Shown in pieces: positions 1 through 41,812 of a DNA stretch of 41,812 bases. The number at the start of each line of letters is the position of its first letter. The stretch's first letter is position 1. Origin of the DNA: Dialister succinatiphilus YIT 11850 (GTDB lineage: Bacteria; Bacillota; Negativicutes; Veillonellales; Dialisteraceae). The stretch covers positions 56,915-98,726 of the forward strand of contig NZ_JH591190.1 of the NCBI RefSeq assembly GCF_000242435.1, in the 5' to 3' direction. A model generated the notes under the pieces. It saw only the letters and a program-made list of their open reading frames with translations. It made no database searches and had not been told where the DNA came from. The position numbers were made by a program, and so were the translations under genes.

Positions 1-352
1 GCCCTGGGCCCCAAGGGTTCTATCCGGGACCGGCTGACGCCTCCCGGATGGGTTGAGGGCCTTCGGCCCAGGGAGTTATATAATACCGCTGCGTTGGCGA
101 GGTACGGCGCCTTACGGCGCCATTTTGTAAGCCGCTTTGCGGCAGTTTTCCGCCGTCAGGCGGTATATCATGGCGCCCGACAGGGCGCCCACATCGCCAG
201 CGCAGCGATGCTTTATAACTCCCGAGGGCGGGAGCCCTCAACCCGCCTGTCAGGCGAAGCCGATCACAGGCAGAACCCTTGGCGCTGAGGGCCGCAGGCC
301 CGATAGCGCCATCAACCCTCACGCCGCAGGCGTGTCAACCTTCGGGAATACA
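1..352 (-). repeat. Composite multi-hairpin intergenic element, copy E1
   Basis: This 350-bp noncoding stretch is a run of GC-rich hairpins joined by short conserved connectors. Read on the minus strand it starts at TATTCCCGAAGGTTGAC (end near 352) and continues through hairpin, GAGGGTTGA, two-tier hairpin (280-311), AGGGTTCTG, hairpin, GGGTTGA and hairpin to GGGAGTTATA. It is cut by the window edge. A near-identical copy lies in opposite orientation at 3363-3712. Small open frames inside are chance products of the repeat. Confidence 0.85.
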
Positions 353-389
353 GGTAAGCACCGTAGTGCCTCAACAGTGCCACATAATT

Positions 390-434
390 TGTCAAGGAAA
401 TTTCATTGACAGGTACCACCGACTTGTATATAAT
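390..434 (+). promoter_or_regulatory. rpmH promoter with near-perfect palindrome over the -35
   Basis: TTGACA at 406-411 and TATAAT at 429-434 are separated by 17 bases, a perfect sigma-70-type promoter. A 22-bp inverted repeat (390-411, TGTCAA...TTGACA around GAAATTTC, one mismatched pair) ends exactly on the -35 box, so a regulator bound there would block RNA polymerase. The promoter sits 57 bases before the rpmH start. Confidence 0.85.
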
Positions 435-490
435 TATTCTGTTATGGTGTGCGAAAAATGGCACTGCCAGCATGTAAGGAGGTGTTACTC

Positions 491-628
491 ATGGCAAAAA
501 TGACATTCCAGCCGAACAACCACTGGAGAAAACAGACTCACGGTTTCCGCGCTCGTATGAAGACAAAAGCAGGCCGTATTGTTCTGAAAAGAAGAAGAGC
601 AAAGGGCAGAAAGGTATTAAGTGCCTAA
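491..628 (+). CDS. rpmH: 50S ribosomal protein L34
   Basis: Encodes a 45-residue, very basic protein that is a structural part of the large ribosomal subunit. The sequence begins [20 protein letters not shown] and has the L34 hallmarks: a TFQPN-type start, a central HGFRARM segment and a terminal [15 protein letters not shown] lies a few bases before the ATG at 491, and a consensus promoter is at 406-434. The stop overlaps the GTG start of rnpA by 8 bases, which implies translational coupling. Length is normal for the family. It heads the conserved rpmH-rnpA-yidD-yidC-jag block usually found next to dnaA and the origin. Confidence 0.98.
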
Positions 629-998
629 TCTAGATGAGAAGGGAAAGGCGGATTTCAGTCTTCCCCGCTCTTCCCGTATACGACAGAATAGGGATTACCG
701 AAGAATTTATCGCCAGGGTAAGCGTTTCAGCAACCGGGCGGGGCTTCTCTATCTGGTGAAATCCAGGAGAAGCGATGTCCGCATCGGCTTTGTGGCTACG
801 AAGAAAATCGGCCATGCCTTTGCCCGGAACCGGGCTAAACGGCTGATGAAGGAGGTTTACCGCCTCCACAGGCATGAGCTTGCTTCCCACTATGAAGCCA
901 TCCTGCTGGCCAGTCCCTTCCTTACCGGCGCAAGCTATGGGGAAGCGGAAAAAGCGATACTGGCATTATGGCGAAAAGCCGGGATTCTGGAGCATTGA
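621..998 (+). CDS. rnpA: Ribonuclease P protein component
   Basis: Encodes the 125-residue protein subunit of RNase P, which helps the catalytic RNA remove 5' leaders from pre-tRNA. The family signature is visible: [20 protein letters not shown] at residues 55-74, containing the RNR motif (about 69-71) that contacts RNA. The N-terminal [18 protein letters not shown] matches the usual R-x-F/Y-x-x-x-Y-R-x-G-K region. Translation probably starts at GTG 621, inside the end of rpmH. A later start would remove little conserved sequence, so the exact start is moderately certain. yidD begins two bases after the stop. Confidence 0.96.
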
Positions 999-999
999 T

Positions 1000-1209
1000 A
1001 TGAAAACTGTACTCATGGCGCTCATACGCTTTTACAGAATTTTCATTTCTCCGTTGAAACCTCCCTGCTGCCGGTTTACACCTACCTGCAGTGAATATGC
1101 GCTGCAGGCGATAGAAAAATACGGTGCCCTGAAAGGCAGCTGGCTCGCAGTCAAACGGATTATCCGCTGCAATCCTTTTTGCAAAGGCGGTTATGATCCT
1201 TTGCCGTGA
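1000..1209 (+). CDS. yidD: Membrane protein insertion efficiency factor YidD
   Basis: Encodes a 69-residue YidD/DUF37 protein, a small membrane-associated factor that assists YidC-dependent insertion of inner-membrane proteins. The family pattern is clear: an N-terminal amphipathic [21 protein letters not shown] stretch (residues about 10-30), then [12 protein letters not shown] and a C-terminal [17 protein letters not shown]. The conserved cysteines (23, 24, 30, 57, 61) are present. The ATG at 1000 follows the rnpA stop almost immediately. A 253-base gap with a small hairpin (GAGCGG/CCGCTC) and no supported gene separates it from yidC, which is wider than usual. Confidence 0.96.
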
Positions 1210-1462
1210 TGTGGCTGCTTTTTTTGTACCACAAACAGCACGGCAGAAGAAATGAACAGGGATTTTCCTGCGGACATCTTTCGCAGAGGACCCATTGTAC
1301 CACGGACGCAGGGCATCACCGGGCGTCCCCAATTTCCGGCATCCTTTTCCATGCCCATAACAATGAGAGCGGATTCCCGCTCATACCCACATACAGAGCA
1401 GGTTTTGAAATGCAGAGACCTGCCGTTACACGGTTGAAATGAAGACCGTACAAGGAGTTATA

Positions 1463-2458
1463 ATGAGTGATTTTCAGATTCCGCTTCTGAGCAGTCTGGT
1501 AGGATTTCTGGCCGATATCATGCGTGTCTGCCTGGAATATGCCTATAAACTGACCGATGATCTGGGATTCCCCAGCTACGGGATTGCCATCATCGTTTTG
1601 ACCATTATCATTAAGACCGCTCTCCTTCCCCTGGCCGTTAAGCAGATCAAATCCATGAAGGCCATGCAGGAAATCCAGCCTCTGATGCAGCAGGTACAGA
1701 AGAAATACAAAAACGACCCGAAGAAACTTCGGGAAGAAATGGGAAAGCTCTATAAAGAACACGGCGCCAACCCCATGTCCGGATGCCTTCCTCTTCTGAT
1801 CCAGATGCCATTCCTGGTTTCCATTTACTATGCCCTCCAGGGATTCCCCTACGACCCGGCCCATGAAAGTTTCCTCTGGCTGGAAAGTCTGGCCGTACCG
1901 GACAGCACCTACATCCTGCCTATCCTTTCCGCCGCATCCACCTTCGTCATTTCCTGGCAGACCACGCCGAAAGACGCACCGGGAAACCAGAAGACCATGC
2001 TTCTCGTCATGCCTCTTATGATTGGCTGGATGTCCCTGAATTTCCCAAGCGGCCTCGTCATTTACTGGATCGTGGTGAACCTGTACCAGCTGGTACAGCA
2101 GACCATTATGTTCCGTGAAGAAATGGCGGAGCGCTTCAAAGGCAGCAAGCCCAAAAAAGGCGTTGTCACCGTTCATGGCGATGTGCAGCAGGAAAACCTG
2201 AAGGAAACGAAGAAGAAAAAAGTGATTCGCAAGAGAGTCATCAGGAAAGTGGTCAGAAAGAAAGACGATGGCCCAGAAGCGCACAAAGAAGAAAACAAAG
2301 AAGCCTCTGCAGAAAAGGATGCTCCTTCTGCTGATTCAGTGAAAGAAGAAAAGAAATCCAGTGCTGCAGATACTCCTTCCAGGGAAGAAACTGTGAAAAC
2401 AGAACCTTCCGATACAAAAGAGTCCAAAGATTCCGGGGAGGCTGAAGACAAAAAATGA
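1463..2458 (+). CDS. yidC: Membrane protein insertase YidC/OxaI/SpoIIIJ
   Basis: Encodes a 331-residue insertase that places and folds proteins in the cytoplasmic membrane, alone or with SecYEG. The OxaI core covers about residues 35-225: a YGIAIIVLTIIIKTALLPL segment, a cytoplasmic coiled region (KQIKSMKAMQEIQPLMQQVQ) and three to four further hydrophobic helices ending near NLYQLVQQTIMF. The long periplasmic domain of proteobacterial YidC is absent, and so is the signal-peptide lipobox of Bacillus SpoIIIJ. The last 100 residues are a lysine/glutamate-rich tail likely to bind ribosomes. Start chosen at ATG 1463, with AAGGAG five bases before it. It overlaps jag by four bases (ATGA). Confidence 0.95.
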   Translation: MSDFQIPLLSSLVGFLADIMRVCLEYAYKLTDDLGFPSYGIAIIVLTIIIKTALLPLAVKQIKSMKAMQEIQPLMQQVQKKYKNDPKKLREEMGKLYKEHGANPMSGCLPLLIQMPFLVSIYYALQGFPYDPAHESFLWLESLAVPDSTYILPILSAASTFVISWQTTPKDAPGNQKTMLLVMPLMIGWMSLNFPSGLVIYWIVVNLYQLVQQTIMFREEMAERFKGSKPKKGVVTVHGDVQQENLKETKKKKVIRKRVIRKVVRKKDDGPEAHKEENKEASAEKDAPSADSVKEEKKSSAADTPSREETVKTEPSDTKESKDSGEAEDKK

Positions 2459-3294
2459 AAACAGTGAGAATCACCGCAAAAACCATTGAAGCAGCCGTAG
2501 CCGAAGGCTTAAAGCAGCTTGGCATCAGCCGGGAGGAAGCTGTGGTTCATGTAGTGGAACAGCCCTCCAGCGGACTTTTCGGCCTGATTCATAAGAAGAT
2601 GGCCGTCGTGGACATTTCCGCTCCTGACGAAGAAGTGCCGGCAGAAGAACCGAAACAGGAAGAAGCAGCTCCTGCCGAAGCACCGAAGGAAGAAACAGAG
2701 ACGAAAGCACCTTCTGCAGAAGAAACACCGGCGGAAGAGAAAACGGCCGAAGAAGCAGAAGCACCGAAAGAAGCTCCTGCTCCCAAGGCAGAGGAAACGG
2801 AGAAGAAAGGCAGAGAAGACTTCGTCTTCAAACAGGAAGAACAGGAAAAAACGGCAGAAGAAGCCAAGAAATTCCTGGCTTCCGTCTTTAAGGGCATGCA
2901 CCTGGATGTGACCATGGAATGCCTGATGAACGAAGAACGGATTCTTCTGAACCTCCACGGCGAAGGCCTGGGCATCCTCATCGGAAAGCACGGCCAGACC
3001 CTGGATGCGCTCCAGTACCTCACCAACCTGGCAGCAGGCAAAGCCTTCCACCATCACTACTTCGTCCTTCTTGACGTGGAAAACTACAGGGAACGCCGCA
3101 AGGATACCCTGGAAGCCCTGGCAAGAAGACTGGCAGCCAAGGTAAAGCGCACCGGCGAACCGGTGAAGCTGGAACCCATGGCAGCCGGCGAACGCCGCAT
3201 TATCCATCTGGCACTGCAGGATGACGGCGCCGTCACCACGGAAAGTGAAGGCGAAGCACCGCATCGCTATGTAGTCATCAAGAGAAACGACTGA
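2455..3294 (+). CDS. jag: RNA-binding protein Jag/KhpB (Jag_N, KH, R3H)
   Basis: Encodes a 279-residue KhpB/Jag protein, an RNA-binding factor linked in Firmicutes to cell elongation and division. Residues 1-53 form the Jag_N domain (KTVRITAKTIEAAVAEGLKQLG). About 54-140 is a low-complexity linker rich in E, A, P and K. The rest holds a KH domain with the loop ILIGKHGQ (GxxG) and an R3H domain with ERRIIH near the C-terminus. The start overlaps the yidC stop (ATGA), so the two are translationally coupled. A strong hairpin terminator follows directly and closes the rpmH operon. Confidence 0.95.
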   Translation: MKTVRITAKTIEAAVAEGLKQLGISREEAVVHVVEQPSSGLFGLIHKKMAVVDISAPDEEVPAEEPKQEEAAPAEAPKEETETKAPSAEETPAEEKTAEEAEAPKEAPAPKAEETEKKGREDFVFKQEEQEKTAEEAKKFLASVFKGMHLDVTMECLMNEERILLNLHGEGLGILIGKHGQTLDALQYLTNLAAGKAFHHHYFVLLDVENYRERRKDTLEALARRLAAKVKRTGEPVKLEPMAAGERRIIHLALQDDGAVTTESEGEAPHRYVVIKRND

Positions 3295-3302
3295 TTCTGG
3301 CG

Positions 3303-3342
3303 GCATCAAAAAACTCCCCTTTTTGGGGGAGTTTTTTGATGC
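3303..3342. terminator. Terminator after jag
   Basis: Perfect 17-bp arms (3303-3319 and 3326-3342) with a short T-rich loop. The arms carry A-tract and T-tract ends, so it can terminate in both directions. Confidence 0.93.
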
Positions 3343-3362
3343 GTCACTTACGGCAGGGGGAT

Positions 3363-3712
3363 GTATTCCCGAAGGTTGACGCCCGCTTTCGCGGGCGAGG
3401 GTTGAGCCAGCCGCCGGGCTGACGCCCTGGGCTGGCAGGGTTCTGCCTGTGATCGGCTTCGCCTTACAGGCGGGTTGAGGGCTTGCGCCCTCGGGAGTTA
3501 TAAAGCATCGCTGCGCTGGCGATGTGGGCGCCCTGTCGGGCGCCATGATATACCGCCTGACGGCGGAAAACTGCCGCGAAGCGGCTTACAAAATGGCGCC
3601 GTAAGGCGCCGTACCTCGCCAACGCAGTGGTACTATTTAACTCCCTGGGCCGAAGGCCCTGAACCCATCCGGGAAGCGTCAGCCGGTCCCGGATAGAACC
3701 CTTGCCAGCCCA
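3363..3712 (+). repeat. Composite multi-hairpin element, copy E2
   Basis: Plus-strand copy of the element at 1-352, running from TATTCCCGAAGGTTGACG to about CCGGATAGAACCCTT. It is nearly identical to the reverse complement of E1 over the central 270 bases. The first two hairpins differ completely yet stay paired: GCCCGC/GCGGGC and GCCAGCC/GGCTGGC (3406-3436), against CACGCC/GGCGTG and TGGCGCT/AGCGCCA in E1. No gene is supported here. Confidence 0.85.
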
Positions 3713-4090
3713 GGGCCGTCAGGCCCGGCGGCTGCCTCAACTCGAGCGCAGCGAGGTTGGCCTGTTTTCCTCGGGCGAAGCCCGGTTGTCCGGTTTTCGC
3801 CGCCAAAGGCGGCATAAAAAATGGCGCCCCATAGGGCGCCCACCTTCCCAATCGGTCGGGCGATTAAAAGGAAGGCCTCCTGTTGGGCAGGCTAGAGGCC
3901 AACTTCGCCCGACTTGCGTATTCCATGCGGAATACGCACAGAGCGATACTATATACCTCCCGAGGGCGGAGCCCTCAACCCGTCCGGGAGGCGTTAGCCG
4001 GTCCCGGACAGAACCCTTGGCGCCCAGGGCCAGAGGCCCGGCGGCGCCATCAACCCTCGCGGCGAAGCCGCGTCAACCTTCGGGAATACA
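3713..4090 (-). repeat. Composite multi-hairpin element, copy E3
   Basis: Minus-oriented copy placed head to head with E2, so the whole jag-recQ gap is a large imperfect palindrome of modules. Its terminal TATTCCCG end is near 4088. The two-tier hairpin at 4018-4049 uses TGGCGCC/GGCGCCA. It also carries the GCAT-loop double-hairpin sub-element at 3855-3938. Open frames in it are repeat-derived. Confidence 0.82.
3855..3938 (-). repeat. GCAT-loop double-hairpin element, copy A
   Basis: Read on the minus strand: a 10-bp perfect hairpin (3915-3938) with loop GCAT, then AAGTC and a two-tier hairpin with outer stem GTCGGGCGA/TCGCCCGAC and inner stem GGCCTC/GAGGCC. The invariant AAGTTGGCC and AGCCTGCCCA segments are shared with copies at 17774-17856 and 20130-20211. 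Confidence 0.85.
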
Positions 4091-4143
4091 GGTAAGCGCC
4101 GAGCCCCGGAAGAGTGCCGCCACTTTCTGCGCGCCGCATATGT

Positions 4144-4155
4144 TATAATTATAAT
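4144..4155 (+). promoter_or_regulatory. Probable -10 region of recQ
   Basis: Two overlapping-register TATAAT hexamers (4144-4149 and 4150-4155) lie 30-40 bases before the recQ ATG and just after element E3. No convincing -35 hexamer was found at the right distance. Confidence 0.45.
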
Positions 4156-4185
4156 GATACATAAACCAAAGGAGAGGAGGAAAAC

Positions 4186-6465
4186 ATGGGACCTTCTGAT
4201 GTGTTGAAGCGGTACTTCGGCTATGACGCTTTCCGACCCCGGCAGCGGGAAGTGATTGATGCCATTGTCAAAGGAGAAGATGTGATGGCCATCATGCCTA
4301 CGGGAGCCGGAAAATCCATCTGCTTCCAGATTCCTGCCCTCCTTTTTCCCCACGGCACCATCATCATTTCGCCCCTGATTTCCCTTATGAAGGACCAGGT
4401 GGAGACGCTGACGGAACAGGGGATTCCGGCATCCTTTGTGAACAGCACCATTCCCTATGAAGAGTCCATCGAGCGCCTCCGGAATCTGTACCGGGGGAAG
4501 ATCAAGCTCCTCTACATGGCGCCGGAAAAGCTGGAGCCTTCCTATTTCACCCAGTGCCTGGCCCAGGTACCTCTTTCCATGATCGTCATTGACGAGGCAC
4601 ACTGCGTGTCCCAGTGGGGCCACGATTTCCGCCCCTCTTATCGGAAAATCAAAGATTTCATCGATTCCCTTCCCCGCCGTCCGGTGGTCACCGCCTTTAC
4701 CGCCACGGCCACGCCGCTGGTGGAGGCGGACATGAAGGAGAGCCTGGGACTGGAGAAGGCCCGGGTGTTCCGCACGGGACTGGACAGGCCGAACTTGTCT
4801 TTCCGGGTTATCCAGGGGGCAGCGAAGGAGGATTTCATCCTTCGCTATGTGAAGAGTCACAAGAAAGAAAGCGGCATTATTTACTGCGCCACCAGGAAAG
4901 CGGTGGATACGGTGTATGACCTGCTCCGCCGGCGGGGCATCAATGCAGGCCGCTACCATGCAGGCATGGAAGATGAAGACCGCCGCCAGGCCCAGGAAGA
5001 TTTTTCCTTTGATAATGTGACGGTCATGGTGGCTACCAATGCCTTCGGCATGGGCATCGACAAGAGCAATGTGCGCTATGTGATTCATTACCAGATGCCC
5101 AAAAGTCTGGAAGCCTACTATCAGGAAGCCGGCAGGGCCGGCAGAGACGGGGCTAAGTCCGAGTGCATCCTCCTTTACAGCGGACAGGATGCCGGCATCC
5201 AGCGATACCTCATCGAACAGGGAAATCAGGATGAGGACCAGCGAAAAATGGACTATCACCGGCTGAACGCCATGGTGGACTACTGCCAGACCACCTCCTG
5301 CCTTCGGAATTTCATCCTTGCCTATTTCGGCGAAAAGGTGACGGAGCCCTGCGGCCACTGCGGCAACTGCGAAAGCGGGAAAGGCAGGGTGGATATCACC
5401 GACATGGCGGTGCTCGTTTTCAAAACCATCCGATCCCTTCATGAAAGGTTCGGCGCCTCCCTCATTGCCGACGTACTCCATGGCAGCCATTCCCGTGCGA
5501 TTGTGGAGAGGAAACTGGAGGATACGCCGACCTACGGGAAGCTGTCCTTTGAAAAGGCGTCCCATATCAAGAGCGCATTGAACAATTTCATCGCCGACGG
5601 CTATCTCCGGCGGGAAGGGGAGCCCTATGCGGTGCTGAAGCTCACCGACAAAGCCCGGCAGGTGCTTGCAGGCAGGGAAAAGGTATACGGCCTTGCCTTC
5701 GGCGCTGAAAGCGTCATGGCCGACGCGGCGGTGGAAAAGAAGATCGATCGGAATCCGGTCCGGCGGGGCGGCCTTTTCGAAAAACTCAGAAAGCTGCGCA
5801 CCCTTATTGCCAGGGAGGAACAGGTACCGCCTTTTGTGGTATTTTCCGATGCCACTCTGGAAGATATGGCAGCGGTGAAGCCAAAGAACCTGGAAGACAT
5901 GGGAAAGGTGCATGGCGTGGGCGCCTTCAAGCTGGAAAAGTACGGCGCCCGGTTTCTGGAAGTGCTGCTGGATCAGAATGAGGAGGAAGAAAAGGAAGAG
6001 GAAACGGACAGTCATGAGGACAGCGCCCTTCTGGAGGAACTGAAAAATCTGCGTCGCCGTATGGCCGGCGAGGTGCACAAGGCGCCCAAGTCTATTTTCT
6101 CCGATGAAATCCTTTCTTCCATGGTGCTCCAGCGGCCCGGGACTTTGGAGGAATTAAAGCGCATCCGGGGCATCGGCTCTAAAAAGGCAGCGGCCTACGG
6201 CATGCCCTTCCTTCGTCTGCTGGGAAACAACGTGCCGACGGCTCAGCCGGTGCCAGCGGATATCAGGCAGAGTGCCTGTTTCCTCTTCCTGAAAAAGGTA
6301 AGGGACCGGCTGGCAGGCGGGAGGAAGGGGGATGCCTTCTTCTCCGACGAAAGCCTTCACCGCCTCGCTTCCGGCGACAGCTCCGTGCTTTCATCCCTTT
6401 CCGAAAGGGATGCGGCGGAATTCAGGAAAGCCCTGGAAACTTATAAAAAGATAAGAAGCTGCTGA
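4186..6465 (+). CDS. recQ: ATP-dependent DNA helicase RecQ with three HRDC-like domains
   Basis: Encodes a 759-residue 3'-5' helicase of recombinational repair. Visible motifs: Walker A PTGAGKS (38-44), DEAH box (136-139), motif [12 protein letters not shown] (about 313-322), zinc-binding cysteines 367/372, 389, 392 and 395, then an RQC winged helix (about 405-500). The C-terminus has HRDC domains at about 530-595 and 612-680 and a third weaker one at about 690-757. Bacterial RecQ usually has one HRDC and about 600 residues. Three are known in Neisseria and Deinococcus RecQ, so this longer form is notable. The ATG at 4186 is preceded by AAGGAGAGGAGG. It is a single-gene unit. Confidence 0.96.
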
Positions 6466-6527
6466 GAGGGCGCATCATTCCGGTGGGCGCTGTCAGCCTT
6501 AGAAAATGCAAATACAACTAGAAACAG

Positions 6528-6542
6528 GAAAGTGAAACTTTC
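6528..6542. promoter_or_regulatory. Small inverted repeat upstream of thyA
   Basis: GAAAGT and ACTTTC arms with a 3-base spacer lie immediately before a TATATAAC sequence that may be the -10 of the thyA operon. Operator function is a guess. Confidence 0.25.
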
Positions 6543-6568
6543 TATATAACCATCACAAAGGAGGACCT

Positions 6569-7363
6569 ATGAGCCTTGCAGATAAAGAATACCTGGGAAT
6601 TGTAAAGAATATCCTGGAAAAGGGAAAGCTGGGACAGAACCGCACCGGTATGCCGGCCTACAAGCTGCCCCACCAGATCATGCAGTTTGACCTGGAAAAG
6701 GAATTTCCTATCCTTACCACTAAATTCGTGGCTTTTAAGACGGCGGTGAAGGAAATCCTCTGGATATGGCAGAAGCAGTCCAACGATGTGCGGCTTCTCC
6801 AGAAATGGAACTGCCATATCTGGGACGAATGGATGAGGGAAGACGGCACCATCGGCAAGGCCTACGGCTACCAGCTGGCCAAGTATCACCAGGTGGACAC
6901 CCTGCTGAAGACACTGAAGGAGGACCCCCAGAGCCGCCGCATGGTGGTGGATCTCTGGAACGCCGGTGATCTGCCGGATATGGCTCTCTATCCCTGCGCC
7001 TTCCTCACCATGTGGGATGTGTCCGATGAAGGGAAGCTGAACTGCATGCTGGTGCAGCGGAGCGGCGATATGGGCCTGGGAGTACCTTTCAACATGGCCC
7101 AGTATGCAGCCCTAATCTGTATGATTGCCCAGGTGAGCGGCCTTAAGCCCGGCCTTTTCACCCATGTCATCAATAACGCCCATATTTATGAAAACCATGC
7201 GGAGGCTCTGCAGATGCAGCTGAAGCGCCTGCCTGAGGCCTATGAAGCGCCGAAGCTGGTGCTGAATCCGGAAATTCACGATTTCTATGATTTCCAGCCC
7301 GAAGACATTGTGCTGGAAAATTATAAACATCATGACAAAATCGCCATGGAGGTATCGGTATGA
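6569..7363 (+). CDS. thyA: Thymidylate synthase ThyA
   Basis: Encodes a 264-residue folate-dependent enzyme that methylates dUMP to dTMP using methylene-tetrahydrofolate and releases dihydrofolate. The catalytic cysteine is Cys143 in [10 protein letters not shown], and the nucleotide-binding motif [12 protein letters not shown] is at 164-175. The C-terminal [11 protein letters not shown] matches the usual end that closes over the active site. Length is standard. AAAGGAGG precedes the ATG at 6569. It overlaps folA by four bases (ATGA), which joins dTMP synthesis to regeneration of its cofactor. Confidence 0.97.
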
Positions 7364-7839
7364 GCCTTTCCATCATTGTGGCCCGGGCGGAAAACGGAGT
7401 CATCGGGAAGGACAACCGCCTGATCTGGCATCTCTCCGATGATTTGAAGCGGTTCAAATCCCTCACCATGGGTCATGCCATCATCATGGGCCGGAAGACC
7501 TTTGAAAGCCTGCCCAAAGTGCTGCCGGGACGGGTGCACTATGTACTCACAGGCAGCAGGGACTATGAAGCGCCGGAGGGTGTGCGCCTTTTCCACAGCG
7601 TGGAGGAGCTCCTCTCCGCCCTGCCGGAGGATGAAAATTTCGTCATCGGCGGCGAGCATATGTACAGGGAAATGCTTCCCTATGCCGATACCCTCTATAT
7701 TACGGAAATCCGGAAATCCTATGAGGGCGATGCCTTCTTCCCTGAGTTTGACGGGAAAGATTGGGAGCTTGTGGAAAAAGAAGCAGCATCGGGGGACATT
7801 CCCCATGATTTCTGCACCTATAAAAGAATCAAAAAGTAA
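7360..7839 (+). CDS. folA: Dihydrofolate reductase
   Basis: Encodes a 159-residue enzyme that reduces dihydrofolate to tetrahydrofolate with NADPH, recycling the product of ThyA. Family marks are [20 protein letters not shown] (residues 1-20, substrate loop), [13 protein letters not shown] (about 21-33), [10 protein letters not shown] (about 43-52) and the [12 protein letters not shown] nucleotide-binding segment (about 95-106). The start overlaps the thyA stop, so it is coupled. A small flavodoxin-like gene follows after 11 bases in the same operon. Confidence 0.97.
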
Positions 7840-7850
7840 GAAGGGATACT

Positions 7851-8267
7851 ATGAGGATTGCAGTTCGTTATTACAGCCGCGGCGGTTCCACGGAAAAGGC
7901 AGCCAGAGCCATTGCCCGGGAAGCGGGAGAAAGGGCGGAAACCACAGATAAGCCCCTGAACAGGAGGGTGGACCTCCTGTTCATCGGCAGCGGCATTTAC
8001 AAAGGCCATATTGACAGCCATGTGAAGGATTTCATCGAAAGCCTTTCGCCGGACAAGGTGGGCAAGGCCGTTTTCTTCAGCACTGCCATGATGGGCGGTG
8101 GAAAGAGCGATGAAGAGGTGAGAAAGCTCCTGGAAAAGAAGGGGATTCCCATGGACACCAGGACCTTCCACTGTCACGGACAGTTCCTCTTCTTCCATAG
8201 AGGCCATCCGGACCGGAAGGACCTTCTGGATGCGGAAATCTTCGCCAAGAAAATCATAAGGAAATAA
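7851..8267 (+). CDS. Small flavodoxin-like protein
   Basis: Encodes a 138-residue protein with a flavodoxin-like fold signature. MRIAVRYYSRGGSTEKAARAI at the N-terminus fits the phosphate-binding loop that holds FMN (S/T-x-x-G-x-T/S). DLLFIGSGIYKGHI and VFFSTAMMGGGK fit the next two loops. It is probably a cytoplasmic electron carrier or flavin-dependent reductase; the partner is unknown. It is the last gene of thyA-folA and ends at a terminator, but a direct role in folate chemistry is only an inference from position. AGAAGGGA precedes the ATG. Confidence 0.8.
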   Translation: MRIAVRYYSRGGSTEKAARAIAREAGERAETTDKPLNRRVDLLFIGSGIYKGHIDSHVKDFIESLSPDKVGKAVFFSTAMMGGGKSDEEVRKLLEKKGIPMDTRTFHCHGQFLFFHRGHPDRKDLLDAEIFAKKIIRK

Positions 8268-8274
8268 GAAAAGG

Positions 8275-8306
8275 AAAGCGCGCTCCCCGGAGGGGCGCTT
8301 TTTTTA
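8275..8306 (+). terminator. Terminator of the thyA-folA operon
   Basis: AAAGCGC/GCGCTTT outer stem enclosing a CTCC/GGAG hairpin, followed by a run of seven T. Confidence 0.85.
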
Positions 8307-8508
8307 TTGGAGAAATTCCAAGATTACGTGGCAGGCAGGGAGGAAATTTTGCTGGCATATCTTAACTATACATTCAGCATATCGAATTTATTAAATTAAA
8401 TATAGAGTATTTAAATTTTAGTAAATTCTACAATTAATAATTCCCTAATTATCAAAAGTAACTTAAAAGATATAAATACGGTATACCATGTAAAAATATT
8501 TTGGCATA
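8307..8508. other. AT-rich gene-free stretch upstream of feo
   Basis: About 200 bases of strongly AT-rich DNA between the thyA operon terminator and the feo promoter. No ORF, tRNA or hairpin family repeat is seen. It may act as a curved upstream promoter region; no direct evidence. Confidence 0.5.
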
Positions 8509-8565
8509 TTGACTAATAGGTTATGGGCAGCTTATTATATGTCTGCGATAACGAAAAGAATTATC
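8509..8565 (+). promoter_or_regulatory. feo promoter with Fur box
   Basis: TTGACT (8509-8514), an 18-base spacer and TATTAT (8533-8538) form the promoter. Directly downstream, 8547-8565 reads GATAACGAAAAGAATTATC and matches 15 of 19 positions of the classic Fur box. It would cover the transcription start, so iron-loaded Fur should repress the operon. Confidence 0.75.
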
Positions 8566-8632
8566 AAATAGCGGAAAGCGGTGCGGCCTGTATCAGGGCG
8601 CCTGCTTTCCTGAAAGAAATGGGGTGAAGGGT

Positions 8633-8845
8633 ATGATGCCTCTTGTTTTTGCCAAAGAAGGGGAAACCGTCACCATCCGCCGCATAGGCGGGCGGGATGA
8701 TGTGCGTCAGCATCTGGCGGAACTGGGGTTCGTAGTAGATTCACCGGTTCTGATTGTGAGTCATATGGCGGGAAACCTGATTGTCCAGGTGAAAGGCAGC
8801 CGAGTGGCTCTGGATCGATCCATGGCACAGAAGATATTTTACTGA
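8633..8845 (+). CDS. feoA: FeoA family protein (first copy)
   Basis: Encodes about 70 residues of an SH3-like FeoA domain, a cytoplasmic partner that modulates the FeoB ferrous-iron transporter. Typical features are TVTIRRIGGRDDVRQHLAEL followed by GFVVDSPVLIVS and the end motif GNLIVQVKGSRVALDRSMA. ATG at 8633 or 8636 follows GGGGTGAAGGG; a GTG at 8624 is less likely. It is followed 14 bases later by a second FeoA and then FeoB. Two separate feoA genes before feoB are common in Firmicutes. Confidence 0.9.
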   Translation: MMPLVFAKEGETVTIRRIGGRDDVRQHLAELGFVVDSPVLIVSHMAGNLIVQVKGSRVALDRSMAQKIFY

Positions 8846-8859
8846 AAGAGGGATAACAG

Positions 8860-9084
8860 ATGAAAACATTAAGAGATGTACCGGTAGGCGCCAAAGCCCT
8901 GGTGAAGCGGATTCACGGCGAAGGACCTCTCCGCCGCCGCATTATGGATATGGGCATCACCAAGGGTACGGAAGTGTATGTACGCAAGGTGGCGCCGCTG
9001 GGAGATCCGGTGGAGCTTACGGTCAGAGGCTATGAACTTTCCATTCGTAAAAATGAAGCGGAAGCTGTAGAAGTAGAACCATAA
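8860..9084 (+). CDS. feoA: FeoA family protein (second copy)
   Basis: Encodes 74 residues of a second FeoA-type SH3-like domain. LRDVPVGAKALVKRIHGEGP begins the fold, followed by LRRRIMDMGITKGTEVYVRK and the C-terminal GDPVELTVRGYELSIRKNEA. This copy fits the canonical FeoA pattern (L-R-x-M-G-hydrophobic-x-x-G) better than the first. It probably binds the FeoB G domain or membrane domain and tunes ferrous iron uptake. An AGAGGG ribosome binding site precedes the ATG; feoB starts 25 bases after its stop. Confidence 0.93.
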   Translation: MKTLRDVPVGAKALVKRIHGEGPLRRRIMDMGITKGTEVYVRKVAPLGDPVELTVRGYELSIRKNEAEAVEVEP

Positions 9085-9109
9085 TCAAAAAATGAGAGGA
9101 GAAGCTGGT

Positions 9110-11257
9110 ATGGCTATCAGAATTGCCCTGGCGGGCAACCCGAACTGCGGTAAAACGACCTTATTTAATGAACTCACCGGCAGTTCCCAGTATGTGGGAA
9201 ACTGGCCCGGCGTTACAGTAGAAAAGAAGGATGGCATCCTGAAGGGACACAAAGATGTGATTATCCAGGACCTGCCCGGTATTTATTCCCTTTCTCCCTA
9301 CACCATGGAAGAAAAGGTGGCCAGGAACTACCTGGTCAATGAACAGCCTGATGCCATTCTGAACATCATCGATGGCACGAACCTGGAAAGAAACCTCTAT
9401 CTTTCCACCCAGCTCATTGAAATCGGACTGCCTGTGGTGATGGCAGTGAACATGATGGACCTGGTGAAAAAGAACGGGGATGCCATTGATGTGAAAAAGA
9501 TGGCGGAAGAACTGGGCTGTGAAGTGGTAGAAATTTCCGCCCTCCAGGGAAAGGGCTGCATGGAAGCGGCAGAAAAGGCGATGGCCGCGGCGAAAGCGAA
9601 GAGGACGGTTCATCTGCCTTCCGTATTCACCGGCAGCGTGGAGCATGCCATCGCTCATATCGAAGAAACCATTGCGCCGAAGGTGGAGGACCGATTCCTG
9701 CGCTGGTATGCCATCAAGGTATTTGAACGGGACGAAGATGCCACTGGCGCCCTGCAGCTGGACCCCAAAACCATGAGCCATCTGGAAGGCCATATCAAGG
9801 ACTGCGAAGATGAACTGGATGACGATTCCGAATCCATTATCATCAACCAGCGGTATGCCTATATTGCCAAAATTATTGACGGCGTACTGAAGAGGAAAAC
9901 CGCGGCCCACACCATGACCGTTTCCGATAAGATCGACCGGGTGGTGACAAACCGTATCCTGGCCCTGCCGATTTTCTTCCTCATTATGACGGCAGTCTAT
10001 TTCATTTCCTGCTCCCTCATCGGCGGACCGGTGACAGACTGGGTGAATGATGATTTCTTCGGCGGCATCGTTACCGACACCGCATCGGACCTGCTGGAAG
10101 CCATTGAAGCGCCGGACTGGCTGGAAAGCCTTCTGGTAGATGGCATCATCGGCGGCGTAGGCACGGTGCTTGGCTTCGTGCCCCAGATTTTAAGCATTTT
10201 CTTCTTCCTCTCCCTTTTGGAAGATTCCGGATACATGGCCCGGGGAGCCTTCATTATGGACAGGATTTTCAGGAAATTCGGACTTTCCGGTAAATCCTTC
10301 ATTCCTATCCTGGTGGGCAGCGGCTGCGGCGTGCCGGCAGTCATGGCTACAAGGACCATTGAGGACCAGCGGGACCGCCGCATGACCATCATGCTCTGCA
10401 CCTTCATCCCCTGCTCCGCCAAGGCCGTCATCATTGCCATGATTACCTCCACCTTCTTCCCGGACTCCGTGCTCATGGCACCGTCCATGTACTTCCTGGG
10501 CATTGCCGTCATCGTGCTGGCAGGCATTGCATTGAAGAAAACATCCATCTTTGCCGGCGACCCGGCTCCCTTCGTCATGGAACTGCCGGCTTACCACATT
10601 CCGTCCATGAAGGGCGTACTGATTCATATGTGGGAAAGAGCCCGGGGCTTCATCATTAAAGCAGGCACCATCATTTTCGCTGTATGCGTGATTATCTGGT
10701 TCTTCTCCTCTTTCAACATCACCATGGATATGGTAGATGATATTGAAGACTCCATGCTGGCAGGCTTTGGCCATCTGATTTCCTGGATCTTCGCTCCCCT
10801 GGGCCTGGGCGATTGGAAAGGCGCTGTGGCCGTCATCTCTGCAGAAATGGCAAAGGAAGACGCCATCGGTACCCTGGCTGTGCTGAACGGTGTAGCCAAG
10901 GATGCAGAAGATGAAGCTGTGATGGCCGGCATTGCCGGTATGTTTACACCCATTGCCGCCTTCTCCTACATGATTCTGAACCTCTTCGACCCGCCCTGCA
11001 TCGTGGCCATGGCCACCATTGCCAGGGAAATGGGCGACAGGAAATGGGCAGCCCTGGCCATCGGCTTCCAGGTCATCCTGGGCTACTCCCTGGCCTTCAT
11101 TGCCTACAACCTGGGCGGCTGGCTTTTCTATGGATTTGCCTTCGGCTTTGCCCAGATTCTGGCCATCGCCCTCTGCCTTGTGGGCCTCTACTTCATCCTT
11201 CGCCCGGCACCAAAGGTCAAAGATGAAGGGGTAGAAGGCGCCGGCGCCAAGGCGTAA
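9110..11257 (+). CDS. feoB: Ferrous iron transporter FeoB
   Basis: Encodes a 715-residue inner-membrane Fe(II) transporter with an N-terminal GTPase. The G domain shows G1 GNPNCGKTT (9-17), G3 DLPG (54-57) and G4 NMMD (114-117), followed by a helical GDI-like region. From about residue 275 come many hydrophobic helices with the two gate regions (GSGCGVPAVMATRTI and PCSAKAVI). Length is normal. Start chosen at ATG 9110 with GAGAGGAG upstream; an in-frame ATG at 9092 lacks a good site. Part of the Fur-box-preceded operon, and followed by a small cysteine-rich peptide gene. Confidence 0.97.
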   Translation: MAIRIALAGNPNCGKTTLFNELTGSSQYVGNWPGVTVEKKDGILKGHKDVIIQDLPGIYSLSPYTMEEKVARNYLVNEQPDAILNIIDGTNLERNLYLSTQLIEIGLPVVMAVNMMDLVKKNGDAIDVKKMAEELGCEVVEISALQGKGCMEAAEKAMAAAKAKRTVHLPSVFTGSVEHAIAHIEETIAPKVEDRFLRWYAIKVFERDEDATGALQLDPKTMSHLEGHIKDCEDELDDDSESIIINQRYAYIAKIIDGVLKRKTAAHTMTVSDKIDRVVTNRILALPIFFLIMTAVYFISCSLIGGPVTDWVNDDFFGGIVTDTASDLLEAIEAPDWLESLLVDGIIGGVGTVLGFVPQILSIFFFLSLLEDSGYMARGAFIMDRIFRKFGLSGKSFIPILVGSGCGVPAVMATRTIEDQRDRRMTIMLCTFIPCSAKAVIIAMITSTFFPDSVLMAPSMYFLGIAVIVLAGIALKKTSIFAGDPAPFVMELPAYHIPSMKGVLIHMWERARGFIIKAGTIIFAVCVIIWFFSSFNITMDMVDDIEDSMLAGFGHLISWIFAPLGLGDWKGAVAVISAEMAKEDAIGTLAVLNGVAKDAEDEAVMAGIAGMFTPIAAFSYMILNLFDPPCIVAMATIAREMGDRKWAALAIGFQVILGYSLAFIAYNLGGWLFYGFAFGFAQILAIALCLVGLYFILRPAPKVKDEGVEGAGAKA

Positions 11258-11309
11258 AATCATAAAAATGCTGCGGGAATCCCTATTCCCGAAGAAAGGA
11301 AGGATATCC

Positions 11310-11486
11310 ATGAGTATTGGCACTTACGCAGTACTGGCTGTCATTGCCATCGGCTTCGTTCTGGCCTGCCGTCATATTTACCGAGTCACCCTGGGCGGCG
11401 GCAGCTGCTGCGGCGGTGGGGACGGGGAATGTCCTGCCTGCCGTGCCAGGAAGATGAAACTTCATGGCGGGCTGAAAAAAGAATAA
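11310..11486 (+). CDS. FeoB-associated Cys-rich membrane protein
   Basis: Encodes a 58-residue peptide with one N-terminal transmembrane helix (about residues 5-20) followed by a glycine- and cysteine-rich segment (GGGSCCGGGDGECPACRARK) and a basic tail. This architecture matches the FeoB-associated Cys-rich family that often follows feoB. The clustered cysteines could bind iron or sense redox state; function is not established. AAAGGAAGG precedes the ATG at 11310. The gene ends at a strong terminator and closes the feo operon. Confidence 0.9.
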   Translation: MSIGTYAVLAVIAIGFVLACRHIYRVTLGGGSCCGGGDGECPACRARKMKLHGGLKKE

Positions 11487-11490
11487 ATAA

Positions 11491-11534
11491 AAGGGCTGTG
11501 AAGAAATGAAAATCATTTCATCGCAGCCCTTTTT
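11491..11534 (+). terminator. Terminator of the feo operon
   Basis: AAGGGCTG...CAGCCCTT stem with a GAAATGAAAATCATTTC upper part and a T run. It belongs to a terminator family seen again after dps, tetR and ftsH. Confidence 0.92.
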
Positions 11535-11601
11535 ATGTGGTAAAAACAGGAAACCGCAGCCACCCCTGCCACCGCAAGGGGTAGATGCAAACCGCCACCA
11601 C

Positions 11602-11690
11602 CACCCTCGCGCCAAAGGCGCGTCAAACTTAAGAACCCTCCGGCCCATAGGGCCGGTCAATCTTAAGAACCTTCCCCTATGAACCCTTTT
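11602..11690 (-). repeat. Two-hairpin TTAAG-connector element
   Basis: Reads CACCCT, hairpin CGCGCC/GGCGCG, TCAAACTTAAGAACCCT, hairpin CCGGCCC/GGGCCGG, TCAATCTTAAGAACCTT. The same connectors with other stems occur at about 17940-18028, 34270-34470, 39140-39375 and 39940-40045. It lies downstream of araC and the feo operon. Confidence 0.85.
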
Positions 11691-11708
11691 AGGATAGCAG
11701 AACCTGCC

Positions 11709-12587
11709 TCATCCCGCCTTTCGGCAGGCGGCGCGGAAGTCCCTGGGCGTCATGTGGAAGCTGCGGCTGAACAGTTTGGCAAAGTAGCTCTGGCTGGAAA
11801 AGCCGCAGGCATAGGCAATGTCCGCAATGGGCGTATCCTGGTATTCCAGAAGGGTGCGGCTTACAGAAAGGCGGTACTCATTGACATAATCCATGGGCGA
11901 GGAACCCATGTAGGTCTTGAATATGGAGGAACATTTACTGCGGGATACTTTTCCAGCGGCGGCGATTTCATCCAGGGTGATTTTTTCTCCGTAATGGCGG
12001 CGGATAAAGTCGGCCATGTCCTTCAGCACGGCCCGGTCGGAAGGAGAGGGAAGAGGGATGGCCTTTTCCTCTACTGGGAACAGGGTGCAGAGACGGTAGA
12101 GGAGAAGGTGGAGGAAGGCAATGACCTGCAGGCGGCCCAGCGGATCCCTGCGCTGGCCTGCCTTTTCGATATCCTCCATGAGGGAGGATATCTCGCCGGC
12201 CCCTTTTTGAGAGGCAGGAATGTACAGAAAATCGGACCGGCGGCTGTCTAAAAAGGGATGAATGAGACGGCTTCGGATTTCCTGGTCCGCCGTCATTACC
12301 TCCTGGTTCACTAGCACCCGGATCAGGGTGGTCCCTTCCGCTTCCCTGCCGTTCCGGTGGATCACATTGGGGAAGAGAAGGAGCGTGTCTCCGGCATGAA
12401 GGGTGATGACGGCCTCATTGATTTGAAATTCCAGGGCCCCTGAAAGAAGGGTGAGACACTCTGCTTCCTCATGCCAGTGGGTGAGGAGGGTGCCTTTCCG
12501 GCCCTTTCCCTCCCGTTCGGCATAGAGGGTCTTCGTTTCAGTGCCTATGACGGAAGGGGTGCCGGGGATAAGGGAGTAAGATTTCAT
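11709..12587 (-). CDS. AraC family transcriptional regulator with cupin domain
   Basis: Encodes a 292-residue regulator. The N-terminal half (about 20-100) has a cupin-like sensor pattern, HWHEEAECLTLLSGALEFQI then HAGDTLLLFPNVIH. The C-terminal 100 residues hold two helix-turn-helix motifs, including ITLDEIAAAGKVSRSKCSSIF and the signature PIADIAYACGFSSQSYFAKLF. Such proteins usually sense a sugar or small metabolite; the ligand is not visible here. It is divergent from dps, with an 8-bp-arm inverted repeat between them, so it could control itself, dps or both. Confidence 0.93.
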   Translation of the reverse strand: MKSYSLIPGTPSVIGTETKTLYAEREGKGRKGTLLTHWHEEAECLTLLSGALEFQINEAVITLHAGDTLLLFPNVIHRNGREAEGTTLIRVLVNQEVMTADQEIRSRLIHPFLDSRRSDFLYIPASQKGAGEISSLMEDIEKAGQRRDPLGRLQVIAFLHLLLYRLCTLFPVEEKAIPLPSPSDRAVLKDMADFIRRHYGEKITLDEIAAAGKVSRSKCSSIFKTYMGSSPMDYVNEYRLSVSRTLLEYQDTPIADIAYACGFSSQSYFAKLFSRSFHMTPRDFRAACRKAG

Positions 12588-12647
12588 AATACACCTCGAT
12601 TTGTAAAATCCTTATAAAAATAAAGATAATTTTGCTATTTTTATTTC

Positions 12648-12676
12648 ATTTCTGACGATATAATTGTATCAGAAAT
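12648..12676. promoter_or_regulatory. Inverted repeat between araC and dps
   Basis: ATTTCTGA (12648-12655) and TCAGAAAT (12669-12676) are perfect 8-bp arms around a 13-base AT-rich spacer that includes TATAAT at 12659-12664. It is a candidate operator for the divergent promoters. Confidence 0.5.
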
Positions 12677-12744
12677 TGAGATAAATAGATATGATTTCCA
12701 AAGAAAAGTATTCAAAATTCATCTTATTATAAGGAGGAACTATC

Positions 12745-13173
12745 ATGGAAAAATTACTGAACAAATTACTGGCTGACCTGGTGGTGGAATACCACAAACT
12801 GCAGAGCTATCACTGGTACCTGAAGGGCTACCATTTCTTCGACGATCATCCGAAGCTGGAAAGCTACTATGACATGATTGCCGGCATGGTAGACGGCGTG
12901 GCAGAGGATATGCTGAAGCTGTCCCTGAAACCGGAATCCACCATGAAAGGATTCCTGGCCCTCACTTCTGTGAAAGAAGCAGAAAACGGGGAAGTCACCT
13001 CGGCAGAAGCCTTCGCTTCCACCCTGAAGGACTTCGAACTCCTTCGTGACGACGTGCTGGCTGTGAAGAAGGCAGCTGACGAAAGCGGCGACTACCTCAC
13101 CAGCGCTCTCATGGACGACTACATCGAAAGCTTCTACAAGGAAATCTGGATGCTGCGTCAGGTACTGAAATAA
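12745..13173 (+). CDS. dps: Dps-type DNA-protection ferritin
   Basis: Encodes a 142-residue ferritin-like protein that stores iron in a dodecamer and uses peroxide to oxidise Fe(II), limiting Fenton damage. The inter-subunit ferroxidase ligands of the family can be read off: His23 (SYHWYLKG), His35 (DDHPKLE), Asp50 and Glu54 (MVDGVAEDM). The N-terminal tail is short, so DNA binding through it is doubtful. AAGGAGG precedes the ATG. It stands alone between an AraC regulator and a terminator, next to the feo operon. Confidence 0.93.
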   Translation: MEKLLNKLLADLVVEYHKLQSYHWYLKGYHFFDDHPKLESYYDMIAGMVDGVAEDMLKLSLKPESTMKGFLALTSVKEAENGEVTSAEAFASTLKDFELLRDDVLAVKKAADESGDYLTSALMDDYIESFYKEIWMLRQVLK

Positions 13174-13196
13174 GAATATCCGCTGACTGGCAGAAG

Positions 13197-13235
13197 GGGC
13201 TGTGGGAAATGGAAATCATTTCCCACAGCCCTTTT
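13197..13235 (+). terminator. Terminator of dps
   Basis: GGGCTGTGGGAAAT/ATTTCCCACAGCCC, a 14-bp stem with a short loop and TTTT. Its 3' half is repeated at 13712-13732 beyond a repeat island. Confidence 0.93.
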
Positions 13236-13732
13236 ATTATGGCCCTGTGATGACGGGCCGCCTGCCGCCATGTGCGTGTACCATGGGGGAGTGAGATTTT
13301 GCTGCTCTGCTGCGCTTTCGTCGAAATGACGACAGGGCAAGGCGGCGTTTCTGCTATCTGAGGCGTGAGATTTCTCCACTCCGCTCCGCTACGGTCGAAA
13401 TGACGAAGTGGCGAGTTGGCGTTTCTGTCATTTGCCCCTTTGAAATGACCGTATGCTGCCTGCCGCCACCGTCATCTCGAGCGGAGGGACATGGCGGTAT
13501 GGGGATAAAGACCTCGGGGGCTATTGAAACGCTGAGTCGAGAGATCTCCGGTCGCTATGCTGCATACCATGGGAGAGTGAGATTTTGCTGCTCCGCTGTG
13601 CTGCGGTCGAAATGACGAAGCGGCGGGTCGGCGTTTCTGTCATTTGAGGCGTGAGATTTTGCTGCTCTGCTTTCGTTGAAATGACGGTGGGGCGGAGGGG
13701 GTTCGGTGTCCATCATTTCCCACAGCCCTTTT
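13236..13732. repeat. Repeat island flanked by duplicated half-terminator
   Basis: About 480 bases without a gene. It contains three diverged copies of a GTGAGATTTTGCTGCTC...TCGAAATGAC module (near 13289, 13577 and 13651) and related GAGATTTCTCC and GAGAGATCTCC versions. The 21 bases 13215-13235 (3' half of the dps terminator) recur exactly at 13712-13732, so the island is bracketed by direct repeats. Confidence 0.75.
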
Positions 13733-13761
13733 GGCATGGTTCCATTTCCTTCGTGAAAATG

Positions 13762-13790
13762 TTGCCCCACTCTGTTACAATAAATATATA
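13762..13790 (+). promoter_or_regulatory. Possible mnmE promoter
   Basis: TTGCCC (13762-13767) and TATATA (13785-13790) are 17 bases apart, 32 bases before the mnmE start. Weak match. Confidence 0.35.
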
Positions 13791-13822
13791 AATTTCAATC
13801 TATTTTCCTTAAGGAGTTTTAT

Positions 13823-15202
13823 ATGTACGAAGAAACAACCATTGCAGCCATAGCCACCGCCCCCGGTGAAGGGGGCATAGGCATTGTCCGCATCAGCGGC
13901 AGTCAGGCTGCCGATGTGGCGGATGCCCTGTTTCATACGAAAAAAATCGCATCCTTTCATGAGGCCGAGCCTTACCGGCTCTACTTCGGCCATGTAGTCA
14001 GGAAGGACCAGAGGGTAGATGAAGGGCTGGCGGTGTACATGAAGGCACCCCATTCCTACACCGGCGAAGACGTGGTGGAAATCCAGATTCACGGCTCCAC
14101 CGAAGCTCTTCGGGAGACATTGGAGCTGGCTTTGGAAAACGGCGCCCTCCCTGCCAGCCGCGGCGAATTTACCAAAAGGGCCTTCCTCAACGGCCGGCTG
14201 GACCTGACCCAGGCAGAAGCGGTGATGGACATCATCGAAGCCCGGGGCTCCGCCGCCCTGTCCCAGGCGGAAAGCCACCTTTCCGGTGCTCTGTCCCGCT
14301 TTGTGAAAATGAGCCGGGACGAGCTGACAGACCTCATTACCAAGCTGGAAGTAACCATCGACTATCCCGAAGAAGACCTGGAAGATTTGACCAATGAACA
14401 GATTGGGGAAGGACTGGACGGTATCGAAAAGAGCCTTTCCTCCCTGCTGAAACGGTCGGAAGAAGGAAGAATCATCAAAGACGGCCTTCGCACCGCCATT
14501 GTGGGCCGCCCCAACGCAGGCAAATCCAGCCTCCTCAATGCCCTTCTCCAGGAAGACCGGGCCATTGTCACCGATATCCCCGGCACCACCAGAGACACCA
14601 TCGAAGAATCCATCAAAATCGGCGGCGTCCCCCTGGTGCTCATGGATACCGCCGGCCTTCGGGAAACCGATAATAAAGTAGAAAAAATCGGCATTGAAAG
14701 GGCAAAAAAATCCATGGAACAGGCAGATCTGGTACTGGCCGTCATCGACGGCTCCCATGCCCTGGAAAAGGAAGACAAGGAGCTCCTCTCTTCCCTGAAG
14801 GGCAGAAAATCCATGGTCATCCTTAATAAATACGACCTGCCCCAGGAAGTGGATGAAGAAGAAATCAAAGCTCTGGCAGGAGATGCACCGGTAGTGTCTC
14901 TCTCCGCCCGCTACGGAAGCGGCATGGAAGAACTGGAAGAAGCCCTCCGCCGCCTCACCGAAACCCAGGACAGAGATGCCGGAAGACGGCTCTTTCTCAC
15001 CAACCTCCGCCATGTGGACCTGGTGAAAAAAGCGCTGGAAGCTGTCCGCCGCGCCCAGCAGTCACTCAAAGATGGCATGCCGGCCGACTGCATTACCGTG
15101 GACCTGGTGGAAGCCTGGAACCGCATGGGTGAAATCACGGGAGAAACGGTGGATAACGAACTGATTAACAAGATTTTCGAACGGTTCTGCGTGGGGAAAT
15201 AG
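13823..15202 (+). CDS. mnmE: tRNA modification GTPase MnmE
   Basis: Encodes a 459-residue GTPase that works with MnmG to put the carboxymethylaminomethyl-type group on wobble uridine 34 of certain tRNAs. The N-terminal folate-binding domain starts with TIAAIATAPGEGGIGIVRIS. A helical domain is split by the G domain, whose G1 is GRPNAGKSS (228-236), followed by TTRDTIEE and DTAGLRET. The last residues FCVGK contain the conserved C-x-G-K cysteine (456). AAGGAG precedes the ATG. Its partner mnmG follows after a 526-base gap, wider than usual. Confidence 0.97.
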   Translation: MYEETTIAAIATAPGEGGIGIVRISGSQAADVADALFHTKKIASFHEAEPYRLYFGHVVRKDQRVDEGLAVYMKAPHSYTGEDVVEIQIHGSTEALRETLELALENGALPASRGEFTKRAFLNGRLDLTQAEAVMDIIEARGSAALSQAESHLSGALSRFVKMSRDELTDLITKLEVTIDYPEEDLEDLTNEQIGEGLDGIEKSLSSLLKRSEEGRIIKDGLRTAIVGRPNAGKSSLLNALLQEDRAIVTDIPGTTRDTIEESIKIGGVPLVLMDTAGLRETDNKVEKIGIERAKKSMEQADLVLAVIDGSHALEKEDKELLSSLKGRKSMVILNKYDLPQEVDEEEIKALAGDAPVVSLSARYGSGMEELEEALRRLTETQDRDAGRRLFLTNLRHVDLVKKALEAVRRAQQSLKDGMPADCITVDLVEAWNRMGEITGETVDNELINKIFERFCVGK

Positions 15203-15728
15203 CGGGCTGGTGGGCTAGTGTACTAGTGGGCTGGTGAGCTAGTGGGAAAGTGGGAAAGTTGTCTGCTGTCCGCTATTGGCTATCGGCTGTCGGCTGTTCG
15301 CCGCAGGAAAGCGCAGAGAGGCCTATTCTGCCCCCTGAATAGGGGTGACCGTGATAGGCGGCCAATTCCCGCCGACTTGTATTTATCGGTAGATGAGACA
15401 CTATCGGCATGTACAAAGATTCTTCGCTTACGCTCAGAATGACTGTGACGGAGGGAAGGTAAGCACGTAATGCAGCCTCCTTCCTTTGGAAGGAGATCCG
15501 CGGAGCGGTGAGGATAGGCCTTTGCGAAGCAAAGGCATCGCCCGACAGGGCGATACCACCTCCTCTGAACCCTCTGAACCCTCTGAACCTTCTGAACCCG
15601 GGCCGCCCCGCGGCCCCATAGTATTTCCCCCTTTTAAACTATCTCTAGATTTTATATAATAAAGTATCGGCTTATTATAAAGAGAAGCAGCGTTCTGCTG
15701 CTTCTTTCATTGAAGAAAGAAGGAAACC
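15203..15728. repeat. Gene-free mnmE-mnmG gap with short tandem repeats
   Basis: Holds GGGCTGGTGAGCTAGTG-type stutter repeats just after mnmE (15208-15262), an AGATTCTTCGCTTACGCTC-type module (about 15418), a CCTTCCTTTGGAAGGAGATC module near 15480, four CCTCTGAAC-type units at about 15561-15597 and a GGGCCGC/GCGGCCC hairpin near 15600. A TATAAT at 15655-15660 may serve mnmG. No gene is supported. Confidence 0.6.
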
Positions 15729-17600
15729 ATGTATCTTATTGATACGTATGATGTTATCGTGGTAGGAGCCGGCCATGCAGGCTGCGAGGCGGCCCTGGCC
15801 GCTGCCCGCCTTGGCTGCAAGACCCTCCTTACCACCATTTCCCTGGAAAACGTGGCTATGATGCCCTGCAATCCGGCCATCGGGGGACCGGGCAAGAGCC
15901 ATCTGGTGAAGGAAATCGATGCCCTGGGCGGTGAAATGGGCATTGCCGCAGATAAGACTGCCATCCAGATGCGCATGCTGAATCTGGGAAAGGGACCGGC
16001 GGTCTATGCCCTCCGCGCCCAGTCCGACAAGAATGCTTACCACCGCTACATGAAGCAGGTGGTGGAAAATACGGACAACCTGGACCTGAAACAGGTGCAG
16101 GTCATGGATATCATTGTGGAAGATGGGAAATGCGTAGGCATTACCACGGAGCTTCACGAAGAATATCGGGCCAAAGCAGTCATTCTCTGCACCGGCACCT
16201 ACCTGGACAGTGAAATCATTATCGGCGACACCATGTATTCCGGCGGCCCCAACGGCATGCGTCCCTCCGTAGGCCTTTCAGAAAATCTGAAGAAACACGG
16301 CCTGGACATTCTCCGTTTCAAAACCGGCACCCCCAGCCGCGTGGACATCCGGAGCCTCCATCTGGACCATATGCAGCTGGAACAGGGAGATCCCAAGAAC
16401 CATGCCTTCTCCTTCATGGACGAACGGGCAGACCGGAACCAGCGGAACTGCTGGCTCACCTACACCAATGAGACCACCCATGCCATTATCCGGGAAAACC
16501 TCATGAGAGCCCCCAAGTATGCCGGCCTCATCCACGGCGTCGGTGCCCGCTACTGCCCCTCCATCGAAGACAAGGTGGTCCGTTTCCCCGACAAGAAGCG
16601 GCATCAGCTCTTCATCGAACCGGAAGGCCTTGATACCAATGAAATGTATGTCCAGGGCATGTCCACGTCCATGCCCATTGACGTGCAGTACGCCTTCCTC
16701 CGCACCATTCCGGGACTGGAAGATGTGAAGGTCATGCGCCCGGCCTATGCCATTGAATACGACCTGCTGGATCCCCTGCAGCTCTATCCCACCCTGGAAG
16801 TGAAGAAACTGCCGGGCCTCTACTCCGCGGGCCAGTCAAACGGCACCTCCGGCTACGAAGAAGCCGCTGCCCAGGGCCTCATGGCCGGCATCAATGCGGC
16901 CCTTAAAATCAAAGGGAAGGAACCCTTCATCCTGGGCCGCCACGAAGCCTATACCGGCGCCTTAATCGACGACCTGGTGACCAAGGGCACCAACGAACCC
17001 TACCGCATGATGACCAGCCGCAGCGAATACCGGCTCATCCTCCGCCAGGACAATGCGGACCTGCGCCTTACCCAGAAAGGCTATGACATCGGTCTGGTTA
17101 CAGAAGAACGGTACCGCCGGTTCCTGGACAGGAAGAGAAAATTTGAAGAAGCCATGCACTACATCCGTACCAAGCGCTTCACCCCCAAGGCGGACGTGAA
17201 CGCCGCCCTGGAAAGCATAGGCTCTGCGCCCCTCACCACCGGCATGGGAGCCGATAAGATTCTGAAGCGTCCGGAAATGACCTACCAGAAAATGGTGGAC
17301 GTCCTGGGCTGCCCTTCCTTCGACCCTGAAGCGGTGGAGGAAATGGAAATCACTGTGAAATATGAAGGCTACATTGCCCGTCAGGAAGCAGCCGTGAAGA
17401 AAGCGGCCCGCATGGAAAACGAAAAAATGCCCAAAGACATGGACTACCTCCATCTGGACGGCATTTCCATCGAAGCCAGGCAGAAACTGGACAAGATCCG
17501 TCCCCTCTCCCTGGGACAGGCCTCCCGCATCTCCGGCGTATCTCCGGCGGACATGTCGGTACTCATGGTGTACGTGAAGAGAATGAAAGCGGCGAAATAG
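15729..17600 (+). CDS. mnmG: tRNA modification enzyme MnmG (GidA)
   Basis: Encodes a 623-residue FAD-dependent enzyme that with MnmE modifies wobble uridine 34 in tRNA. The FAD dinucleotide-binding loop is [19 protein letters not shown] (about 11-29), followed by the family motif [30 protein letters not shown] and the [16 protein letters not shown] segment near residues 375-390 are also diagnostic. The C-terminal helical domain that binds MnmE and tRNA is intact. Length is standard. AAGAAGGAAACC precedes the ATG at 15729. rsmG follows across a repeat-filled gap. Confidence 0.97.
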
Positions 17601-17630
17601 GGGGAGACAGTGTCACCGGCGGCGGGAAAC

Positions 17631-18028
17631 TGTATTCCCGAAGGTTGACGCGGCTTCGCCGCGAGGGTTGATGGACCATGCGCTAACGCGCTGGTCCAAG
17701 GGTTCTGTCCGGGACCGGCTTTGCCTCCCGGACTGTTTGAGGGCCTCCGGTCCAGGGAGTTATATAGTATTGTGGAGGTCCTGCATAGGACCTCCAAGTC
17801 AGCCAAAGTTGGCCCTTAGCCTGCCCATAAAAGGGCCTTCCTTTTAGTCGGCTGACCGTACCGCTGGCGAGGTGGGCGCCAAAGGCGCCATTTTAATGCC
17901 GCCAAAGGCGGCATATATGCTCATCGCTCCGAAGGAGCGATACCACAACCCTCGGCCCAAAGGGCCGTCAAACTTAAGAACCCTCCGGCCGACAGGCCGG
18001 TCCATCTTAAGAACCCTTTTTATATATC
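17631..18028 (+). repeat. Composite multi-hairpin element, copy E5
   Basis: Starts with TATTCCCGAAGGTTGACG, then hairpins CGCGGC/GCCGCG, TGGACCA/TGGTCCA (17672-17698, two-tier) and GTCCGGGA/TCCCGGAC, then GGGAGTTATATAG, the GCAT-loop element (17774-17856), GGCGCC and GCCGCC hairpins. It ends in a reversed TTAAG-connector element (about 17940-18028, stems CGGCCC/GGGCCG and CCGGCC/GGCCGG). It lies in the mnmG-rsmG gap and would be in the leader of any read-through rsmG transcript. Confidence 0.83.
17774..17856 (+). repeat. GCAT-loop double-hairpin element, copy B
   Basis: Hairpin GGAGGTCCT-GCAT-AGGACCTCC (17774-17795), then AAGTC and a two-tier hairpin with outer stem GTCAGCC/GGCTGAC and inner stem GGCCCTT/AAGGGCC around AGCCTGCCCA. 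The stems differ from copy A but all remain paired. Confidence 0.87.
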
Positions 18029-18109
18029 CATCCTTCTTCTCACAGGGAAATGAAGAGAAGAAGGACCATTTCATCACATATTTCTTTTTGGAAGGAGAAA
18101 AGAAAAAAG

Positions 18110-18820
18110 ATGACAGCCTGCGAAATGATGGAGGCCCTGGGCCTTCCGGCCAATGAGGAGGCCGCAAGAAAGCTGACTGAGTACAATGCCATGGTCATTG
18201 CCATGAGCAAAAAAGTGAATCTCACAGGCATTAAGGATGTGGACGAAAGCCTCATCAAGAATGTCTATGATTCCCTTACCGTATACGATCCCAAATATTT
18301 TCCTGCAAAGGGACGGGTCCTTGACCTTGGCACCGGTGCCGGATTCCCCGGCGTGCCGCTGGCCATCCTGCGGCCTGATATGCAGTTCCTTCTGGTGGAT
18401 TCCATCCAGAAAAAACTGACCTTCATTGAAGACGCCTGTGCCGATCTGGGAATCAAAAACGTGAAATGCCTCCATATCCGGGCAGAAGAAGGAGGACGGA
18501 GAAGAAAGACCAGGGAAGCCTTCGACGTGGTCACCGCCAGAGCGGTGAAGGCCATGCCCATTATAGCGGAATGGTCCCTTCCCTTCGTAGCCGTGGGCGG
18601 CGTCTTTGCCGCCATGAAAGGCCCCGGCGCCGATGAGGAAATGAAGACGGCAGGCCGGATCCTTCGGGAGCTTCACGGCACACTGGAAGAAAAGAAAGAA
18701 CTTACCCTGCCGGGAGGAGACCGCCGCACTATCCTTTACATCCGGAAAACAGCGCCCTGCCCGAAAACCTATCCCCGGAAAGTGGGTATTGCAGAGAAAA
18801 AACCGGTATTGGGAGAATAG
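18110..18820 (+). CDS. rsmG: 16S rRNA 7-methylguanosine methyltransferase RsmG (GidB)
   Basis: Encodes about 236 residues of the enzyme that methylates N7 of G527 in 16S rRNA using S-adenosylmethionine. The SAM-binding motif VLDLGTGAGFPGVPLAIL is at about 70-87, after the typical N-terminal helices (KLTEYNAMVIAMSKKVNLTG). DVVTARAVKAMPIIAEW is the later family motif. Start chosen at ATG 18110, 12 bases after AAGGAG; an in-frame ATG at 18050 would add a basic stretch unlike the family. In many Firmicutes rsmG follows mnmG and precedes noc/parAB; here repeats and a tetR gene follow. Confidence 0.93.
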   Translation: MTACEMMEALGLPANEEAARKLTEYNAMVIAMSKKVNLTGIKDVDESLIKNVYDSLTVYDPKYFPAKGRVLDLGTGAGFPGVPLAILRPDMQFLLVDSIQKKLTFIEDACADLGIKNVKCLHIRAEEGGRRRKTREAFDVVTARAVKAMPIIAEWSLPFVAVGGVFAAMKGPGADEEMKTAGRILRELHGTLEEKKELTLPGGDRRTILYIRKTAPCPKTYPRKVGIAEKKPVLGE

Positions 18821-19262
18821 GGGCTGGTGAAACCTGCTCTCCGCTCTCCGCTCTCCGCCTGCGGAGACACTATGTATGCTGGACATTATGCTCATTTATC
18901 ATAAGAAGGGTAAACACGTAAACGTCTTGCGCCCCCTTTAGGGGGAGAGGGCCGCGGAGTGGCGAGGGGGTGTACGAGGCTGCAAGCTCCCATGATACTC
19001 TATGTGGCGGAGATCACCGAAAGGGAGCTGTAAAATTGCGGCGCCAGCCGCCACCGCAGCCCCCAGCCCCCAGCCCAAAGGGCCGTCAGCCTTAGAACCT
19101 TAAGAACCTCCGCCTGCGGAGGGGACGTGAACCTTTTCTGCTGCACCCTTCGCATTCTGGACATTTTCTTCCGCAGCCCTTATGCACAGCCCGCTGTCGC
19201 AGGCAGCCATAACCTGTGGCAAAGCCATGCTCCCTTTTTTGACCCTGCGGCGTGAGCCGCAA
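18821..19262. repeat. Gene-free gap with several repeat families
   Basis: Contains a CTCTCCG triplication (about 18838-18858), a CCCCCTTTAGGGGGAGAGG...GCGGAGTGGCGAGGGGGT module (about 18933-18971), and a degenerate TTAAG-connector element (19070-19135) with GGGCCGTCAGCCTTAGAACC and CTCCGCC/GGCGGAG hairpin parts. No coding region is supported. Confidence 0.6.
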
Positions 19263-19269
19263 TTTCATA

Positions 19270-19298
19270 TTGCGAACATTGTCTATTTCTTGTATACT
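19270..19298 (+). promoter_or_regulatory. Promoter of tetR (19363)
   Basis: TTGCGA (19270-19275), a 17-base spacer and TATACT (19293-19298), 64 bases before the start codon. Confidence 0.7.
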
Positions 19299-19362
19299 AT
19301 AGAAATGAAAAAGTGACTGGCGGTTAAAAACAGGAATAAGCCAGCAGGCATGGGAGGTTCGC

Positions 19363-19968
19363 ATGGCATTAACGAAAAAAGCGGAAAGAACGAAGGCCAA
19401 ACTTCTGGCATCAGCAAGAAAGCTGATTGGGGAAAGAGGATTTGACAGGGTTTCCGTGGAAGATATTACAAGGGACAGCGGCGTAGCCAAAGGAACTTTC
19501 TATCATTATTTCAAATGCAAAGAAGATGTGGTGGCAGAGCTTTCGTTCCAGTCCAGCCAGACGATTCTGGAAGAGTCCGTCCATTTTGATGGGACGGCGG
19601 ATGAACGGTGCTTTCACTATGTGACAGCCCTGTGCCGTGATGCGGACTGGGCCGGCGTGCGGCTGGTGCGCCAGTGGATTCGGGAGGCCATGGAGTCGGA
19701 GGAAGAGGATTCGGAAGCCAAGGCCTGCCTTTACGATATCTACAATGCCATTGTGAAAATCTGCGCCGTGCGCCAGGGCCGGGGCCCGGGGGAACTGACG
19801 GAAGATGCTCCCCTGGATACGCTGGCCAAACTGCTGATGAGCCATGTCTTCGGTGCTTTAACTATCTGGTGCATGATGAATGGTTCCTGGAATCTGTCGG
19901 AGCAGTCTGTGAAATATATGGAAATCGACATAAAAAACCTTTTCAAGCCCTACATGATAGGGAAATAA
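19363..19968 (+). CDS. TetR/AcrR family transcriptional regulator
   Basis: Encodes a 201-residue regulator. The N-terminal helix-turn-helix is typical: LLASARKLIGERGFDRVSVE then DITRDSGVAKGTFYHYFKCKEDV (about residues 14-56). The C-terminal ligand and dimer domain is unlike anything I can name. A GGGAGG site precedes the ATG, with its own promoter at 19270 and a terminator after the stop, so it is monocistronic. No transporter or enzyme gene lies beside it to suggest a target. Confidence 0.92.
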   Translation: MALTKKAERTKAKLLASARKLIGERGFDRVSVEDITRDSGVAKGTFYHYFKCKEDVVAELSFQSSQTILEESVHFDGTADERCFHYVTALCRDADWAGVRLVRQWIREAMESEEEDSEAKACLYDIYNAIVKICAVRQGRGPGELTEDAPLDTLAKLLMSHVFGALTIWCMMNGSWNLSEQSVKYMEIDIKNLFKPYMIGK

Positions 19969-19972
19969 AAAG

Positions 19973-20016
19973 AGGCTGTGAAAAAATGTTCATCATTTCT
20001 TCACAGCTTTTTCTAT
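19973..20016 (+). terminator. Terminator of tetR
   Basis: GCTGTGAA...TTCACAGC stem with AAATG...CATTT upper part and a T run. Its 3' half recurs at 20319-20347. Confidence 0.88.
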
Positions 20017-20347
20017 TACTTTTTTTGATGGTAAGATTCCCGCCCGTTCGAGCGGGGCTTCGTGCCGGTATGGGTGGGAAGGGCGTGGGCTCTATGGAAA
20101 CTCTGAGCCGGGAGATTTCTCCACTCTGTGGAGACTCTGCATAGAGTCTCCAAGTCAGCCGAAGTTGGCCTCTAGCCTGCACAATAAGAGGCTTTCCTAT
20201 TGGCGGCTGATCGGCTGCGGTCGAAATGACGGAGGGAAGGGATCGGTGTCATTCATGGCATGTGATTGCAGGAGCTTGCATCCGCTCCTTCTCTTTGCTT
20301 ACTATCTGATAGAGGGTCCATCATTTCTTCACAGCTCCTTTTCTATT
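20017..20347. repeat. Repeat island flanked by duplicated half-terminator (second case)
   Basis: About 300 bases of noncoding DNA with the GAGATTTCTCCACTC module (20112), GCAT-loop element copy C (20130-20211), and TCGAAATGACGGAGGG...GATCGGTGTC (about 20220). CATCATTTCTTCACAGCT from the tetR terminator (19991-20008) recurs at 20319-20336. Layout parallels the island after dps. Confidence 0.72.
20130..20211 (+). repeat. GCAT-loop double-hairpin element, copy C
   Basis: Hairpin GGAGACTCT-GCAT-AGAGTCTCC (20130-20151), then AAGTC, outer stem GTCAGCC/GGCTGAT (G-T closing pair), inner stem GGCCTCT/AGAGGCT around AGCCTGCACA. Same plan as copies at 3855 and 17774. Confidence 0.86.
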
Positions 20348-20440
20348 GACCAGTTTCCATAAAAATGGTATGATTCATATCATAAGAGACAATAAAGTCT
20401 CAAAAGACATAGTAAAGTTTTTACAGGAAAGGAGTGTGCC

Positions 20441-21001
20441 ATGCATCTGGAAAGCAGGGAAGAAGAATTGAAAAAACTGGCCCTTGCCTTCTGCACGAAT
20501 CCCCGCAGGACCGCCGGCGAGCTGGCGGCAGCGGCAGGTATCAGCAAAGCCACCTTCTACCGGGTTTACGGCTCTCGAGAAAACTTGTCCCGTCTGCTCA
20601 GCGAAAAGGCACGGGAAAAAGTGTCCTTCCTCATGGAACTGGTGAATGAGGAAAAGGGCGATACGAAAAGCTATCTGCGGAAAATCATTCACTGCTGCTG
20701 CGATAACAAGGAGTTTCTTATGCTCCTCTGCTACGGCTATGCCACCGGCAGTATCGACAGCTGGTGCCAGGACACCTATACCCGGCAGATGACCGATTTC
20801 TTCCTCCGGGGACAGAAATCCGGCGCCTTTCGGGTAGATATTCCCGCTTCCGTGATGACGGAGCTTTTTGCAGGAGCCATGTGGTCCCTTTTTGAAGGAG
20901 AGTGTCATGGCCGGGTGGCATCTGCCAGCCTGCCGGACTACTGGGAAGCCTTTTTCCTGAAGGGAATTGAAAATCAGTCAGAAAGAGAGGAAGAACATTG
21001 A
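20441..21001 (+). CDS. TetR-like regulator overlapping ftsH
   Basis: Encodes a 186-residue TetR-like protein. RRTAGELAAAAGISKATFYRVYGSRENLSRLL (about residues 22-53) is the helix-turn-helix; the C-terminal part is cysteine-containing and unassigned. Its stop overlaps the TTG start of ftsH by four bases, so the two genes are probably translated as a unit. A TetR gene directly coupled to ftsH is unusual. It may regulate its own operon, and thus FtsH level, but no operator is recognised. AAAGGAG precedes the ATG at 20441. Confidence 0.88.
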   Translation: MHLESREEELKKLALAFCTNPRRTAGELAAAAGISKATFYRVYGSRENLSRLLSEKAREKVSFLMELVNEEKGDTKSYLRKIIHCCCDNKEFLMLLCYGYATGSIDSWCQDTYTRQMTDFFLRGQKSGAFRVDIPASVMTELFAGAMWSLFEGECHGRVASASLPDYWEAFFLKGIENQSEREEEH

Positions 21002-22872
21002 AAGAAGTCAAACCGTCCAAGCGGCCTATACTGGCCTACTACGTCATCATATTCCTGGTGATCATCTTCTTTAACTCCCTCATCATGCCCATGTTCAAGA
21101 GCAATGAAGTGAAGAGCGTGGATTATTCCAGCTTCATCACCATGACGGAGAACAAGGAAATCGATAAGGTGCAGGTAGAGCAGGACCAGATTCTTTTCAC
21201 CAAGAAAGGGGATAAGCAGGCCTATAAAACAGCGCCTATGAATGATCCCCAGCTGGTGGACAGGCTCCATCAATCGGGAGCCGATTTCACCGGCAAAATC
21301 ACAACCCCCATGAATCCGATCCTTGATCTGGCCCTGACCTGGATTCTGCCGATCCTCATTTTCTTCGGCATCGGCCATTATATGAACAAGAAAATCATGA
21401 AGAACATGGGCGGCCCCGGAGCCATGCAGTTCGGCCTGGGGAAATCGAATGCCAAAATCTTCGTGAAGCCTACGGACGGCATCAAATTCTCCGATGTGGC
21501 AGGGGAAGATGAAGCCAAGGACAGCCTGAAGGAAGTGGTGTCCTACCTCCATAACCCCAGCCGGTATAAGGAAATCGGTGCCAAAATGCCGAAGGGCATC
21601 CTGCTGGTGGGACCGCCAGGCACCGGCAAAACCATGCTGGCCAAAGCAGTAGCCGGCGAATCAGAAGTTCCCTTCTTTTCCATTTCCGGCTCTGAATTTG
21701 TGGAAATGTTCGTAGGCATGGGCGCCGCCAAGGTGAGAGACCTCTTCAAGCAGGCCAAGGAAAAGGCACCCTGCATCGTGTTCATCGATGAAATCGATGC
21801 CATCGGCAAGAAGCGCGGCGGCGCCGCTATCGGCGGAAACGACGAAAGAGAACAGACCTTGAACCAGCTGCTCACGGAAATGGACGGATTCGAAGACAAT
21901 ACAGGCGTCATCATTCTGGCAGCCACCAACCGTCCTGAATCCCTGGATCCCGCCCTCACCAGACCGGGCCGTTTCGACCGGCAGGTGCCGGTAGGACTGC
22001 CGGACCTCCAGGGCCGTGAAGCCATCCTCAAGGTGCATGCCAGCAAAATCAAGCATGCCCCCAATATCGACTACAACAAAGTGGCCCGTATGGCTTCCGG
22101 CGCTTCCGGCGCCGAACTGGCCAATATCGTGAACGAAGCAGCCCTTCGGGCCGTCCGCGACCACCGCAGCTATGCTACGGAAGAAGACATGGAGGCCTCC
22201 ATCGAAGTGGTTATTGCAGGCTATGAGAAGAAACATGCCATTCTGTCGGATAAGGAAAAATGCGTGGTTTCCTATCATGAAATCGGCCATGCCCTGGTGG
22301 CTGCTCTCCAGTCCCATTCTGCCCCGGTACAGAAGATTACCATTATCCCCCGTACCAGCGGCGCCCTGGGCTACACCATGCAGGTGGACAAAGGAAACCA
22401 TTACCTCATGACTAAGGAAGAACTGCTGGACCAGATTGCCACTTTGACCGGCGGCAGGGCCGCAGAAGAAGTGGTCTTCCACACCTCCTCCTCCGGCGCC
22501 TCCAACGATATCGAAAAAGCCACCAAGCTGGCCCGGGCCATGATTACCCGCTTTGGCATGAGTGATGAATTCGGCATGGTGGCCATGGAAACAGTGACCA
22601 ACCAGTACCTGGGCGGCGATACCACCTTGGCCTGCTCGCCGGAAACGGCGGCCCGCATCGACCGGGCCGTATCGGACCTCATCAAGACCCAGCACGCCAA
22701 GGCAGTGAAACTGCTGGAAGAAAACCGGCCCAAGCTGGATGCCCTGGCCAAGTACCTCTATGAGAAAGAAACCATTACAGGAGAACAGTTCATGCAGATC
22801 CTGGAACATGGGGTGCCGGAAGAAAAACCGGCCGCACCGGTTCCGTCCATGGACCTGAATCTGGAAAAATAA
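20998..22872 (+). CDS. ftsH: ATP-dependent zinc metalloprotease FtsH
   Basis: Encodes a 624-residue membrane AAA+ protease that degrades misassembled membrane proteins and some regulators. Two transmembrane helices lie at about 11-30 and 107-127 around a small periplasmic domain. Walker A GPPGTGKT (205-212), Walker B VFIDEID (261-267), the second region of homology [20 protein letters not shown] and the zinc site HEIGH (427-431) are intact. The start is TTG 20998 with AGAGAGG upstream, inside the stop of the preceding TetR gene. The C-terminal tail is short. A terminator follows. Confidence 0.96.
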
Positions 22873-22897
22873 AATTCTGTCATATCCCGTGAAAAAG

Positions 22898-22938
22898 GGG
22901 CTGCCAGGAAATGGAAATCATTTTCTGGCAGCCCTTTT
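22898..22938 (+). terminator. Terminator of ftsH
   Basis: GGGCTGCCAG.../...CTGGCAGCCC with GAAATGGAAATCATTTTC in the upper part and TTTT. Same family as the dps terminator, but with a compensated stem change (TGCCAG instead of TGTGGG). Confidence 0.92.
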
Positions 22939-23060
22939 GCGAATCGTTTCCTGCCGGCTTGGTGCAAAAGGACTCACCGAATCATGTGAACTGCCGGTCA
23001 ATTTGTGGTATAATTTATAGATATTTCATATCTTTTTTACAGATTTCTTACGCGAGGTGC

Positions 23061-24881
23061 ATGGTGAAACAAGTGATTCTATCCGCCCTTTCCTGGGTGG
23101 TATCCACGTCTCTGGTGATTATGGCGCTGCTCCATTTGGGCGGGGACTTCCCCGACATTCACAGCTTTGTACAGCCCCGGCTGGGTGCGGCGCTTCTGGT
23201 CTTCCTGATCGTATCCTTCGGTCTCTTTACCGTGATGAACAGGAAATATCTGAAGGCCCTCCTTCCCTGGGCAGTGATTCTGCCCCTTCTCTGGATGGGC
23301 ACCTTCACCTGGGCCTACGGCTTTGCTTCCCTGCCGGAGAAAAAACATCTGGGCGACTACTACGTGCTGGGAGGCCTCCTCATGGCGCTGCCCTATGTGT
23401 ATACCGCCCTCACGGCCCGCAGGAAACGGTTCTCCTCCCTGTGGACAGTCATTGCCGGGGTGTATACCTTCTTCATGGTGATAATTCCTTTCATCTATAT
23501 CGGCTACTACGTCCTCTTCGGCGGTGAAATGGATATGTTTGCCATGATGGCCGTGCGCTCCACCCATTTGAAGGAAATCAAGGACTTTCTGCGTACCATG
23601 GGCTCCCCAGCCCATGCAGTCATGGCAGCGGCAGCTCTTGCCATTGTCATTGCCTGCGCCGTCACCCTCTCCCGGAGCCTCATGAGAAAAGCCAGAACCT
23701 TTGAAGGAAACATCCTCCGGGGCAGCGGCAGATCCTTCTCCATCGGCCTTCTTGCGATTTCCCTCCTCTTCTTCGGCGGCTTCTACCGTCAGATTACCCA
23801 TGTATTTCCTGCCTCCATCATTAAAGCACTGAACTCCTCAGGCAGCGAATTCCAGCTCCTCCAGAAACTGAACGACAACCTGGACAAGAATGTCAAAACC
23901 ATGACCTTCCTTGCGCCGAATCCGGAAAACGGCATTGACGAAGGCACCCACATCGTCATTATCGGCGAAAGCGCCAATAGGGACCACATGAAAGCCTTCA
24001 CCCCGGACTATCCGGAAAATACCACCCCCTGGCTTTCGGAAATGGCCAAGTCAAAGGACTTTGCCCTGGGATACAAGGCCTACTCCAATTTCCCCAATAC
24101 CCTTTTCTCCCTGTCCTACGCCATGACCAGCGCCAACCAGTACAGCGACATGTCCTTTGAAGACGTGGTGAGCATGGTGGACGTGGCCAAAGCCGCCGGT
24201 TACCGTACCGACTGGATTTCTTTCCATAACCGGAGCTCCATGTCCAGCGCCGGCGTCACCATGATTGCAGAACGCTGCGACGATTCCTACTGGGAAAAGA
24301 ACTATGACGGCTACACCCTGGAAGTGCTGAAGAAACTGCCGCCTGCCAAAAAGCGGATCATCTTCATCAACATCGACGGCAGCCACTACACCTACATTGC
24401 CCGGGTGCCTGTGAACCTGCGGGACAAACTGGGCATTTCCAAAGAAGATCCCTATCATGACTACGACCTTACCATCGCTTATGACGACCAGGTGATGAAG
24501 GACATCTTCGAATACGCCAAGGCAAACCTGAACCTGAAATCCATGATTTACTTCTCCGACCATGGCGAAAATATGAAGCACTACCACACCACATCCCCCT
24601 TCTACTACGACATGGTACACATTCCCTTCTTCGTCTACCTCTCGCCGGACTACCAGGCCGCCCATCCGGACCTCATGCCTGCCCTGAAATCCCATGAGCA
24701 GCAGGTCTTCACCAACGACCTGGCCTTCGACACCGTCACCGGCATCTGGCAGGCAAAGACCAATTTCTATCAGTCCAAATACGACTTCTCTTCTAAGGAC
24801 TACGCCATCAACATGGACAACGCTACCACCTTCGAAAGAAAGAAGAAAATCAAAGACGACCCTGTGTGGCAGGGCAAATAA
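23061..24881 (+). CDS. Sulfatase-fold phosphoethanolamine transferase (EptA/CptA-like)
   Basis: Encodes a 606-residue inner-membrane enzyme. The N-terminal 240 residues hold about five hydrophobic helices. The periplasmic sulfatase-fold domain begins HIVIIGESANRDHMKAF (298-314), where the nucleophile of EptA-type enzymes sits in GE(T/S), here Ser304. Later metal-ligand motifs are IFINIDGSHYTY and MIYFSDHGENMKHYH. The likely role is moving phosphoethanolamine from phosphatidylethanolamine onto lipid A or core sugars, which fits a diderm cell. The exact acceptor is not predictable. Start chosen at ATG 23061 after GAGG; an upstream in-frame ATG at 22911 lies in the ftsH terminator. Confidence 0.85.
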   Translation: MVKQVILSALSWVVSTSLVIMALLHLGGDFPDIHSFVQPRLGAALLVFLIVSFGLFTVMNRKYLKALLPWAVILPLLWMGTFTWAYGFASLPEKKHLGDYYVLGGLLMALPYVYTALTARRKRFSSLWTVIAGVYTFFMVIIPFIYIGYYVLFGGEMDMFAMMAVRSTHLKEIKDFLRTMGSPAHAVMAAAALAIVIACAVTLSRSLMRKARTFEGNILRGSGRSFSIGLLAISLLFFGGFYRQITHVFPASIIKALNSSGSEFQLLQKLNDNLDKNVKTMTFLAPNPENGIDEGTHIVIIGESANRDHMKAFTPDYPENTTPWLSEMAKSKDFALGYKAYSNFPNTLFSLSYAMTSANQYSDMSFEDVVSMVDVAKAAGYRTDWISFHNRSSMSSAGVTMIAERCDDSYWEKNYDGYTLEVLKKLPPAKKRIIFINIDGSHYTYIARVPVNLRDKLGISKEDPYHDYDLTIAYDDQVMKDIFEYAKANLNLKSMIYFSDHGENMKHYHTTSPFYYDMVHIPFFVYLSPDYQAAHPDLMPALKSHEQQVFTNDLAFDTVTGIWQAKTNFYQSKYDFSSKDYAINMDNATTFERKKKIKDDPVWQGK

Positions 24882-24882
24882 A

Positions 24883-24921
24883 AATAAGCAGGAAACCAAA
24901 TCGGTTTCCTGCTTATTTTAT
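24883..24921. terminator. Bidirectional terminator between eptA-like gene and ugd
   Basis: AATAAGCAGGAAACC/GGTTTCCTGCTTATT, a 15-bp perfect stem with AT ends in both directions. It ends the transferase gene and may also help stop read-through from the convergent ugd 170 bases further on. Confidence 0.88.
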
Positions 24922-25087
24922 GCCTTTTATGCCTTGGAAATAGTGAACCATGCCATAACTGTCAGAGGCGTAAGAGATGTATCCCTGAGCCGGGAGGCGC
25001 ACATGGCCTGACCCTAACCGGCAGGGAAGCCGTCCCGAGAGCCTCAAAGCACAGGCCCCGAAAGAACCCCTTCCAAAGGTAAAAATC

Positions 25088-26272
25088 TCAGTCCCTTGAA
25101 AACAAATCCCTGGTATATACCTTATCCTTTACCGGCAGGAGATCTTCACTTACCCGGTTGGCCAGGATGATGTCCGATGTCTCCCGGAAAGATTCCAGAT
25201 CATGGGTGACAGGCACGCCTTCAAAGGTGTCCTTGTCCAGGGTGGGTTCATAAATGATAAGGTCTATGCCCTTTTCCTTCAGCCTTTCGATGATACCCTG
25301 GATGGCGGAAGAACGGAAATTATCACTGCCACTCTTCATGGTGAGGCGGTAAATGCCCACCCGTTTTGGCGAAAGAGAAGCGATATGGTCTGCAATGTAC
25401 TGCTTCCTTGTTTCATTGGCCTCCACCACCGCGCGGATCATGGTTTCCGGCACATCCCTGTAATTGGCCAGAAGCTGCTTCGTATCCTTGGGCAGGCAGT
25501 AGCCGCCGTAGCCGAAGGAAGGATTATTGTAGAAATCGCCGATGCGGGGATCATAGCCCATGCCCTTGATGATATCGGCGGTGTGCAGCCCTTTTTCTTC
25601 GGCGTAGGTGTCGATTTCATTGAAATAAGCCACCCGGATGGCCAGGAACGTATTGGAAAAGAGCTTGATGGACTCCGCTTCCGAAGACCCCGTAATAAGC
25701 ACAGGAATCTCCTCCTTAATGGCCCCCTCCTGCATGAGGGACGCAAAAAGGCGGGCCCCCGGAAGAAGGGATTCCTTCCCCTTCGGAATACCGACGATAA
25801 TGCGGGAAGGATAGAGATTGTCATAGAGTGCCTTTCCTTCCCGGAGAAATTCCGGCGCAAAAAGAATGGAAAGGGTGGGGTACCTCTCGGAAATCTTCTG
25901 CGTATAGCCGATGGGGATGGTAGACTTGATGATTACCAGCGCCTTCGATTTCACCCGCTGGATCTGGGACAGGATGGACTCCACCGCCCTCGTATCGAAA
26001 TGGCCGGTGACATCATCATAATTCGTAGGCGCCGCAATGATGATGAGCTCCGCCTCCCGGTAAGCACTGTCCCCGTCCAGAGTGGCAGTGAGAGAAAGAT
26101 TTTTATGCTTCAGGTAGTCCTCAATATAGGCATCCGCAATGGGAGACTCCCGGCGGTTCACCATATCCACCTTCTCCGGAATCACATCCACCGCAGTCAC
26201 CTCATGATGCTGGGCAAGAAGAATGGCGTTGGACAGTCCCACATAGCCGGTACCGGCAATGGCAATTTTCAT
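25088..26272 (-). CDS. ugd: UDP-glucose 6-dehydrogenase
   Basis: Encodes a 394-residue NAD-dependent enzyme that oxidises UDP-glucose (or a related nucleotide sugar) to its uronate. The Rossmann motif is MKIAIAGTGYVGLSNAILLA (1-20), followed by IIIAAPTN, VIIKSTIPIGYT and APEFLREGKA. The catalytic cysteine is Cys259 in GYGGYCLPKDTKQL. It resembles the short Ugd type of about 390 residues. The product supplies capsule or lipopolysaccharide sugars, which fits the neighbouring envelope transferase. GAGGAAAT precedes the ATG, and a TATAAT (minus strand, 26309-26314) may be its -10. Confidence 0.95.
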   Translation of the reverse strand: MKIAIAGTGYVGLSNAILLAQHHEVTAVDVIPEKVDMVNRRESPIADAYIEDYLKHKNLSLTATLDGDSAYREAELIIIAAPTNYDDVTGHFDTRAVESILSQIQRVKSKALVIIKSTIPIGYTQKISERYPTLSILFAPEFLREGKALYDNLYPSRIIVGIPKGKESLLPGARLFASLMQEGAIKEEIPVLITGSSEAESIKLFSNTFLAIRVAYFNEIDTYAEEKGLHTADIIKGMGYDPRIGDFYNNPSFGYGGYCLPKDTKQLLANYRDVPETMIRAVVEANETRKQYIADHIASLSPKRVGIYRLTMKSGSDNFRSSAIQGIIERLKEKGIDLIIYEPTLDKDTFEGVPVTHDLESFRETSDIILANRVSEDLLPVKDKVYTRDLFSRD

Positions 26273-26314
26273 AATATTTCCTCGCTTCTTTAAAAGATTA
26301 TTTACCTTATTATA

Positions 26315-26749
26315 CTCTTTCCCCGCCCCCTTTGCGACAGCCCATGAGACACCGCTGCGGCCAGGATGACTCTATAGACAGAGAAGCGAGGAGCCCGGAA
26401 GAGCGGCCGCCACATCCTGCCTGCGCACATCCATGGAAAGCAGGATCGCCGCCCTTCCCTATGATCGCTTCCCTGTCAGCCGGCTGAAAACCTCATAGAA
26501 AAACTTCCTGGATTCCCCAAAGCGCTTTCGGTGCCCGCTTCAGGATTTCAGGGAGTTTTTTTGCGTGGCTTTCGATATCTATGGAGCAGGAGAGGGCAGC
26601 GTGAGTCTTTTAGGAAATGACAGGCCGGCGAAGGGAGAAATATGTAAATGGAAAAGGAACCAACTGATGAAGAGTGCACAGCTTTGGCCGGTTCAGGTGG
26701 TTGAGTACACTTTATAGCGATTTATAAATTACTTTCATATGCTTTCAAA
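26315..26749. other. Gene-free ugd-fbp divergent gap
   Basis: About 430 bases with no convincing ORF. A weak long-armed hairpin (AAAAACTTCCTG...CAGGGAGTTTTTTT, 26501-26561) could be a terminator remnant. The composition changes from GC-rich to AT-rich at about 26640. No family repeat was recognised. Confidence 0.5.
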
Positions 26750-26778
26750 TTGTTATTTATAGGGATAGGGCATATAAT
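26750..26778 (+). promoter_or_regulatory. Promoter of the Fbp-type ABC operon
   Basis: TTGTTA (26750-26755), a 17-base spacer and TATAAT (26773-26778), 79 bases before the first start codon. No clear Fur box was seen. Confidence 0.75.
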
Positions 26779-26856
26779 ATTGTAAAGACTTTGTAAAAAG
26801 CCTGCATTTCATTTTAGTCATGCGATTTAACTTCAGAAATTCCAAGGGAGGACAAA

Positions 26857-28026
26857 ATGAATCGGTTCAAGCGTTGTCTCATTGCTGCAGCGGCAGCAGG
26901 TTTTGCGGTTATGCTGGTGGCAGGTTGTGGAGGCGGTTCCGGTAAGGCTGATAGCAGTGCTGCTTCCGGTAAGGCTTCTATAAATATTGTTCAGGTAAAA
27001 AGTGAAAAAGAGGCTGACCTGGTTGATCAGGCTAAAAAGGAAGGGGTCGTTAAGGTCTATTCTATTACCAGCCGTGTTGCTAAGGCCGGTGCCGGATTTG
27101 AAAAGAAATATGGCATCAAAGTGGAAGCCAGCGACATGAAGGATTTTGAACTGATTGATAAGGTGACTACTGAAGTGAAGGGAAATGCAGACGGTGCGGA
27201 TATGGTTATCTGTCAGGATTCAGGCCGTGTGTATGGAGAACTTCTGGCAAGCGGCTATCTTGAAAATTACATCCCGGCAGACCTGAAAGGTGATATTCCT
27301 GAGAAGAATCAGACGCCTCTTGTATTTGCCTACATGAATAAGGTATTTATGTATAACGATGAAAACGGGAAGCCCTGTCCGATTTCCAATATCTGGCAGC
27401 TTACAGATCCATCCATGAAGGGGAAATTCTTCTTTAAGAGTCCGATGCAGGAAGGTATTAATGCCAATTTCCTGACTATGCTTACAAAGCCTGAGATATC
27501 AGACAAACTGGCCAAAGCCTATGAAGATTATTATCACAAGAAACTGGAACTGACTACGCCTAATGCAGGGTATGAATGGATTAAGCTGGCTTTTACCAAT
27601 GGTCTTGTTATGGGATCCAGTGATACATCTATGACTGAATCCATCGGTGTGAAGGGTCAGGATAACACGGCTGTAGGACTTTTGAACTATTCCAAGATTC
27701 GTTATAAAGATAAAAAGAACCTGGCCCTGGCAGCTGCGGATAACATTAATCCATATTCCGGCTTCTATTATCCGGAGTATGTGCTGATGGTGAAAGGCGC
27801 AAAACATCCGGCAGCAGCAAAACTCTTTATCCAGTACCTGATGACACAGGAAGGATTCAAGAGCTGGTCTTCCGATATGGGTACCTATTCCGGTAATACG
27901 ACCATTGCTGTAGCTAAAGGAGATAAACCGCTGGCTGAATGGGAAAAGGTACTTGTAGGCGATGATCCGCAGTATATTTTTGAACATCGTGCGGAAGTCG
28001 AAGAATTTATCAGTCAGTTTATCTGA
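26857..28026 (+). CDS. ABC transporter substrate-binding lipoprotein (iron(III)-type)
   Basis: Encodes a 389-residue lipoprotein. The signal peptide ends in the lipobox LVAGCG (Cys24), so it is anchored in a membrane facing the periplasm. The mature part is a bilobed solute-binding protein of the FbpA-like class 2 fold: KVYSITSRVAKAGAGFEKKYGIKVE early, and GAKHPAAAKLFIQYLMTQEGF near the end. SGFYYPEYVLM contains tyrosines that might ligate iron, but this is not certain. The ligand could also be another anion complex. A permease and an ATPase follow. Codon use is AT-richer than in neighbours. AGGGAGG precedes the ATG. Confidence 0.87.
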   Translation: MNRFKRCLIAAAAAGFAVMLVAGCGGGSGKADSSAASGKASINIVQVKSEKEADLVDQAKKEGVVKVYSITSRVAKAGAGFEKKYGIKVEASDMKDFELIDKVTTEVKGNADGADMVICQDSGRVYGELLASGYLENYIPADLKGDIPEKNQTPLVFAYMNKVFMYNDENGKPCPISNIWQLTDPSMKGKFFFKSPMQEGINANFLTMLTKPEISDKLAKAYEDYYHKKLELTTPNAGYEWIKLAFTNGLVMGSSDTSMTESIGVKGQDNTAVGLLNYSKIRYKDKKNLALAAADNINPYSGFYYPEYVLMVKGAKHPAAAKLFIQYLMTQEGFKSWSSDMGTYSGNTTIAVAKGDKPLAEWEKVLVGDDPQYIFEHRAEVEEFISQFI

Positions 28027-28138
28027 AAGAAATCTATGTAAGTATTGGAACACCGGGACATGATGCGGGAATCTGTGAAGCGATCAGTGCGGTTCTCCCT
28101 CATTCCCGGTTTTCTATATAATGAATGAGGTCTTAATT

Positions 28139-29929
28139 ATGAATGCAGCTGTCAGGCTGAAGATGTTTTTCCGAAAGCCTTATAATGTGATACTGGTGGT
28201 GCTTTTTGTGGCCCTGGTACTTCTTACACTTCTGCCGCTGCTTTCCATCGTTATGGATACAGTGACGGTTCATTCTTCTGAGGTTATGCGTATTCATGGA
28301 ACGCATGCAGGAGATTTTACGGATTATCATTGGCGCAAAGTACTGATGGATGGTCAGAACAGTATTAATATTTTTTATAAACCGCTTTGGAATACTATTA
28401 TGATTTCCATTGCTACCTGTGTCATTGCAATTGGCTGCGGGGGCGGGATGGCATGGCTTATTACGAGAAGTGACATCCGGTTTAAACCACTGCTTTCAGC
28501 ACTGTTTGTGGTTCCCTATATCATGCCTTCCTGGACATTGGCATTGGCATGGCTGGACTTTTTTAGAAATCCACTGGTAGGCGGGGTGCCCGGCATATTC
28601 ACGGCACTTACCGGAATTGTTACGCCCAACTGGTTCGCCTATGGCTTTTTCCCGATTTCTGTGGTTCAGGGACTGCATTATGCACCCTTTGCCTATATTC
28701 TGATAGGCGGGATTCTGAAGCATATGGATGCTAATCTGGAAGAAGCTGCACAGCTTCTCCATGCATCGCGGATGCAGATTTTAAAGAGAATCACTCTGCC
28801 TATGGTGAAACCGGCGATTCTTTCTACTTTCCTTCTCGCGTTTTCAAGTTCCATGAGTGCTTTTGCAGTGCCGGCTTTCCTTGGGGCGCCGGTGCGATAT
28901 CAGGTGCTTACGACCCAGCTCTATAGAACACTGCAGGGGTTAAACCCGGGTTATGGATATCTCATGGCTCTGGTGCTTATCCTGATTGGCGTAGGGATTA
29001 TGCTGGTGAACCAGAAAGTACTGGACAGCCGTAAATCCTATACAACGATTACCGGGAAAAGTTCCCAGATTTCTCTGGTGAAGCTGCGTTCACTCAGGAA
29101 CCCTCTTTCCGTTATTCTTTCTATCCTTCTTATCTGTGTAACGGTAGTACCTCTTATTACTTTCGCGGTGGAATCCTTCATTGTGGAACCGGGAAATTAT
29201 TCACTCAGCAACTTCAGTACCGTTTTCTGGACCGGTGCCGGTTCGACAGACATTGCTAATGGAGAACCTGGAATTCTTAGAAATCACAGCGTGTATCGCG
29301 GACTGATAAACAGCCTTGTGCTTTCAGTGATTTGTGCATTCTTTGCTGGTACCATTGGCATTCTGGCCGGATATTCCATTGTTCGCAAAAAGGGGACTTT
29401 CCTGTCTAATGCAGTCAGCCATCTGACCTTTTTCCCCTACCTGATTCCAAGTATGGCTTTCGGGGCTATTTACCTTTCTATGTTCAGTGTTCCACGTGGA
29501 CCGATTCCTGCTCTTTATGGTACATTTGCCATTCTGGCCCTTATTGGAACAGTAAAATATCTGCCCTTTGCCTCCAAATCCGGCATCAACTGTATGCTGC
29601 AGCTGGGAAATGAAATAGAAGAGTCAGCCATTATTATGGGGATTCCCTGGTGGAAGCGTATGGTCCGTATTATTATTCCTATTCAGAAGACCAGCATCCT
29701 TTCAGGGTATCTGCTGCCGTTTATTTCCTGCATGAGAGAGTTATCTCTCTTTATCCTGCTTGTTACACCGTCTACGGCTGTATTGACAACCATGCTTTTC
29801 CAGTACAACGAAAAAGGCTGGAATCAGTATGCCAATGCCATTAACCTGCTGATCGTATTTGTCGTATTATTTGTGAACTGGATTATTAATAAGCTCACCG
29901 GAGCGTCTATTGATAAGGGGATTGGTTGA
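28139..29929 (+). CDS. ABC transporter permease, double-domain FbpB/AfuB-like
   Basis: Encodes a 596-residue inner-membrane permease with two fused transmembrane halves of six helices each, the form typical of iron(III) importers such as FbpB/SfuB. Both halves carry an EAA loop that contacts the ATPase: NLEEAAQLLHASRMQILKRI (about 199-218) and EIEESAIIMGIPWWKRMVRI (about 492-511). Start chosen at ATG 28139 with GAGG eight bases upstream; an in-frame ATG at 28121 lacks a site. The 112-base gap after the binding protein holds a CCGGGA/TCCCGG hairpin that may lower downstream expression. Confidence 0.9.
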   Translation: MNAAVRLKMFFRKPYNVILVVLFVALVLLTLLPLLSIVMDTVTVHSSEVMRIHGTHAGDFTDYHWRKVLMDGQNSINIFYKPLWNTIMISIATCVIAIGCGGGMAWLITRSDIRFKPLLSALFVVPYIMPSWTLALAWLDFFRNPLVGGVPGIFTALTGIVTPNWFAYGFFPISVVQGLHYAPFAYILIGGILKHMDANLEEAAQLLHASRMQILKRITLPMVKPAILSTFLLAFSSSMSAFAVPAFLGAPVRYQVLTTQLYRTLQGLNPGYGYLMALVLILIGVGIMLVNQKVLDSRKSYTTITGKSSQISLVKLRSLRNPLSVILSILLICVTVVPLITFAVESFIVEPGNYSLSNFSTVFWTGAGSTDIANGEPGILRNHSVYRGLINSLVLSVICAFFAGTIGILAGYSIVRKKGTFLSNAVSHLTFFPYLIPSMAFGAIYLSMFSVPRGPIPALYGTFAILALIGTVKYLPFASKSGINCMLQLGNEIEESAIIMGIPWWKRMVRIIIPIQKTSILSGYLLPFISCMRELSLFILLVTPSTAVLTTMLFQYNEKGWNQYANAINLLIVFVVLFVNWIINKLTGASIDKGIG

Positions 29930-29931
29930 AG

Positions 29932-31044
29932 ATGCCTGAAATTATCTTAAAAAACGTCACGAAAACATTTGATCATACCAACGCCGTAGACCATTTGAAT
30001 CTGGTTATAAAAGACCGCGATTTCATTACCCTTCTGGGGCCGTCAGGCTGTGGTAAAACAACGACCCTGCGTATGATTGCAGGCCTGGAAACGCCGACTT
30101 CAGGAGAAATCATTATTGATGGACAGACCGTCTTTTCTTCTGAAAAAGGGATTGATGTACCGCCGCAGAAGCGGAACGTTGGCTTTCTGTTTCAGAATTA
30201 TGCCCTTTGGCCACATATGACAGTGCTCCAGAATATTACCTTTGGCCTTGAAAATTTGAACTGGGAAAAGGAAAAAATCAGGGAGCGTTCTTCCAAGCTT
30301 ATGAGAATGCTGCAGATTGAAGAATATAAAGACCGCTATCCGGCAGAACTTTCCGGCGGCCAACAGCAGCGTGTTGCCATAGCCCGCACTTTGGCAACAG
30401 GTCCCCGCATTCTTCTCATGGATGAACCCTTATCCAATCTAGATGCAAAGCTTCGCATGGAAATGCGTTCGGAACTGAAACGTCTCCATATGGAAACAGA
30501 TTCCACCTTTGTATATGTAACTCATGACCAGTTGGAAGCTATGACACTGGCTACCCGGATTTCCCTTATGAAAAAAGGTAAACTCCAGCAATTTGACGCA
30601 CCATTGACTGTATATAACTGCCCGTCTAATGCATTTACTGCGGATTTTATAGGTAATCCAAGCATTAACCTGATTCCTGTGAAAGTAGAAAGCAGGCAGG
30701 AGCAGGAAGTGCTTCTGCATATGGGATCAGCCTCCATCCATTTCCATGCTTTAGATTCCATGGAAGCGGAGAAAGGGGAATCCCTGCTTTTAGGCATAAG
30801 ACCAGAAAATATTGAAATTTCTGATGAAGGTACCATTGAAGCCAAAGTTTACTCAGCCCTTCCCAGTGGAATGGAAACAGTGGTTAAGCTGGATGTGCTG
30901 GGGCTGATTCTTACGGCCGTAGTCTTTGGAGATCGTGAATTTCATATCAATGATAAAGTCAAAATCCGCTTCCGCTCACGGAAAAATCACCTTTTCCGTC
31001 ATGACGAGGAAGGCAGGCGTATCGCCAGCGGCGAACTGGATTAA
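29932..31044 (+). CDS. ABC transporter ATP-binding protein, FbpC/PotA-like
   Basis: Encodes about 370 residues of the ATPase that powers the importer. Walker A GPSGCGKT (36-43), Q-loop LFQNYALWPHMTV (about 86-98), signature LSGGQQQR (140-147), Walker B LLMDEP (161-166) and the H-loop VTHDQLEA are all present. The last 130 residues form a TOBE-like regulatory domain (LLGIRPENIEIS). ATG 29932 follows two bases after the permease stop; a TTG at 29926 overlapping that stop is possible. A strong terminator closes the operon. Confidence 0.92.
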   Translation: MPEIILKNVTKTFDHTNAVDHLNLVIKDRDFITLLGPSGCGKTTTLRMIAGLETPTSGEIIIDGQTVFSSEKGIDVPPQKRNVGFLFQNYALWPHMTVLQNITFGLENLNWEKEKIRERSSKLMRMLQIEEYKDRYPAELSGGQQQRVAIARTLATGPRILLMDEPLSNLDAKLRMEMRSELKRLHMETDSTFVYVTHDQLEAMTLATRISLMKKGKLQQFDAPLTVYNCPSNAFTADFIGNPSINLIPVKVESRQEQEVLLHMGSASIHFHALDSMEAEKGESLLLGIRPENIEISDEGTIEAKVYSALPSGMETVVKLDVLGLILTAVVFGDREFHINDKVKIRFRSRKNHLFRHDEEGRRIASGELD

Positions 31045-31094
31045 CGTAACTTTGGCTTTATTCGGGCTGCACAAAAATAAGAGAAACTAAAAAA

Positions 31095-31148
31095 CAGGTC
31101 ATCCTCTCTCCGCCCAGAGCGGTGCTTCAGAGGATGGCCTGCTTTTTT
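31095..31148 (+). terminator. Terminator of the Fbp-type ABC operon
   Basis: CAGGTCATCCTCT/AGAGGATGGCCTG stem (13 bp with one G-T pair), loop of about 21 bases, then a run of six T. Confidence 0.9.
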
Positions 31149-31410
31149 GTTCGAGGAGGCCCAACCTTTCCTTCCGGAAAAAATCATGAGCAGTTTTTTA
31201 ACAGAAATATATCAAATGGAAACATCCTTATCAGCGAAGTGTGTAATCAATGAATCCGGACAAACCTTGGCTTTCCCAGGTCAGGAAATAGGACTGTAGC
31301 AGACATTTACCATGTTAACGAAAATATGCCAGAAGTAAAAATATTTTGGTAAAATAAGTAAGAAATCGCAGATTCTCGATAAGTGCAGCTTTCTTTTCGG
31401 GAAATGGTCA
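31149..31410. other. AT-rich gap before the CRISPR repeat
   Basis: About 260 AT-rich bases. A 37-codon frame (31186-31299) has no ribosome binding site. No other feature was found. Confidence 0.5.
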
Positions 31411-31438
31411 GTTCACTGCCGCATAGGCAGTTTAGAAA
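31411..31438 (+). CRISPR. Solitary type I-F-like CRISPR repeat
   Basis: The 28 bases begin GTTCACTGCCGCATAGGCAG and end TTTAGAAA. This is close to the type I-F repeat I know from Pseudomonas and enterobacteria (about 25 of 28 positions), including the CTGCC/GGCAG hairpin. A possible degenerate second copy starts GTTCATTG at 31465, giving a 26-base interval. No cas genes or further repeats are in the window, so this is a relic, a stand-alone repeat or a coincidence. Basis: sequence plus memory of the consensus. Confidence 0.55.
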
Positions 31439-31517
31439 TCAAAGTGAATGGGATGTGCCTTGTAGTTCATTGATTTATCCAAACTTCTATAAATTTTATA
31501 AATTATCCGAATATCAT

Positions 31518-31772
31518 CTATTTTTGCTCCTCCTCCTCATTATCATCGTCATCGTCATCATCTTCTTCATCCAGCGGTTCGAATGGAATCTTTTTCCTGA
31601 TACAAAAGGCGTATTGGGCAATATCTCCGCCGTTTCTGATGATTCCGGCTGTAATAGTATCCGCTAACATCTGCCGCTCCTCATCATTGGAAAGGCATAG
31701 CTGCACTCCTGTGATAAAATTTTTTTCGTCCCAGATTTCCTTCAAAATGTTTGTAAGTTCATTCTTTGTCAT
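31518..31772 (-). CDS. Small acidic protein of unknown function
   Basis: Encodes 84 residues that I do not recognise. The first 65 residues look folded and partly helical (TNILKEIWDEKNFITGVQLC, ERQMLADTITAGIIRNGGDI). The last 17 are almost all Asp and Glu, encoded by a TCATCG-type microsatellite that could vary in length by slippage. CAAGGAGGCACAAATG is an excellent ribosome binding site, and a TATGAT-like -10 lies upstream on the minus strand, so the gene is probably real. It lies in AT-rich DNA 80 bases from the lone CRISPR repeat. Acidic tails occur in DNA mimics, but that is only a thought. Confidence 0.7.
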   Translation of the reverse strand: MTKNELTNILKEIWDEKNFITGVQLCLSNDEERQMLADTITAGIIRNGGDIAQYAFCIRKKIPFEPLDEEDDDDDDDNEEEEQK

Positions 31773-31922
31773 TTGTGCCTCCTTGTTTTAATTTCATTTT
31801 ATCATAATCATGCATAATCCTGTATCTGTCATTTCCCTTCTTACATTTGAGACTCTGATCCGTTCGCCGCGCAAGTATGACTTTATTGCAACCGCAAACA
31901 TTGAAACTTTACTATTTGATAT

Positions 31923-31950
31923 TTGACTCTTTTGCTATTTCTGCTATACT
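31923..31950 (+). promoter_or_regulatory. Strong promoter with no ORF downstream
   Basis: TTGACT (31923-31928), a 16-base spacer and TATACT (31945-31950). Expected start is near 31956, exactly at the 5' end of a self-complementary 200-nt segment. Confidence 0.75.
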
Positions 31951-31953
31951 AAG

Positions 31954-32155
31954 GCCAGAGGTAAGAAAGGTCTTATCTCCACCACATTGTCAGAGGAAAT
32001 CCTGCTGCTGTCTGCATATAAACCCCGTTTGTAGATTTGTATTAGCATCACAACCTCAGCGATTCGTTTTTTTCATAGTCAGATGAAATGTGGATCCGGA
32101 ATTGAGCTCGTTAGTGATGGCGGCAGGGCAATGAATCCCCTCCTTTCCTCTGGCA
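31954..32155 (+). ncRNA. Candidate 6S-like structured RNA
   Basis: A strong promoter starts a 200-nt noncoding segment whose ends pair: GCCAGAGG (31954-31961) with CCTCTGGC (32147-32154), extended by AAAGG/CCTTT. Moving inward there is an unpaired bubble (14 bases on the 5' side, 8 on the 3' side), then CATTG/CAATG, then CCTGCTGCT/GGCGGCAGG and a distal branched region. A closed end-stem, a central bubble and a promoter-adjacent 5' end are the plan of 6S RNA, which binds RNA polymerase. SRP RNA, RNase P RNA and tmRNA signatures were not found. A terminator lies at 32188-32223. Confidence 0.5.
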
Positions 32156-32187
32156 GTATTTTAAAGGAGCCACGCTCTTGGTTCCTG

Positions 32188-32223
32188 AAAACGCCTTCGT
32201 TCCCCGCAGACGAAGGCGTTTTT
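32188..32223 (+). terminator. Terminator downstream of the candidate ncRNA
   Basis: AAACGCCTTCGT/ACGAAGGCGTTT stem followed by T residues. No ORF ends before it on this strand, which supports a noncoding transcript from 31956. Confidence 0.9.
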
Positions 32224-32298
32224 CCATGGGAAAAGGAGTGGAGGATTGAGGGTTGCTGTCAGCTTTTTGCTTTTTCTCCTGCCTGGCAGGAGGGCATG

Positions 32299-32334
32299 AA
32301 AAAAACAGTGGAGAAAATCCACTGTTTTTTTTAT
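32299..32334. terminator. Bidirectional terminator at the end of the first nitroreductase
   Basis: AAAACAGTGGA/TCCACTGTTTT stem flanked by A and T runs on both sides. The T run overlaps the stop codon of the minus-strand gene. Confidence 0.9.
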
Positions 32335-32966
32335 TTCAGCATGTCTTTCCATTCGTCGGGGTAGTCGCCGCGGTATTCTACCACCTGGTCCATAGGTTTT
32401 CTGGGCAGGGGGCGGACTTCTTTGTCGGTGTAGCCGAAGGCGATGGCAGCTGCCATTTCTCCGTCTTCATGGAGCCATTCTTTCAGTTCGTCGTAGGCAA
32501 AGAAGACGTTGCAGGTCCAGAGGCTTCCGATGTTGCGGTTGGTGGCTTCGAGGCACATGTTCTGGATGGCAGCGCTGATGGACTGGATGTCGGCCAGTTC
32601 CATGAGGTATTCGTCCTTGGGATGGTCTTCGCGGTAGTTCAGGCCTTTGGTGTTCATGACGAATACGATGACCGGCGCCTGTTCCAGCACCCGGGCGGTG
32701 TAGATGGCGGAGGGGATGAATTTTTCGTATTTCTTCCCGAAAATGGCGTTTTCTTCGCCTTTTCTGTTTTTCATGATGCCTTCCTTCAGGCATTTCACCA
32801 TGGCTTTTCTTTCGGCGCCGCGGATGACGATGAATTTCCAGGGCTGGGCGTTCTTTTCGGAGGGGGCCCACATACCGGCTTCCAGGATCTGGTTCAGGTC
32901 TTCCTGGGGAATCGGTTTCTGGAGAAAATGACGGATACTTCTTCTTTTGTAAATAGCTTCTAACAC
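32331..32966 (-). CDS. Nitroreductase family protein (first)
   Basis: Encodes a 211-residue flavoprotein of the nitroreductase fold, which uses FMN and NAD(P)H. Family marks are YKRRSIRHFLQKPIPQEDL at the N-terminus (FMN-phosphate-binding RRSIR), the WAPSEKNAQPWKFIVI segment (about 33-48) and IGSLWTCNVFFAYDELKEWL near 146-165. The physiological substrate is unknown. A paralogue with the same layout is at 35867-36457. The upstream region has no obvious regulator, and the gene is monocistronic with a terminator that overlaps its stop. Confidence 0.9.
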   Translation of the reverse strand: MLEAIYKRRSIRHFLQKPIPQEDLNQILEAGMWAPSEKNAQPWKFIVIRGAERKAMVKCLKEGIMKNRKGEENAIFGKKYEKFIPSAIYTARVLEQAPVIVFVMNTKGLNYREDHPKDEYLMELADIQSISAAIQNMCLEATNRNIGSLWTCNVFFAYDELKEWLHEDGEMAAAIAFGYTDKEVRPLPRKPMDQVVEYRGDYPDEWKDMLK

Positions 32967-33117
32967 GGTGGTAATCCTTTCAATGTATAAGTTTCGGTTG
33001 TAGATAAGACTGCATAAAAGAAATTATATGCAATTTTGAGTGATAAAGCAAGTTTTTTTAGACTGAGGGTCATATCAGGGGGCGTGGAGCAGGGGGCCTG
33101 GAAGGGAGGAAATCTGC

Positions 33118-33123
33118 TATAAT
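33118..33123 (+). promoter_or_regulatory. Possible -10 of the uspA pair
   Basis: TATAAT 47 bases before the first uspA start; no consensus -35 found. Confidence 0.4.
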
Positions 33124-33170
33124 ATAGGTAAGGAATTATGGGAAAGTGTCAGTTCAAAGGAGGTCTTATT

Positions 33171-33599
33171 ATGGACATCAAAAAAATACTCGTTCCCATT
33201 GATGGCTCCGATGCTTCGGAGAGAGCCTTTTCTTACGCCGTGGCTTTTGCGAAGAAAACGGCGGCGGAGTTGATTCTTCTTTATGTGGTGGATGCGGACG
33301 TCCTCATGTATCCGGTGTACCGGGTGAGCCTGGCAGAGACGGATACAGCTTCGGTGAAGAAGAAGGGCGAGGATATTCTGGCACTTTATGCCCAGGACGC
33401 ACCGGAGGATGTGAAGGTGCGCCGTATGGTGACCATCGGTGTGCCGGGGTCTTCTATCATCCGCACGGCTGAGGCGGAGGGAGTGGACCTCATTGTCATG
33501 GGCAACAGCGGCAAGGGTTCCGTTTCTTCTTTCGTCATGGGCAGTGTGAGCCATTATACCGTGCATCATGCCAAATGCCCGGTACTGATTGTGAAATAG
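33171..33599 (+). CDS. Universal stress protein UspA-like (first)
   Basis: Encodes a 142-residue cytoplasmic Usp domain. MDIKKILVPIDGSDASERAF opens the fold, and the ATP-binding motif G-x2-G-x9-G-S is complete in GNSGKGSVSSFVMGS, followed by VSHYTVHHAKCPVLIVK. It is therefore expected to bind ATP. Usp proteins help cells survive stress or starvation by mechanisms that are not well defined. AAAGGAGG lies seven bases before the ATG at 33171. A second usp gene follows 64 bases later in the same direction. Confidence 0.93.
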   Translation: MDIKKILVPIDGSDASERAFSYAVAFAKKTAAELILLYVVDADVLMYPVYRVSLAETDTASVKKKGEDILALYAQDAPEDVKVRRMVTIGVPGSSIIRTAEAEGVDLIVMGNSGKGSVSSFVMGSVSHYTVHHAKCPVLIVK

Positions 33600-33663
33600 T
33601 CTGTCTTTTTTGAAATCGCGGCCTGGCGGGTACGATTTTCCCAGGCAGAAAGAAGGGATTTTT

Positions 33664-34107
33664 ATGATAGCTAGAGAGATACATAAGATTCTGATTCCGG
33701 TGGACGATTCGAAAATGTCAGACCGGGCTTTCGATTACGGCATGGACATGGCAAAGCTTTTTGATGCAGAGGTGCATGTCATTTATGTGGCCAACGGGGA
33801 GGGCATGAGTACTCCGGATTTCACGGTCCATTTCAATGAAAAGAATGATGATACCAGTCCGCTGAAGGAAAAGGGAGCCGCCGTGCTGGCCCGTCTCATG
33901 AAACGGGTGCCGGAGGGGGTGAAGGTGCATCAGGAAATCCTCCTGGGTTCGCCGGAGGTGATGATTGCCCTCACTGCCGAGGATGACGGCGCAGACCTTA
34001 TCATCATGGGCAGCAGCGGAAGAAATTCCTTCTCTTCCATGTTCCTTGGCAGTGTGAGCTACTACACTGTGCATCATGTGAAGTGCCCGGTACTGCTGAT
34101 TAAGTAA
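33664..34107 (+). CDS. Universal stress protein UspA-like (second)
   Basis: Encodes a 147-residue Usp domain similar in plan to the preceding gene. REIHKILIPVDDSKMSDRAF starts the fold. GSSGRNSFSSMFLGS keeps the G-x2-G-x9-G-S ATP-binding pattern, followed by VSYYTVHHVKCPVLLIK. The pair likely arose by tandem duplication, with the middle parts now diverged. Start chosen at ATG 33664, with AGAAGGGA upstream. A noncoding repeat element follows. Confidence 0.92.
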   Translation: MIAREIHKILIPVDDSKMSDRAFDYGMDMAKLFDAEVHVIYVANGEGMSTPDFTVHFNEKNDDTSPLKEKGAAVLARLMKRVPEGVKVHQEILLGSPEVMIALTAEDDGADLIIMGSSGRNSFSSMFLGSVSYYTVHHVKCPVLLIK

Positions 34108-34159
34108 GACTGCTGGCAGCTGGACGCTTACTGCTGCTATTGTCTGCTGGACAATATTT

Positions 34160-34470
34160 CCGAAGGCAGGAGGGTTCAGGCGCCTTAGGCGCCCGGGTTC
34201 AAGCCGCCGTCGGGTTGCGCCGAAGGGCGGCATATATACTTATCGCCCGATAGGGCGATACCACAACCCTCAGGCCGCAGGCCTGTCAAACCTGAGAACC
34301 CTCGGGGTGAAGCCCCGTCAATCTTTAGAACCTTCCGCACCCAGAGGGCGCGGGGTCTCAAAGCGGCTTACAAGCTGCCGCGAAGCGGCCGCCTTAACCC
34401 TCGGGGCATCAGCCTCGTCAAACCTAAGAACCTTCCGGCCATCGGGCCGGTCAATCTTAAGAACCTTTTC
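34160..34470. repeat. Multi-hairpin TTAAG/CCTGAG-connector elements
   Basis: A chain of hairpins: GGCGCC/GGCGCC, GCCGCC-type and ATCGCCC/GGGCGAT, then CAACCCT, CAGGCC/GGCCTG, TCAAACCTGAGAACCCT, CGGGG/CCCCG, TCAATCTTTAGAACC, GAAGCGGCC-type, and a second unit ending TCAATCTTAAGAACCTTTT. In the first unit the connector carries CCTGAG, matching the CTCAGG stem start, instead of TTAAG. It ends 20 bases before the mce start, inside that gene's leader. Confidence 0.78.
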
Positions 34471-34490
34471 TAAAGTAAGGAGGCGTAGAA

Positions 34491-34967
34491 ATGAGCCGGG
34501 AAACGAAAATAGGCATCGTGGCATTTATCCTGCTGTTCTTCGTCGGTGCAGCCGGCTTATTTCTTGAGCCTTCCCGCTGGTTCCACAAGGATTTTTATGA
34601 GATTCATGCCGTTTTTGACAATGCCCAGGGCATCCGGGATCATGCCCAGGTGCTTTATGCCGGGGTCTCTGTGGGCCGGGTGCGCAGGATCCATGTGAAG
34701 GATGGGAAGGCGGTGCTGGATCTGGACATCCGGAAGGGTACGGTGATTCCGGAGGATGCCAGGTTTACCATCGACAGTTCCGGCGTGGTGGGAGATCTCT
34801 ATGTGAAGATTTCCGGCGGCCGTCCGGGAAGCAGGAATCTGTCCGACGGCATGACGGTGCAGGAGTATAAGAATGACCGCATGGATGAGCTCATGGAAAA
34901 GGCCGGCCGCCTCATGGATACGGCAAAAAGTCTGCAGGGAAATATAGAGGGATTTAAGGAGAAATGA
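34491..34967 (+). CDS. MCE/MlaD domain protein
   Basis: Encodes 158 residues: one N-terminal membrane anchor (IVAFILLFFVGAAGLFLEPS, about 9-28) and a single MCE domain (about 37-115) with the typical IHAVFDNAQGIRDHAQVLYAGVSVGRV start and the DSSGVVGDLYVKISGG end. A short helical C-terminal region follows. MCE proteins form hexamers in the periplasm that carry lipids between membranes (MlaD type). This gene is an orphan: no mlaE, mlaF or mlaB lies beside it. It supports a diderm envelope. AAGGAGG precedes the ATG. Confidence 0.88.
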   Translation: MSRETKIGIVAFILLFFVGAAGLFLEPSRWFHKDFYEIHAVFDNAQGIRDHAQVLYAGVSVGRVRRIHVKDGKAVLDLDIRKGTVIPEDARFTIDSSGVVGDLYVKISGGRPGSRNLSDGMTVQEYKNDRMDELMEKAGRLMDTAKSLQGNIEGFKEK

Positions 34968-35086
34968 GTGATACAGTGAGCTGGTGAGCTGGTGCGAGCT
35001 GCAGCTACGTCATGTGTGGAGGGAGATTTCGGGGCTCCGCTGCTGACCCTCGAAATGACAGCGGCGCCATGAAATAGGAAATTTTT

Positions 35087-35134
35087 AAGGAGGCAGTTTT
35101 GTAGGATAAATTTATCCTACAAAACTGCCTCCTT
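35087..35134. promoter_or_regulatory. 48-bp perfect palindrome upstream of phd-doc
   Basis: Arms 35087-35110 and 35111-35134 are exact reverse complements without a loop. The left arm begins AAGGAGGCAG. A TATAAT (35140-35145) follows six bases later and the phd start at 35164, so the palindrome sits at the -35 position. It is a candidate Phd operator. Between it and mce are a GAGATTTC...TCGAAATGAC module (35023-35060) and stutter sequence. Confidence 0.8.
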
Positions 35135-35163
35135 TCTGATATAATGAGGGAGAGGTGATTTTT

Positions 35164-35403
35164 ATGCGCATTGATACGAATACCATGATTCCCATGACCG
35201 AAGCAAATCGTAATTTTTCTAAAGTAGCACGCATGGTGGATGAAAAAGGGGCGGCTGTGATTATGAAAAATAACCGGCCCCGCTATCTGATTCTGAATTT
35301 TGATACCTTAGAGGATGGAACTGCCGGCGATGAAGAGGTGGAAGCCATTTCTAAAAAGCTGATGCAACAGAACCGGACTGCTTATGAGGTATTGGCTAAA
35401 TGA
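35164..35403 (+). CDS. phd: Phd/YefM family antitoxin
   Basis: Encodes a 79-residue antitoxin. TMIPMTEANRNFSKVARMVD is the family's N-terminal DNA-binding part, followed by KGAAVIMKNNRPRYLILNFD and an acidic, probably unfolded C-terminal segment that would wrap the toxin. It should neutralise the adjacent Doc toxin and, as a complex, repress the operon through the 48-bp palindrome upstream. ATG 35164 follows GGGAGAGGTG; a GTG at 35155 is possible. It overlaps doc by four bases (ATGA). The module is AT-richer than neighbours, which suggests transfer. Confidence 0.92.
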   Translation: MRIDTNTMIPMTEANRNFSKVARMVDEKGAAVIMKNNRPRYLILNFDTLEDGTAGDEEVEAISKKLMQQNRTAYEVLAK

Positions 35404-35783
35404 AGAAACTGACCAAAGCACAAGTACTTCGAATGTACAACGATATGGTCAATCAATTTGGTGGAACCAGGGGAATGAGGGATGAAGGGCTTTTAGACTC
35501 AGCACTTTCCGCGCCTTTTCAGACTTATGACGGATTTGAATTATATCCGGAGATAGAGGAAAAGGCGGCTTGTCTGGGATATGGTCTTATTGAAAATCAT
35601 GCAATGGTAGATGGAAATAAAAGACTGGGAGTTCATGTTATGCTTGTGTTTCTTGCGCTGAATGGCATTATGCTGACATATACCCAAGAGGAGCTTTACA
35701 CGATTGTTCTTCAGATAGCCTCTGGGGACAAAAGCCGGTCTGACTTATTGACCTGGATTAAAAATCATGAGGATAATAATTAG
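35400..35783 (+). CDS. doc: Doc-type toxin (Fic fold)
   Basis: Encodes a 127-residue toxin of the Doc group, which in phage P1 phosphorylates elongation factor EF-Tu and halts translation. The active-site motif is H67-AMVDGNKR (67-75), close to the H-x-F-x-(D/N)-x-N-K-R consensus, but with Met at the usual Phe position. GGTRGMRDEGLLDSALSAPF and the C-terminal helices fit the family. It has no linked Fic inhibitory helix, as expected for a two-gene module. The start overlaps the phd stop. No membrane or secretion signal. Confidence 0.93.
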   Translation: MKKLTKAQVLRMYNDMVNQFGGTRGMRDEGLLDSALSAPFQTYDGFELYPEIEEKAACLGYGLIENHAMVDGNKRLGVHVMLVFLALNGIMLTYTQEELYTIVLQIASGDKSRSDLLTWIKNHEDNN

Positions 35784-35829
35784 CTTTTATACAGTAAAAC
35801 CTAACAGCGTCATATCAGATAGGAAACTA

Positions 35830-35865
35830 AAAAAGCACGGCCGCGGGGCCGTGCTTTTTGCTATT
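35830..35865. terminator. Bidirectional terminator between doc and second nitroreductase
   Basis: AAAAAGCACGGCC/GGCCGTGCTTTTT, a 13-bp perfect stem with a 4-base loop. It serves convergent genes. Confidence 0.92.
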
Positions 35866-35866
35866 C

Positions 35867-36457
35867 TCAGAGCCGGACTTCGATGACGTCGTCTTCGCTC
35901 TTTCTTGCCAGGGGGCAGGGGTTGTGGTTGGGGTAGCCGAAGGACATGGCCATGACCATTTCCCCTTCGCCCAGCCAGTCATGGAGTTCATCGTAGGCGA
36001 AGAAGATGTTGCCGATCCACAGGCTTCCGATGCCCATGGAGGTAGCCTGGAGGGCCATGTTTTCAGCAGCGGCGCCGATGGCCTGTACGTCGGAAAGTTC
36101 GTGGATTTTTTCAGCGGCAGTCCAGTTGTCGGTGAGGGGGCGGCCCTGGGGATTTACGATGAATACCAGTACCGGTGCCTGTTTCATGCACTGCAGGGTG
36201 AAGCGGGCGTTGGTAAAGAGTTCCGGTGCTCCGGCCAGGACGCCTTCACCTTTTTCTGATCTTTCAATGCCCTTTTCCATGAGGGCCAGTGCCGTTTTCT
36301 TGCTCTCTCCCTTCACTACGATGAATTTCCAGGGCTGACGGTTCTTGGCAGAGGGGGCCCACATGCCGGCACGGAGGATTTCGCGCATGTCTACCTTGGA
36401 AATGTCGGTGTCCTTGAAGAAACGGACGCTTCGTCTTTTGAAAATCAGATTGTACAT
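35867..36457 (-). CDS. Nitroreductase family protein (second)
   Basis: Encodes a 196-residue FMN-dependent nitroreductase-fold protein. FKRRSVRFFKDTDISKVDM, WAPSAKNRQPWKFIVVKG (about 33-50) and IGSLWIGNIFFAYDELHDWL mirror the paralogue at 32331-32966, which is about 15 residues longer in the middle. The two probably arose by duplication and specialised; substrates are not predictable. GGTGGAAATACT precedes the ATG at 36457. It is convergent with doc and shares its terminator. Confidence 0.9.
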   Translation of the reverse strand: MYNLIFKRRSVRFFKDTDISKVDMREILRAGMWAPSAKNRQPWKFIVVKGESKKTALALMEKGIERSEKGEGVLAGAPELFTNARFTLQCMKQAPVLVFIVNPQGRPLTDNWTAAEKIHELSDVQAIGAAAENMALQATSMGIGSLWIGNIFFAYDELHDWLGEGEMVMAMSFGYPNHNPCPLARKSEDDVIEVRL

Positions 36458-36546
36458 AGTATTTCCACCTTTCCTGATATTTGATCCTTGTGATTATGCT
36501 TTTTTCATTATACACCGTTTTGAGGTTTTAGTGTTGGAATGCCCAA

Positions 36547-37080
36547 AGTTTCCTGTGGGAAAGAAGGACCAGTGGTGTCATGCCGGGCAGGAAACCATAT
36601 GCCCACAGTTTCCTGTCGGAAAGGAACACCAGTGGTATCATGCCGGACAGGAAACCCTTTGCGAAAAGTTTCCTGTCTGGCATGAAGCCGCAGTGTTTCA
36701 GCAGAGTAGGAAACTCTTTGCAAATAGTTTCCCGTCCGGCAGGAGACAAAGGCGTTTCCTCTGGGTAGGAAACCCTTTGTGAAAAGTTTCCCGTTTGGCA
36801 TGAAGCCGCAGTGTTTCAGCAGAGTAGGAAACTCTTGGCGAATAGTTTCCTGTCTGGCATGAAGCCGCAGCGTTTCCATAGAGTGGGAAACCTTTTGCTT
36901 ATAGTTTCCTGTGCGGCATGAAGCAGCAGTGTTTCAATAGAGCAGGAAACCCTTCGCCTCTAGTTTCCTGTGCGGCATGAGAGTACAGCGTTTCCATAGA
37001 GTAGGAAACCTTTCGCGAATAGTTTCCCATCTGGAATGAAGCAGCCGCGCTCCAACACCATAGGAAACCTCTCACGAATT
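36547..37080. repeat. Nine-unit 59-60 bp tandem array
   Basis: AGTTTCC recurs at 36547, 36607, 36667, 36726, 36785, 36844, 36903, 36962 and 37021 (period 60, 60, then 59). Each unit has GTTTCC and GGAAAC arms around about 35 bases that often read GGCATGAAGC-GCAG. Units differ by scattered substitutions. Since 59 is not a multiple of three, the open frames across it are not coding repeats. The units are too alike to be CRISPR spacers. Confidence 0.88.
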
Positions 37081-37092
37081 GAGCCTTAAAAG

Positions 37093-37127
37093 AAGCCCCC
37101 GGCGCTTTTGCACCAGGGGCTTTTTTT
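37093..37127. terminator. Terminator at the 3' end of the L,D-transpeptidase gene
   Basis: AAGCCCC/GGGGCTT stem. It has a T run on the plus strand and a weaker TTCTTTT on the minus strand, where the gene ends. Confidence 0.7.
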
Positions 37128-38346
37128 ATTTCATCTGATAGTTATAGTTCTCATCTAGGCTTCCTGTGAGGTGGAGGAGGGCAGGGGCGTCGGCGGCGTC
37201 GATTAAGAGGGAGCGGTTTTTCAGAATCGCTTTGGCGCTGCCATAGGGGGTGCGGATCTGGTTCCAGTTGGGGGACCAGTCGGCTTTGATGCCGGCGGCC
37301 CGGGCCAGGGGCATGACGGGGAGGTAGATATGGCCGTCTTTGCCGAAGGCTCTGGCATCCAGTTTCCTGCCGTCCAGATAGATGTCGTAAACCTTGGCCA
37401 CGTATCTGGGATTTCCATCGGAGGCTTCAATGGCCTGCTTGATGTCATCGTCCGATACGCAGGAGGCCACGCCGAAGGGGGCCAGTTTGGCCTTGACTTT
37501 GCTTACGTCCAGGGGCTCTTTGCCGTAGCCGTCGGGGTAGATGTAGTAAACTACGGTGTGGTCTGCTTCCCGCTGCACTACGACCCGCTCATAGAGGATG
37601 TCCACAGGGATGCCTTTCACGATATGGGCGTAGAGGTCTTCCACGTCTGCTTCGTTCATGCGGACGCAGCCGTGGGAGGCGTAGGTGCCGATGGCAGAGG
37701 GCACGTTGGTGCCGTGGATGCCGTAGTTGCCTCCGATGCCGATCCAGCGGTAGCCGATGGGGCAGTCAGGGCCTGACGGGATGGAGGTGCCGCTGTCGGG
37801 GTCAATCCAGGTGGGGTTGATTTCCATGTCCACCACTGTTCTTCTGCCGGTGGGGGTGGGAGAGGAGGGTTTGCCGGGGGCAATGGGATACATGCGGATG
37901 CCCACGTCTCCCTGGTAGAGGGTGAGGAGGCGGCTGGCCAGGTTGATTTCAATGCGCTTGTCTTCAAACCGCGGCTTTTCTGGTGCCTTTTTCAGGGCTT
38001 CTGCATCTTTAGGTGCCGTTTCTGCTGCTTTTTCCACAGCTGGTGCCTGTTTGGCCTCTTTTACGGCTGTTTCAGCAGCAGAGGCTTTGGCTTCTTTTTT
38101 GGCAGCAAGGACTGGCGCTTCCTTTGAGGGAGCTCCTTTTTCTCCTTCTGCTTTTTCTTTTTTCTCTGTTTTTTGGATTTTCTTGTGATGGTCTGCTTTC
38201 TTTACGGTTTCGGTCCTCAGGATTTTCCCTTTGATTACAGTCACTTCTTCGTGGCCGTTCCATACTTCTTCGGCGGCATTGACTTCTGCCAGGCCGCAGG
38301 TCCCCAGGGCAGCGCAGAGGGCCGCTGCCAGAATGATGTGTTTCAC
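37126..38346 (-). CDS. Secreted L,D-transpeptidase (YkuD) with copper-amine-oxidase-like C-terminus
   Basis: Encodes a 406-residue exported protein. A signal peptide (KHIILAAALCAALG...AEVNAA) leads to a low-complexity K/A/E linker (about 45-125). The YkuD domain is at about 130-250, with the catalytic SHGCVRM (224-230, Cys227) and the upstream HGTNVPSAIG. YkuD enzymes make 3-3 crosslinks in peptidoglycan or attach proteins to it. The last 75 residues (VYDIYLDGRKLDARAFGKDG, YLPVMPLARAAG) resemble a Cu-amine-oxidase N-type stalk domain. Start chosen at GTG 38346 after AAGGGG; an ATG at 38394 would spoil the signal peptide and overlap the previous gene. Follows the glycosylase gene by 16 bases. 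Confidence 0.9.
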   Translation of the reverse strand: MKHIILAAALCAALGTCGLAEVNAAEEVWNGHEEVTVIKGKILRTETVKKADHHKKIQKTEKKEKAEGEKGAPSKEAPVLAAKKEAKASAAETAVKEAKQAPAVEKAAETAPKDAEALKKAPEKPRFEDKRIEINLASRLLTLYQGDVGIRMYPIAPGKPSSPTPTGRRTVVDMEINPTWIDPDSGTSIPSGPDCPIGYRWIGIGGNYGIHGTNVPSAIGTYASHGCVRMNEADVEDLYAHIVKGIPVDILYERVVVQREADHTVVYYIYPDGYGKEPLDVSKVKAKLAPFGVASCVSDDDIKQAIEASDGNPRYVAKVYDIYLDGRKLDARAFGKDGHIYLPVMPLARAAGIKADWSPNWNQIRTPYGSAKAILKNRSLLIDAADAPALLHLTGSLDENYNYQMK

Positions 38347-38362
38347 TGATTCAATCCCCTTT

Positions 38363-39133
38363 TTATTGTAATGATGACATATGATTTCCTTCATGCCGCC
38401 GTTTCCGCTCTTCTGTGAGGTTTTCCAGAAGGTTCGGCATGGTTTCGCTTTTCCATACCCACTGTGGCGAGAGGGCGGCTGCTTTTTCTTTAGCTGCCAG
38501 CAGGTCGTAGTATACCTGCCATTTGGCGTCCACCAGGCTTCTTCCGCTCTGCCGGAGGAGGTAGGCGGGATGGAAGGTGGGCATCACCGGTATGCCGTGA
38601 TAGTCGATCCAGTGGCCCCGGGAGCGGATGATGCCGGCTTCGTGGCCCAAAAAGAAGCGGAGGGCCACTTTGCCAAGGCCGACGATGACTTTGGGCTTCA
38701 CCAGGGCGATTTCCGCGGCCAGCCAGATGGAGCCGCAGAACCGTCCTTCTTCCATGGTAGGTGTCCTGTTTCCCCGGGGACGGCATTTGACGATGTTTGT
38801 CACATACACATGGTCCCGGGTAATGCCTACGGAAAGGAGGGCTTTGTCCAGAAGCTGTCCGGAGGGGCCCACCAGGGGTCCTCCGTAATCATCTTCGACA
38901 CCGCCGGGGCCCTCCCCTACGATCATGAGAGGCGAGTCGGAAGGTCCTGTGGAAAGCACGGGCCCCAGGCCTCCCTCTTTCCTGAGAGGGCAGCGGCTGC
39001 AGCTTCGGATTGCCTCTGCCAGGGCTTCATGGGAAGGATAGGTTATTTTTTCCGTCTCTTCATAAAGTTCCCGATGGCGGCGTGCCGCATATTCTTCGGG
39101 GTCTTCATGTCCAAATAAATCCAATGGTATCAC
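38363..39133 (-). CDS. Family 4 uracil-DNA glycosylase
   Basis: Encodes a 256-residue iron-sulfur uracil-DNA glycosylase, which removes uracil from DNA to start base excision repair. The four cluster cysteines 45, 48, 117 and 133 show the C-x2-C...C-x15-C spacing. The substrate-binding motif GEGPGGVEDDYGGPLVG is at 73-89, and HPAYLLR is the C-terminal catalytic region. The start appears to be GTG 39133, with AAAGGA close before it. It is probably cotranscribed with the L,D-transpeptidase gene downstream, an accidental pairing by function. Confidence 0.93.
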   Translation of the reverse strand: MIPLDLFGHEDPEEYAARRHRELYEETEKITYPSHEALAEAIRSCSRCPLRKEGGLGPVLSTGPSDSPLMIVGEGPGGVEDDYGGPLVGPSGQLLDKALLSVGITRDHVYVTNIVKCRPRGNRTPTMEEGRFCGSIWLAAEIALVKPKVIVGLGKVALRFFLGHEAGIIRSRGHWIDYHGIPVMPTFHPAYLLRQSGRSLVDAKWQVYYDLLAAKEKAAALSPQWVWKSETMPNLLENLTEERKRRHEGNHMSSLQ

Positions 39134-39139
39134 CGATCC

Positions 39140-39375
39140 TTTATAATGGGCCGCCTTTGGCGGCCCCGCGCCCTTTGGGCGCGAAGGGTTCTAAAGATTG
39201 ACGGGGCTGCGCCCCGAGGGTTCTCAGGTTTGACAGGCCTGCGGCCTGAGGGTTAAGGTATCGCCCTGGGACACACCTTCGGTGTGAGGGTTGACGGGAC
39301 TTCGTCCCGAAGGTTCTTAAGGTTCGTAAGTTTGACGGCCTTTCAGGCCGAGGGTGGTGGTATCGCCCTTACGGT
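39140..39375 (+). repeat. Multi-hairpin connector element (reverse of the 34 kb type)
   Basis: Runs GGCCGCC/GGCGGCC, GCGCCC/GGGCGC, AAGGGTTCTAAAGATTGAC, GGGGC/GCCCC, GAGGGTTCTCAGGTTTGAC, AGGCC/GGCCT, CTGAGGGTTAAGG, ACACC/GGTGT, GAGGGTTGACGG, GGGAC/GTCCC, GAAGGTTCTTAAGG and CGGCC/GGCCG. It contains one connector from the TATTCCCG class and several from the TTAAG class, so the two classes are related. Confidence 0.8.
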
Positions 39376-39393
39376 GCACAGCGAACACATTTT

Positions 39394-39539
39394 GCACTAT
39401 GCGAACTGGATTTGTAAGGGAGCATCAGCGACCTGAAAATCCAGTGAGTCAGTGACAGCAGTGGATGCACTATGCGAACTGGATTTGTAAGGGAGCATCA
39501 GCGACCTGAAAATCCAGTGAGTCAGTGACAGCAGTGGGT
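39394..39539 (+). repeat. 73-bp tandem direct repeat
   Basis: Two adjacent copies (39394-39466 and 39467-39539) differ at one position. Each holds the hairpin ACTGGATTT/AAATCCAGT around GTAAGGGAGCATCAGCGACC. The outer flanks ACATTTTGC (about 39387) and GCAAAATGT (about 39559) also pair. A single inverted copy lies at 41650-41812. A diverged single module is at 39797-39842 (GAACTGGATTC...GAATCCAGTGA). Confidence 0.88.
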
Positions 39540-39939
39540 GAAGGAGCGCTAGCGACGCGCAAAATGTAGTGAGTCGTTTCCCCTTTAGGGGGCGATGAAC
39601 ATAAAGTCAGCGTTACGGGATGACATTGCTGTATCATATGGTATGATAAGCATTCTGCAGGCTGGCTCGCTGCGCTCGCCTCCCCCTATCCGGCTTTGCC
39701 GGACTTCCCCCTGTTCAGGGGGAAGAATAAAACACCTCGAAGCCTCGCTTCGTAAGCGGCTCTACAGTAAGCACGGGTTATTGTGCCACCTCGAAAAGGA
39801 ACTGGATTCATAGGGGAGCTTTGAGACCCGCGAATCCAGTGACATGCTTCCCACCGGGCAAGGTGGTGGCGCCAGCCACCAAAGGGGAATCTCCATCGCC
39901 TGCCAGGGCGGTTGTAAAGGTTTTATCATAAGAGGGCGC
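39540..39939. repeat. Mixed repeat modules upstream of dnaB element
   Basis: Contains CCCCTTTAGGGG, GGCTCGCTGCGCTCGCC, TCCGGC/GCCGGA, CCCCCTGTTCAGGGGG and GCCTCGCTTCGTAAGCGGC hairpins, and the GAACTGGATTC module (39797-39842). A 72-codon frame starting at 39595 spans these repeats and is rejected. Confidence 0.6.
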
Positions 39940-40045
39940 CTTCTATAAATATAAGGCGCTCACCACAACCCTTGGTCCCAAAGGGGCCATCAAACTTAAG
40001 AACCCTCCGGCCAAAGGCCGGTCAATCTTAAGAACCTTTTGCTCA
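39940..40045 (-). repeat. Two-hairpin TTAAG-connector element near dnaB
   Basis: GGCGC/GCGCC near 39938, ACAACCCT, TGGTCCC/GGGGCCA (one G-T-like offset), TCAAACTTAAGAACCCT, CCGGCC/GGCCGG, TCAATCTTAAGAACCTTTT. It lies downstream of the 3' end of dnaB. Confidence 0.82.
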
Positions 40046-40083
40046 CCTCCTGAGCGCCAGCATCTCGCCACCCATGTCTCAAA

Positions 40084-41523
40084 CTACTGCATATCCGGCG
40101 GCGGTTCCTGGTTGGTGATTTCATAGAACAGGGTGAACTGGCCGGCGAAGTGGAGTTTCACTGTATCCACCGGGCCGTTTCTGTTCTTTGCCAGAATCAC
40201 TTCTGTTTCATTTTTCCGGGGGTCATCGTCTTCGATTTCCCTGTTGTAGTAAGCCTCCCGGTAGAGGAAGCTCACCATGTCTGCATCCTGTTCCAGGGAG
40301 CCCGATTCACGGAGGTCCGAAAGGAAGGGACGATGGTCCTGCCTGGATTCCACGCTTCGGGAAAGCTGGGACAGGGCGATGACCGGTACATTGAGCTCTC
40401 GGGCCAGACTCTTCAGGGAGCGGGAAATTTCCGAGATTTCCTGTTGCCTGTTGTCTCCGTTCCGGGAAACGTTCTTGGCCTGCATGAGCTGGAGGTAGTC
40501 GATCATAATAATGTCCAAACCGTGCTCCGCTTTCAGACGGCGGCACTTGGACCGGATTTCTGAAACGGAAATGCCCGGCGTGTCGTCGATGTAGAGGGGC
40601 GCGTCCATGAGCACGCTGGCGGCGTTGGCCAGCTGGTCCCATTCCTTCTGGGTAGAAATGCGGCCGGTGCGCAGGCGGGAGCTGTCCACCAGGGCGGTGG
40701 AGCAGAGAAGACGCTGTACCAGCTGTTCCCGGGACATTTCCAGGGAGAAGAAGGCTACGCTCCGATGGGCGGAGGAAATACTCATGTTCTTGGCAATGTT
40801 CAGCACGAAGGCCGTTTTACCCATGGATGGGCGGGCGGCGACGATGATGAAATCGCCTTTCTGGAAACCGCTGGTGAGGGCGTCCAGGGAGGGGAAGCCG
40901 CTGGCCAGGCCGGTGATGGATTCCTTATTCCTGAATTTCCGGGTGATTTCCTGAAGCTCCGACTGCACGGCTTCGCCGATGGGGGTGAAATCGGAACGCC
41001 TTTCGTCACGGGTCACCTCCAGAATGGATTTCTCCGCGTCATCCGTAATATCTGCCACGTCCTGCCGCTCTGAATAGGCTTCGTCGGCAATGGTGCCGGC
41101 AGCGTCAATGAGCCGGCGCAGTTTGGCCTTGCCTGCTACGATTTCCGCATGGCGGTCCACGGACTTGGTGGTCACCACGTTGGCAGGAAGCTCATTCACA
41201 TAGAGCACGCCGCCTACATCGTCCAGCCGCCCCATGCGCTTCAATTCTTCCGTCACTGTCAGAATATCCGCCGGTTCGCCCCGGTGGGACAGGTTCAGAA
41301 TGGCCTGGAAAATAATGGCATTGGCTTCCCGGTAGAAATCGGCCGGCGTGAGGAGGTCCTCAGCTGTCAGAATGGCATCCTTGTCCAGCATCATGGCGCC
41401 CAGCACCGATTTTTCCGCATCAATATTCTGCGGAGGCACCCGGGATACGATCATGGTATCGGTATTCGATTTTTTCTTCCATTCCTTTTTCTGGAAGTTC
41501 TTACCGTCAAAGGTATCAGCCAA
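40084..41523 (-). CDS. dnaB: Replicative DNA helicase DnaB
   Basis: Encodes the 479-residue hexameric helicase that unwinds DNA at the replication fork. The N-terminal primase-binding domain starts PPQNIDAEKSVLGAMMLDKD (about 31-50). The RecA-like domain has Walker A ARPSMGKTAFVLNIA (about 230-244), the Walker B-like DIIMIDYLQLM and the arginine-finger region SRSVESRQDHRPFLSDLRES. No intein. It starts at TTG 41523, with AAAGGAGG about nine bases upstream; the next ATG would cut into the N-terminal arm only slightly. rplI, often next to dnaB, is not seen here. The gene is flanked by inverted repeats. Confidence 0.96.
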   Translation of the reverse strand: MADTFDGKNFQKKEWKKKSNTDTMIVSRVPPQNIDAEKSVLGAMMLDKDAILTAEDLLTPADFYREANAIIFQAILNLSHRGEPADILTVTEELKRMGRLDDVGGVLYVNELPANVVTTKSVDRHAEIVAGKAKLRRLIDAAGTIADEAYSERQDVADITDDAEKSILEVTRDERRSDFTPIGEAVQSELQEITRKFRNKESITGLASGFPSLDALTSGFQKGDFIIVAARPSMGKTAFVLNIAKNMSISSAHRSVAFFSLEMSREQLVQRLLCSTALVDSSRLRTGRISTQKEWDQLANAASVLMDAPLYIDDTPGISVSEIRSKCRRLKAEHGLDIIMIDYLQLMQAKNVSRNGDNRQQEISEISRSLKSLARELNVPVIALSQLSRSVESRQDHRPFLSDLRESGSLEQDADMVSFLYREAYYNREIEDDDPRKNETEVILAKNRNGPVDTVKLHFAGQFTLFYEITNQEPPPDMQ

Positions 41524-41649
41524 AAAAATGCCTCCTTTCGTAGGACATATATCTTTATTATTCTATCATATTTTTGGGAAATAGGAGATGAAAAGGGGCC
41601 GGGCCTTCGTAGGGGTGGCCGCCAGCGGTGTCCCTTTTTTTATAATCTG

Positions 41650-41812
41650 CGCCCCCTAAAGGGGAAACGACTCACTACATTTTGCGCGTCGCTAGCGCTC
41701 CTTCATCCTCTGCTGTCACTGACTCACTGGATTTTCAGGACGCTGATGCTCCCTTACAAATCCAGTTCGCTAGTGCAAAATGTGTTCGCTGTGCACCGAA
41801 GGGCGCCACCAC
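41650..41812 (-). repeat. Inverted single copy of the 73-bp module element
   Basis: Reverse complement of the region 39366-39597, with one copy of the 73-bp unit instead of two. It starts at CCCCCTAAAGGGG and runs past the window edge, placing dnaB between inverted repeats about 2.1 kb apart. Confidence 0.86.

Follow-up and report, generated by a model that had tools for sequence, protein, structure and literature searches.

Hairpin elements of the window

The window analysed here, a stretch of 41,812 nucleotides (positions 56915–98726 of contig C4), comes from the 2.5-Mb, 99.95% complete genome of Dialister succinatiphilus YIT 11850 (G000). Arrays of short hairpins lie upstream of rpmH, between the terminator of jag and recQ, and at further sites. 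Each arm of an element is a row of GC-rich hairpins of 5–8 bp set in fixed single-strand connectors (TTGA...AGGGTT, CTTAAG and others), and the arms, a few hairpins each, are arranged around a centre of ~0.5 kb. In the core module, TTGA-[C stem loop stem G]-AGGGTT, the hairpin is flanked by conserved, unpaired TTGA and AGGGTT. The following features were mapped, with the strand given where one is assigned.

1–352: element with two arms, situated upstream of rpmH; its left end falls under an assembly gap upstream of the window, right end CCTTCGGGAATA
280–311: two-tier hairpin, outer arms TGGCGCT/AGCGCCA
320–334, minus strand: right-arm core hairpin module, CACGCC TGC GGCGTG
3364–4089: two-arm element of composite build, lying between the terminator of jag and recQ
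3380–3397, plus strand: left-arm core hairpin, CGCCCGC TTTC GCGGGCG
3406–3436: two-tier hairpin, outer arms GCCAGCC/GGCTGGC
4018–4049: two-tier hairpin, outer arms TGGCGCC/GGCGCCA
4058–4072, minus strand: right-arm core hairpin, CGCGGC TTC GCCGCG, unlike the left-arm one at 3380–3397
11598–11671, minus strand: right half-element with two TTAAG-linked hairpins (11608–11622, 11640–11656)
17633–18023: hybrid element with a TATTCCCG left arm (hairpin 17649–17663; two-tier hairpin 17672–17698, TGGACCA/TGGTCCA) and a TTAAG right arm (hairpins 17953–17967, 17985–18000)
34164–34466: element with hairpins at 34179–34193 (plus) and at 34271–34285, 34303–34317, 34402–34417 and 34435–34450 (minus), some of them mismatched
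39148–40035: inverted two-arm element with five plus modules (39202–39350) and two minus modules (39973–40021)

The shared connectors reported in the initial annotation were located where it had placed them, on both strands, and the TTAAG-connector elements that it listed at 11602, 17940, 34270, 39140 and 39940 are present. The outer arms of the four two-tier hairpins are all exact reverse complements, as it had stated. The long copies are not simple tandem units: in 3364–4089, a near-complete two-arm element is joined to another that has no left arm, 1–352 is a partial two-arm element, and 17633–18023 has hybrid arms. Their inverted two-arm design had been overlooked.

This design is apparent from the order of the modules, which runs from plus to minus in 103 of the 111 arrays in which both strands carry modules, and is reversed in two. 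With plus-strand modules in the left half and minus-strand ones in the right, the elements are large inverted repeats. Connectors are complementary between the two arms; the hairpins mostly differ between them, and each arm holds a partly different hairpin repertoire. The inner left and right hairpins are identical in 5 of 103 elements, versus 9.8 expected from shuffles, which is only suggestive that the left and right hairpins of one element may have to differ. The shortage might mean that long perfect palindromes are lost. For heterodimeric REP pairs, evasion of SbcCD-type cleavage has been proposed (PMC3733652); by analogy, such an escape could explain the rarity of the same hairpin in both arms.

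Dialister sp. UBA1703 (G006) is a relative in the same genus, and aligned genes are mostly ~80–90% identical between the species compared. At the G006 site orthologous to 1–352, only the two ends are present, joined by one hairpin. The arms of this collapsed form (CACGCCC/GGGCGCG) are chimeric with one pair unmatched, as would be expected if each arm derives from a different hairpin. Two collapsed TTAAG elements are found in G000. The element at 3364–4089 is missing at the same site in three relatives (G003, G006 and G007), and the G006 site corresponding to 17633–18023 carries an element of the same plan, in which the two-tier stem is wholly different (GGGCACTG/CAGTGCCC versus TGGACCA/TGGTCCA). 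Comparison of the species thus shows elements gained or lost as well as elements rewritten in place.

Like MITEs, the elements have terminal inverted repeats (TATTCCCGAAGGTTGAC ... GTCAACCTTCGGGAATA). The element ends run on into further repeated sequence, and at empty orthologous sites between G000 and G006 the flanks are too diverged for placing insertion junctions. No internal ORF was noticed among the paired element ends listed. The elements are best explained as Dialister-specific, non-coding, foldback-type intergenic elements.

Copy number and distribution of the family

A whole-genome scan with the core module pattern, in the form KTTGACN{6,32}RAGGGTT, gave 486 matches in G000 versus 5 for the reversed pattern. 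The hairpin-element family proposed in the initial annotation is thus real and far larger than claimed there. G006 has 188 matches versus 5 reversed-pattern controls, and the remaining members of the genus are near background. Further analysis covered stretches of G000 (~1.2 Mb) and G006 (~0.58 Mb), and arrays occupy ~9% of the former. The family may be one cause of fragmented assemblies in these gut species.

A covariance model, proposed earlier as a means of searching related Negativicutes, matched 3 of 250 Negativicutes genomes, all from Dialister, with no matches in the others. Among these genomes, only three Dialister species have the repeat family. The exact pattern occurs in 3 of the 61 genomes of the order; the lone match in G003 is not a hairpin of the Dialister family. 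The same genome has three covariance model matches, one of them strong, and two TATTCCCG-ended elements, one of which is near rRNA genes. When 84,980 species genomes were scanned for the pattern, a set from which records of the window's own genome were possibly omitted, only Dialister sp. UBA1703 was matched. No element matches an Rfam family above the gathering score, the only Rfam match of the window being a CRISPR direct repeat at 31411–31438 (RF01317, CRISPR-DR4), and our literature search found no paper on such repeats in Dialister. The family is apparently undescribed, as had been supposed from the window alone. A phage origin was rejected: annotated phages lack a match, and viral contigs have one.

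Pairing, covariation and replacement of stems

Hairpins of G000 were collected in two ways. The exact-connector set was obtained in a search step without a pairing filter; in 400 kb, all 184 matches are hairpins, and 975 of their 993 stem pairs (98.2%) are Watson-Crick. The relaxed collection (855 hairpins, 283 distinct, in 1.2 Mb) demanded partial pairing, and its percentages are therefore upper estimates. The earlier statement that every change on one arm is matched on the other holds for ~96–98%; within the window it fails at 34303–34317 and 34402–34417. An assignment of hairpins to slots by connector was dropped as a basis for claims, its loose mismatch rule having merged two slots.

In an alignment of 51 distinct 17-nt hairpins, 95.8% of the cells are paired. 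The covariation score, a check recommended in the initial annotation, is 0.693, far above shuffles (0.160 ± 0.022) and slid partners (0.03–0.12), controls that correct for relatedness only in part. A two-hairpin alignment scores 0.469 versus 0.150 when shuffled. Single stem pairs vary (AU:22, GC:21, CG:8), and the composition is biased, with the second stem pair never being T-A. When rare stems of the relaxed collection were compared with common ones, compensated single-pair changes numbered 39, versus six uncompensated two-sided changes. Mismatches in this collection comprise 56 G.T and 46 A.C, and 24 of each on the sense strand of tandem genes. The missing G.T excess is weak evidence because terminator-like hairpins from the same genomes, put through the same test, give only 101 G.T to 74 A.C, leaving it little power.

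The way in which stems change is best seen between closely similar copies. Among 407 module pairs with at most 3 mismatches in 40 per flank, 52 are block-swapped perfect stems, which represent 25 combinations of alleles. For 44 of these 52 pairs, each of the two alleles is also found elsewhere; thus, donors exist. Copies sharing 76–79 of 80 flanking bases hold wholly different, perfectly paired hairpins; for example, flanks differing by 1 base in 80 enclose CGACCTTTCAGGCCG in one copy and CGGGGCCTTCGGCCCCG in the other. Likewise, L001 and L007, elements that lie downstream of two different 5S rRNA genes, are the same over ~100 nt except for two bases, and their first hairpin is CGCCC-TGC-GGGCG in L001 versus CGCGGC-TTC-GCCGCG in L007. 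Neighbouring hairpins 17 nt apart have ~12% of allele information in common, that is, adjacent hairpins assort near-independently; loops partly travel with the stems. G-C/C-G flips (21) outnumber G-C/A-T changes (13), for which a wobble route is possible. Slow compensation via G.U would not predict this pattern, which fits one-step copying of both arms; whole hairpins are swapped as units between copies while the connectors stay fixed.

Origin of the compensated stems

On balance, we lean towards the view that hairpins of these foldback-type elements are rewritten at the DNA level, with dispersed copies exchanging sequence by ectopic conversion and template switching. Block exchange is shown by the module pairs, and we infer the enzymology as follows. 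The conserved connectors would serve as short homologies for copying. Where a replication fork stalls or a hairpin breaks, the matching hairpin would be copied from one of the hundreds of other copies. Template switching within a hairpin, one arm being copied from the other, would create a new compensated stem. Either of the two processes could underlie a given event. Such events could also fuse a left arm to a right one, leaving an element with a single hairpin. Since a single event would alter both arms, stem changes would come out compensated. Template switching has been found to yield one-step compensatory changes (PMC8794818), along with loop changes, in single RNA genes, whereas in Dialister the copies are dispersed, number in the hundreds and have donors within their own genome. 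The collapsed G006 element with its chimeric arms, the near-complete pairing of the exact-connector set and the presence of donors count for DNA-level rewriting. The repertoires of the two arms still differ in part, so hairpin exchange is not free.

The initial annotation had offered two options, namely, that structure is selected or that the arms are copied together. Block swaps, the ratio of flips to wobble-route changes and the unlinked neighbours favour the latter. That the arrays are functional structured RNA or DNA elements, with selected hairpins whose stems drift by compensatory point mutations, seems quite unlikely. Very strong covariation would agree with it, as would the orthologous site at which two species have a like architecture and different stems; however, blocks are replaced in otherwise almost unchanged flanks, flips exceed the wobble-route changes, G.T does not exceed A.C on the sense strand (a weak point, given the terminator control), and the elements have no Rfam match. 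Gene orientation is not preferred either (p = 0.64), although orientation tests are of limited value because the elements themselves are inverted. The stem composition bias counts against DNA-level rewriting, as neither template switching within hairpins nor ectopic conversion predicts it. Perfectly matched stem changes probably arise in single DNA-level steps and not by slow selection on RNA, while hairpins as such may be kept by selection. Covariation is commonly taken as proof of a selected RNA structure, yet here one genome holds hundreds of copies with very strong covariation in which near-identical copies show one-step stem replacement. Covariation in this case is therefore no proof of selection on, or function of, an RNA. 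The arrays of G000 are a caution for covariation-based RNA discovery, and they offer a natural setting in which to test how template switching and ectopic conversion act on hairpins.

Plain non-autonomous transposons or REPIN-like repeats, with stem differences inherited by subfamilies and spread by a transposase acting in trans, would account for the inverted ends, high copy number, species-specific amplification and presence or absence at orthologous sites. We consider this origin unlikely: the reassortment of alleles between neighbours separated by 17 nt is not explained by subfamily descent alone, no transposase-bearing internal copy was noticed among the paired ends listed, and no target-site duplication is definable where ends lie in repeats and empty sites are diverged. 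The Y1 transposase of the REP/RAYT type (PF01797) was not found in G000 or G006, whereas control genomes give matches, and REP/RAYT was ruled out on this ground. REP, REPIN and BIME repeats of enterobacteria and Pseudomonas resemble the Dialister elements as high-copy intergenic palindromes in inverted pairs and mosaic combinations, the inverted pairing of palindromes corresponding to the plus-then-minus order described above, and compensatory changes have been reported for REPIN hairpins (PMC3116915). By contrast, the Dialister arms have many hairpins in fixed connectors and undergo whole-stem replacement, and their hairpins, flanked by TTGA and AGGGTT, lack the unpaired GTAG/CGTC tag that defines REP (PMC3733652). 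The outer C-G pair is part of the stem, and the neighbouring pair varies (AU, GC, CG). Mitochondrial double-hairpin or repetitive hairpin elements and GC clusters are likewise GC-rich intergenic hairpin repeats with an unclear mobility mechanism (PMC2800124, PMC4478555). In those of sponges, stems are conserved and loops vary, whereas in Dialister stems vary and connectors are conserved; the Dialister elements are also far longer and two-armed. Eukaryotic foldback elements have long inverted repeats of short modules around a variable centre. The Dialister elements share this plan and differ in being bacterial, non-coding in all copies seen and built of hairpin modules.

Hairpins could also be exchanged as cassettes by a dedicated enzyme that recognises folded single-stranded hairpins and connectors, comparable to the integron integrase acting on attC. 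In integron attC sites, structure is kept while sequence varies, and few unpaired bases are conserved. Dialister hairpins are similar in all three respects, and the exchanged unit is indeed the hairpin, with invariant connectors and free stems. Nevertheless, such an enzyme is very unlikely: generic recombination would yield the same pattern, and the candidate families searched, Y1 and reverse transcriptase, are absent from G006, the latter being found only in G000. Read by eye, the connector GTTGAC misfits the GTTRRRY of the attC cores (RYYYAAC/GTTRRRY), and the likeness to attC would not extend to R and L core sites, cassettes or an integron integrase. It is scarcely probable that the arrays are substrates, at hundreds of chromosomal loci, of a process that cuts and replaces single folded hairpins with connectors as recognition sites.

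Reverse transcriptase was rejected as a common mover, being present in G000 and absent from G006. The three G000 genes (C1:476279-476911, C1:548218-548850 and C4:47749-48381; L231–L233) have identical match scores and 469-aa open frames, are absent from the other Dialister genomes searched and possibly belong to group II introns.

Several further repeats were noted. Within the element at 39148–40035, positions 39393–39538 consist of two tandem 73-bp copies, 99% identical, and like segments occur in other arrays. A tandem array with a period of ~59–60 nt lies at 36540–37061, each unit having a variant of AGTTTCCTGT. Dispersed repeats around GTCGAAATGACG / GAGATTTCTCCACTC at 13279–13696 and 20102–20241 form a separate family without TTGA...AGGGTT connectors. 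Two pairs of duplicated stretches (32473–32600 and 35973–36100; 32827–32912 and 36318–36403), 73–78% identical, are probably paralogous genes. In G006, intergenic DNA adjoining hairpin arrays (e.g. L148, ~2225–2987) contains octamer runs such as CTAGTGAT and CTAGTGAG.
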